A stretch of 43,549 bases of DNA from Meiothermus sp. (lineage in GTDB: Bacteria; Deinococcota; Deinococci; Deinococcales; Thermaceae), in contig NZ_JANXCG010000017.1 of NCBI RefSeq assembly GCF_025060375.1, forward strand, positions 1 through 43,549, read 5' to 3'. Each line of letters begins with the position of its first letter. Position 1 is the first letter of the stretch. The notes below the pieces were generated by a model, which was not told where the DNA came from, searched no databases, and saw nothing but the letters and a program-made list of their open reading frames with translations. Shown piece by piece: positions 1 through 43,549 of the stretch. Both the position numbers and the translations under genes were made by a program.

Positions 1-2
1 CC

Positions 3-122
3 GCAGGTGCCCTCCGCTCGGTCGAAGAGCTGGGCCGCGAGGGGTTGCTGGGCATCTGGCCAGCCAGACGGGGGGTTGCTCAGTCAGCAGCTGCTTCCGG
101 CACCTTTGGGCCCACTAGATAG
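3..122 (+). CDS. Possible 3' end of an unidentified gene
   Basis: From base 3 the plus strand stays open to a TAG at 120-122. The first 20 codons have strongly GC-biased third positions and read as an ordinary protein tail (ALRSVEELGREGLLGIWPA). This would be a convergent gene overlapping the end of the VanW-like gene by about 43 bp. The last residues look less protein-like, so the reading could also be chance. I do not recognise the product. Confidence 0.3.
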   Translation, partial: AGALRSVEELGREGLLGIWPARRGVAQSAAASGTFGPTR

Positions 123-1789
123 ACTGCCCGCCAGGGGCGGAAGTTGGAGTGGAGCTCGTGAACCTCCACGCTGCCGTCGGGGCGCGTGATGGTGCGCGTA
201 ATGCGGGTGCGGAATCCGTCCACTGCCCAGTCTACCTGCTTCACCTCGCCGGGGCGCAGGCTGGGGTCCTCAATGTATTGAGGGGGCGGGTGAGGGGTGC
301 GGGAGAGGATGACCGGGGGAGAGACGGTAACCTTCCGCCCGTCGGGGATGCCGTACAACCGCACGGTCAGGCTCGAGCGGGTATAGGCTGTGCGCACCAC
401 CATTGGGCCTGGGGTGTCGTTCCGGGCCCGTAGATTCAGGTAGGGCTGGTAGACCGCCGCGTCGTAGCCCACGATGGGGTCGTACCAGCGCACCCGGTAG
501 GCGTGTGGGTTGCGCTCAATGATGGGCAGCCCGGCTTGATAGAGGGCCCGGAAGGCGGTGGTGGAGACCTGGCAGACCCCACCCCCAACCCCTTTTACGG
601 TCCGCCCACCGGAGATAACCAGCGCCTCTTTGAAGCCGTTTTCGGGGGTAATGGAGCCCACCGCCTGGTTGAAGTCAAAAATTCCCCCCGGCGGAACAAC
701 GTAGCCGTCCAGGTTGCGCGCGGCGGCGTGGACATTGGCAATGCGCTCAGGGCTCGAGCCCGCGTAGGTGGTGGTGGCCTCGGCTAGGAGCTGCAGTTCC
801 TCGGGACGGGGCAGGTCGGCGGCCCGCACCCGAGCCCGCTTGGGCACCGCCGGTAGGCGGAACTCGCTCAGGTCAGGTCGCAGGAGCTGGACCTCCAGAC
901 GCCTTAGGCTTTCGGCCTGGTTGAGCTTGAAGCCGTCCTTTTCCGGGCGCACCTCCAGCCGGCCCCCTGGCCCCACCACGTAGCGGGCGTCCTCGGGCAG
1001 GCGGTCGTGGCGGGCGGCAAACTGCGCCAGCAGGCGGCTCAGCCCCTTCCTGTTAACCCGGAGCTCTTCCCCTACCTGGAGCAGGGCTGCCACCTCATCG
1101 ACCCCTAGGGTATGGCGGTGGACCCTTCCGCCAGGCTCCTCGTAGACCAGGACAATCGGACGGAGGAGTTCGTTGGCTCGAGCAGCTACGCCCTCGAGCA
1201 TCCCCGCAGTGATGCGAGGGGCGACGGGGCGGGGAAAGAACTCTAGGGTCCTCAGCTCGGGGTGGCGCAGGTAGGTTTCCAGCGCCGCTTGGATGTCCAG
1301 CTGGAAGCCGCTTTCCTCGGGAAGCACCTGGTAGCGGCCCTTTCGGTAGACCACCCGGGCGTCCTTGGGGGGACGCTCTAGGCGCCTTGCGATGACCTTT
1401 AGGCGCTCCGCTACGGCCTTGGCGTCTAGGTGGGCCACCAGCGGAACCTCTACCTGCCCCCTGAGAGCGGCCACCCGCTCGGCTAGGCGACCGCGGCCCA
1501 CCGCGAAGGCCCGCTCCGCGGTGGCCCTGGGGTCGGGTTTCCAGCCCAGCTCCGTTGCGGACACCTCCTGGCTTTGATCCCCCGCCTTGAGGGTGAGCCG
1601 GGGTGGGGCCTGGTGCTCCCCGGCAGCAGCGATGCGGGCGGTGGCCTCTTCCACGGTCAGCCCTCCTACCCGCACCCCCGCGGCCACTACCCCTGGGTAT
1701 ATTCGCTGCTGGTAATGGTATTCGAGGAGGGCCCAACCCAGCACCAGCCCTGTGAATCCTGCGGTGCCCAGCAACCAAACCCGCCTCAT
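80..1789 (-). CDS. VanW family protein with N-terminal membrane anchor
   Basis: The 569-residue product starts with a short basic end and one hydrophobic segment (about residues 4-22), so it is probably anchored with the rest outside the membrane. The middle holds two similar segments (about 40-160 and 215-330) of the YoaR-like, putative peptidoglycan-binding kind. A VanW domain follows at about 350-460, with the typical GGGVCQVSTT and NPHAY stretches. The C-terminus resembles a G5-type beta region. VanW domains occur in envelope proteins of Gram-positive and Thermus-type bacteria; their biochemical job is not settled. A TATACT box lies 7 nt before the ATG, suggesting a leaderless message separate from the upstream rarA gene. 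Family assignment is secure; function is not. Confidence 0.85.
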   Translation of the reverse strand: MRRVWLLGTAGFTGLVLGWALLEYHYQQRIYPGVVAAGVRVGGLTVEEATARIAAAGEHQAPPRLTLKAGDQSQEVSATELGWKPDPRATAERAFAVGRGRLAERVAALRGQVEVPLVAHLDAKAVAERLKVIARRLERPPKDARVVYRKGRYQVLPEESGFQLDIQAALETYLRHPELRTLEFFPRPVAPRITAGMLEGVAARANELLRPIVLVYEEPGGRVHRHTLGVDEVAALLQVGEELRVNRKGLSRLLAQFAARHDRLPEDARYVVGPGGRLEVRPEKDGFKLNQAESLRRLEVQLLRPDLSEFRLPAVPKRARVRAADLPRPEELQLLAEATTTYAGSSPERIANVHAAARNLDGYVVPPGGIFDFNQAVGSITPENGFKEALVISGGRTVKGVGGGVCQVSTTAFRALYQAGLPIIERNPHAYRVRWYDPIVGYDAAVYQPYLNLRARNDTPGPMVVRTAYTRSSLTVRLYGIPDGRKVTVSPPVILSRTPHPPPQYIEDPSLRPGEVKQVDWAVDGFRTRITRTITRPDGSVEVHELHSNFRPWRAVYLVGPKVPEAAAD

Positions 1790-1796
1790 CAGGCTG

Positions 1797-1802
1797 AGTA
1801 TA
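1797..1802 (-). promoter_or_regulatory. -10 box (TATACT) for a leaderless VanW-like mRNA
   Basis: On the minus strand TATACT ends 7 nt before the ATG at 1789, the spacing expected when transcription begins at or next to the start codon. No Shine-Dalgarno sequence and no good -35 box are visible. Confidence 0.5.
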
Positions 1803-1804
1803 GC

Positions 1805-1835
1805 GGCTTGCTCCGTGGAGCATGTGAGGCAAGCC
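1805..1835. repeat. Inverted repeat GGCTTGC / GCAAGCC between rarA and the VanW-like gene
   Basis: Seven-base arms at 1805-1811 and 1829-1835 are perfectly complementary and lie just upstream of the -10 box. With no T-tract it is not a standard terminator; it could be an operator or a weak 3' hairpin of rarA. Confidence 0.35.
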
Positions 1836-1868
1836 TCCGGACCCCATTAAGCCTTGAGCTGGGCGGCG

Positions 1869-3128
1869 CTAGGACCTGGAGGAGGGGGCCTTGAAGCGCA
1901 TCCGCAGAGACCTAAGACGTTCCCGCACCCGCTCCTCCCAGCCCTCCCCACAGGCCTCGTAGAGGGTCAGGTCCTCTAGCCCTTGGGGTAGGTAGGGCTG
2001 GGCAAAGCTGCCCTCAGGGTCGTCGTGGTAGTAGGCGTAGCCGTGGCCGTGGCCCAAGGCCTTCATCAGGGCGGTAGGGGCGTTGCGCAGGTTGAGGGGG
2101 ACAGGTGAGTCCGGATAGCGCTCAGCGGCTTGCTGGGCTTTTTCCCAGGCCACGTAGACGCTGTTGGACTTAGGGGCCAGGGCTAGGTAGACCACCAGCT
2201 CAGCCAGGGCCAGCTCCCCTTCGGGGCTGCCCAGCAGTTCGTAGGCCTCTTTGGCCGCTACCGCCAGCCGCAGGGCCAGGGGGTCGGCCAGCCCAACGTC
2301 CTCCACCGCAATGCGCACCAGGCGGCGAACCAGGTAGAGCGGGTCGGCGCCTGCGGTGAGCATCCGGGCTAGGTAGTACAGCGCTGCGTCCACGTGGCTG
2401 CCCCGCACAGCCTTATGCAGGGCCGAGATGAGGTCGTAGAAGTTGTCCCCTCTCCTGTCGAAGGCCAAAGGTCCGCGCCCCAGGGCCTCCTTTGCGTGCT
2501 CCAGGGTGATTTTCCCGTTTCCTAGGCTGGCGGCTAGCTCGAGGGCCGAAAGAGCCCGTCGTGCGTCCCCCGAGGAGGCTTGCGCGATGAGTTGGAGGGC
2601 CTCGGGGCTGGCCTCTGCCCGGAGGCCCTTGGGGTGAGCCAAGGCCCGCTCCAGCAAGCGGTACAGCGTTGCCTCGCTCAGGGGGTTGAGCAGGTACACC
2701 CGAGCGCGCGATCGCAGGGCCGGGCTGAGCTCAAAGGAAGGGTTCTCGGTGGTGGCCCCAACCAGGGTCAGAAGCCCCGACTCCAGGTGGGGCAGGAGGG
2801 CGTCCTGCTGGGGCTTGTTTAGGCGGTGTATCTCGTCCAGAAAGAGGAGCAGACCCCCTTGACGCTGGGCCAAGGCCACGGCTTCACGGATTTCCCGGAC
2901 CCCAGCCTCCACCGCCGAGAGGGTCAGGGCAGTCCGTCCTACCCCCTGGGCCAGCAGCTGGGCCAGGGTGGTCTTGCCACTGCCGGGAGGGCCCCAGAGG
3001 ATGAGGGAGGAAGGGCGCTGGGTTTCCACCATCCTCCGCAGGGGCTTTCCCGGCCCGGTGAGGTGCTCCTGGCCCACCACCTCGTCCAGGCTGCGGGGTC
3101 GTAGGCGCTCGGCTAGAGGTACGCCCAC
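1869..3128 (-). CDS. rarA: Replication-associated AAA+ ATPase RarA/MgsA
   Basis: This 419-residue protein belongs to the RarA/MgsA/WRNIP1 clamp-loader-like AAA+ family, which acts at stalled replication forks and interacts with SSB. It opens with [16 protein letters not shown], the family start. Walker [10 protein letters not shown] is at about 46-54, Walker [10 protein letters not shown] at about 100, and the sensor region [18 protein letters not shown] follows. The C-terminal tetramerisation region ends with the typical YLPQGL stretch. I chose the GTG at 3128, not an upstream start, because the family motif begins right there and TACAAT lies 6 nt before it (leaderless). A gap of 79 nt separates it from the VanW-like gene. 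Identification is firm; the exact start is inferred. Confidence 0.93.
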
Positions 3129-3134
3129 GCCGAG

Positions 3135-3140
3135 ATTGTA
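3135..3140 (-). promoter_or_regulatory. -10 box (TACAAT) for leaderless rarA
   Basis: TACAAT on the minus strand is separated by 6 nt from the GTG start at 3128. There is no Shine-Dalgarno sequence, which fits a leaderless message. Confidence 0.5.
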
Positions 3141-3186
3141 CCAGGGTGCGGGCCCATCCCTGGCGGTACCCCGGGGGTTCAACCGT

Positions 3187-3909
3187 ATGCTGTTGGGTAT
3201 GGGGTTGTCGCTTTTTCCCTGGGCGCTTACGCTGCTGGGCCTGCTCCCCCTTTGGTTTTTCCCCCGACAGGAGAACCTCTACCCCGGCGTGCTGTTCCTC
3301 CTGGCGGCCCTTATACTGGCCGCTACGGCCAGCCTTTACGCGCGGGCTCCCCTAAGCTCCAGGGTGCGCTTTTTTTGGGTTCTGGGAATCTCCAGCGTAG
3401 CCGTTCAGGGGGCGCTTCTCGCCAGCGACGAGCTGGCCCAGCTGCCCGATGGCCTGGTGGTGACAGCTTCGGTGGCCGGCCTGGCTGCTCCCGCCCTTTT
3501 TCTCGCTGCCCTTTTCGTCCTTCTGAGGGGTGAGGGTTCTGGCTTGATGTCGGTGCAGGGCGAGGGGGTGTTGCCCCAGAGCGCTCTGCAGGCCTTGGCT
3601 CCGGGCCTCGAGGCCCTCTCGAGGGTACGGCCGGTGACGCTCCTCTTGCTCCACACGCATCCCGACCAGCCGGGGGCTGCCCTTTTGGGGTTTTTGCGCA
3701 AGCCGGACCTGGTCTTTGAACTAAAACCAGGGCACTTCCTGGTGGTCCTGCAGGGGAGCGGTCCGGAGGGGGCTCAGGTAGTCTTCCGCCGCATCCGGCA
3801 GAACCTGGCGATAAGGGCCTACGCCGTTTTGCCTCTCCAGGGCGCCCTTGGGCAAGCCTTGAGGCAGCTCGAGGGGGAGCTGGCCCACTACTACCTAACC
3901 CATCACTAA
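3187..3909 (+). CDS. Membrane protein with a degenerate GGDEF-like C-terminal domain
   Basis: The 240-residue product has about four to five hydrophobic segments in residues 1-120. The soluble C-terminal part follows GGDEF-domain layout: [20 protein letters not shown] matches the region where the family has its metal-binding Asp, and [16 protein letters not shown] sits where the GG(D/E)EF loop should be. That loop reads KPGHF, so diguanylate cyclase activity is not expected. The gene is divergent from rarA and its end overlaps the convergent aminotransferase gene by 15 bp. ATG 3199 is an alternative start; neither has a clear Shine-Dalgarno sequence. The domain match is by eye and moderate; a hypothetical membrane protein is the safe description. 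Confidence 0.55.
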
Positions 3910-5010
3910 CCCCAGCCTCTCCTCGAAAGCCCTCTCCAAGCCGCTCAGCCCCAGCACCTCCCCCAGCGCACGGAAGAAAACCCGGTAGTGCTCGGGGCGG
4001 GCGCTTTCGCCCATCAAGCCCAGCCGCAGCACCTTGCCGGCAGTAGGGCCAATGCCGCCAGCTACGGAAACCCCCCTGGCGTAGAGCCCTTTGCGAATTT
4101 CGGCCTCGTTGAGCCCCTTGGGGGGGCGCACCACCAGTACGGTGGGTAAGCGGGCCTCGGGGGCTGCGTAGGCGCTGAAGCCCAGCTCCTCCAGGAGCGA
4201 GAGCACCGCAGTGTACATCTGCTGAGCCCGCTTTTGCCGGTTCCCCAAGCCCTCTTCCAGGGCTAGCCGCAGGGCTTCTTCCAGGGCGTAGTGCAGCAGC
4301 ACCGGAGAGGTGCAGAAGTACCCTTCCTGCTCCCAGTAGACCGCTACCCGGGAGAGGTCGGAGTACCACCCCCGCACCTGACCCAAGCATTCCCGTCCTC
4401 GCTCGGAGAGGGCGAAGGGGGCTAGGCCGGGTGGGGCCGAGAGGCACTTCTGGCTGCCGGTAAAGGCGTAGTCTACGCCTAGCTGTTGCATGGAGAGGGG
4501 CATCATTCCGGCGGTGGTCACCGCGTCCAGCATGAAGAGAGCTCCGTGTTCCTGCACCAGGGGTGCGATGGCCTCCACCGGGTTTAGCACGCCGGTGCTG
4601 GTCTCGCCGTGCACCAGGGCCACCAGTTTGTAGGGGCGGCGCTTGAGCTCCTGAGCGACCGCCTGAGGGTCAATGGGATGGCCTGGTTCGGAGCGCAGCA
4701 CCCGGTAGTCCAACCGGTAGGCGTGGGCGATCTCTACCATTCGCTCGCCAAAGGTGCCGCTTACCAGCAGGAGGACAGGGTCCCCTTCATCGGCCAGGTT
4801 GGTCAGACCAGCCTCCATGCCCAGACTTCCCGAACCGGGCAGCGCAGCCAGCAAAGCCCCCTCGCCCGGATCGAATAGATGATTCAGGTAGTTGCGGATG
4901 CGTCGGTTGATGGCGAGCACCTCGGGGTCGAGGTGGCCGCGCATCTCCTTGCCAAGTGCAGCTTGGACCCGGGGGTGGATGGGGGTGGGGCCAGGGGTTA
5001 GAAGCACCAT
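3895..5010 (-). CDS. Class V aminotransferase (alanine/serine-glyoxylate aminotransferase-like)
   Basis: This 371-residue PLP enzyme belongs to the alanine-glyoxylate / serine-glyoxylate / phosphoserine-type branch of class V aminotransferases. It starts [13 protein letters not shown], the usual family opening. Asp162 ([10 protein letters not shown]) should contact the pyridine nitrogen and Lys188 ([12 protein letters not shown]) should form the Schiff base. Substrate cannot be decided from sequence: amino transfer between glyoxylate and alanine or serine is most likely. ATG 5010 is chosen because GGAGG lies 8 nt upstream; an in-frame TTG five codons earlier lies inside that ribosome-binding site. 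It has its own strong promoter and an unusually long folded leader, so expression is probably controlled at RNA level. Confidence 0.85.
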
Positions 5011-5168
5011 GCTCGTTTCCTCCAAAAAGAGGGTACCCCGCCGAGCAAACTCGCACGGCCTCTTCCCTGGGGGAAGAGCGCCGTCAGCGGGTAGCTCGAG
5101 CGGGGTGGCCGTTCATCGCTTTCCTTGTGTACCCCCTTCCAGCCTGGTTTGGATAGGGAGGCACCTCT
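5011..5168 (-). ncRNA. Folded 5' leader of the aminotransferase gene (candidate cis-regulatory RNA)
   Basis: The predicted transcript has about 158 nt before the start codon. On the minus strand an outer helix (5100-5106 with 5035-5041, seven pairs, ACCCCGC/GCGGGGT) closes a junction. Inside are a 13-bp hairpin with one bulged base (5055-5084), a small CGAG-TTTG-CTCG hairpin (5042-5053) and possibly a third weak one at 5086-5096. The Shine-Dalgarno GGAGG lies about 15 nt after the closing helix. I could not match it to T-box, TPP, glycine, SAM or cobalamin riboswitch consensus features. The helices are visible; regulatory function is inferred. Confidence 0.45.
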
Positions 5169-5174
5169 GCTCCG

Positions 5175-5203
5175 AATATACCTGGGGCTTTGGGGTTTGT
5201 CAA
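5175..5203 (-). promoter_or_regulatory. Strong sigma-70-type promoter of the aminotransferase gene
   Basis: On the minus strand the -35 box is TTGACA (5198-5203, perfect), the spacer is 17 bp and the -10 box is TATATT (5175-5180). Transcription should begin near 5168, leaving the long leader. Confidence 0.8.
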
Positions 5204-5249
5204 AAAGGGGCTAAGTGCCCAGTACCACATGAAAAATACCTAAGCCTGC

Positions 5250-5255
5250 TAGACT
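5250..5255 (+). promoter_or_regulatory. -10 box (TAGACT) upstream of dnaJ
   Basis: TAGACT ends 8 nt before the dnaJ ATG at 5264; no Shine-Dalgarno sequence is present, so a leaderless or nearly leaderless message is likely. No good -35 box is visible. Confidence 0.45.
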
Positions 5256-5263
5256 AAACTTCG

Positions 5264-6334
5264 ATGAACGATTACTACGCAATACTGGGGGTTTCAAGGG
5301 ATGCCAGCCCGGAGGAGATCAAGCGGGCCTACCGCAGGCTGGCCCTAAGGTACCACCCCGACAAAAACCCGGGCGACAAGGAGGCAGAGGAGAAGTTCAA
5401 GCAGATCAACGAGGCCTATGCGGTGCTGTCTGACCCGGGGAAGCGGGCCCAGTACGACCGCCACGGCACGGTCGCACCGGCTGGAGGAGGGATGGGAGGT
5501 GTGGGAGACCTCTTTGACCTCTTTGAGCAGGTGTTCGGCTTTCGTTCCCCCGGGGGGGGACGGGCCCCGCGGGGTGAGGACCTCGAGGTGCGCCTCGAGC
5601 TCGAGCTTTCCGACCTGCTCCGCGACGGCGAGAAGGAGCTGGAGTACGACCGGCTGGTGCCCTGTGAGGCCTGTGGGGGCCAGGGGGGTCGGCGTGAGGT
5701 CTGCCGGAGCTGCGGGGGACGGGGGACCTTAGAGCAGGTACAGCATACCTTCTTTGGGAGCATGGTAGCCCAAGTGCCCTGCGGGAGTTGCCGTGGGCGT
5801 GGATACATTCTGAGAGAAAGCTGTGCCGCGTGTCGGGGCCGGGGCCGGGTGAGCCGCAAGGAGCGCATACGGGTTACCATTCCAGCAGGCATAGAGGAGA
5901 ACCAGCTCCTCAGGGTTTCGGGTTACGGCAACATTGGTCCGGGGGGGCCGGGGGACCTCTTTGTGCGCCCGGAGATCCGCCCACACCCCCACCTGGTGCG
6001 CCAAGGGGCCAACCTGGTCTATGAGCTTAGGCTGGGTCTGGCCCAAGCAGCGCTGGGGGCTCGGGTGCAGGTACCTGGTCTAGAGGGGGAGGTGGCCTTT
6101 GAGGTGCCCCCAGGTACGGGGGATGGAGAGGTTTTTGAGCTGGAGGGCTACGGCCTGCCCCGCCCCGGAGGCCGTGGGCGGGGCAGACTGCAGGTGGTGA
6201 CCCGGATTGAGGTGCCCCGCAACCTGTCCAAAAGAGCCCGCGACCTCTTGCGCCAGTACGCCCAGGAGGTAGGAGAGGAGGTGGCCCCAGAGGGGTTTTG
6301 GGAGAAGGTAAAGCGGGTGTTCAAAGGCCCGTAG
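5264..6334 (+). CDS. dnaJ: Chaperone DnaJ with zinc-finger domain
   Basis: This 356-residue type I Hsp40 stimulates the DnaK ATPase and hands over unfolded proteins. The J domain covers residues 1-65 with HPD at 31-33. A short Gly-rich stretch with [13 protein letters not shown] follows. Four CxxCxGxG repeats at about residues 128-195 bind two zinc ions ([32 protein letters not shown]). Beta-sandwich substrate-binding domains fill the rest. The well-known Thermus DnaJ that works with DafA lacks the zinc finger, so this is the zinc-finger paralogue type. No dnaK or grpE is next to it; the neighbouring csaB gene converges, three bases away. Confidence 0.95.
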
Positions 6335-6337
6335 ATC

Positions 6338-7330
6338 TCAGGGGCTCCTCACCCGCCCGCGGTGGCTCTTTAGTACCTGGTCAAAGCTGGACCGGGCGCG
6401 GACCTTCATCTCTTCTATGGCCTTCCAGTTTGGTTGCTGGCAGGTGAGCACTGCGTTGGCCAAGACCTCTGGGTTCCCCGGTGGCTCCACGAAGACCGCG
6501 CCCGCATCGCGGCAGAACCCGGCTACCTTGGGGTCGTATGCAATGGCCGCGAAGGGGGTGTGGGCAGCAGCGGCTAGGATAGCTCCGTGAAGCCGCACCG
6601 AGACAACGTACCCGGCCTGAGCCAGCAGGTAGCTCACCCGGCGGGGGTCCCAGGCCAGCTCCCGGGTAAAGCTTTTGAACCGTTCTAGCACCGGTTCATC
6701 AAAGCCTGGCTGCAGCGCCAGGATCACCACCTCGTAGCCCTCCCCCTGCAGCCGGTCGGCTAGTTTGTGCAGGCTGGCGTTGGCCGCCTCGGTGCCGTAT
6801 TTGGGGACCAGCACCACCATGTTGGGCTCGCGCTCCACGGGGGGTGGGGAAAGGAGCAAGGCTGGGTCGGCCCCCAGCTGAGCCTCCAGCCCTAACCGAC
6901 GGGCGTAAGCCAGGGAGTCCCCATCCCGGAAGAGGCAGGGTACACCCCTCAACGCCCGCCGCACCCGCCGCTCGCCCCAAGGGCTCAGCGGACCCAGGGA
7001 CTGATTAAAGACGAAAACGGGTTTGCCCCGCCGTTGGGCCAGCTGGATAACCGTGAGGTAGTACCAAAGGCTTGCGCGTGAGGTTTTGTCCTGCAAGAGC
7101 CCTCCTCCACCCGAGAGGAGCAGGTCTATGCGGCCAAAGGAGCGCCAGAGCTCGAGGGGATGGGCGCGCCTTACCGCTTCTACCCCATAGCGGGCCGCGG
7201 TCTCACGGGGGTTGCCGGAGAGCACCAACGGTTCATGCCCACGGGCCCTTACCTCCTGCACAATGGCCTCCAGAATGGCCTCGTCACCTGCGTTTCTAAA
7301 CCCGTAGTAGCCGCTCACCCCCACGCGCAT
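6338..7330 (-). CDS. csaB: Polysaccharide pyruvyl transferase CsaB
   Basis: The 330-residue protein matches CsaB, which adds pyruvate ketals to secondary cell-wall polysaccharide so that SLH domains of S-layer proteins can bind. It begins MRVGVSGYYGFRNAGDEAIL, the family start, has LLLSGGGGLLQD near residue 75, and the C-terminal half ends in a Rossmann-like region with VSVRLHGAILAAAAHTPF. The start ATG at 7330 has GGAGG at good spacing. It lies 57 nt after the DUF5693 gene on the same strand, a pairing also found in Firmicutes. CsaB-dependent pyruvylation is established in Thermus thermophilus, so a role in S-layer anchoring is a fair inference. Confidence 0.9.
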   Translation of the reverse strand: MRVGVSGYYGFRNAGDEAILEAIVQEVRARGHEPLVLSGNPRETAARYGVEAVRRAHPLELWRSFGRIDLLLSGGGGLLQDKTSRASLWYYLTVIQLAQRRGKPVFVFNQSLGPLSPWGERRVRRALRGVPCLFRDGDSLAYARRLGLEAQLGADPALLLSPPPVEREPNMVVLVPKYGTEAANASLHKLADRLQGEGYEVVILALQPGFDEPVLERFKSFTRELAWDPRRVSYLLAQAGYVVSVRLHGAILAAAAHTPFAAIAYDPKVAGFCRDAGAVFVEPPGNPEVLANAVLTCQQPNWKAIEEMKVRARSSFDQVLKSHRGRVRSP

Positions 7331-7387
7331 GGCAACCCTCCGGACAATGCAATGCTATATCTTGGCACGCCTGGCCGTGCTCTGCCC

Positions 7388-9121
7388 TTATCTGAACCAC
7401 CATTGGCGTAGCCGCTGGACCAGCCAGACCCCTGCCAGGCCCAAGGCCAGACCAATCAGGATGCCATTGAGCACCCGAAAGAAGGAGATGCTGAGGGGGG
7501 TGTGGTAGTGGGAGAAGGTATTTAGGATAGAGCCCATGCCCACGGCCACCAGGACCAGGAGGGCGTTCCTAAACCAGTTGGGCCAGGGCAGAAGGAGGGC
7601 CACCGGGGCCAGGGCGTGGGCGAAGATTTCCTTGAAGCGGGGCCGCACCATTACGTCCTGCAGAAGGGCTCTGAGCTGGAGTTCCCACTCCGGCACTAGG
7701 CTGGGGGCGGCTTCGTTTCCGCGGCGAAGCACTGCCAGCCCTACCAGGGCCAGCCCTACCAGGGCCAGCCCCACCTCGCCCAACCGCAAGGGGTGGTTGT
7801 ACAGGGCGGTGAGGGCAGGTTTGTAGGCTCTGGGCAGGAAGGAGAGGCCCACCAGCAGGGGGGGTACCAGTAGGGTGAGGGAAACCCCGCGGAACGGCTC
7901 CAGGCCCAGCACGCTTTCGGGGGTGCTGCCCAGGGCAGTTAGGAACACCGCGCCAGCGAGAGAATAGAGCACCCCAGAGAGCCACAATCTGAGCCCCGGC
8001 AGGCGTTCTAGGAAGCCCAGGGCAGGGAAGACCATAGCCGCCAGCAGGGGCCCGGCCTCCTCCTGGGCTACCCCTAGGGCCAGCAGCACCAAAAACCCCA
8101 CTGCCGGTAGGCCCAGAGGTTGGGGTAGGCCCAGCGCCAGCAACCCCAGTCCTGAAAGCACCCCTATCCAGGCTAGATGGCGCAGAGGCCAGGGGGTAAA
8201 TTCGCGCCCCCGAGGCTCGCCAAGGGGGATGTGGGATCGCTCGAGGTCGTGCCTGAGGATGCGCAGAAAGGCCTCGGTGTCCTCGGGCTCCCGGTAGGGG
8301 CGTAGGTAAAGGAGTTGGTGCCCTCGCTCCCGGGCCGCCAGCACGAATTTGTCTGCGGTCTCGGCGGGGGTCAGCCGGTCCTGCCACTCCGGGCGGATGC
8401 TAAAGAGTCGGCGCACCGGTAAGGTCTGGGCCAGGGTGGTAAACCCGCGTTGGGGGGTTCCTTCAATCCAGGCGATGGGCTTTCCCGCCAGGCCCGAGGC
8501 CACCTCTTCCAGATGGGCCTTGTATCCCAGCACATCTAGACCGGCAAAAATTACCACCTCTGCCTCAGGGGGTACCAGCTCCACGTCGTAGCGGCGGTAG
8601 GGGTGGTCAAGGGGACGGGCAGCCAGGTAAAAGCCCTGGGCCTTCAGCTCCCGGACCAGGGACTGGTCGTACCCTGCTGGGAAAAACTCCACGTTGACCG
8701 GTGTGGCCAGCCAACTTTGGCCGCCGAACTCTACCCGTTCGGTGGGGATGTTCCAGCGGGCAGCTATCTGGGTCAGCCACCCACTAGGGCCCCCCAAGTA
8801 GAACCAGCCTGGCCGGAGTGGGGCCTCTGGGTAGAGAAACCGCAGGGTGTTGTAGGGGTGGTAGACAAGCATACCGCGGTTCACCCAGCTTCGCACGGGC
8901 TGTTCGTAGAGGGCCACCCCTTCCACCCCGAGGGCCCGGTAGGTTTGCATGAGCTCTAAGAAGCCCTTTCCCTGGGCCCTGGCCCGCTCCGCCACCTCTT
9001 CCCCGTCCATAATGAGCACCACTGGGCCGGGATGCTCGGCCTGTATGCGGGGCAGCAGGGCTGGAAAGGAAAGCAATGCTGAGGCGGCCACAGCGATTCG
9101 CAAGGGGAGCTTCCAATTCAC
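7388..9121 (-). CDS. DUF5693 family polytopic membrane protein
   Basis: The 577-residue product has an N-terminal membrane segment (about 8-25), a soluble region of about 270 residues and then eight or so hydrophobic helices from about residue 305 to the end. This is the layout of DUF5693 proteins, usually encoded beside csaB and thought to serve cell-wall polysaccharide export or modification; no activity is established. The start is GTG 9121 with AGGAGG upstream. Ten nt separate it from uridine kinase upstream, and csaB follows. One helix carries an exact 15-bp tandem duplication giving repeated LALVG. Confidence 0.75.
   Translation of the reverse strand: MNWKLPLRIAVAASALLSFPALLPRIQAEHPGPVVLIMDGEEVAERARAQGKGFLELMQTYRALGVEGVALYEQPVRSWVNRGMLVYHPYNTLRFLYPEAPLRPGWFYLGGPSGWLTQIAARWNIPTERVEFGGQSWLATPVNVEFFPAGYDQSLVRELKAQGFYLAARPLDHPYRRYDVELVPPEAEVVIFAGLDVLGYKAHLEEVASGLAGKPIAWIEGTPQRGFTTLAQTLPVRRLFSIRPEWQDRLTPAETADKFVLAARERGHQLLYLRPYREPEDTEAFLRILRHDLERSHIPLGEPRGREFTPWPLRHLAWIGVLSGLGLLALGLPQPLGLPAVGFLVLLALGVAQEEAGPLLAAMVFPALGFLERLPGLRLWLSGVLYSLAGAVFLTALGSTPESVLGLEPFRGVSLTLLVPPLLVGLSFLPRAYKPALTALYNHPLRLGEVGLALVGLALVGLAVLRRGNEAAPSLVPEWELQLRALLQDVMVRPRFKEIFAHALAPVALLLPWPNWFRNALLVLVAVGMGSILNTFSHYHTPLSISFFRVLNGILIGLALGLAGVWLVQRLRQWWFR
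7741..7770. repeat. 15-bp tandem duplication inside the DUF5693 gene
   Basis: CTACCAGGGCCAGCC occurs twice in tandem (7741-7755, 7756-7770), flanked by partial copies. In the minus-strand protein it gives LALVGLALVGLALVG in a membrane helix, so it keeps frame and character. Confidence 0.8.
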
Positions 9122-9131
9122 GTAGGGCCTC

Positions 9132-9809
<678 letters not shown>

Positions 9810-9810
9810 C

Positions 9811-9823
9811 TAGGGTGTAGAGT
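9811..9823 (+). promoter_or_regulatory. Overlapping -10-like boxes before the PfkB-type kinase gene
   Basis: TAGGGT (9811-9816) lies 5 nt before an in-frame GTG at 9822, and TAGAGT (9818-9823) lies 10 nt before ATG 9834. Either could set the start of a leaderless or near-leaderless message; no Shine-Dalgarno sequence is present. Confidence 0.35.
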
Positions 9824-9833
9824 GTGGGCGGCT

Positions 9834-10775
9834 ATGGTGGTTCTAACCGGGGAGATTTTCGTGGAAATGCTGGGCCGCAATCCCATTGACCACGCAACCC
9901 TGAACTACGTTGGCGCCTTGAGAGGAGCGGCCCTCGACGCCGCTACCACCTTGGCCAGGGTGGGCGTCCCCACGCGTTTTGTGGGCGAGGTGGGGCAGGA
10001 CTTTTTGGGCCGATGGGCCTTGGCCCGCATCGCCGAGCGCCGCGTAGAGACCCGATTTATCCGGGAGGTTCCAGGGATTGCCACACCCCTTTGCCTGGTT
10101 GAGCTGGACGAGCAGGGTGAGCCCCGGCACAGCTTCTACCGGAGCTACGGGACGAGCCTTTTTGAGCCCGACAGCGCGGCGATGGCCCGCGCCAAGTGGT
10201 TCCACTTTGGTTCGCCATCCTCCTTCCAACCCCGCAACATACCCGGCATCCAGAAGCTTTTGGAGATTGCCCTCGAGCACGATGTCCCGGTCAGCTTCGA
10301 CCCCAACCTGCACACCCCACCCGACGAGGCTTACTGGGAGCAGCTAAGGCGCTACCTGCCCTATATCTCGGTGCTCAAGGCTAGCCTGGACGACGCCCGT
10401 CAGCTTTTCCCCTTGGCCAGAGCGGAACCTCAGGGCTTGCTGGAGCGCCTGGTGGAGCTGGGGGTCCCGATAACAGTGCTGACTTTGGGGGAGCAGGGGG
10501 CCTGGGCCGCCTTCCGTACCCGCGTGTACCGGGTGCCAGCGGTGCGGGTGCGGGTAGCGGACACTGTGGGGGCGGGGGATGCCTTCACCGCTGGGTTGAT
10601 ATACAGCTTCCTAAAACAGGAGCTGACCTCTCGGCTCGAGCTCCTGGCCTGGGATGGTGCGCAGCTCCCGGTCATCCTGGCGGCCTCCTGCCACCTGGCC
10701 GCCATCACCTGCGCGGTAGAGGGAGCCTACCCCCCCGAGGGACCCCTCAACGCCTGGTGGGAGCGCTTTGGGTGA
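9834..10775 (+). CDS. PfkB family carbohydrate kinase (fructokinase-like)
   Basis: This 313-residue ribokinase-fold enzyme transfers phosphate from ATP to a sugar. It begins with a GEIFVEMLG strand, has GEVGQDFLGRWAL near residue 55 (sugar-binding region), SFDPNLHTP in the middle and the PfkB signature VGAGDAFTAGL near residue 245 with the catalytic Asp. Substrate cannot be fixed; fructokinase or 2-keto-3-deoxygluconate kinase are the usual choices for this length. ATG 9834 is taken as the start, but GTG 9822 four codons earlier is possible. It converges on the malK-type gene, six bases away. Confidence 0.85.
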   Translation: MVVLTGEIFVEMLGRNPIDHATLNYVGALRGAALDAATTLARVGVPTRFVGEVGQDFLGRWALARIAERRVETRFIREVPGIATPLCLVELDEQGEPRHSFYRSYGTSLFEPDSAAMARAKWFHFGSPSSFQPRNIPGIQKLLEIALEHDVPVSFDPNLHTPPDEAYWEQLRRYLPYISVLKASLDDARQLFPLARAEPQGLLERLVELGVPITVLTLGEQGAWAAFRTRVYRVPAVRVRVADTVGAGDAFTAGLIYSFLKQELTSRLELLAWDGAQLPVILAASCHLAAITCAVEGAYPPEGPLNAWWERFG

Positions 10776-10781
10776 TTCGGT

Positions 10782-11927
<1,146 letters not shown>

Positions 11928-12005
11928 TTCGGCCTCCTGGCAGTACCCCTCCCACGCTGTGAGTCACCGCTGCACGGGCCCATCGGGGATTACGGGTACA
12001 CCGCC

Positions 12006-12035
12006 AGTTTAACTGGGAAAAGCTACACCCATCAA
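12006..12035 (-). promoter_or_regulatory. Candidate promoter of the MalK-type ATPase gene
   Basis: On the minus strand TTGATG (12030-12035), an 18-bp spacer and TAAACT (12006-12011) fit a sigma-70 promoter. Transcription would start near 11999, leaving a leader of about 70 nt that contains complementary GTACCC and GGGTAC segments. Confidence 0.5.
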
Positions 12036-12071
12036 GCGCCGACTCCCTACCGCGGTAAAAAGCCCGGCGCT
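12035..12071. repeat. Nested inverted repeats upstream of the MalK-type gene
   Basis: AGCGCCG (12035-12041) and CGGCGCT (12065-12071) are perfect complements and flank a perfect 10-bp palindrome TACCGCGGTA (12048-12057). They lie just upstream of the -35 box and after the end of the Fe-S gene. There is no T-tract after the outer stem in the minus direction. A regulator site or an unusual 3' end structure are both possible. Confidence 0.4.
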
Positions 12072-12161
12072 CGCTGATTTTCCCCAATCTGGAGGCCCCA
12101 CGGCAATTGTTTTTGGGCACCCCAGCAGGGCCCCAGGCGAAGGAGAGCCCTCCGGGGGCAC

Positions 12162-14219
12162 CTAATCGGCGGCCTCACCGGCCCCTATGGGCTTGCGCTT
12201 GAGGTTTTGTACCACTAGCTCGGAAATGTCGAGCACCCTGGGGGCCTGGCCTTCGGGCTCCTGGGTGGCTTCCAGGTTCATCATCTGCATGCAGAAGGGG
12301 CAGCCCACCGCGATGGTTTTAGCTCCGGTTCCCCTGAGCTCGCGGTAGCGGTGGGCGGAGACCCGCTCCTCGCCCGGTTCTTCCTCCTTCCAGAATTGGG
12401 CTCCGCCCGCCCCACAGCAGAAGCTCTCCCGGCCGTGCCGGGGGGGCTCTTGCAGCTTGAGGCCGGTAGCTTGGATGACCCGACGGGGCTGGTCAAACAC
12501 GCCGTTGTGCCGGCCCAGGTAGCAGGGGTCGTGGTAGGTGACTTCGCCGGTCGTGGGCAGGAGCTCGAGCCGCCCGGCGCCAATAAGCTCCGCGATAAAC
12601 TCGGTGTGGTGCTTGACGGTGTAGGCACCGCCAAAGTCCTTGTACTCGTTGGCCAGGGTATGAAAGCAGTGGGGGCAGGTGGTCACGATGGTCTTGGGTC
12701 TGGCCTCCATCGCCGCGTTGAGCGTCGCCACGTTCTCAGTGGCCAGCTGCATGAACAAAAACTCGTTGCCGGCCCGCCGGGCTGCATCCCCGGTGCACCG
12801 TTCTTCCCTGCCCAGCACTGCCCAGCTCACCCCGGCCTCGTGCAGGATTTCGGCAAAGGCCCGGGCAGTCTTTTGGGCCCGGGGGTCGTAGGCCGGAGCG
12901 CAGCCCACCCAGTAGAGCACCTCGGCCTCGGGGTTTTGCGAGAGGGTCTTAACCTCGAAAGGAAGCCCCTCCGCCCAAGCCAGCCGCTTGTCGGCCCCCA
13001 GGTTCCAGGGGTTGCCGTTGCGCTCCATGCCCCGGAAGGCATTGTTGAGCTGAGCGGGAAACTCCCCCTGCATCATCACCCGCTCGCGCCGCACGTCCAG
13101 GATGTGTAGCATGGGCTCGTTGCCTACCGGGCACACTTCCACACAGGCATTGCAGGTGGTGCAGGCCCAGATAGACTCTTCGTTCATGGCAAAGTCCATC
13201 AGGGGACGCGGACTCTCCTTACCTGCGGCGAAGTCGGGCAGAATCTGGTTCAGCTCGTAGCGCTCGCTGATCAGGATGGCCGCCGGGGAGAGGGCCTTGC
13301 CGGTGGTGTAGGCCGGGCAGACCTCCTGGCACCGGTTGCACATGATGCAACTGTAGGCATCCAGCAGGCGGGGCCAGGTGAAGTCCTCCAGCTTGGCTAC
13401 CCCGAACTTCTCCAGCTTTTCTAGTTCCTCAAAGTCCCTGGCGATGGGCAGGAGGGCTCCCGGCTTTTCCTTCTTGAAGGCCAGGTTCAAAGGGGCCAGG
13501 AACAGGTGGATGTGCTTGGAACGGGCAAAGTAGGGGATGAAGAGCAGGATAGAGCCGATGGCAAACCACCAGAAAACGTGCTCGAGGATCACAATCCGGT
13601 CTACGTCCACCCAGAGGAAAAGCCCCGAGACCAGGCTGGCCACCGGCTGGTAGGGGTCAGGGCCATAGTCCAAGTTGGCGGCCTGGGCCGCTTTGTGGAG
13701 CAGCCGGCTGCCCACATGAAAGAGAATGAAGCCCCCCACGATGGCGCTGTCGGTGGGGATGCCCTGGCGCACCCGCTCGTGCAGGGGAGTCTTCTCATTC
13801 CAGGTAAAGGTTTTGCGGCCCGCAGGGGAGTAGCGCCGGATTAGGAGGCCAGTAATCCCCACCAAAATCAGGGCTGTGAGGAGGTCGGCCACCAGGTTGT
13901 AGCCGTTCCAGAAGCCCCCCCGGGCTTTGAAGGGGAAGAGGCCCTCGAGCACGTCCACCAGGTTCACGCTCAGGTAAAACACAAAGCCGTAGAACACAAA
14001 GGCGTGCAAGAGGCTCACCCAGGGCCGCTTTTTGAAGACCGTCTGCATGGTGAGGGTCTGCCAGAGGGCTCTCCCAAGACGCTCGGGTAGCCGGTTGAAC
14101 CGATCTTCCGGCTGGCCCCGGCGGATGGCCCGGTAGACCCGCAGCAGGGCCTGGCCACCGAAGTAGGCCGAGCCCAGCACCAGGAGCAGGAAGAGCACTT
14201 TTTCAGGAATCGTCAGCAT
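12162..14219 (-). CDS. Membrane Fe-S oxidoreductase of the EtfD/FadF type (heterodisulfide reductase-related)
   Basis: The 685-residue product combines an N-terminal membrane domain of about six helices (to about residue 245, with helix histidines suited to haem), two 4Fe-4S motifs ([12 protein letters not shown] near 295, [14 protein letters not shown] near 358) and two CCG-type domains ([10 protein letters not shown] / TTCPHCFH and [11 protein letters not shown] / CCGAGG). That order is the one of B. subtilis FadF and mycobacterial EtfD, which pass electrons from electron-transfer flavoprotein to menaquinone during fatty-acid oxidation. No etfAB or acyl-CoA dehydrogenase gene is nearby, so this function rests on domain layout. 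It is divergent from mdh and has a TATAAT box close before its ATG. Confidence 0.82.
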
Positions 14220-14241
14220 GAAACCCCTTTTAGGCTACAAA

Positions 14242-14247
14242 ATTATA
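14242..14247 (-). promoter_or_regulatory. -10 box (TATAAT) of the EtfD-like gene
   Basis: A consensus TATAAT on the minus strand lies 22 nt before the ATG at 14219, with AAAGGGG as ribosome-binding site between them. A convincing -35 hexamer is not visible. Confidence 0.5.
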
Positions 14248-14325
14248 CTCGGTACAAGTTTATCCGTGCCCCCGTCTTCTGGCAAGACAGGCACCCCCCG
14301 TGTGTACCTACCCCCAACTGCGCCC

Positions 14326-14355
14326 TTCGACAGGGGGGATGGCAGCCGTTATTAT
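14326..14355 (+). promoter_or_regulatory. Candidate promoter of mdh
   Basis: TTCGAC (14326-14331), an 18-bp spacer and TATTAT (14350-14355) precede mdh by about 45 nt. A good ribosome-binding site (AAAGGAG) then follows before ATG 14401. Confidence 0.5.
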
Positions 14356-14400
14356 CGTGAGCGGCATGAACGGGCAAAAGCCCGGAAAGGAGTTTTGGTG

Positions 14401-15390
14401 ATGAAATCCCCCGTGCGTGTAGCGGTAACCGGTGCGGCAGGTCAGATTGGGTATAGCCTGCTCTTTCGGATTGCAGCAGGCGAGATGCTGGGCAAGGATC
14501 AGCCGGTCATCCTCCAGCTTTTGGAGATTCCCCCAGCGATGAAGGCTCTAAATGGGGTAATCATGGAGCTGGAGGACTGTGCCTTTCCCACTTTAGCAGG
14601 CATAGTGGCCACCGACGACCCCATGGTGGCCTTTGCTGATGCCGATTATGCGCTGCTGGTGGGAGCTATGCCCCGCAAGCAGGGCATGGAGCGGGCCGAC
14701 CTATTGCAGGCCAATGGGGCCATCTTTACCGCCCAGGGGCGGGCTCTTTCGGAGGTGGCCCGTCGGCAGGTGAAGGTGCTGGTGGTGGGCAATCCGGCCA
14801 ACACCAACGCCCTCATCACCTACAAAAACGCCCCCAACCTCTCGCCCCGCCAGATTCACGCCATGACCCGTCTTGACCACAACCGGGCCATCTCCCAGCT
14901 TGCCGCCCGGCTGGGGGTGCCGGTGGGTGAGATTAGGAAGATGACCGTCTGGGGCAACCACTCCCTCACCCAGTACCCCGACCTCTTCCACTGCGAGGTG
15001 GGAGGTAGGAACGCTTACGAGCTGGTGGGGGACCACGACTGGTACGTCAACACCTACATTCCCAAGGTGGCCCGGAGGGGCGCGGAGATCATCGAGGCTC
15101 GAGGGGCCTCCTCAGCGGCCAGCGCGGCCAGCGCGGCCATCGACCATATGCGGAACTGGGCCTTAGGAACGCCTGAGAACGACTGGGTGAGCATGGCGGT
15201 GCCCTCCGACGGTTCTTACGGGATTCCCGAGGGGCTGGTCTACAGCTATCCCTGCATCTGTAAGGGCGGCGACTTCCAAATCGTGCAAGGGTTGGAGATC
15301 AACGAGTTCAGCCGCTCCCGAATGGACGCCAGCGCCAAGGAGTTGGCCGAGGAGCGGGATGCGGTGCTGCAGCTTGGGCTGATTGGGTAA
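14401..15390 (+). CDS. mdh: Malate dehydrogenase (NAD-dependent)
   Basis: The 329-residue TCA-cycle enzyme oxidises malate to oxaloacetate. It opens [20 protein letters not shown], with the NAD-binding GAAGQIG motif, and is very close to Thermus malate dehydrogenase over its whole length. Catalytic residues are seen in TRLDHNRA (Asp) and TVWGNHS (His); substrate-binding arginines lie in [14 protein letters not shown]. It belongs to the dimeric cytosolic-type (MDH type 2) group. ATG 14401 has AAAGGAG upstream and matches the family's N-terminus. A short in-frame triplication coding for SAA repeats near 15117-15140 is a family feature. Confidence 0.97.
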
Positions 15391-15429
15391 TGCCGGGGCC
15401 GCGCTCCGGGCTTCAACGAGAGCTTATGC

Positions 15430-15441
15430 TACCCTAGGGTA
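15430..15441 (+). promoter_or_regulatory. Palindrome TACCCTAGGGTA containing the -10 box of the next gene
   Basis: The 12-bp perfect palindrome ends one base before ATG 15443. Its left half TACCCT lies 7 nt before the start codon, as in leaderless genes of this window. Whether the symmetry matters (operator) is unknown. Confidence 0.45.
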
Positions 15442-15442
15442 G

Positions 15443-15829
15443 ATGCTCCGCCGAGCCCTTTTGGGGTTGCTTTGCGCAGGTTTTCTGATGGGCGAGGCCT
15501 GGTGGGGCAAGGGAGCACCGAGCGGCCCGCCTCGCGCCTACAGCGCCACCGCCCAGGTGGTGGCCCTAAGGCCCCTGGGCGGTGGGGCGTGCCGGGTGCA
15601 GGTGCGGCTTCACCAATGGGTCTCCCTTAGCCAGGGCTTCAGCTTGGAAGAAATACCCCAGCGCGGTCGGCTCTACGACCTCTGGGCTAACCCTGAGCAG
15701 TGCGCGGCGCTCCAGGTGGCCCAGGTCGAGGCTGCAGGGCATATCTACTACCAGGCCAGCGAAACTTCCCTGGGCGCTTGGCGCCTGAGGGGCATTCCCA
15801 CCGCTGCGCTGGGGTGTGCTGGGCCTTAG
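15443..15829 (+). CDS. Small secreted protein of unknown function
   Basis: The 128-residue product starts with a typical signal peptide ([21 protein letters not shown], likely cleaved near residue 18-25). The mature part is short, with three cysteines ([15 protein letters not shown] and the last at the C-terminus, GCAGP) and a predicted beta-rich pattern. I do not recognise a family. It follows mdh by 52 nt on the same strand with its own leaderless-type -10 box, and its stop codon overlaps that of the convergent ispG. Confidence 0.65.
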
Positions 15830-17046
15830 GTGGGGCTCGAGCCGTAGCGCTTTTGGATGTATTCCTCCACCATTGCGATGAACTCTTCGGCAATGCGGTC
15901 GCCCTTCAGGGTAGCGGCGAGCCGGCCGTCTATGTAGACTGGGGCCCTCGGGGCCTCTCCGGTGCCGGGGAGCGAGATGCCGATGTCGGCGTGCTTGGAC
16001 TCCCCGGGGCCGTTGACCACGCACCCCATCACGGCTACCTTTAGGTTCTCCACGCCAGGGTAAAGGCGCCTCCAGTGGGGCATCTGTGCGCTGAGGTGGC
16101 TCGAAACCCGCTGGGCGAGTTCTTGAAAGAAGGTGCTGGTGGTGCGGCCGCAGCCGGGACAGCTCGCTACGCTTGGGGCGAACTGCCGGATCCCCACCGC
16201 TTGAAGAATTTCCAGGGCCACTTCCACCTCTTTGGTGCGGGGCTCGCCGGGGGCAGGGGTGATGGAGACCCGGATGGTATCCCCGATGCCCTCGGCCAAC
16301 AGGGGCACCAAGCCGGCGGCGCTGTTGACGATGCCGCTGACCCCCATGCCCGCTTCGGTAAGGCCGAGATGCAGGGGGGCGGGGGTGCGCCGGGCCAGCT
16401 CCCGGTAGACCCACCAGAGATCAGGGGCTCGGGAAACCTTGGCTGAGAGAATGATCTTGTCCTCGCTAAGGCCATACTTCAGGGCCCACTCGTAGCTGCG
16501 CACCGCCGATTCCACGATGGTCTTCAGGGTTACTTGGTGGGCTTCCTGGGGTTCTGGCAGTCTGGCGTTGGCCTCCATCATTTCGTCCAGAAGACCTGTG
16601 TCCAGGGAGCCCCAGTTTACGCCAATCCGCACCGGTTTTCCGAAATCTAAGGCCACCTCGCACATGGTGCGGAAGTTGGGGTCTTGTTGCTTGCCCCGGC
16701 CTACCGTGCCTGGGTTGATGCGGTACTTGTCCAGCGCCTGGGCCATATCGGGGTATTTGCGCAGGAGGATGTGGCCGTTGAAGTGGAAATCTCCTACCAA
16801 AGGCACCTCCACGCCCAAGTCGAGGAGCCTGCGCTTTATGTCGGGTACTGCCCGGGCAGCCTCTTCGTGGTTGACGGTTATGCGCACCACTTCAGAGCCC
16901 GCTCGAGCCAGGGCCCAGACCTGCCCCACCGTGGCCTCCACATCGGCGGTGTCGGTATTGGTCATGGACTGCACGACCACCGGGTGGTCGCCCCCTATGG
17001 GCACCCTGCCTACCCAGACCGTGGGGGTTTTGCGGCGCTTCACCAT
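15826..17046 (-). CDS. ispG: 4-hydroxy-3-methylbut-2-enyl-diphosphate synthase (IspG/GcpE)
   Basis: The 406-residue enzyme carries out the next-to-last step of the MEP isoprenoid pathway, reducing MEcPP to HMBPP with a 4Fe-4S cluster. The N-terminal TIM barrel begins [23 protein letters not shown]. The C-terminal cluster domain has SCPGCGRT and [11 protein letters not shown], supplying the cluster cysteines and conserved Glu. Its length fits the two-domain bacterial form with the Thermus-type insert. The start is ATG 17046 with GGAAGGGG upstream. It lies downstream of rplS on the same strand, but a terminator separates them and TAGACT at 17056-17061 could serve as its own -10 box. Confidence 0.96.
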
Positions 17047-17103
17047 ACCCCTTCCAGTCTAATATGCGCGCAAGCTGGAAAGTGGGCTGGCTCGAGCTTT
17101 CGC

Positions 17104-17133
17104 AAAAAAAGGCGGAGCGGCTTGCCGCTCCGC
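17104..17133 (-). terminator. Intrinsic terminator of rplS
   Basis: On the minus strand a perfect 10-bp stem (GCGGAGCGGC with GCCGCTCCGC, loop of two bases as drawn, or 9 bp with four) is followed directly by seven T residues. It lies 16 nt after the rplS stop codon. Confidence 0.92.
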
Positions 17134-17149
17134 GGGAGAACCTTGGGGA

Positions 17150-17584
17150 CTAGGCTTGTTCCTGAGGGGTGGACTTGACCTCCGCAGCCTCGCGGGCGGC
17201 TTGGGCCTTGGCCTCCGCGTCCTGGTTGAGCCGCTTGCGGTCGCCCTTGATTCGGGCAGCCTTGCCGCGCAGGGCGCGCAGGTAGTAGAGCTTGGCCCGC
17301 CGCACCTTTCCTCGGCTGACCACCTGGACGCTTTCAATGAGGGGGGAGTTGAAGGGGAAGACCCGTTCTACTCCTTCGTTGAAGGAGATTTTGCGCACCG
17401 TGAAGGAGCTGTTGTAGCCGTTGCGTTTGATTTTGATGACCACACCCTCATAGGCTTGGATCCGGCTGCGGTTGCCCTCCACGACCTTGTAGTTGACCCG
17501 CACAGTGTCGCCAGGCTTGAAATCTGGGATGTCGGTGCGGGTGTACTTGGCCTCAACCACCTTGAGCAAAGCACCACGGTTCAT
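17150..17584 (-). CDS. rplS: 50S ribosomal protein L19
   Basis: The 144-residue protein sits at the 30S-50S interface. Its core ([29 protein letters not shown] and [16 protein letters not shown]) is typical of L19. Like the Thermus protein it carries a charged C-terminal tail of about 30 residues, longer than in E. coli. ATG 17584 is taken as start: GAGGAG lies 6 nt upstream and the sequence [18 protein letters not shown] matches Thermus. An in-frame ATG nine codons upstream lacks a ribosome-binding site. The gene is transcribed alone, with a strong promoter, a folded leader and a terminator. Confidence 0.97.
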
Positions 17585-17622
17585 GTTTTCTCCTCGCTCC
17601 AGCGGAACCATTTTTGGTTCAT
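17581..17622 (-). CDS. Possible 13-codon upstream ORF overlapping the rplS start
   Basis: ATG at 17622 opens a 13-codon frame ([13 protein letters not shown]) whose TGA stop overlaps the rplS ATG as ATGA, the form used for translational coupling. It spans the last leader hairpin. No Shine-Dalgarno sequence precedes it, so translation is doubtful. Confidence 0.2.
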
Positions 17623-17670
17623 GGAAAGGGGCCCTGGGGCGTATCCGCCGAGCAGATACTCGGGCGAAAC
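17585..17670 (-). ncRNA. Folded leader of rplS (candidate autoregulatory RNA)
   Basis: The predicted 86-nt leader holds CCGAG/CTCGG (17648-17663), a competing hairpin GGCG/CGCC (17638-17649, sharing two bases with the first) and GAACCA/TGGTTC (17605-17620) close to the ribosome-binding site. Leaders that bind L19 are known in other bacteria; I cannot confirm that this matches one of those structures. Confidence 0.35.
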
Positions 17671-17676
17671 CAGATT

Positions 17677-17705
17677 ATTCTACCAATCAGAAGAGGGCTT
17701 GTCAA
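17677..17705 (-). promoter_or_regulatory. Strong promoter of rplS
   Basis: TTGACA (17700-17705, minus strand), a 17-bp spacer and TAGAAT (17677-17682). Transcription should begin near 17670. Confidence 0.85.
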
Positions 17706-17796
17706 AAGCCTTCCCTTTGGGGCGTGGGGGTGCACTGCGGTTGCGGGTGATGGGCAGAAGGGTTGGTGGGGATTGGCTGATTTGGTGAGGGCACGC

Positions 17797-17825
17797 TAGA
17801 CAACCCCCAGAGGTTCGCCTATAAT
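17797..17825 (+). promoter_or_regulatory. Promoter of tRNA-Lys
   Basis: TAGACA (17797-17802), a 17-bp spacer and a perfect TATAAT (17820-17825). The start would be near 17832, giving a tRNA precursor with about 37 extra 5' nt. Confidence 0.85.
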
Positions 17826-17868
17826 CGCTGAGGTCGCTGAGGAAGCCCGCTTTTCTCAGCACGCCTCC

Positions 17869-17943
17869 GGACCGCTAGCTCAGTGGTAGAGCAACCGACT
17901 TTTAATCGGTTGGTCGCAGGTTCGAATCCTGCGCGGTCCACCA
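17869..17943 (+). tRNA. tRNA-Lys (anticodon UUU)
   Basis: A complete cloverleaf is seen: acceptor GGACCGC/GCGGTCC, D-arm GCTC...GAGC, anticodon stem ACCGA/TCGGT around loop CTTTTAA with anticodon TTT at 17901-17903, and T-arm with GGTTCGAATCC. The discriminator base is A (17940) and CCA is encoded (17941-17943). Confidence 0.97.
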
Positions 17944-17948
17944 AGAGG

Positions 17949-17979
17949 CCCTGCCCTCCCTCGGGCGGGGCTTGTTTTT
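17949..17979 (+). terminator. Intrinsic terminator after tRNA-Lys
   Basis: An 8-bp stem (CCCTGCCC with GGGCGGGG, one G-T pair) with a 6-nt loop is followed by CTTGTTTTT. It begins six bases after the tRNA. Confidence 0.88.
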
Positions 17980-17986
17980 GGGCCTA

Positions 17987-17992
17987 TATACT
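17987..17992 (+). promoter_or_regulatory. -10 box (TATACT) for leaderless MFS gene
   Basis: TATACT lies 7 nt before ATG 18000, directly after the tRNA terminator. No Shine-Dalgarno sequence is present. Confidence 0.5.
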
Positions 17993-17999
17993 GAGCGCA

Positions 18000-19214
18000 A
18001 TGCGCCCCCACACCACCCCTTGGTATCTGGTGTTGTCCTCCTACTGGTTTGCCAGCAGCTTCAAGTGGTTCTTGATTCTCCTGGTTCTGCTTCCCGCGCG
18101 GGTGGCGGAGCTGGTCCCGGAGGTAGAACGGGCTACCCGCCTGGGCTTTCTGTTTGCTTTGGGAGCGGCAATGGCCCTCATCGGGCCTCCCCTGTGGGGC
18201 TATGTCTCCGACCGGGTGGGTCGCCGGATGCCCTTTTTGGCAATTGGGGCTGTGCTTACCGCAGCCGCTCTGGTCTGGATGGCCTATGCCCCCAGCTACT
18301 TCCAGCTGGTGTTGGCCTATTTGCTGCTGCAGGTCGCCGACGACATGGCCACCGGTCCCTACTCCGCCCTTATCCCTGACCTGGCCGCTCGCCGGGAACG
18401 GGGGGTGGCCTCGGGGTGGCTTGGCACCCTGCAGGTAAGCGGACAGGTGGCGGCTGGGGTCACGGGCTTCCTCCTAGCCCAGCTTCAGCTCCAGTTTTTG
18501 CTTGTTGCCCTGCTCAACCTGCTGACGGCCGCGCTGACCCTGCGCTACATCGGGGAGGTTTCCCTAAGGCCGCAGCGCCGGGGTTTGCTCCAGAGCCTGA
18601 TGGCCCCGTGGCGCAGCGCCGATTTCCGCTGGGTCTGGCTCACCCGATTTTTGGTCATGTTGGCCCAGTATGGCGTGCAGACCTATTTGCAGTACTACCT
18701 GGCCGATGTGGTGCAGAGCTTTAATGCCTTTGGCCGGGTTCTGGCTACGGAGGCCTTTCAGGCGGTGGCCCTCCTGGGCTTGCTCATCTCGGTAGGGGCG
18801 GCCCTGGCTGCGGTTCCAGCCGGCCGCATCTCCGACCGGAAGGGGCGCAAGCCGCTCATCTACCTCGCTGGGGCGGGGCTGGCTGTGCTGATGCTGCCCC
18901 TTTGGCTCCTGCCGCGCTTTGACCTCCTGTTGGTGCTGTCGTTGTTTTTCGGTTTGCTGTACGGAGCCTACCTGGCGGTGGACTGGGCCCTGGTGGCAGA
19001 TGTTCTGCCGAGCCCCGAGGCTCACGCCACCGATATGGGTCTCTGGCAGACCTCTATCGTGCTGCCCCAGGTGCTGGCGGGTGCTTTTGGGGGTGTTTTG
19101 GATGGCCTCAATCGGCAAAGCGAGGGGCTTGGCTACACGGTGCTCTTCCTGCTGGCGGCGGTGTGCTTCGTGCTGGGCACCCTGCTGGTTCGCCAAATCC
19201 GCTCGGTTCGGTAG
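18000..19214 (+). CDS. Major facilitator superfamily transporter
   Basis: The 404-residue protein shows about twelve hydrophobic segments. After helix 2 it has GYVSDRVGRRMPF and after helix 8 AGRISDRKGRKPL, both forms of the MFS G-x(3)-D-R-x-G-R-R motif. The closest visible layout is that of efflux or sugar/cation symporter-type MFS proteins; substrate cannot be told. The start follows from the TATACT box 7 nt upstream; an in-frame extension upstream would run into the tRNA. The M23 peptidase gene follows 7 nt later on the same strand, so the two are probably one transcript. Confidence 0.85.
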   Translation: MRPHTTPWYLVLSSYWFASSFKWFLILLVLLPARVAELVPEVERATRLGFLFALGAAMALIGPPLWGYVSDRVGRRMPFLAIGAVLTAAALVWMAYAPSYFQLVLAYLLLQVADDMATGPYSALIPDLAARRERGVASGWLGTLQVSGQVAAGVTGFLLAQLQLQFLLVALLNLLTAALTLRYIGEVSLRPQRRGLLQSLMAPWRSADFRWVWLTRFLVMLAQYGVQTYLQYYLADVVQSFNAFGRVLATEAFQAVALLGLLISVGAALAAVPAGRISDRKGRKPLIYLAGAGLAVLMLPLWLLPRFDLLLVLSLFFGLLYGAYLAVDWALVADVLPSPEAHATDMGLWQTSIVLPQVLAGAFGGVLDGLNRQSEGLGYTVLFLLAAVCFVLGTLLVRQIRSVR

Positions 19215-19221
19215 GGGGCTT

Positions 19222-20211
19222 ATGTGGGCGGCTTTTCTGCTTTCTCCGCTGCTTTCCTTTGCCTGGGCCCAGGCTACGCACACCGTTCAGCCAGGGGAGA
19301 CCCTGTTTCGGATTGCCCAGCGCTATGGCACCACAGTGGAGGCCCTGCAGGCGCTTAACGGCCTCCAGGACCCGCGGCGGCTTCGCGTTGGGCAGGTGTT
19401 GCGGATAGAAGGGGCTGTTCCCGCCCTACGCCGGCTCGAGCCGGCTCCTCCTCCCCTTCGGGCCCTTACCTGGTCCCGTGAAACCCCTCAGGGCCGGCTA
19501 GCGGTGGTACGGTTGGAGGCCCCCGTGGAGATTTCCGGGTGGGTGCGGTTCCTCGGCAGGGATCACCCCATCCAGCACAATCGGGCCCTGTTGCCCATCC
19601 CGGCGATGCAGCCCCCCGGGGTCTACCCGGCCGAGCTGGAGTTAGAGGGAGGACGGCTCCGGCTGGAGCTTCGGGTGGTGGCGGGTAGCTTCGGTCGCCT
19701 TGTGCTCTGGCTGCCTCCCGAACGGAGGGCCTTGCTGCTTCCAGAGCGGCTTAGAGCGGAGCGGGAGCGGGTGATCGCGGCTTGCGACCACGGCCGGCCC
19801 CAGCTGTGGCAAGGCCCTTTCCGCAGGCCGGTTTCCTCCAACCGCATCACCGATCCGTTCGGGACCCGCCGTAGCTACGACCAGGGCCGGACCTTCACCT
19901 ACCACGAGGGGCTGGACTACGGGGTGCCTGAAGGTACCCCGGTCTACGCCCCAGCCCCTGGGGTGGTGGGCTTGGCGGAGAGGCTTCCGGTCCGGGGCGG
20001 GGCGGTGGTCCTTGACCATGGTTCGGGGGTATGCAGCGGTTTTTGGCACCTATCGCGGATAGTGGTGACTCCCGGTCAGCGGGTTAGGGCTGGCGACCTG
20101 CTGGGCTACTCAGGCAATACCGGGCTCTCCAGCGGACCTCACCTGCACTTTGAGCTGCGCGTGGGGGGGGTGCCCACCGACCCTGCCCCTTGGTTTCTCA
20201 GCGTGCCCTGA
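19222..20211 (+). CDS. Secreted LysM-M23 family peptidase
   Basis: The 329-residue product has a signal peptide ending near AWAQ (residue 17), a LysM domain at about 19-63 (HTVQPGETLFRIAQRYGTT) for peptidoglycan binding, a beta-rich linker domain and a C-terminal M23/LytM domain. The zinc-site motifs are complete: HEGLDYG, FWHLS and GPHLHFEL. It probably cleaves peptidoglycan cross-bridges or acts like an activator (NlpD/EnvC-like), although the intact motifs favour activity. The start is ATG 19222 after GTAGGGGG. Its end overlaps the convergent cyclo-ligase gene by 14 bp. Confidence 0.9.
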   Translation: MWAAFLLSPLLSFAWAQATHTVQPGETLFRIAQRYGTTVEALQALNGLQDPRRLRVGQVLRIEGAVPALRRLEPAPPPLRALTWSRETPQGRLAVVRLEAPVEISGWVRFLGRDHPIQHNRALLPIPAMQPPGVYPAELELEGGRLRLELRVVAGSFGRLVLWLPPERRALLLPERLRAERERVIAACDHGRPQLWQGPFRRPVSSNRITDPFGTRRSYDQGRTFTYHEGLDYGVPEGTPVYAPAPGVVGLAERLPVRGGAVVLDHGSGVCSGFWHLSRIVVTPGQRVRAGDLLGYSGNTGLSSGPHLHFELRVGGVPTDPAPWFLSVP

Positions 20212-20743
20212 GGGCAGGGCACACCCCCGCCTCGGTGGCCAGAAACCCCACCGGAACGTCCCATGGGTCGTGGGGTAGTGTGGGGACCAGGAGGGTCCTG
20301 GGGGTCAGGCCGATGGTCAGGACATGAGGGGGGAGCCGGGCCAGGAAGCGGTCGTAAAAACCCTGGCCGTACCCCAGGCGCCTGCCCCAGGGGTCAAAGG
20401 CCAGTCCGGGCACCAGCACCGCCTCGAGGTTCTCCGGTGCGGCCCTGGGGGCCTCTGGGGCAGGTTCCAGGAAGCCGTAGGGGTGGCGCACCAGGGAGCA
20501 GGGCAGCGGGTGCACCTCCAGGTCGCGGGCGTGCACCCGGGGCAGGTAGTACTGCGCTGGGTAGAGGGCCGGTAGGGGGGAGGGGTCAAGTTCGGAGCCA
20601 AAGGCGCTGTAGAGCAGGATGTGCCCAACCCCCTGCTTTTCCAGGAAACCGGCTAGGTGCTCGGCTACCCGTTGGGAAAGCTCAGGAATGGGCTGCTCGC
20701 TCCGCACTTGCTTAGCCCAGCGGCGCAGCTCGGGTTTGGTCAT
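20198..20743 (-). CDS. 5-formyltetrahydrofolate cyclo-ligase
   Basis: The 181-residue enzyme (MTHFS) converts 5-formyl-THF to 5,10-methenyl-THF with ATP. It begins TKPELRRWAKQVR, has YYLPRV in the middle, VPGLAFDPWGRRLGYGQGFYDR (the conserved substrate/ATP loop) and ends with IGLTP and the DVPVGFLATE segment. ATG 20743 fits family length; it is preceded by AATACT at 6 nt (20750-20755), again leaderless in type. Upstream in-frame codons to 20800 add a low-complexity stretch not seen in the family. Confidence 0.93.
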   Translation of the reverse strand: MTKPELRRWAKQVRSEQPIPELSQRVAEHLAGFLEKQGVGHILLYSAFGSELDPSPLPALYPAQYYLPRVHARDLEVHPLPCSLVRHPYGFLEPAPEAPRAAPENLEAVLVPGLAFDPWGRRLGYGQGFYDRFLARLPPHVLTIGLTPRTLLVPTLPHDPWDVPVGFLATEAGVCPALRAR

Positions 20744-20780
20744 GGACCCAGTATTCCATACCTGACCACTGGACCCCTGA

Positions 20781-20810
20781 TTGACAGTCGGGCTAGTCAT
20801 TTGTCAAAAT
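20781..20810 (+). promoter_or_regulatory. Candidate promoter of the FmdB-like gene
   Basis: TTGACA (20781-20786, perfect), an 18-bp spacer and CAAAAT (20805-20810, four of six). The FmdB-like start lies about 42 nt after the expected transcription start. Confidence 0.45.
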
Positions 20811-20858
20811 GCCTGACGAAGGGGGTTGACCCCGAGTCTTTGTCCAGAGGAGTCAGCC

Positions 20859-21086
20859 ATGCCCATCTATGTTTACGAGAATCTGGAGACCGGTGAGCGC
20901 TACGAGTTCGAGCAGAGCTTTCATGAGCCGGCCTACACCCATCATCCTGAGACCGGGGCGCCCATCAAGCGGGTGATCTTTGCCCCGGCGGTGGTCTTCA
21001 AGGGTTCAGGCTGGTACATCAAGGACTCCAAGGCCGAGGCCAAGAACGGCAAGAAAGGCGAAAGCGAAGGCGCTGCCGCCGACTAG
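20859..21086 (+). CDS. FmdB-like small protein lacking the zinc-ribbon cysteines
   Basis: The 75-residue protein starts MPIYVYENLETGERYEFEQS, the FmdB/CxxC-CxxC-SSSS regulatory family opening, and continues into PETGAPIKRVIFAPAVVFKGSGWYIKDS, the second half of that family. The two CxxC pairs that normally bind zinc are absent: the protein has no cysteine at all. The C-terminus is a Lys/Glu/Ala-rich tail. AGAGGAG precedes ATG 20859. It has its own promoter and terminator. Function unknown; loss of the metal site suggests a structural or RNA-binding role at best. Confidence 0.8.
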   Translation: MPIYVYENLETGERYEFEQSFHEPAYTHHPETGAPIKRVIFAPAVVFKGSGWYIKDSKAEAKNGKKGESEGAAAD

Positions 21087-21105
21087 CATCAGGCCCACAG
21101 CCTCT

Positions 21106-21133
21106 GCCCCGCCGCCAGCGGGGGTGTTTTTTT
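21106..21133 (+). terminator. Intrinsic terminator after the FmdB-like gene
   Basis: The stem CCCCGC/GCGGGG (21107-21112, 21118-21123) with a five-base loop is followed by TGTTTTTTT. It lies 20 nt after the stop codon. Confidence 0.88.
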
Positions 21134-21178
21134 GTACCTTGGGTGGAGCTGCAAGCGCAGCTGGAAAGGGGTAGGGCT

Positions 21179-22135
21179 ATGGTTTTGCTTTTGGGCTTGG
21201 CGCTGGCGGTTTTGGGAATAGCTTTGCTCGCTCAGGGGGGAGCTAGGAGGGCTTTGGGCGGGCCGCTCCTCCTGTTGGGGCTGGCCCTGGCGGTTCTCTC
21301 GCAGAGCTTTGTGGTGGTGCCTGCGGGGCATGTGGGGGTGGTCTTCAACGTCTTTGGGGGGGTGCAGCCGGTTCCCCTGGGCGAGGGCATCCGCGTGGTG
21401 ATTCCGGGTATCCAGAGTGTGGTTCTCTACGACGCGAGGCTCAAGGAGGTAACCCTGGCCAAAGGCCCTGCCCCTTCCGGCACCAGCACGCCCGGGGAGG
21501 ACGCCATCACCGCCCGCAGCAAGGAGGGGCTGGAAATAGGTGTGGATATCACCGTCCAGTACCGCATCAAGCGGGACGAGGCACCCCAGCTTCACCGCAA
21601 CCTGGGTCCGGGCTACTTGGAGACCCTCATCGTTCCCCAGATTCGCAGCAAGGTGCGGGATGCAGTGGGGCTTTTCAACGCCGCCGAGCTTATCAGCACG
21701 CAGAGAACCCAGCTCGAGGCTGCGGTGACCAAGGAGTTGCGCGAGGACCTGGGGAGCCAGCACATTGAGCTGGTTTCGGTGCTTTTGCGCCGCATAGACA
21801 TCCCCCCTTCGGTGGCTAAAGTGATTGAGGAGAAGCAGACCGCCGAACAGCAGGTACAGGTGGAGATCAACCGCCGCCAGCAGGCCGAAATTGCCGCCCA
21901 GCGGTTGGTGGTCCAGGCCAAGGGAGAACGCGATGCGGCCATCCTGCGGGCGGAGGGGGAGGCCCAGGCCATCCGCCTCAGGGGGGAGGCCCTGCGCCAA
22001 AGCCCTCAGGTAGTCCAGCTTACGGTGGCCGAGAAGCTGGCCCCCAACATCCAGACCATCATGATTCCCAGCGAGGGCAACTTCCTTCTGGACCTGAGGA
22101 GCCTTCAGCCTGTCCAGACCCAGCCAGGCCGCTAG
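21179..22135 (+). CDS. SPFH (stomatin/prohibitin/flotillin) family membrane protein
   Basis: The 318-residue protein has two adjacent hydrophobic segments at the N-terminus (about 2-18 and 26-42). An SPFH domain follows (about 43-220), beginning VVVPAGHVGVVFNVFGG and including VDITVQYRIK. A long Glu/Gln/Arg-rich helix from about 215 to 285 (EEKQTAEQQVQVEINRRQQA, then RAEGEAQAIRLRG) is the usual coiled coil. Prohibitin-type members form ring assemblies in membranes and often partner FtsH or NfeD proteins; no such partner gene is adjacent. ATG 21179 has GGAAAGGGG upstream and follows the FmdB-like terminator. Confidence 0.9.
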   Translation: MVLLLGLALAVLGIALLAQGGARRALGGPLLLLGLALAVLSQSFVVVPAGHVGVVFNVFGGVQPVPLGEGIRVVIPGIQSVVLYDARLKEVTLAKGPAPSGTSTPGEDAITARSKEGLEIGVDITVQYRIKRDEAPQLHRNLGPGYLETLIVPQIRSKVRDAVGLFNAAELISTQRTQLEAAVTKELREDLGSQHIELVSVLLRRIDIPPSVAKVIEEKQTAEQQVQVEINRRQQAEIAAQRLVVQAKGERDAAILRAEGEAQAIRLRGEALRQSPQVVQLTVAEKLAPNIQTIMIPSEGNFLLDLRSLQPVQTQPGR

Positions 22136-22153
22136 CTTCCCGCGGTCGGGAAG
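22136..22153. terminator. Hairpin between the SPFH and DUF192 genes
   Basis: A perfect 7-bp stem CTTCCCG/CGGGAAG with a CGGT loop lies immediately after the SPFH stop codon, between convergent genes. It has no T-tract on either strand, so it may be a weak terminator or an RNA-stabilising 3' hairpin. Confidence 0.4.
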
Positions 22154-22189
22154 GTGCTTGGGCACCGTGGGCCTGGCTTTTGGGTCCGG

Positions 22190-22684
22190 CTAGGGGGCTG
22201 TGGGTTTGGTGCGCACGATCTGGCCCGGACCCACCTGGTTTCGGGCAAACCAGCCCTGGGGCACTTCCAGCACCTGCCGGTAGACCCGCCTGGGGTAGTA
22301 GATACGGCAGTCCTGGTCGCAGGGGGGTAGGTCTAGGATGGTGAGCACCTGCCCTTGGGCGTCCAGAAAGGCTGCGGAGGCTGCTTCTTTTAGCCCCAGG
22401 TTGCTCCAGCCATCGTCGCGGGGTTCGGGGAAGCTGTACCAGATGCCCCTTCCTTCCCTCAGGCGGCTTCGCGCCAGGAGGCCTTGGGCCCTGTTGAGGG
22501 GGGCGTAGACCGGGAGTTCCAGGAGACCTTGGGGCGTTTCCACAAGGGCTATCCGCTCGGGCATGGTCTGGGCAGGGCGGGGTGGGGCCAGCTGTCCGGC
22601 CAGGAAGTACCCAGCGGTCGCCAGGCCGACCGCCAGGGCCACCAGCAGGGCGCTGTAGCCGCGAAGCTGTCCAAGGGCTTTCAT
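22190..22684 (-). CDS. DUF192 family exported protein
   Basis: The 164-residue product has an N-terminal membrane segment or signal (about 10-30). The DUF192 domain follows: RAQGLLARSRLREGRGIWYSFPEP, AFLDAQGQVLTILDLPPC and YRQVLEVPQGWFARNQVGPGQ are its usual blocks. Two cysteines (PPCDQDC) may form a disulfide outside the cell. The family's function is unknown. Its ATG overlaps the stop of the upstream glutaminyl cyclase gene as ATGA, so the two are translated as a pair. Confidence 0.85.
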   Translation of the reverse strand: MKALGQLRGYSALLVALAVGLATAGYFLAGQLAPPRPAQTMPERIALVETPQGLLELPVYAPLNRAQGLLARSRLREGRGIWYSFPEPRDDGWSNLGLKEAASAAFLDAQGQVLTILDLPPCDQDCRIYYPRRVYRQVLEVPQGWFARNQVGPGQIVRTKPTAP

Positions 22685-23433
22685 TTTCGGAGGGGCTCAA
22701 TTTCAAAGAGGTAGGGCCACAGCTTTCCGGTCACGTAGATGCGGCGGTTTTGCTCATCGTAGGCAATCCCGTTCAGAACAGCGTCGGGGTTGGGGTTGCG
22801 GGCCTGGGCCAGCAGGGCCAGGGGGCCTAGCTCGAGCCAAGCCTCCACCACCCCACTTTGGGGATGGATGATGGCGATGCGGGTGGTCAACCAGACGTTG
22901 GCCCAGATGCGGCCTTGGATGTACTCCAGCTCGTTGAGCCGCTCCACCGGTACCCCGTCTGCCCGCACGATGAGGGTGCGCTCGGGGCGCAGGGTGCGGG
23001 GGTTCAGAAAGTAGAGCCGGGCCGAGCCATCGGACATGATGAGCGAGCGTCCGTCGTGGGTCAGGCCCCAGCCCTCGGTGTCGTAGCTGAAGCGCCCGAT
23101 GGGCCTCAGGCTCAGGTCGTAGATGAAGCCCACCCGGTTGCGCCAGGTAAGTTGGTAGAGGCGGTTTTGGAACAGCGTAACACCCTCGCCAAAGTATTCA
23201 GCGCCCAGGCGGTGGCTTTGCAGCACCCGGCCGGTTTTGAGTTCTACCCTGCGCAGGCTGGACTGGCCGTATAGCCCGGTGCCCTCGTACAAAACCCCTT
23301 GGTGGTAGACCAGGCCCTGGGTGAAGGCCGCCGGGTCGTGGGGGTAGGTGTTCACTACCCTAAAGCCCCACACGGGGGTGGTTTGGGCCAGCCCCAAACC
23401 CAAAAACAGCAGCAAAGCAAAGGCCCTTGCCAC
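22681..23433 (-). CDS. Glutaminyl-peptide cyclotransferase (plant/bacterial beta-propeller type)
   Basis: The 250-residue secreted enzyme converts N-terminal glutamine of proteins to pyroglutamate. A signal peptide (MARAFALLLFLGLGLAQ) leads into a five-bladed propeller with family blocks FRVVNTYPHDPAAFTQGLVY, LYEGTGLYGQSSLRRVEL, EGWGLTHDGRSLIMSDGS and LNELEYIQGRIWANVW. The conserved Glu of the EGTG and EG(W/L)GLT blocks is present. The start is GTG 23433, with TAAGGT 6 nt upstream (23440-23445) and no Shine-Dalgarno sequence. Overlap with DUF192 suggests a shared job on exported proteins, but no direct link is known. Confidence 0.9.
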   Translation of the reverse strand: MARAFALLLFLGLGLAQTTPVWGFRVVNTYPHDPAAFTQGLVYHQGVLYEGTGLYGQSSLRRVELKTGRVLQSHRLGAEYFGEGVTLFQNRLYQLTWRNRVGFIYDLSLRPIGRFSYDTEGWGLTHDGRSLIMSDGSARLYFLNPRTLRPERTLIVRADGVPVERLNELEYIQGRIWANVWLTTRIAIIHPQSGVVEAWLELGPLALLAQARNPNPDAVLNGIAYDEQNRRIYVTGKLWPYLFEIEPLRK

Positions 23434-23468
23434 CCCAATACCTTACCCTACGAAGATGAGGACACCCC

Positions 23469-24095
23469 TCAGGCCCAGCCCCTTGCCTGGAGCACCTCCC
23501 TCAGGCGCTGCTGCACTACCTCGGCCCGGGGCTGCTGGACGTCCACCACCACGAAGCGCTTTGGCTCGGCCTCGGCTAGCTTGTGAAAGCCTGCTAGGAC
23601 GCGTTCGTGAAAGGCCAGCTCCTCCTCCTCAAAGCGGTCCGGCTCCTGGGAGCGCCGCCGGTGTCGGGCCCGCCACAGCCCAAGCCTGGGGGGTAGGGTG
23701 AGCAGGAAGGTTAGGTGGGGCCTGAGGTCGCCCAGAAATTCCTGGGAAACTGCCCGCATCCACTCCAACGAAAGCCCTCGGCCGTAGCCCTGGTAGGCCA
23801 GGGAGGAGTCCAGCCAGCGGTCGCATAGCACCACCGCCCCCCGCTTCAGAGCAGGCCGGATAACGGTGGCGACGTGTTCGGCTCGGTCCGCGCTGTAGAG
23901 CAGAAACTCGGTCTCGGGGCGCATCGGGTGGCTCAGAACTATCCGGCGCAGGGCCAGACCCAGCTCGGTGCCGCCGGGCTCCCGGGTCAGGACCACCTCG
24001 CGGCCTTTCGTCCGGTACCACTCGGCCAGCAACCGGGCCTGGGTGGACTTCCCAGCCCCTTCGGGCCCTTCAAATGTGATGAAGAGCCCCTCCAT
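23469..24095 (-). CDS. tmk: Thymidylate kinase
   Basis: The 208-residue enzyme phosphorylates dTMP to dTDP. It starts MEGLFITFEGPEGAGKSTQ, with the P-loop GPEGAGKST; TREPGGTELG holds the LREPG-like substrate motif, and DRWLDSSLAYQGYGRGL holds the DR(Y/W) motif. ATG 24095 overlaps the upstream stop codon by one base (TGATG), indicating coupling to the Nif3-like gene. An in-frame start 11 codons earlier would lie within that gene and adds residues not found in the family. Confidence 0.96.
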   Translation of the reverse strand: MEGLFITFEGPEGAGKSTQARLLAEWYRTKGREVVLTREPGGTELGLALRRIVLSHPMRPETEFLLYSADRAEHVATVIRPALKRGAVVLCDRWLDSSLAYQGYGRGLSLEWMRAVSQEFLGDLRPHLTFLLTLPPRLGLWRARHRRRSQEPDRFEEEELAFHERVLAGFHKLAEAEPKRFVVVDVQQPRAEVVQQRLREVLQARGWA

Positions 24096-24847
24096 CAGAG
24101 CCCCGTTGGGTGGTCCAGGAAAACCCAAGGCAGGCCGAACTCGGTCTCGAGCCGCTCCGCTAGGGCTTTTACCCCAAAGGTCTCGCTCTCGTAGTGGCCG
24201 ATGTAGATGACGTTGATGCCCAGCTCGAAGGGCTGATGGTAGTGAGCGTGGGAAGGCTCCCCGGTGATGTAGAGGTCACAGCCCAAGGACTTTGCCAAGG
24301 CCACATCGCCAGCTCCGCCGCCCGATACGATGCCCACCCGCTCCACCTGCCGGCCCCCTCCAGTGTGCACCAGGGGCTGCATTCCGGTCAGCTCGCCCAG
24401 CAGCTCCTCCACCTCGGAAAGGCCCCTAGGCTCCGGTAGCCGCCCCACAACGCCTATATTGCCGTACTTGGGGTGGGGAAGCGGCTCGAGCTCGGTGAGC
24501 CCCAGCTGCCGGGCGATGACCGCATTGTTGCCCACCTCAGGGTGGGCGTCTAGGGGCAGGTGGGCTGCATAGAGGCTGATGCCCCCAGCGAACAGTGCCT
24601 GCAGACGCCTTTTGTGCGGGCCCACGACCGCTAGAGGCTGGCCCCAGAATAGGCCGTGGTGGACGATCAGGAAGTTGACCCCCTCTGCCCGGGCCCTTTC
24701 AAAGACCGCCAGGGCGCTGTCCACCGCTACCCCTACCCTTCGCACCTCGGCCTCGCCCTCCACCTGCAGCCCGTTTTGCGAGGGGTCCTTGAAGGCGGAG
24801 ACCTGCAGGTACTCGTTCAGCCAGCGAACCAGCTCGTCGCGCCGCAT
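24095..24847 (-). CDS. Nif3-like dinuclear metal centre protein
   Basis: The 250-residue protein belongs to the Nif3 / YbgI / DUF34 family, annotated as GTP cyclohydrolase 1 type 2 homologues though the activity is uncertain. Metal-binding motifs are clear: FLIVHHGLFWG near residue 60, YAAHLPLDAHPEVGNN near 95, and GEPSHAHYH plus IGHYESE in the C-terminal half. It is the short form without the central PII-like insert. The start ATG 24847 has TAGACT 6 nt upstream (24854-24859) and no Shine-Dalgarno sequence. It heads the nif3-tmk pair. Confidence 0.92.
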   Translation of the reverse strand: MRRDELVRWLNEYLQVSAFKDPSQNGLQVEGEAEVRRVGVAVDSALAVFERARAEGVNFLIVHHGLFWGQPLAVVGPHKRRLQALFAGGISLYAAHLPLDAHPEVGNNAVIARQLGLTELEPLPHPKYGNIGVVGRLPEPRGLSEVEELLGELTGMQPLVHTGGGRQVERVGIVSGGGAGDVALAKSLGCDLYITGEPSHAHYHQPFELGINVIYIGHYESETFGVKALAERLETEFGLPWVFLDHPTGL

Positions 24848-24853
24848 GTCCCA

Positions 24854-24859
24854 AGTCTA
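24854..24859 (-). promoter_or_regulatory. -10 box (TAGACT) for leaderless nif3-tmk mRNA
   Basis: TAGACT on the minus strand lies 6 nt before the ATG at 24847, with no ribosome-binding site. Confidence 0.5.
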
Positions 24860-24936
24860 CCCAAACCCCTTGGCGGGACAAATGGCCGTGCCAATGTGCA
24901 GCATGATATTGTCTGTGCTGGGCAGGAGGGCCTGCT

Positions 24937-26064
24937 ATGCTTACTCAAGCACACGTCCGGCGCATTCGCGAGCACCTACTCCCCAAAGCTGCCCCGCTGC
25001 TCTCCTTGTACCTGGACGTCAACCCCGCCCATCCGAACAACCGCAACCGAGCCTACCTTTTGCGGGCCCGCGAGGCCATGGAGGCGGTCGGCACGCCTCC
25101 AGGGGTTGTCCGCAGGGTGCTGGATGCCCTGCAGGACGTTCCCCAGGCTAGATGTCGGGTGGTTTTCGCCACCCCTGAGGAGCTGGAGTGCTACGACCTG
25201 CAGGTGGAGCTGCCGCTTTTTGAGGGGGTGGAGGCCCACTGGGGCGAGCCCTACTTGACCCCACTCCTTTACCTGCTTGATGAGTACGACCGGGTGGGGG
25301 TGGTGTTCTTGGACAGCGAGAGGCTGCGGGTGTTTGAGGTCTACCTGGGCGAGATTGAAGAGCTTACCGGAGCTTTTCGGGCGGTAGACCCTCAGGTCTG
25401 GAGGAGGCTGACCCAGGATAGCCCGGGGCGGCGCTACGGCCCAGGGCGAGCCCACCGGGCTGCTGCCGACACCGACCGTTTTGCTCGCCGCATGGAGGCC
25501 TGGACGCATCGGTTCTACAAAGCGGTCGCCGAGCAGCTCGAGCAGCTCAGCCTCGAGCGGAACCTACAGCGGCTCGTTCTGATAGGGCAGAGGGCTGAGG
25601 TTTCCGTCTTCAAGGAGATGTTGCCACGGCGGCTGCGCGAGCAGGTGGTGGCGGTTTTGCCCTCGCTCCCCAATGCTCAAGCCCAGGCCAGCGAGGTGCT
25701 GAAGCTGGTGGAGGAGGTGCTGGGGCCGATTGAGCACGAGCGAGAGGCCCGCTTGCTGGACGAGGTAGCCGAACGGGGGGTGGCGGGGCTCGAGCAGACC
25801 CTGGAGTTCCTCCAGCAAGGGCGGCTGTACCTTTTGGTGCTCCCCTGGAGGCTGGAGGGCTCTGCCTACCAGGCCACCGATGGCTGGGTTTCCAGCTGCC
25901 TGGAGTCGGCTCGAGCCCACGGGGAGCCCGTTCGGGAGGTGGCGCTTAGGCGGATTCTCCCCGAGCTGGCCGCGGCCTACGGTACCCGTTTGGAGTTTGT
26001 GCGGGGTCCGGCTGAGGAGCGACTGGAGAAGCTGGGAGGCCTAGCTGGCCTTCCTCGCTGGTGA
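24937..26064 (+). CDS. Vms1/baeRF-like (bacterial archaeo-eukaryotic release factor) protein
   Basis: The 375-residue product resembles the baeRF/VLRF1 families, bacterial relatives of eRF1 and Vms1 thought to act on stalled ribosomes. It shows the family's opening (LTQAHVRRIREHLLPKAAPLLSLYLDVNP), a central strand with VGVVFLDSERLRVFEVYLGEI, and a C-terminal Pelota/L7Ae-like part (LERNLQRLVLIGQRAEV). No GGQ motif is present; HR-rich GRRYGPGRAHR lies where the catalytic loop might be. Similarity is recognised by eye, so the subfamily is uncertain. GGAGG precedes ATG 24937. The tandem universal stress protein gene follows 8 nt later. Confidence 0.65.
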   Translation: MLTQAHVRRIREHLLPKAAPLLSLYLDVNPAHPNNRNRAYLLRAREAMEAVGTPPGVVRRVLDALQDVPQARCRVVFATPEELECYDLQVELPLFEGVEAHWGEPYLTPLLYLLDEYDRVGVVFLDSERLRVFEVYLGEIEELTGAFRAVDPQVWRRLTQDSPGRRYGPGRAHRAAADTDRFARRMEAWTHRFYKAVAEQLEQLSLERNLQRLVLIGQRAEVSVFKEMLPRRLREQVVAVLPSLPNAQAQASEVLKLVEEVLGPIEHEREARLLDEVAERGVAGLEQTLEFLQQGRLYLLVLPWRLEGSAYQATDGWVSSCLESARAHGEPVREVALRRILPELAAAYGTRLEFVRGPAEERLEKLGGLAGLPRW

Positions 26065-26072
26065 GGCGTGCG

Positions 26073-26945
26073 ATGTTCAGAAGAATCCTGGTTGCGGTGG
26101 ACGAATCTACGTGTAGTGAGCGGGCCGGTAGGTTCGCCCTGGACCTGGCCAAGGCGATTGGGGCTGGGGTGTTTTTTGTCCATGTGTACCGCTTTGAAGA
26201 GGGTTTGGACCCGGCCCGAAGGCTTTTGGAGCCCTGGGCGGCCATGGGCCAGAAGATGGGGGTTCAGCATGCTGCTGAGCCCGTCAAGGCTGAGGATACA
26301 GCAGAGGGCATCGTCCGTATGGCCCAAAAGGGTGGGTGTGACCTCATCGCCATGGGCACCCACGGCCGGGAAGGGTTGCAGAGGATGCTCCTCGGGAGCG
26401 TGGCTGAACGGGTGAGCCGACTGGCCCAGGTGCCGGTTTTGCTGGTTCGGGACGGCGAAGGGTTAGGCCTTCCGGAGCGGATTTTGGCTCCGGTGGACGG
26501 CAGCCAGGTCGGGCGCCCGGCTTTTGAGCTGGCCGATGAGCTTGCGCGAGCCCTGGGGGCTGAGCTGCTGGTTTTGCACGTGGTGCCCCCTCTGCCCACC
26601 CCGGTGGGCGAGCCCTGGGCCGCCCGGGGCCTCCCGGTGTTCAGCTGGGAGGAGGTCCGAAGGGCCCTGGAGGCCGAGGGACAGGCCATCCTGGAGGCCG
26701 CAAAGGAGCAGGCTCAGGCCCCGCGGGTGCAGACCCTTTTGCGCAAAGCCCGGGGGCAGCGGGCGTCGGAGGTGATTGTGGAGGTCGCCCGGGAGGAGGG
26801 GGTCGGCCTGATTGTGATGGGCACCCATGGGCGCAGCGGTCTGGAGCGGCTGCTCTTGGGCAGCGTAGCTGAGGGGGTGGCCCACCATGCCCCGGTCCCG
26901 CTGCTGCTGGTCCGCTCGGGCTTGGGGAGGGGCGGCTCTGGCTAA
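26073..26945 (+). CDS. Tandem-domain universal stress protein (UspA)
   Basis: The 290-residue protein consists of two Usp domains (about 1-135 and 138-290). Each ends in the ATP-binding pattern G-x2-G-x9-G-S: GTHGREGLQRMLLGSVAER and GTHGRSGLERLLLGSVAEG. Tandem Usp proteins bind ATP and respond to starvation or oxidative stress. ATG 26073 has GGTGAGG seven nt upstream; a GTG at 26061, overlapping the preceding stop as GTGA, is an alternative. It is very likely co-transcribed with the baeRF-like gene. Confidence 0.92.
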   Translation: MFRRILVAVDESTCSERAGRFALDLAKAIGAGVFFVHVYRFEEGLDPARRLLEPWAAMGQKMGVQHAAEPVKAEDTAEGIVRMAQKGGCDLIAMGTHGREGLQRMLLGSVAERVSRLAQVPVLLVRDGEGLGLPERILAPVDGSQVGRPAFELADELARALGAELLVLHVVPPLPTPVGEPWAARGLPVFSWEEVRRALEAEGQAILEAAKEQAQAPRVQTLLRKARGQRASEVIVEVAREEGVGLIVMGTHGRSGLERLLLGSVAEGVAHHAPVPLLLVRSGLGRGGSG

Positions 26946-26955
26946 GCCTGGTCCC

Positions 26956-27846
26956 CTACCGATGGCCCAACGCCTTCAGGGCCAGTCGGTAGGTCTGGGC
27001 GTGGGCTGCCACGGTCAGTTGGGGGTCGCGGTTGTAACCGCCCCCCATGACCACCACCAAGGGGGTCTGGGCCTTTCTGACCCAGGAGAAGACCTCCCGG
27101 TCGCGGGCCGCAAGCCCCTCCAGACTGAGCCCCAGGCGGCCGAAGCGGTCGCCGGCGAGCACGTCTACGCCGGCGTTGTAGAACACCAGCTCGGGCTGCC
27201 AGGAAAAGGCTGTCTCCAGGGCGGGGGCCAGGGCCGCGAGGTAGTCCGCATCGCCGGTGCTGTCGGCCAGGCTCACATCCAGGTCGCCGGGCTCCTTTTT
27301 CAAGGGGTAGTTGCGCTCGGCGTGCACCGAGAGGGTGAAAACGCTGGGGTCGTCCCGGAAGAAGGCCGCCGTGCCGTTGCCTTGGTGGGCGTCCAGATCC
27401 ACCACCAGGATCCGTCCCCTAAAACCCTGCCTCCGAAGGTAGGCCACCGCCACCGCCACATCGTTGAAAAGGCTGTAGCCCTCGGCGCGGTCGGGGAAGG
27501 CATGGTGGGTTCCCCCAGCCAGGTTCAGGCCCAGCCCGCTCTCCACCGCGTCAAGGGTTGCGGCCAGGGTGCCCCCCGCGGCGTGGAGGGCTCGAGCCAG
27601 CAGGCTCTGGCTCCAGGGCAGCCCCACCTTGTGGGCCTCGGCGCGGCTCAGCCCTTCCTGGCGGAGCTTTTGTAGGTAGGCCTTCTCGTGGGCCAGGGCC
27701 AGGATGTCCCAGGGGATGGGAGGGGCGGGTCGCACCTCCAGGAGGCTCTTCAGCGCATCGGCTACGCCGCGGTACTTGTATTTGGGGAAGGGGTGGTACT
27801 CGGGTAGCTCGAGCTCGCAGTGGGCCGTGGTGTAGGCAGGCCGCAT
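26956..27846 (-). CDS. Histone deacetylase-like / AcuC-type deacetylase
   Basis: The 296-residue enzyme has the arginase-deacetylase fold. Active-site motifs are all present: GGTHHAF (tandem His charge relay), DLDAHQGNGT (zinc Asp and His), the second zinc Asp in NAGVDVLAGDRFG and the GGGY motif with the transition-state Tyr. It is most like short class IV HDACs; substrates could be acetylated proteins (acetyl-CoA synthetase via AcuC) or polyamines. It follows the bacilliredoxin-like gene by 19 nt on the same strand and converges on the usp gene. Confidence 0.9.
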   Translation of the reverse strand: MRPAYTTAHCELELPEYHPFPKYKYRGVADALKSLLEVRPAPPIPWDILALAHEKAYLQKLRQEGLSRAEAHKVGLPWSQSLLARALHAAGGTLAATLDAVESGLGLNLAGGTHHAFPDRAEGYSLFNDVAVAVAYLRRQGFRGRILVVDLDAHQGNGTAAFFRDDPSVFTLSVHAERNYPLKKEPGDLDVSLADSTGDADYLAALAPALETAFSWQPELVFYNAGVDVLAGDRFGRLGLSLEGLAARDREVFSWVRKAQTPLVVVMGGGYNRDPQLTVAAHAQTYRLALKALGHR

Positions 27847-27865
27847 GGCCGGGAAGGGGCCCTAG

Positions 27866-28513
27866 CTAGATTGCTTCCAGTTTCTCTCTGAGGGCCCGGG
27901 CCCGCTCGTACAGGGGGGTGGCCTGGGGGTTTTGCTGCTCGTGTTGGAGGATGGCCATGGGGTGGATATGGTGCTCGTCGGGGTTGCCAAATAGGGAGTT
28001 CAGCAGCTCAAACTCCTCCTGTGAGCGCAGCGAGGCGTCCTCGCGGAACATGTTGAGGTAGGTCCAGGCGAACTGCGGCTCACTGATGGCCCCGGCCAAG
28101 TAGGCGTCCAGGAGCCGTTTGTAAGGCTCGAGGTTGCTCCTGTGGGAGGCCTGAGGGGGCACCTTGGGCACGTCGGCCAGGTGCTCGGCGAAGAGGGCCT
28201 CTAGGTTTTCCGAGGTGATGTCCCAGTTGTTGAGCTCAAAGAGGGCTTGTCCGTGTCGGAAGAGGATGATTTGCGGCGAGTGGTGGACGATACCGCTTCG
28301 CTCAGCCACCCGGTTGGAGGCCGGGCGGTGCTCCACCACCCGGATGATTCCCACCGGAATGGAGGGCCGCTCGCGCAGCACCCTTTCCACGTGGCCCCAG
28401 CCCTGCATGGTCTTGTGACAGGTGCCGGCCTTAAAAACGGCGGCAATGGGGTGCCCGTCAACGAAGGCATCGGCTTCCTCGGGGGTAGTTAGGGGGTACA
28501 TCCGCTCCCTCAT
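27866..28513 (-). CDS. YtxJ-like bacilliredoxin fused to a colicin-D-immunity-like domain
   Basis: Residues 1-112 match YtxJ/BrxC monothiol bacilliredoxins, which remove bacillithiol from oxidised proteins: AVFKAGTCHKT (Cys32, the sole active-site thiol; BrxC has TCPIS), VVEHRPASNRVAERSGI, HHSPQIILF and NNWDIT. Residues from about 128 to 215 are an extra acidic helical domain (YKRLLDAYLAGAISEPQFAW, then FELLNSLFGNPDEH) resembling the colicin D immunity family, widespread in non-colicinogenic bacteria. The first match is strong, the second moderate. The start ATG 28513 has TAAACT 7 nt upstream. Downstream lies the deacetylase gene. Confidence 0.75.
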   Translation of the reverse strand: MRERMYPLTTPEEADAFVDGHPIAAVFKAGTCHKTMQGWGHVERVLRERPSIPVGIIRVVEHRPASNRVAERSGIVHHSPQIILFRHGQALFELNNWDITSENLEALFAEHLADVPKVPPQASHRSNLEPYKRLLDAYLAGAISEPQFAWTYLNMFREDASLRSQEEFELLNSLFGNPDEHHIHPMAILQHEQQNPQATPLYERARALREKLEAI

Positions 28514-28520
28514 GGCCCCG

Positions 28521-28546
28521 AGTTTATTCCCCGTAGCGGCTGTCAA
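28521..28546 (-). promoter_or_regulatory. Leaderless promoter of the bacilliredoxin-like gene
   Basis: TAAACT (28521-28526, minus strand) lies 7 nt before ATG 28513. A perfect TTGACA (28541-28546) is only 14 bp further upstream, shorter than ideal, so its use as -35 box is uncertain. Confidence 0.45.
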
Positions 28547-28782
28547 ACGTTGGCCGGGACACTACGCGCGGCCGGCTTGGTTTTTGGCCTGGGCAGGCCA
28601 GGTTTCCTCCGGCCATAAGAGGCCCTGGGGGAGTTCAGACGAACTGGGGGTCCCGGCCCTTGTGGGCGAAAACACTTCAGCAGGGAGGGGAGGCCCAACC
28701 GGCTTTGGCGCCTGACCGGCGGTTACGCTGGGCATTGGTTGTGCGGCCGGGGGCTGGGCGGGGGGTGCCGTCCGAGGGCGAC
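28547..28782. other. Intergenic stretch between the Rieske gene and the bacilliredoxin-like gene
   Basis: About 236 bases without a convincing gene on either strand. It holds only small inverted repeats (AGTTC/GAACT near 28633-28646; GGCCTG/CAGGCC near 28585-28605) and no T-tract terminator. Nothing else is recognised. Confidence 0.5.
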
Positions 28783-29358
28783 CTAGCGCTCGAGGGGCCG
28801 GAAGGGCACCTCGAGGCCGGTTGCGTAGAGCACACCCCCCTCCTCCTCCAGCCGCAGCCGGGGTAGAGGGAAGCGAGGTGGGCCATAGACAGCCCTGCCG
28901 GCCTGAAGGGGTTCGTAGGCCCCAAAGTGACACGGGCAGCCCAGGAAGGGGTGGTCGGTGCGGTAGTTGTAGGCGATGGCGCCCAGCTCTGGGTTGTCTA
29001 CGAAGTTGACCGTGCAGCCCTGGTGGGTGCAGATGCGGGAAAGGGCCAGGAAGTGGCGCTCGCCCACGGTTAGGCCGCCCAGCACCGGCTGAGGGAGCCG
29101 GATGAGCACGGCCTTGAGAGGGCTTTCGGCGTAGAGGTAGTCAAAGTACTTGAACCCCCAGACTGAGCGCAGCTCCTCCAGGGCGGCCACCTGGAGCCGG
29201 GGTCCCGCCCGCCAAGCTGGCTCCTGTACCCCCGCTTTGGTGAAGTGGATTACGTAGGTGCGCCAGGCCAGCCAGCCGAAGAAGCCTCCTGTGACCATGC
29301 TGGGGATAATCCACAGCAGGTCGCGGCGGTCCAGGCGGGGCTTTTTGGGAGGCTTCAT
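28783..29358 (-). CDS. Membrane-anchored Rieske 2Fe-2S protein
   Basis: The 191-residue protein has a basic N-terminus with RRD, one hydrophobic anchor (about 14-34) and a C-terminal Rieske domain. The first ligand box is CTHQGC (Cys110, His112; Cys115 for the disulfide) and the second CPCHFGAY (Cys141, His144; Cys143 for the disulfide), followed by GPPRFPLPRL for the Pro loop. Such proteins carry electrons from quinol to cytochrome c. It is the last gene of the cytochrome c maturation operon, its ATG overlapping the preceding stop as ATGA. No cytochrome b gene is adjacent, so its partner is unclear. Confidence 0.9.
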   Translation of the reverse strand: MKPPKKPRLDRRDLLWIIPSMVTGGFFGWLAWRTYVIHFTKAGVQEPAWRAGPRLQVAALEELRSVWGFKYFDYLYAESPLKAVLIRLPQPVLGGLTVGERHFLALSRICTHQGCTVNFVDNPELGAIAYNYRTDHPFLGCPCHFGAYEPLQAGRAVYGPPRFPLPRLRLEEEGGVLYATGLEVPFRPLER

Positions 29359-30344
29359 AACCCGGAGAGATACTGCAAGAGTGCGGTCATCTCCGCCTCG
29401 CTGAGGGGGATGGCGGGCATCTGGCCCCGGCCCTTCTGCACCACCTCCCGCACTGCCTCAGGTACCCGTAGGACGGGGTTGCCCTTCAGCCGCGGGCCCA
29501 GGCCCCCCTGGGCCTCGGCGCCGTGGCAGGCCGCGCAGCGGCTCAGGTAGACCTGCTGCCCTGTGGAGCCGGCGCCGAGCTGGCTTTTGGCGGTTTCTAT
29601 GAGGTTCTCCACCCGCTCCCTGGCCTCCCCTCCTGCCTTGAGGTAACCTTCCCAGGCCGAGATAGCCTCGGCATAACGGCCCATCTGGAAGTAGGCGTTG
29701 CCCAGGAAGAGCCAGCCTTCGGGCTCGTGGGGATCGGCCTGGACCGCAAGCTGTAGGGCTTGGGCTCCCTCAGCGGGCCGGCCGCTCATGAAGAGGAGGA
29801 TTCCGAGGCGCCGCACCGCCACCGGGTTGCGGGGTTCTTTCTCCACAACCCGCAGATAGCCCCGCAAGGCCCGCTCAAAGTCCTGTAGCTCGTAGGCCTT
29901 GTTGGCAAAGGCCAGCCAGTCGGCGGCCTGGCCGCTGGCCTCGGCTTGGCGCTGAAGCCGCCCCAGAATCTGGGCCTCGCTGCGGTTGGTTACCAGGGTC
30001 TCCCCAGGCAGCCGGGGTACGGTGTAGGCCCAAAGGCCCATCCCAAGCAGGAGGAGTCCCCCAACAGCCCCCCCCAGGACCAGGGGGTTGGGTCGGCGGG
30101 GGGCAGGGTTTTCCTGGCCCAGCTCGCCGAGCTGCCGCTCGAGCCGCACCATCTGTGCCAGGAGTCGCTTGCGCTCCTCCCCCTGGGCTTCCTTGGCCTG
30201 CGTCCGAAGCACCTCCAGCTCGGCCCTCAGCTCCTCGGGCCGCGGGTTGGCCGGGAAGGGAAGGGGCCGGCCCCGGAAAGGCAACAGGGCGTAGACCAGG
30301 GCCAGAATCAGCAAAAGGGCTAGGATGAGGTAGGCAAGGGTCAT
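29355..30344 (-). CDS. CcmI-like TPR protein fused to a C-terminal cytochrome c domain
   Basis: The 329-residue product has CcmI layout: an N-terminal membrane segment (about 3-22), a coiled-coil segment (about 38-80, EELRAELEVLRTQAKEAQGE), a second membrane segment (about 88-108) and TPR repeats (about 140-250). Instead of ending there it adds a class I cytochrome c domain: haem motif CAACH at 270-274 and a Met ligand in GQMPAIP (Met309). CcmI presents apocytochrome to the haem ligase; the attached cytochrome is unusual. ATGA overlaps join it to the ccmH gene upstream and the Rieske gene downstream. Confidence 0.85.
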   Translation of the reverse strand: MTLAYLILALLLILALVYALLPFRGRPLPFPANPRPEELRAELEVLRTQAKEAQGEERKRLLAQMVRLERQLGELGQENPAPRRPNPLVLGGAVGGLLLLGMGLWAYTVPRLPGETLVTNRSEAQILGRLQRQAEASGQAADWLAFANKAYELQDFERALRGYLRVVEKEPRNPVAVRRLGILLFMSGRPAEGAQALQLAVQADPHEPEGWLFLGNAYFQMGRYAEAISAWEGYLKAGGEARERVENLIETAKSQLGAGSTGQQVYLSRCAACHGAEAQGGLGPRLKGNPVLRVPEAVREVVQKGRGQMPAIPLSEAEMTALLQYLSGL

Positions 30345-30805
30345 CGTCGGTCCAGTTCAGCCTCAAGGCGGGCGATCTCCTCCTCGGAAACCCCCTCGGC
30401 CTGCGCCTGGGCTAGGGCCTTTGCCCGGGCTTGGTGCCGCCACAGGCCGTACCCCAGGAGCAGCAGGCCCAAAAGGGGGGAGAGCCAGACCCAAAGCGTG
30501 AGGCCGCGGGCGGGCGGCTCGAAGAGGATCCAGTCGCCATAGCGTTCCACGAAGAACTGCTTGATCTCGGCTGGGCTCTTGCCCTGCTCGAGCTGCTCAG
30601 CAATGATACGCCGCATCTCTAGGGCAATCCCCGCATTGGACTCAGCTGCCGACTCCCCCTGGCAGACCGGACAGCGCAGCTCGCGGGCAATCTCAAAGAC
30701 CTGGGGTGGGAAGTCGGGGGGCGGGGTGTTGGGAACGGGCTGGGCTAGGGCCCCGAGGAGAGGGGATAGCACCAAACCCAAAAGCCAACCGCGCATCCTT
30801 TTCAT
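30341..30805 (-). CDS. ccmH: Cytochrome c maturation protein CcmH
   Basis: The 154-residue thiol oxidoreductase keeps apocytochrome haem-binding cysteines reduced. A signal peptide (to about residue 22) is followed by the ELRCPVCQGES motif (Cys45, Cys48), the helical EQGKSPAEIKQFFVERYGDWILF block and a C-terminal membrane segment (about 103-122). A charged cytoplasmic tail of about 30 residues ends the protein. ATGA overlaps on both sides indicate translational coupling to ccmG and the CcmI-like gene. Confidence 0.95.
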   Translation of the reverse strand: MKRMRGWLLGLVLSPLLGALAQPVPNTPPPDFPPQVFEIARELRCPVCQGESAAESNAGIALEMRRIIAEQLEQGKSPAEIKQFFVERYGDWILFEPPARGLTLWVWLSPLLGLLLLGYGLWRHQARAKALAQAQAEGVSEEEIARLEAELDRR

Positions 30806-31326
30806 GGCCTCACCTGCTGTAGGTACTCTTGCAGCTTGCTTTCGCTCAGCTCCCCGATGTGCCGGGCCAGTACCTTCCGCTCTTTTGAGATGATGAAGGT
30901 CTCGGGAACCCCGGTGTAGCCGTACTCAATGCCGATGCGGCCTCGAGCGTCGTAAACGCTGGGAAAGCTGAGGCCATACTGCGCGATAAACTTCAGCGCC
31001 TCTTCCTCGCGGTCCTGCACGTTCACCCCCAGCACCAACACCTGGTCCTGGTAGCGGCGGTAGAAGCTTTCCAACAGGGGGGCTTCCGTCCGGCAGGGAA
31101 TACACCAGCTTGCCCAGATGTTGAGGAAAACCGGCTTCTCTAGGGTTTCTCCCACGCCCAGCTCTGGCCCGAAGCGGTCCCGGTAGGGCGCCAGCACCGG
31201 AAGGCTGAAGGTGGGGGCTGGCCTGCCTACCCGTACCGACCCTAAGACCTCGGGGTCGGGCCGCTGCAGGCCCCAAAAGAGGAGCCCCCCCAACAGGAGG
31301 ACCCATACCGGCCAGAACCTAAGCAT
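30802..31326 (-). CDS. ccmG: Thiol:disulfide interchange protein CcmG/DsbE
   Basis: The 174-residue membrane-anchored thioredoxin-fold protein reduces CcmH or apocytochrome. One N-terminal hydrophobic segment (about 4-20) is followed by the redox motif SWCIPCRTE (Cys75, Cys78) and the cis-Pro loop GVPETFII. ATG 31326 lies two bases after the ccmF stop codon; the reading frame extends further upstream but only into ccmF. The end overlaps ccmH by ATGA. Confidence 0.95.
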   Translation of the reverse strand: MLRFWPVWVLLLGGLLFWGLQRPDPEVLGSVRVGRPAPTFSLPVLAPYRDRFGPELGVGETLEKPVFLNIWASWCIPCRTEAPLLESFYRRYQDQVLVLGVNVQDREEEALKFIAQYGLSFPSVYDARGRIGIEYGYTGVPETFIISKERKVLARHIGELSESKLQEYLQQVRP

Positions 31327-31328
31327 AC

Positions 31329-33316
<1,988 letters not shown>

Positions 33317-33320
<4 letters not shown>

Positions 33321-33748
33321 TCGGCCTCCTCAATCAGCTTGCGCACCTGCTCGGGCGTCCAGCCCTCCTTGGGCGCTTGGTAGCTCTCGGAGTGCTTGAC
33401 CAGGAGGTTTTGGCTGACGAAGACGCCATCTTGGAAGCGGCCTTCCACCACCACCCCTCGGTTCTCGCCGAAAAGGGCCGGGGGGGTGGCCCCGCTGGAG
33501 CGCACCGGAATCTCCTTGACCCCGTCGGTAACCACAAAGCGGAGCTCGAGGGTCTTGGGGTTGTAGTCAAGGGAACCGGCTTTGACCAGTCCCCCGAGCC
33601 GCACCGGACGGTTTTGGTACCGCTCGGCCTGCTGGAAGTACTCGCTTGGGGTGATGAAGTAGACCAGGTTCTGCCCCAGGCCACCGAAGATCAGGTACGC
33701 CAGGGCGGCTCCCACCACCAAAAGGCCGAGGAGGTATTTGGGCTTCAT
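33317..33748 (-). CDS. ccmE: Haem chaperone CcmE
   Basis: The 143-residue protein carries haem covalently and passes it to CcmF. A membrane anchor (about 4-22) is followed by the beta-barrel domain with YFITPSEY, VRLGGLVKAGSL and FVVTDG. The haem-binding HxxxY motif is present as KHSESY (His119, Tyr123). ATG 33748 is chosen since MKPKYLLGLL opens the anchor and it overlaps the ccmD stop as ATGA; upstream codons belong to ccmD in another frame. Confidence 0.94.
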
Positions 33749-33873
33749 CCTTGTCCTCGCTTTCTCTGGTAGCGCCACAGGAGGTAGCCCAGGTAGCCGA
33801 ACACCGCTACGTACACCGCGGTGTAGGTCCAGACCACAAAGGGGTTGGCCGGATTCCACAGGGGGTTGTCCAT
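33745..33873 (-). CDS. ccmD: Small cytochrome c maturation membrane protein CcmD
   Basis: A 42-codon gene fits exactly between ccmC and ccmE. The product has one membrane helix (VVWTYTAVYVAVFGYLGYLL) followed by a basic tail (WRYQRKRGQG), the form of CcmD, which stabilises the CcmC-CcmE complex. Its ATG lies one base after the ccmC stop and its stop overlaps the ccmE ATG as ATGA. Size, topology and position together make the call; sequence alone would be weak. Confidence 0.85.
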   Translation of the reverse strand: MDNPLWNPANPFVVWTYTAVYVAVFGYLGYLLWRYQRKRGQG

Positions 33874-33874
33874 C

Positions 33875-34567
33875 CTAGGCTTCCTCCTGGGCCGCCTCGC
33901 GGGCCGCAATGATGCCTCTGAGCCGCACCATCCCGACGTACAGCAGGGTAAAGGCGGCCAGGTTGACCAACATGGGTATCAAGATTGCCGAGTCTACCAT
34001 GATTTTCCCGGTGGTCAGGTCTATGGACTGGGTCTGGTGCAGGCTGCGCCACCACTTGACCGACATGTAGCTTATGGGTACGTTGATGGCCCCCAGAATA
34101 GCTACCCCTGCAGCTGCTTTGGCCCTTAGCTCGGGGTCTTCAATGGCCCCACGTACGACCATGTAGCCCACATAGATGGCAAAGAGGATGGCGGTGGTGG
34201 TGAGGCGGGGTTCCCAGTCCCAGTACACCCCCCAGGTGGGCCTGGCCCAGAGCATGCCAGTGAGGAGGGCCAGGGCCATGAAGATGAGGCCTACCTCCAC
34301 TGCTGCCGCGGCCACCCGGTCAAAGTGGGCCTGCCGGCGCACTAGGTAGGCCACGGAGTAGAAGAGGGCCCCAAAGCTGGCCAGGTAGGCCATCCAAGCG
34401 GTGGGCACGTGCATGTGGAAGATGCGGGCCACAAAGCCCTGGTTCTGATCCGGTGGGGAGGACATGGCCATGAAAAACCCCACCACCGCTCCCAGAACCC
34501 CTAGGCTCAGGACGAGCCAGGTTAGGCCATCCAGGCGGCTTTTAGGGTTGGAACGCGCAAGCTGCAT
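33875..34567 (-). CDS. ccmC: Haem exporter/loader CcmC
   Basis: The 230-residue protein has six membrane helices and loads haem onto CcmE. The tryptophan-rich motif reads WGVYWDWEPRLT near residue 112 (usual form WGTWWxWDxRLT). Conserved periplasmic histidines lie in IFHMHVPTAWMAY and in the segment WWRSLHQTQS. AGAGAGG precedes ATG 34567. The gene is separated from ccmB by 159 bp, the largest gap in the cluster. Confidence 0.95.
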   Translation of the reverse strand: MQLARSNPKSRLDGLTWLVLSLGVLGAVVGFFMAMSSPPDQNQGFVARIFHMHVPTAWMAYLASFGALFYSVAYLVRRQAHFDRVAAAAVEVGLIFMALALLTGMLWARPTWGVYWDWEPRLTTTAILFAIYVGYMVVRGAIEDPELRAKAAAGVAILGAINVPISYMSVKWWRSLHQTQSIDLTTGKIMVDSAILIPMLVNLAAFTLLYVGMVRLRGIIAAREAAQEEA

Positions 34568-34726
34568 AACACCTCTCTTTAGAATTTTGGCCCTGTGGGG
34601 CCGGGGCGCCGTAAATCAGATTACAACCATGGCCCCGCGGGCGGTTCCCTCCCAGCTTACCCCCTTGGGGTAGCCGTGGCGCCGGGCCCCGTGCACTTTG
34701 GGTTATGTCAGCTATAGCTTAGGGTT
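34568..34726. other. Gap between ccmB and ccmC
   Basis: The 159-bp stretch has no convincing gene. On the minus strand a TGTAAT-like box lies about 52 nt before ccmC, but no matching -35 box is clear. No terminator with T-tract follows ccmB. Confidence 0.4.
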
Positions 34727-35392
34727 CTAACCCTCCAGGATAAGGGGAAAGAGCATCGCGCAGGCCGCCACGTAGATGGCGTCAAAAACCATGAGCAGCC
34801 GCAGCCAGTCTAGAAGCTCGGTTACCGGGAGTCCCTCAGCCAAGCCTTGGGTAAAGCGGACCGCGGCCAGCACCACCGGGACAACCAAGGGGAATAGGAG
34901 CAGCGGTAGGAGCACTTCCCGGCCGCGCAGCCGGGCCAGCATCCCGGCATAGAAGGTAGAGACGGCCGCGTAGCCTAAGGCCCCCAGCAGCAGAACCGCC
35001 AGGAGCCAACCGGCCTGCTGAAGCGGAAGGTAGAAAAGCCCCCCAGCAAGGAGCAGCAGCACCAGGCCCACCAGCGTCAGCAGGGTGAGCTGGAAGAGGA
35101 GCTTGCCGAAGTAGATCCACTCACGGCCTCCCGGGGTGAGCAGGAGGTCGTCCAGGGTACCATCCTCCACTTCCAGGCCGAAGGCCCGGCCAGCCAGGAG
35201 GCTTCCAGCAAAGGCCAGAGCCACCCAAAGGGCACCTGGGGCTGCTTTGCGTAGGTCCTGAGGGGCTGGACCAAAGGCCATGGCCAGGATGAGGAGCATC
35301 ACCGCAAGAAAGAACACCGCCGAAAGCAGGCCGGTGCGGCCGCGGAGCTCGAGGGTCAAATCCCGCCAGGCCAGCCAGAGAATTCGCCCCAC
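34727..35392 (-). CDS. ccmB: Haem-related ABC permease CcmB
   Basis: The 221-residue polytopic protein has six hydrophobic segments and the CcmB blocks AWRDLTLELRGR, FAGSLLAGRAFGLEVEDGTLD (cytoplasmic loop) and LLPLLLFPLVVPVVLAAV. With CcmA it forms the ABC unit that releases holo-CcmE. No ccmA gene lies in the window. The start is GTG 35392; TAGCCT lies 6 nt upstream (35399-35404) and there is no Shine-Dalgarno sequence, so it may begin a leaderless ccm transcript. Confidence 0.93.
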   Translation of the reverse strand: MGRILWLAWRDLTLELRGRTGLLSAVFFLAVMLLILAMAFGPAPQDLRKAAPGALWVALAFAGSLLAGRAFGLEVEDGTLDDLLLTPGGREWIYFGKLLFQLTLLTLVGLVLLLLAGGLFYLPLQQAGWLLAVLLLGALGYAAVSTFYAGMLARLRGREVLLPLLLFPLVVPVVLAAVRFTQGLAEGLPVTELLDWLRLLMVFDAIYVAACAMLFPLILEG

Positions 35393-35398
35393 AGGGAA

Positions 35399-35404
35399 AG
35401 GCTA
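35399..35404 (-). promoter_or_regulatory. -10 box (TAGCCT) for leaderless ccmB
   Basis: TAGCCT on the minus strand is 6 nt before GTG 35392. No ribosome-binding site is visible; the upstream exporter gene ends only about 30 bp away. Confidence 0.4.
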
Positions 35405-35434
35405 GCGGTTCTGCCCCCAAAAGGGAAGGAGGGG

Positions 35435-37261
35435 TTAGTCTCCGCTCCCGTGGGCGTACTGCAGCTCGTGGAGCTTGGCGTAGTACCCCCCTTTGCGCAC
35501 CAGTTCTTCGTGGCTGCCCTCCTCCACCAGCCGTCCCTTGCGGAAGACGAGGATACGGTCCACGTGCCGGATGGTGGAGAGGCGGTGGGCGATTACGATG
35601 GAGGTGCGCCCCTGCATCACCCTTTCCAGGGCGGCCTGGATCTTCTGCTCGGTCTCGGCGTCCACGTTGGCAGTGGCCTCGTCCAGGATAAGCAGTATGT
35701 CTGGGTTGTGCAGGAGGGCCCGGGCCAGCGCTAGGAGTTGCTTCTGCCCAGTGGAAAGACCCCCGCCTCGCTCGTGCAGCAGGGTTTGGTAGCCTTGCGG
35801 CAGCCGGGCGATGAACTCATCAGCCCCCACGAAGGCGCAGACCTCCCGAATGCGTTCCAGGCCGATCTGCTCATCCCCCAAGCGCAGGTTGGACTCTATA
35901 GTTCCACTGAAGAGGAAGGGGTCTTGCTGCACCATGCCGATGGCGCGGCGCAGATCGCGCTGGGCGTAGTCCCGCACGTCCACCCCGTCGATCTTGACCG
36001 CCCCCTTCTGCACGTCGTAGAAGCGGGCGATGAGGCTGATCACGCTTGATTTGCCCGCCCCAGTAGCCCCTACCAAGGCTACCTTTTCACCGGGCCGCAC
36101 CCGGAAACTCACCCCCCGCAGCACCCAGTCCCATTCGCTGGGGGAGTCGGGGTCTTTTTTCTCCCGCTTGCCGTAGGCGAACCACACGTCTTCGAAGTCA
36201 ATCTGCCCCCGGAAACGCCGCACTGGGAGGGCCTTGGGCCTGTCTTGCACCTCTTCCTCAGTGTCCAGCAGGCTGAAGATTCGCTCTGCAGAGGCCATGG
36301 CGGCTTGGAAGATGTTGAACTTATCGGAGAGGTCCTGCAGGGGCTGGAAGAGCTGGCGAACGTAGTCGGTGAAGGCCACCAGGAGCCCCAGGGTAATGGC
36401 TTGCTGGACCACCTGGCCGCCCCCATACCACACCACCAAGGCCACGGTGACCTCGCCCATCAGGCCTACCAGCGGGAAGAAGAGGGCAAACCACTTGATA
36501 ATCTCCACCCAGGCTTTGCGAAGCTCGGTGGAGAGGAGGTTGAACTGGGCCTCGTTTTTCCCTTCCCGGCTGAAAAGTTGGGTGGTCTGTACGCCAGCAA
36601 GGTTTTCCTGGAGGGAGGCGTTAAGCCGGGAGAGGCGGAGCCGCATGGTGCGGTAGGCCTCCCGCATGCCGTTGCGGATCCAGGTGGTGACCCCGACAAA
36701 GACCGGGATGATGGTGAAGGTGACCAGCGCAAGCCGCCAGTCCAGGGCCAGCATGAAGCTCATCAGACCTATCACCAGGGCGAAGTCGGCAATGAGGCCC
36801 ACCAGCCCGCCGGTGATGAACTGGTTGATGGCGTCCACGTCGGAGGTAACCCGGGTCATCAGCCGGCCTACCGGATTGCGGTCGAAGTAGCCCAGGTGCA
36901 GCCTCTGTAGCTTGGCGAAAATCTCCGAGCGAAGGTCGTAAAGGATGTGCTGGCCGACCCAGCTGATCAGGTAGGTCTGGGCGTAGTTGGCGATGAAGTC
37001 CACCGCCCGCACCGCTAGGAAAACCGCCGCTAGGAGCAGAAGCACCTCGTAGCGCTCCGCCAGGGGTAGCGCTTCCTTGGGCACGATGGCGTGGTCAATG
37101 GCGTACTTGAGGAAAAGGGGCGTGGAGGCTGCGGTGAGGGTGCTCACCACCAGGGCCAGAAGGGCCAGCCCCACCTGTTTCCAGTAGGGGCGTACGTACC
37201 CCAGGATGCGTCGGGCCAGCCGGGCGTCAAAGCTCTTCTTGAAGGCTTCCTCTTCGTGCAT
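35435..37261 (-). CDS. ABC exporter half-transporter with canonical catalytic site (TmrA-like)
   Basis: The 608-residue protein has a six-helix exporter domain (about 15-330) and a nucleotide-binding domain. Walker A is GATGAGKSS, Walker B LLILDEATANVD with the catalytic Glu, and the H-loop is IAHRLST; its signature is LSTGQ rather than LSGGQ. About 15 polar residues (KREKKDPDSPSEWDW) are inserted before Walker A, as in some heterodimeric exporters. Paired with the next gene (5-nt gap) it should form a heterodimer like Thermus TmrAB or Bacillus BmrCD, exporting peptides, drugs or lipids. In such pairs the Glu-bearing half forms the active ATP site with the partner's normal signature. Confidence 0.88.
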   Translation of the reverse strand: MHEEEAFKKSFDARLARRILGYVRPYWKQVGLALLALVVSTLTAASTPLFLKYAIDHAIVPKEALPLAERYEVLLLLAAVFLAVRAVDFIANYAQTYLISWVGQHILYDLRSEIFAKLQRLHLGYFDRNPVGRLMTRVTSDVDAINQFITGGLVGLIADFALVIGLMSFMLALDWRLALVTFTIIPVFVGVTTWIRNGMREAYRTMRLRLSRLNASLQENLAGVQTTQLFSREGKNEAQFNLLSTELRKAWVEIIKWFALFFPLVGLMGEVTVALVVWYGGGQVVQQAITLGLLVAFTDYVRQLFQPLQDLSDKFNIFQAAMASAERIFSLLDTEEEVQDRPKALPVRRFRGQIDFEDVWFAYGKREKKDPDSPSEWDWVLRGVSFRVRPGEKVALVGATGAGKSSVISLIARFYDVQKGAVKIDGVDVRDYAQRDLRRAIGMVQQDPFLFSGTIESNLRLGDEQIGLERIREVCAFVGADEFIARLPQGYQTLLHERGGGLSTGQKQLLALARALLHNPDILLILDEATANVDAETEQKIQAALERVMQGRTSIVIAHRLSTIRHVDRILVFRKGRLVEEGSHEELVRKGGYYAKLHELQYAHGSGD

Positions 37262-37266
37262 AGGGC

Positions 37267-39051
37267 TTACTCCCCTACCTCCTCCTGAAGGCGTTGGATG
37301 CGGTCCAGTTCGGCGTACAGCCCCCCCTGGGAGAGGAGCATCTCATGGGTGCCCTCCTCTACGATGCGACCGCCCTCTAGCACCACAATCCAGTCGGCGT
37401 GTTGCAGGGTTGAGGTGCGATGGGCGATGAGCAGGGTGGTCTGCTGGCCCAGCACGCTCCTAAGCCCTTGGAGAATGCGCGACTCAGTCTCGGTATCCAC
37501 GGCGCTCATGGCGTCGTCTAAGATGAGGATCTTGGGTCTGCGGGCCAGGGCTCGAGCCAGGGCCACCCGCTGCCGTTGGCCCCCCGAGAGGGTTACCCCC
37601 CGCTCGCCCAGCGAGGTCTGGTAGCCCTTGGGAAAGCTCTCGATGTCCTCGTGGACCCCAGCCAGCCGGGCCGCCCATTCAGCCTGGGAGGGGTCGGGGC
37701 TGGGTAGTCCAAAGCATATGTTTTCCAAAAGGGTATCGGAGAAGAGAAAGGGTTCCTGTGGAACCATTCCGATAGCCGAGCGCAGGGTGTGCAGGGGCAG
37801 GGTGCGGACGTCGTGCCCCCCCACCCAGACCCGGCCCTCGGTGGGGTCGAGGAGGCGCGGGATCAGGCTTACCAGAAGGCTTTTCCCACTTCCAGTACGC
37901 CCGGTGATGCCCAGGGTGGTGCCCTCGGGGATGGTTAGGGTGATGCCATCCAGCACCTTGCGCCCCCCCAGCTCCAGGCTCACGTTTTCAAACCGAACTT
38001 CTCCCGAGAGGACCAGGCCTTCCTCACCGCTGGGTTTGGGGTCTGCAATGCGGGCTGGCTCGAGCCAAAACGCTTCCAGCCGCCGGTAGCTGGTGGAGCC
38101 CCGCTGGAAGATGGTGAGGGTATAGCCCAGGCCTATGATGGGCCAGCCCATCATCATCAGGTAGGCGTTGAACTGCACAAACTGGCCCACCGTCATCTCA
38201 TTCCGGATCACCATCCCTCCTCCGACCCACAGGACGATGAGAAAGGCGAAACCCATCAGAAGGCCCATCAGGGCCCGCACCGGCCCTTCTACTCGGGCCA
38301 AGGCTAGGCTTTTGGCGATGTAGTCCTTGTTTAGGGCCTGGAATTCGGCGAGTTCGCGTTCCTCCAGGGCGAAGCCCTTTACTACCCGAATCCCGGAGAA
38401 GTTCTCCTGGGCCTTGGTGGAGATGCGGTCAAACGATTCCTGGCTTTCCCGGTAGCGGTGGTCAATAAGGCGCAGCACATGGTACATCACGCCAAAAATC
38501 AAGGGGAAGACCAGGCTGAGCAGCAGCGCTAGGGGTACGTTGACCAGGTACATCGAGAAGAGAGCGAAGACGACGAACATCAGGAGCCGGCTGCCCATGT
38601 TGATTCCGGCTCCCAGCATCTCCCGCACTGCGCCTAGGTCGGTGGTGAACTTGTTCATCAGGTCGCCAATGCGATTTTGGCTGTAGAAGTAGGCGTCCAG
38701 GGAAAGGGCTTTACGGAACAGGTCCATCCGCAGGTCGTGCTCGATGTAGCGGCTGGCGACCACAAGGAGCTGCCGATTAGCCCAGCCAAAAAGGGCAGAG
38801 GCCAGGGCCGCCGCCAGAATGGCCCCGGCCCAGGGGAGGTAGGCCTCCCCTGCACGGATGGCGTCGACGGCGTGCCGCAGAAAGTAGGGGGATAGCGCCG
38901 AGGTTCCCACGGCGGCAATTCCGGCCAGCATGCCCCACAGGTACTGGGGGCCGTAGCGGCGGAGGTAGGGCATGAGGGCCCGCAGGGGGCTAAAAACTGA
39001 CTGGTCAGTTCTCCCAATTGGAACTTCAAGGCCTGCCTGCATCCGCACCAC
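37267..39051 (-). CDS. ABC exporter half-transporter with degenerate catalytic site (TmrB-like)
   Basis: The 594-residue partner has six membrane helices (about 25-320) and a nucleotide-binding domain with Walker A GRTGSGKSL, signature LSGGQRQR and H-loop IAHRTST. Walker B reads ILILDDAMSAVD: Asp replaces the catalytic Glu, as in TmrB. So site one is active and site two degenerate. GTG 39051 has GGGGAG six nt upstream; ATG 39042, three codons on, has TAGAGT 7 nt before it (39050-39055) and is the alternative if the message is leaderless. The gene is first of the pair. Confidence 0.88.
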   Translation of the reverse strand: MVRMQAGLEVPIGRTDQSVFSPLRALMPYLRRYGPQYLWGMLAGIAAVGTSALSPYFLRHAVDAIRAGEAYLPWAGAILAAALASALFGWANRQLLVVASRYIEHDLRMDLFRKALSLDAYFYSQNRIGDLMNKFTTDLGAVREMLGAGINMGSRLLMFVVFALFSMYLVNVPLALLLSLVFPLIFGVMYHVLRLIDHRYRESQESFDRISTKAQENFSGIRVVKGFALEERELAEFQALNKDYIAKSLALARVEGPVRALMGLLMGFAFLIVLWVGGGMVIRNEMTVGQFVQFNAYLMMMGWPIIGLGYTLTIFQRGSTSYRRLEAFWLEPARIADPKPSGEEGLVLSGEVRFENVSLELGGRKVLDGITLTIPEGTTLGITGRTGSGKSLLVSLIPRLLDPTEGRVWVGGHDVRTLPLHTLRSAIGMVPQEPFLFSDTLLENICFGLPSPDPSQAEWAARLAGVHEDIESFPKGYQTSLGERGVTLSGGQRQRVALARALARRPKILILDDAMSAVDTETESRILQGLRSVLGQQTTLLIAHRTSTLQHADWIVVLEGGRIVEEGTHEMLLSQGGLYAELDRIQRLQEEVGE

Positions 39052-39089
39052 TCTATTCTCCCCTCCGCCGGACGAGCGTGAGCTTTTCC

Positions 39090-39914
39090 CTAATCGGGAA
39101 CGAGCCCCGAGGCTACCTTGCTCCAGTCGTCCTCGAGCCCCACCACCTGCCAGGGCTTGGGGGGAGGGTGACGCCGCAGCAGCTTGCGCAGCGGGGTGGG
39201 CAAGGGAAGGTACTCGGGGTCGTGCACGTAGAGCAACGACCGCACCCGCCCTAGGCGGGAGAGGTAGCGGTGCATTCCAGCCGCCTCCAGGTCGGTGGGC
39301 AACTCCAGGCCCAGCTCCAGATGAGCCCCCTCCTGCCTCAGCTCAGCCGGGGGTTTGTCTGCCCGGAGCAGCCGCAGACCCTTCTGTCCCAGGGCCGACC
39401 GAAGCCCCTCGAGCCACTCCCCCTGCAGGAGCATCGGCTGGGCCACGATTCCCACCCCCTCCCCGAGCGGCTGTGGCGGTTTGTAGGAGGGCTCCAGCAG
39501 GCGCTTGGTGCGCTCCAAAGCCCGCCGGGCCAGCATGGGGTTCTTGCTCAGGGTCTGCCCCACCTGAGCGGCCAGGCCGGCCAGCTCGGGGGAGAGCTCG
39601 GCAGGCACCTCCAGGACCGGGGGCAGGCCCGGTACGAACTGGGCCAGGGCGGCCTCCAAATCCACCATCCACAAGGAGGGGCTACCCCTTTTGGCTTCTA
39701 CCCCGAGCTGGGCGTCGGGAAGCAGGAGGTAATCCACCCCTTGCCCCTTCAGCTCGAGCGCCTCCTGCACCACTCGCCGGATCGGCAGGGGTAGGGGAAG
39801 CTCCCCCTCCAGGCCCTGGGGCCGAACCACCTCAACCTCCAAGGCCCGCAGGTAGGCCTCCCAAAAGGGGAGGTAACGGTCCCCCAGCCAGCTTTGCAAA
39901 ATGCCAACCCGCAC
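39090..39914 (-). CDS. Stand-alone DUF2229-like protein (2-hydroxyacyl-CoA dehydratase-related)
   Basis: The 274-residue product starts MRVGILQSWLGDRYLPFWEAYLRALEVEVV, close in pattern to the opening of DUF2229 domains found in acyl-CoA dehydratase activase-related proteins. PLPIRRVVQEALELKGQGVDYLLLPD continues that match. The cysteines that bind Fe-S clusters in the active family are missing: no cysteine is visible at all. It is therefore unlikely to be a dehydratase component. The start is GTG 39914 with TAAGAT 6 nt upstream (39921-39926). It lies 38 nt before the exporter pair on the same strand. Assignment is tentative. Confidence 0.5.
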   Translation of the reverse strand: MRVGILQSWLGDRYLPFWEAYLRALEVEVVRPQGLEGELPLPLPIRRVVQEALELKGQGVDYLLLPDAQLGVEAKRGSPSLWMVDLEAALAQFVPGLPPVLEVPAELSPELAGLAAQVGQTLSKNPMLARRALERTKRLLEPSYKPPQPLGEGVGIVAQPMLLQGEWLEGLRSALGQKGLRLLRADKPPAELRQEGAHLELGLELPTDLEAAGMHRYLSRLGRVRSLLYVHDPEYLPLPTPLRKLLRRHPPPKPWQVVGLEDDWSKVASGLVPD

Positions 39915-39920
39915 CTGAAC

Positions 39921-39926
39921 ATCTTA
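39921..39926 (-). promoter_or_regulatory. -10 box (TAAGAT) for the leaderless DUF2229-like gene
   Basis: TAAGAT on the minus strand lies 6 nt before GTG 39914. It is back to back with the lacI-type promoter, about 24 bp away. Confidence 0.45.
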
Positions 39927-39948
39927 CCTAAAGGTTGGGTGAAAGGTT

Positions 39949-39966
39949 CTTGACAGCGCTTTCAAA
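39949..39966 (+). promoter_or_regulatory. LacI-type operator overlapping the repressor's own promoter
   Basis: CTTGACAGCGCTTTCAAA differs at two positions from the perfect palindrome at 41080-41097. It covers the -35 box (39950-39955), so binding would block transcription of the repressor gene. Confidence 0.75.
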
Positions 39967-39978
39967 ATCTGTTTTACT
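39950..39978 (+). promoter_or_regulatory. Promoter of the LacI-family gene
   Basis: TTGACA (39950-39955, perfect), a 17-bp spacer and TTTACT (39973-39978). The expected start is near 39985, giving a leader of about 28 nt with GGAGG before the TTG start codon. Confidence 0.75.
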
Positions 39979-40012
39979 TTTTTCAAAAAACCCCGTGAGT
40001 TTGGAGGTTTAG

Positions 40013-41038
40013 TTGCGCGAGAATGTAACCTTGAGCGACGTGGCCCGCGAGGCAGGGGTTTCTCCGAGTACCGTTTCTCGGGTGATCAACGGTACGGCCC
40101 GGGTGGATGCCCGTAAGCGTGAGGCGGTGCTCAGGGCCATAGAACGGCTGGGTTACCGGCCTAACCTAATGGCCAAAGGGTTGGCCCAGGGGCGCTCCCT
40201 CACCGTCGGGGTGGTCACCCAGGAGATTAGCAGCCCTTACTACGGTGAAATGCTCAAGGGGGTGGAGCAGGCTTTGGAAGGCACCCCCTACCACCCAATC
40301 TTTGCCAGTGGGCACTGGCGGGCCGACCAGGAGGAAGCTGCCCTCAAGGTGCTGGTAGGGCGGCAGGTGGATGGCCTGATCGTTATGGACGGAAGCGTAC
40401 CGGCGGAGAGGCTCCTTGAGCTGGCCCAGAGCATGCCGGTGGTGGTGGTGGGGCGGGATATCCCGGGCCTGTGCTGCTTGAGTATCGACAACCTCCAGGG
40501 GGCTTACGAGGGTACCCGGCACCTGATTGAGCTAGGACACCGCCGGATTGCCCATATTGCAGGCCCTCAGTCCCACCTTGATGCCGTTGAGCGTCTGCGC
40601 GGCTACAAACGAGCCTTGGAGGAGGCAGGCCTCCCCTTTGACCCAGCCTTGGTGGTAGAGGGGGACTACCTCGAGCCCTCCGGCCTTTTGGCAGTGGAGG
40701 CCCTTTTGACCCGAGGAGCCTTGTTTACCGCCATTTTCGCTGCCAACGACCAGATGGCCTACGGGGCCAACGTGGCCCTGTATCGCCGGGGCATCCGGGT
40801 ACCCCACGACGTTTCCTTAGTGGGTTTTGACGACCTGCCCAGCTCCAGCTACTTCACTCCACCCCTGACCACGGTGCGCCAGCCTGGCCTGGAGATGGGC
40901 TGGGAGGCAGCCCGGCTGGTCTTGGCGTTGCTCGAGGGAGGCGAGTATAACCCCAAACCTCTTGCGGCCCGCTTGGTGATACGCGAGTCTACCGCCCTGT
41001 TGCGATCTTCTGGGGTGCGCTGGGTACACCCCGACTAG
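40013..41038 (+). CDS. LacI family transcriptional repressor
   Basis: The 341-residue protein has the LacI DNA-binding domain at residues 4-50: VTLSDVAREAGVSPSTVSRVINGTARV (helix-turn-helix) and YRPNLMAKGLA (hinge helix). The sugar-binding core follows, with GVVTQEISSPYYGEML, HLIELGHRRIAHIAGP and SLVGFDDLPSSSYFTPPLTTV. The start codon is TTG 40013 with GGAGG five nt upstream. It sits directly before a sugar ABC operon. A perfect palindrome upstream of that operon and a near-copy in its own promoter indicate local repression plus autorepression. The inducer is probably the sugar, or its derivative, taken up by the operon. Confidence 0.95.
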   Translation: MRENVTLSDVAREAGVSPSTVSRVINGTARVDARKREAVLRAIERLGYRPNLMAKGLAQGRSLTVGVVTQEISSPYYGEMLKGVEQALEGTPYHPIFASGHWRADQEEAALKVLVGRQVDGLIVMDGSVPAERLLELAQSMPVVVVGRDIPGLCCLSIDNLQGAYEGTRHLIELGHRRIAHIAGPQSHLDAVERLRGYKRALEEAGLPFDPALVVEGDYLEPSGLLAVEALLTRGALFTAIFAANDQMAYGANVALYRRGIRVPHDVSLVGFDDLPSSSYFTPPLTTVRQPGLEMGWEAARLVLALLEGGEYNPKPLAARLVIRESTALLRSSGVRWVHPD

Positions 41039-41046
41039 TTTTCGGC

Positions 41047-41076
41047 TTGGTAAGGAGGTGAAACGGAGCAGAAAAT
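41047..41076 (+). promoter_or_regulatory. Candidate promoter of the sugar ABC operon
   Basis: TTGGTA (41047-41052), an 18-bp spacer and GAAAAT (41071-41076, four of six). The operator palindrome follows at once, where it would cover the transcription start. Confidence 0.4.
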
Positions 41077-41079
41077 TTC

Positions 41080-41097
41080 TTTGAAAGCGCTTTCAAA
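41080..41097 (+). promoter_or_regulatory. LacI-type operator, perfect 18-bp palindrome
   Basis: TTTGAAAGCGCTTTCAAA is its own reverse complement, with the central CG typical of LacI-family operators. It lies 48 nt before the binding-protein start codon and directly after the candidate -10 box. Confidence 0.9.
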
Positions 41098-41144
41098 AAG
41101 GCTCAAGGCAATCCAGGGAGCGGGAAGCTCCAAAAGGAGGTTTT

Positions 41145-42377
41145 GTGAAACGAATCCTTACCTTGTTGGCCCTGCTGGCGTTCTTTGGTCTGGGGTTGGC
41201 CCAGAAAACCACCCTCACGGTGGCGGTTTTCCCCAACCTGGACGACGCTCTAAAGGCCCAGATTACCCTTTTCAACAAGAAGTTCCCGAATGTCGAGGTA
41301 AAGCTGGTCATCCAGCAGTACGCCGACCACCACAACGCCCTTACCACTGCTCTAGCCACTGGGCAGGGCCTGCCTGATGTGGCGGCCATTGAGGTTGGTT
41401 TTGTGGGGCGTTTTGCCGAGGGTCAAGGCTTTGAGGACCTAAACAAAGCTCCTTACAACGCTGGCCAATATAAGCGGCTTTTCACCCCCTACACCATTGC
41501 CCAGGCCACATCAGCCGATGGTCGGTTCATTGCTATGCCCACCGACATCGGCCCCGGTACCTTTTTCTATCGGCTCGACATCCTACAAAAAGCTGGGGTA
41601 GACCCTAGGAACATGTTGACCTGGCCCGGCTATATTGCAGCAGGGCGTAGAATCAAGAGCACCACCGGTGCTTTCCTTATTGCAGATGCTGCTGACGTGG
41701 CCTGGATTAACATCTTCGCCACCACCCCCGCCAACAACAGCCCTTACTTCGATGAGAAAGGAAACGTAGTGGTGGATAGCCCCCGCTTCGTACGGGCTTT
41801 CGAACTGGCCCGGAATATCCGCGTCGCAGGGTTGGATGCTCGCATCGGGGCTTGGACCAACGAGTGGTACGACGCTTTCAAGAAGGGTACCGTAGCCACC
41901 CAGTTCTCTGGGGCCTGGCTGCAGGGCCATCTACAAAACTGGATGGCTCCCGAGACCAAAGGCCTGTGGAGGGTGCAACAGCTTCCCGAGGGGATGTACG
42001 CCTCCTGGGGTGGTAGCTTCTACGGCATCCCCACCGCTTCGAGGAACAAGACCTTGGCCTGGGAGTTCATCAAGTACGTAACCACCACCGAGGAGGCCCA
42101 GATTGCCGCATTCAAGGCTATTGGTGCCTTTCCTGCATTGCTTGCGGCTCAGAACGATCCCTCTTTTTCTGAGCCCATAGAATTCCTGGGCGGCCAGCAA
42201 GCCCGGCTACTCTGGCGCGATGCGGCTCGCCGTGTCAAGCCCCTCAAGGCCAACAAATACGACCGTATCGCCTACGAAATTATCACCGCTGCGCTTTCGC
42301 AGGTGCTGGATGAGGGGAAGGATATCCCCTCTGCCTTGGCTGAGGCTAAGCGGCTCATTGAGCGCCGAATGCGCTAG
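41145..42377 (+). CDS. Sugar ABC transporter substrate-binding protein (family 1)
   Basis: The 410-residue protein starts with a signal peptide (MKRILTLLALLAFFGLGLAQ) without lipobox Cys, so it is either secreted or held by the anchor. The mature part begins TTLTVAVFPNLDDALKAQ and follows family 1 (MalE/UgpB-like) layout: GQGLPDVAAIEVGFVGRFAEG near residue 70, FSGAWLQGHLQNW near 250 and YGIPTASRNKTLAWEFIKYV near 290. Substrate unknown; monosaccharides or short glucosides are usual for such Thermales proteins. The start GTG 41145 has AAGGAGG four nt upstream. Repression by the upstream LacI protein is likely. A hairpin after the gene probably raises its level over the permeases. Confidence 0.92.
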   Translation: MKRILTLLALLAFFGLGLAQKTTLTVAVFPNLDDALKAQITLFNKKFPNVEVKLVIQQYADHHNALTTALATGQGLPDVAAIEVGFVGRFAEGQGFEDLNKAPYNAGQYKRLFTPYTIAQATSADGRFIAMPTDIGPGTFFYRLDILQKAGVDPRNMLTWPGYIAAGRRIKSTTGAFLIADAADVAWINIFATTPANNSPYFDEKGNVVVDSPRFVRAFELARNIRVAGLDARIGAWTNEWYDAFKKGTVATQFSGAWLQGHLQNWMAPETKGLWRVQQLPEGMYASWGGSFYGIPTASRNKTLAWEFIKYVTTTEEAQIAAFKAIGAFPALLAAQNDPSFSEPIEFLGGQQARLLWRDAARRVKPLKANKYDRIAYEIITAALSQVLDEGKDIPSALAEAKRLIERRMR

Positions 42378-42383
42378 CAGGAG

Positions 42384-42415
42384 AGGGGAGAAGGGTAATT
42401 CCTTCTCCCCTTTCT
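42384..42415 (+). terminator. Hairpin with T-rich tail between binding protein and permease genes
   Basis: An 11-bp perfect stem (AGGGGAGAAGG with CCTTCTCCCCT, six-base loop) ends in TTTCT. Inside an operon such a structure acts as partial terminator or 3' RNA shield, giving more binding protein than permease. Confidence 0.75.
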
Positions 42416-42448
42416 GTGGCTCTGTCTAAACACAGAACAGAAATTCTG
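42412..42448. repeat. Inverted repeats TTCTGTG / CACAGAA and CAGAAATTCTG
   Basis: TTCTGTG (42412-42418) pairs with CACAGAA (42431-42437), and an 11-base interrupted palindrome CAGAAATTCTG follows directly. They overlap the tail of the preceding hairpin and could form an alternative structure. Confidence 0.5.
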
Positions 42449-42470
42449 GGGTCAACGATAAGGAGGAAGT

Positions 42471-43454
42471 GTGCAAGAGAGCCTTAGCAAAGTCGGCCTT
42501 CTTCCTGAGCCTTCCCGCTGGGCTATGCGCTGGAGCAGATTTCAGCGGCGCTATGCACCTTATATCTTCATCAGCCCATTTTTCATTCTATTTCTGATAT
42601 TTGGCCTGTACCCCTCCCTTTTTTCGCTGTACATGTCCTTTCAGACCTGGACGCCCAGCGACGGCTGGGGCCGCTGGAAGTTTGTGGGCTTTGAGAACTA
42701 CGCTTTCACCCTCACAGACCCCATGTTCTGGCGCTCCGTATGGAATACGGTTTGGCTAGGGGTGTTCTCAGGAGTCCCGCAGCACCTCATCGCCATCCCA
42801 ATGGCTTTCGTAATTCACATGGTGCTGAGCCGCTTTAAGACCTTTGTTACCGCGGTCTACTTTCTACCCTACATCACCTCTTCGGTAGCTATCGCGCTTA
42901 TCTTCAACACCCTTTTTGCCACCCACAATGGAGTGATCAACCTGACCATCGCTCATCTCAACACCTGGCCGCTTTTGGGGGTGCTGTTGCCCGACCAGAA
43001 CATCAACTGGTTCACCAGCGCCAACATCAAGTATGCGCTGGCGGTGGTGGTGGTCTGGCAATTTACCGGTTGGAATATCCTGCTCTACCTCTCGGCTATT
43101 CAGGCCATTCCCAAAGACCTCTATGAGGCCGCTGAGGTGGACGGAGCTGGCCGTTGGCAACAGTTTCGCTACATCACCCTGCCCCTTTTGCGCCCCATGA
43201 TGTTTTTCGCAGTGAGCCTCACCATTATTGGCAACATGCAGCTATTTGAGCAGCCCTTTGTGCTTCTGAACGGTGGGGCCAGTGCTGCCACGCCCGGCGG
43301 CCAGACCGTGACCATGTACATGTACCGCACCGCCTTTGAGTGGCTCGAGATGGGGACCGCAGCTTCCATTGCCTGGATTCTCTTCGTTTTCATCGGCATC
43401 CTCACCTACCTCAACCACCTGGTTTTCGGCCGTGCGGCTCGAGGGGGTGACTGA
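42471..43454 (+). CDS. Sugar ABC transporter permease (MalF/UgpA-like)
   Basis: The 327-residue protein has six membrane helices after a basic N-terminus, with the first at about 28-48. The EAA loop that docks the ATPase is seen as YEAAEVDGAGRWQQFRYITLPLLRP near residue 220. FLPYITSSVAIALIFNTLF and WQFTGWNILLYLSAIQAIPKDL are typical CUT1 permease blocks. The start GTG 42471 has AAGGAGG five to six nt upstream. The second permease begins one base after its stop codon. No ATPase gene appears before the window ends. Confidence 0.94.
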   Translation: MQESLSKVGLLPEPSRWAMRWSRFQRRYAPYIFISPFFILFLIFGLYPSLFSLYMSFQTWTPSDGWGRWKFVGFENYAFTLTDPMFWRSVWNTVWLGVFSGVPQHLIAIPMAFVIHMVLSRFKTFVTAVYFLPYITSSVAIALIFNTLFATHNGVINLTIAHLNTWPLLGVLLPDQNINWFTSANIKYALAVVVVWQFTGWNILLYLSAIQAIPKDLYEAAEVDGAGRWQQFRYITLPLLRPMMFFAVSLTIIGNMQLFEQPFVLLNGGASAATPGGQTVTMYMYRTAFEWLEMGTAASIAWILFVFIGILTYLNHLVFGRAARGGD

Positions 43455-43455
43455 A

Positions 43456-43549
43456 ATGTCAAAGCAAGGAAAGCCCTCTTTGGGAAGGTGGCTGCTGCGC
43501 CTGGGGGGGTATGCCCTTTTGGCTATAGGAGGAGTGCTGGCGGTGGCGC
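43456..43549 (+). CDS. Second sugar ABC permease (MalG/UgpE-like), 5' part only
   Basis: ATG 43456 follows the first permease's stop codon by one base. The 31 visible codons read MSKQGKPSLGRWLLRLGGYA followed by a hydrophobic stretch, the usual start of a CUT1 partner permease. The window edge cuts the gene, so the EAA motif cannot be checked. Confidence 0.75.
   Translation, partial: MSKQGKPSLGRWLLRLGGYALLAIGGVLAVA

Follow-up and report, generated by a model that had tools for sequence, protein, structure and literature searches.

Leader-peptide control by alanine has hardly been described in bacteria; the literature searched contained one proposed case, from Streptomyces. In Streptomyces lividans TK24, alaS is preceded by an alanine-containing leader peptide, AlaL, which has been proposed to act as an attenuator (PMC8079986). 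AlaL comprises 22 amino acids including six alanines, is actinobacterial and occurs before alaS only; its authors stated that the type had not been described before (PMC8079986). The leader analyzed here precedes a class V aminotransferase gene in a window of 43,549 nt (the whole stretch of Meiothermus sp. DNA under study), and resembles AlaL in its alanine-containing leader peptide, in alaS as a target, and in its proposed role as attenuator. Compared by description, the ORFs of Thermus-Deinococcus leaders differ from AlaL in being mostly 7–11 residues long and leaderless, and in preceding class V aminotransferase genes as well as alaS.

With the classical attenuators of trp, his, leu, ilv and thr genes, the leader shares a short ORF, control codons that fit the pathway, and a terminator that would depend on ribosome position. 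However, Thermaceae leaders lack a distinct antiterminator; since the 5' side of their terminator consists of the ORF, a stalled ribosome would take over that function. Moreover, one or two control codons take the place of a run of codons. Like an alaS T-box, the leader would respond to how far tRNA-Ala is charged and would regulate alaS through termination, but it lacks a T-box match in Rfam and would need translation of its ORF. A search of the literature, mostly of openly accessible papers, brought up no earlier report of such a leader for Thermus or Deinococcus. Relative to AlaL, what appears to be new in these papers is the phylum, the use of an aminotransferase gene as target, and the layout with one hairpin in which the ORF is the terminator arm.

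Promoter and leader of the aminotransferase gene

The gene at positions 3895..5010 of the minus strand codes for a class V aminotransferase of the alanine/serine-glyoxylate/pyruvate type (371 aa), confirming its initial annotation. The closest named genome is that of Meiothermus luteus, whose protein is 96% identical; the nearest solved structure is chain 2YRI/2YRR. A dnaJ-type gene (5264–6334, plus strand) is divergent from the aminotransferase gene, and since the dnaJ start lies upstream in Thermus too, the pair represents an old neighbourhood.

On the minus strand, a -35 box TTGACA (5198..5203), which most relatives keep as TTGACA or TTTACA, is followed after a 17-nt spacer by the -10 box TATATT (5175..5180). 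The combination matches the sigma-70 consensus at 11 of 12 positions and is the sole promoter site in the 3-kb region, where shuffled sequences gave a mean of 0.2 sites; its earlier description as near-perfect was apt. As judged from the position of the promoter, transcription would start near 5166–5168. This leaves about 158 nt between a start near 5168 and the ATG at 5010, in agreement with the leader length proposed before. The Shine-Dalgarno sequence GGAGG of the aminotransferase gene occupies 5019..5023 (minus strand). A 173-nt segment, beginning at the inferred start and reaching slightly into the aminotransferase gene, folded at -85.8 kcal/mol, as compared to -64.2 ± 4.5 kcal/mol for shuffled sequences (z = -4.8; none of 200 shuffles was as stable). 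The first 55 nt or so of the leader, part of which forms an extra hairpin (5129..5164, minus strand), are missing from most relatives. This stretch occurs in this Meiothermus only; a different sequence takes its place in M. luteus and in a few leaders of Meiothermus. The initial annotation had included neither this feature nor the ORF and the U-run described below.

A short ORF within the leader

An upstream ORF at 5084..5116 of the minus strand (ATG AAC GGC CAC CCC GCT CGA GCT ACC CGC TGA) encodes the peptide MNGHPARATR; its counterpart in M. luteus encodes MNSRPARATR. The Shine-Dalgarno-like sequence AAGGA (5122..5126, minus strand) is located 5 nt from its ATG, and use of an in-frame GTG at 5164 would lengthen the ORF to 26 aa. 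The ORF contains the near-invariant codon pair CGA GCT (Arg-Ala; 5093..5098, minus strand), and we propose its GCT (5095–5093) as a putative alanine control codon.

Orthologues were located across the order and their upstream DNA was inspected, with the frame set by CGA. An in-frame upstream ORF was present in 65 of 69 orthologue leaders, the exceptions being L050, L054, L065 and L068, and nearly all leaders share the core CGAGCTAYCC followed by a hairpin. Peptides encoded in relatives include MRFSARATL, MRLSARAIR, MRLLRAIR, MRLFVRATP, MTRSARAS, MSVTARAS, MFAAARATR and MLLTARA, and many of the ORFs have just one or two alanine codons. Among the non-redundant leaders, the ORF was found in the CGA frame in 56 of 56 and in the other two frames in none, a count partly conditioned by how the motif was found. 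Its stop codon (TAG in 22, TAA in 20 and TGA in 14 of these leaders) follows 2–6 codons past CGA, and 0–4 codons separate alanine from the stop. The leaders thus possess a predicted short in-frame ORF of the kind expected of a leader-peptide attenuator. A longer ORF, alanine-rich near its end (...SARAAQLAASEC, then stop), occurs in the leader L192 of an uncultured Deinococcales member. No such ORF was found near aminotransferase homologues of Actinomycetes MAGs, Nocardiopsis, Chloroflexota and Firmicutes.

The upstream ORF starts 6–9 nt past the best -10 match in 57 of 64 leaders, indicating that it is normally leaderless. The AUG found at the leaderless position in relatives is AGG or AAG in this Meiothermus and in M. 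luteus, where the ORF seems to begin from an internal AUG led by a Shine-Dalgarno sequence, 3' of the roughly 55 extra nucleotides.

The leader had initially been interpreted as a riboswitch or protein-binding junction without assignment to a known class. Indeed, no Rfam family, T-box and riboswitches included, matched the window at the gathering score or the leader at E values up to 10. The notion of a regulatory leader is borne out by its conservation and covariation, but support is lacking for a metabolite riboswitch or a junction that binds protein, since the core is the ORF, in frame throughout the non-redundant set. alaS is a common T-box target, and the strongly covarying structure and the conserved GAGCUA core would also suit a true riboswitch or a direct, T-box-like sensor of tRNA-Ala with GCU as specifier, the ORF being incidental. 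We regard this reading as highly improbable, not only because Rfam gives no T-box match, but also because a single frame is used with all three stop codons, the ORF starts at leaderless spacing, and the GCU context and the motif change while the alanine codons stay.

Terminator-like hairpin and covariation

In a long, imperfect hairpin made up of P1, P2 and the apical P3, the 5' arm coincides with the coding sequence of the upstream ORF, and a U-run comes right after the 3' arm. On the minus strand, the 7-bp closing helix P1 is formed by ACCCCGC (5100..5106), within the ORF, and GCGGGGT (5035..5041). The apical 13-bp hairpin P3 (5055..5084) begins about 12 nt past the alanine codon, and the U-run TCTTTTT (5024..5030) lies directly 3' of P1. 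Both helices are located where they had been placed initially, in a leader whose folding energy departs from that of shuffled sequences as given above. A regulatory junction acting at the ribosome-binding site, as proposed, is not supported, as the closing helix ends in the U-run and does not pair with the Shine-Dalgarno sequence. Judging from the sequence, P1–P3 plus the U-run is a terminator-like structure; a simple terminator scan missed it because its apical part is long. Relatives also have a U-run at this place, albeit a weak one in part of Thermus, so that a hairpin with U-run, as in a putative intrinsic terminator, is present in Thermaceae and allied leaders.

Alignment of the orthologous leaders, the check for compensatory changes suggested along with the initial annotation, revealed that the helices are conserved and covary beyond shuffled and slid controls. 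RNAalifold indicated changes on both sides at 10 of 17 pairs. In the Thermaceae set A1, 97.3% of the cells are paired, 10 of 17 pairs show double changes, and the covariation of 0.457 compares with 0.22 in shuffled and ≤0.19 in slid alignments. Set A3, a mixture of aminotransferase and alaS leaders, beats its controls less sharply than the Thermaceae set, yet is above all shuffles on score and percentage paired, its score being reached by none of 500 shuffles. When A3 was slid by +2, double changes were equal (9 pairs, 22 cells) and paired cells far fewer.

When the bases that a ribosome stalled at GCU would cover were masked, in silico folding no longer gave the stem beside the U-run in Thermaceae and the Deinococcales f5 family. 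In Trueperaceae-type leaders, the ORF is succeeded first by a single hairpin and, 3' of it, by a distinct terminator (GACC...GGTCGTTTTT), which the same masking left intact in silico; a search of these leaders for an antiterminator yielded no clear one. The Trueperaceae-type leaders L057, L059–L062, L146 and L190 have a common hairpin right past the ORF stop, GCGRUAC...GUAUCGC in several of them, followed by UGACC...GGUCGUUUUU.

alaS as second target

A covariance model, R1, was built from 29 sequences, the Meiothermus leader included. It matched this leader at 5024..5113 of the minus strand (80 bits, E = 1.5e-19, the sequence itself being in the training set), and the genome has no second strong match in sense orientation. 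Applied to 101 relatives, R1 recovered the leader of the aminotransferase gene from almost every member of the Thermaceae, and in 13 Thermaceae genomes it detected a second site (E<1e-4), each directly before alaS; a rerun over 111 genomes of the order had the same outcome. Weak matches (L114–L116, L118, L119) were discarded, since they lie in coding sequence or by unrelated genes, and antisense matches represent the same palindromic elements, not extra sites.

Direct inspection of the DNA upstream of alaS added three ORFs outside the Thermaceae, namely, MKHTARA (L152) and the Trueperaceae ORFs MLTCSTIKAAI (L146) and MTVLLPTQAA (L140). Four alaS leaders without CGA GCU, the two of Trueperaceae and those encoding MRASASAAS and MKPSSFAQATR, retain alanine codons; apart from the initiator methionine, alanine is the sole residue common to these four ORFs. 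Because the alaS leaders keep alanine codons, alanine is the common factor of both genes and of all clear ORFs. Its presence in every clear ORF, with alaS as second target, is what a control codon would lead one to expect, and the aminotransferase itself presumably makes alanine. Since the same element also precedes alaS, alanine would be sensed through tRNA charging and the ribosome. The amino-acid signal considered initially fits this picture, but bound glyoxylate, glycine or serine, for the same reason, fits less well.

In this Meiothermus genome, the alaS copy of the element has decayed. The alaS genes of Thermus (L129–L139) start 6–7 nt past a TATAAT box, without leader or element; their mRNAs look leaderless, which makes them a natural contrast to alaS of Meiothermus. 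Several Meiothermus and Calidithermus leaders contain a cassette, roughly 67 nt long and with AAAGCGATGAAACCCCTT at its end, between promoter and core, both before aminotransferase genes (L011, L014) and before alaS (L102, L105, L106, L112). The copies in the aminotransferase leader of G002 and the alaS leader of G009 match at 79%, which suggests that leaders have been copied between the two genes.

The occurrence of the element at two alanine-linked genes, and the persistence of alanine codons when the rest changes, also argue against an unregulated structure, i.e., a plain terminator or an RNA-stabilizing 5' hairpin whose ORF merely primes reinitiation at the main gene. Leader ORFs are able to raise translation via reinitiation, typically over a distance of 10–11 nt (PMC4833913). 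The stop codon of the ORF is about 70 to >200 nt away from the main start, too far for reinitiation as main function, which was rejected, and we consider an unregulated structure the least credible of the alternatives.

The codon pair CGA GCU

CGA accounts for 8% of the arginine codons and GCT for 15% of the alanine codons in the window. The genome lacks a tRNA-Arg with anticodon UCG, CGA being decoded through tRNA-Arg ACG only; its tRNA-Ala anticodons are GGC, UGC and CGC. The conservation of the CGA GCU nucleotides exceeds what a requirement for an alanine codon needs, and a pausing role of the fixed pair is possible. The near-invariance of two uncommon codons, one of them read by ACG only, might even point to nascent-peptide or codon-pair arrest, in which the ribosome is stalled either by the Arg-Ala end of the peptide or because tRNA-Arg(ICG) decodes CGA slowly beside GCU. 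The same hairpin would then respond to a small molecule, be it free alanine or a different compound, and not to shortage of Ala-tRNA. Both the arrest and such a response seem very unlikely to us, given that several alaS leaders have no arginine before alanine or no CGA GCU altogether, that the distance from alanine to stop varies, and that peptides of 7–9 residues reach little of the exit tunnel.

Proposed mechanism and implications

The DNA itself shows a short ORF, a hairpin structure, a U-run and the association with the two genes. From these we infer translation of the ORF, ribosome stalling, termination within the leader and dependence on alanine, and with high probability the leader attenuates transcription in response to alanine, by way of the ribosome. 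When Ala-tRNA is ample, the ribosome would complete the ORF and depart, allowing the hairpin to close; RNA polymerase would then terminate, and little aminotransferase would be formed. When charged tRNA-Ala is scarce, the ribosome would stall with GCU in the A site, over the 5' arms of P1 and P2, and its front should end at the start of P3, about 12 nt past the alanine codon. Under these conditions only the apical hairpin could form, and the polymerase would read through into whichever gene the leader precedes, that of the aminotransferase or alaS. Several observations count against this reading: CGA GCU is conserved beyond the need for an alanine codon, many ORFs have just one or two such codons, the U-run is weak in some Thermus leaders, masking leaves the Trueperaceae-type terminator intact, and the alaS copy of the element has decayed in this Meiothermus genome and is missing from Thermus.

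A narrower version of this alanine attenuator would be an order-wide system, with a leaderless peptide of 7–11 codons as terminator arm, in which CGA-GCU is a dedicated stalling signal and not a plain count of alanine; we hold this to be rather unlikely. The same low expectation applies to the stalling it would involve, whether by slow inosine decoding of CGA beside alanine or by Arg-Ala arrest.

Induction when alanine is short would make sense only if the aminotransferase forms alanine, e.g., from pyruvate, and does not consume it with glyoxylate; a role in alanine synthesis is inferred accordingly from the proposed regulation. The leader thus predicts a function in alanine supply for an enzyme that is structurally solved (nearest 2YRI/2YRR) and functionally undefined. 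Alanine-linked attenuation, as deduced from the sequences, would be conserved across the Thermus-Deinococcus order in a very small design, with a leaderless ORF as terminator arm. If the leader is an alanine attenuator, the aminotransferase, and often alanyl-tRNA synthetase too, would be made when alanine runs short.
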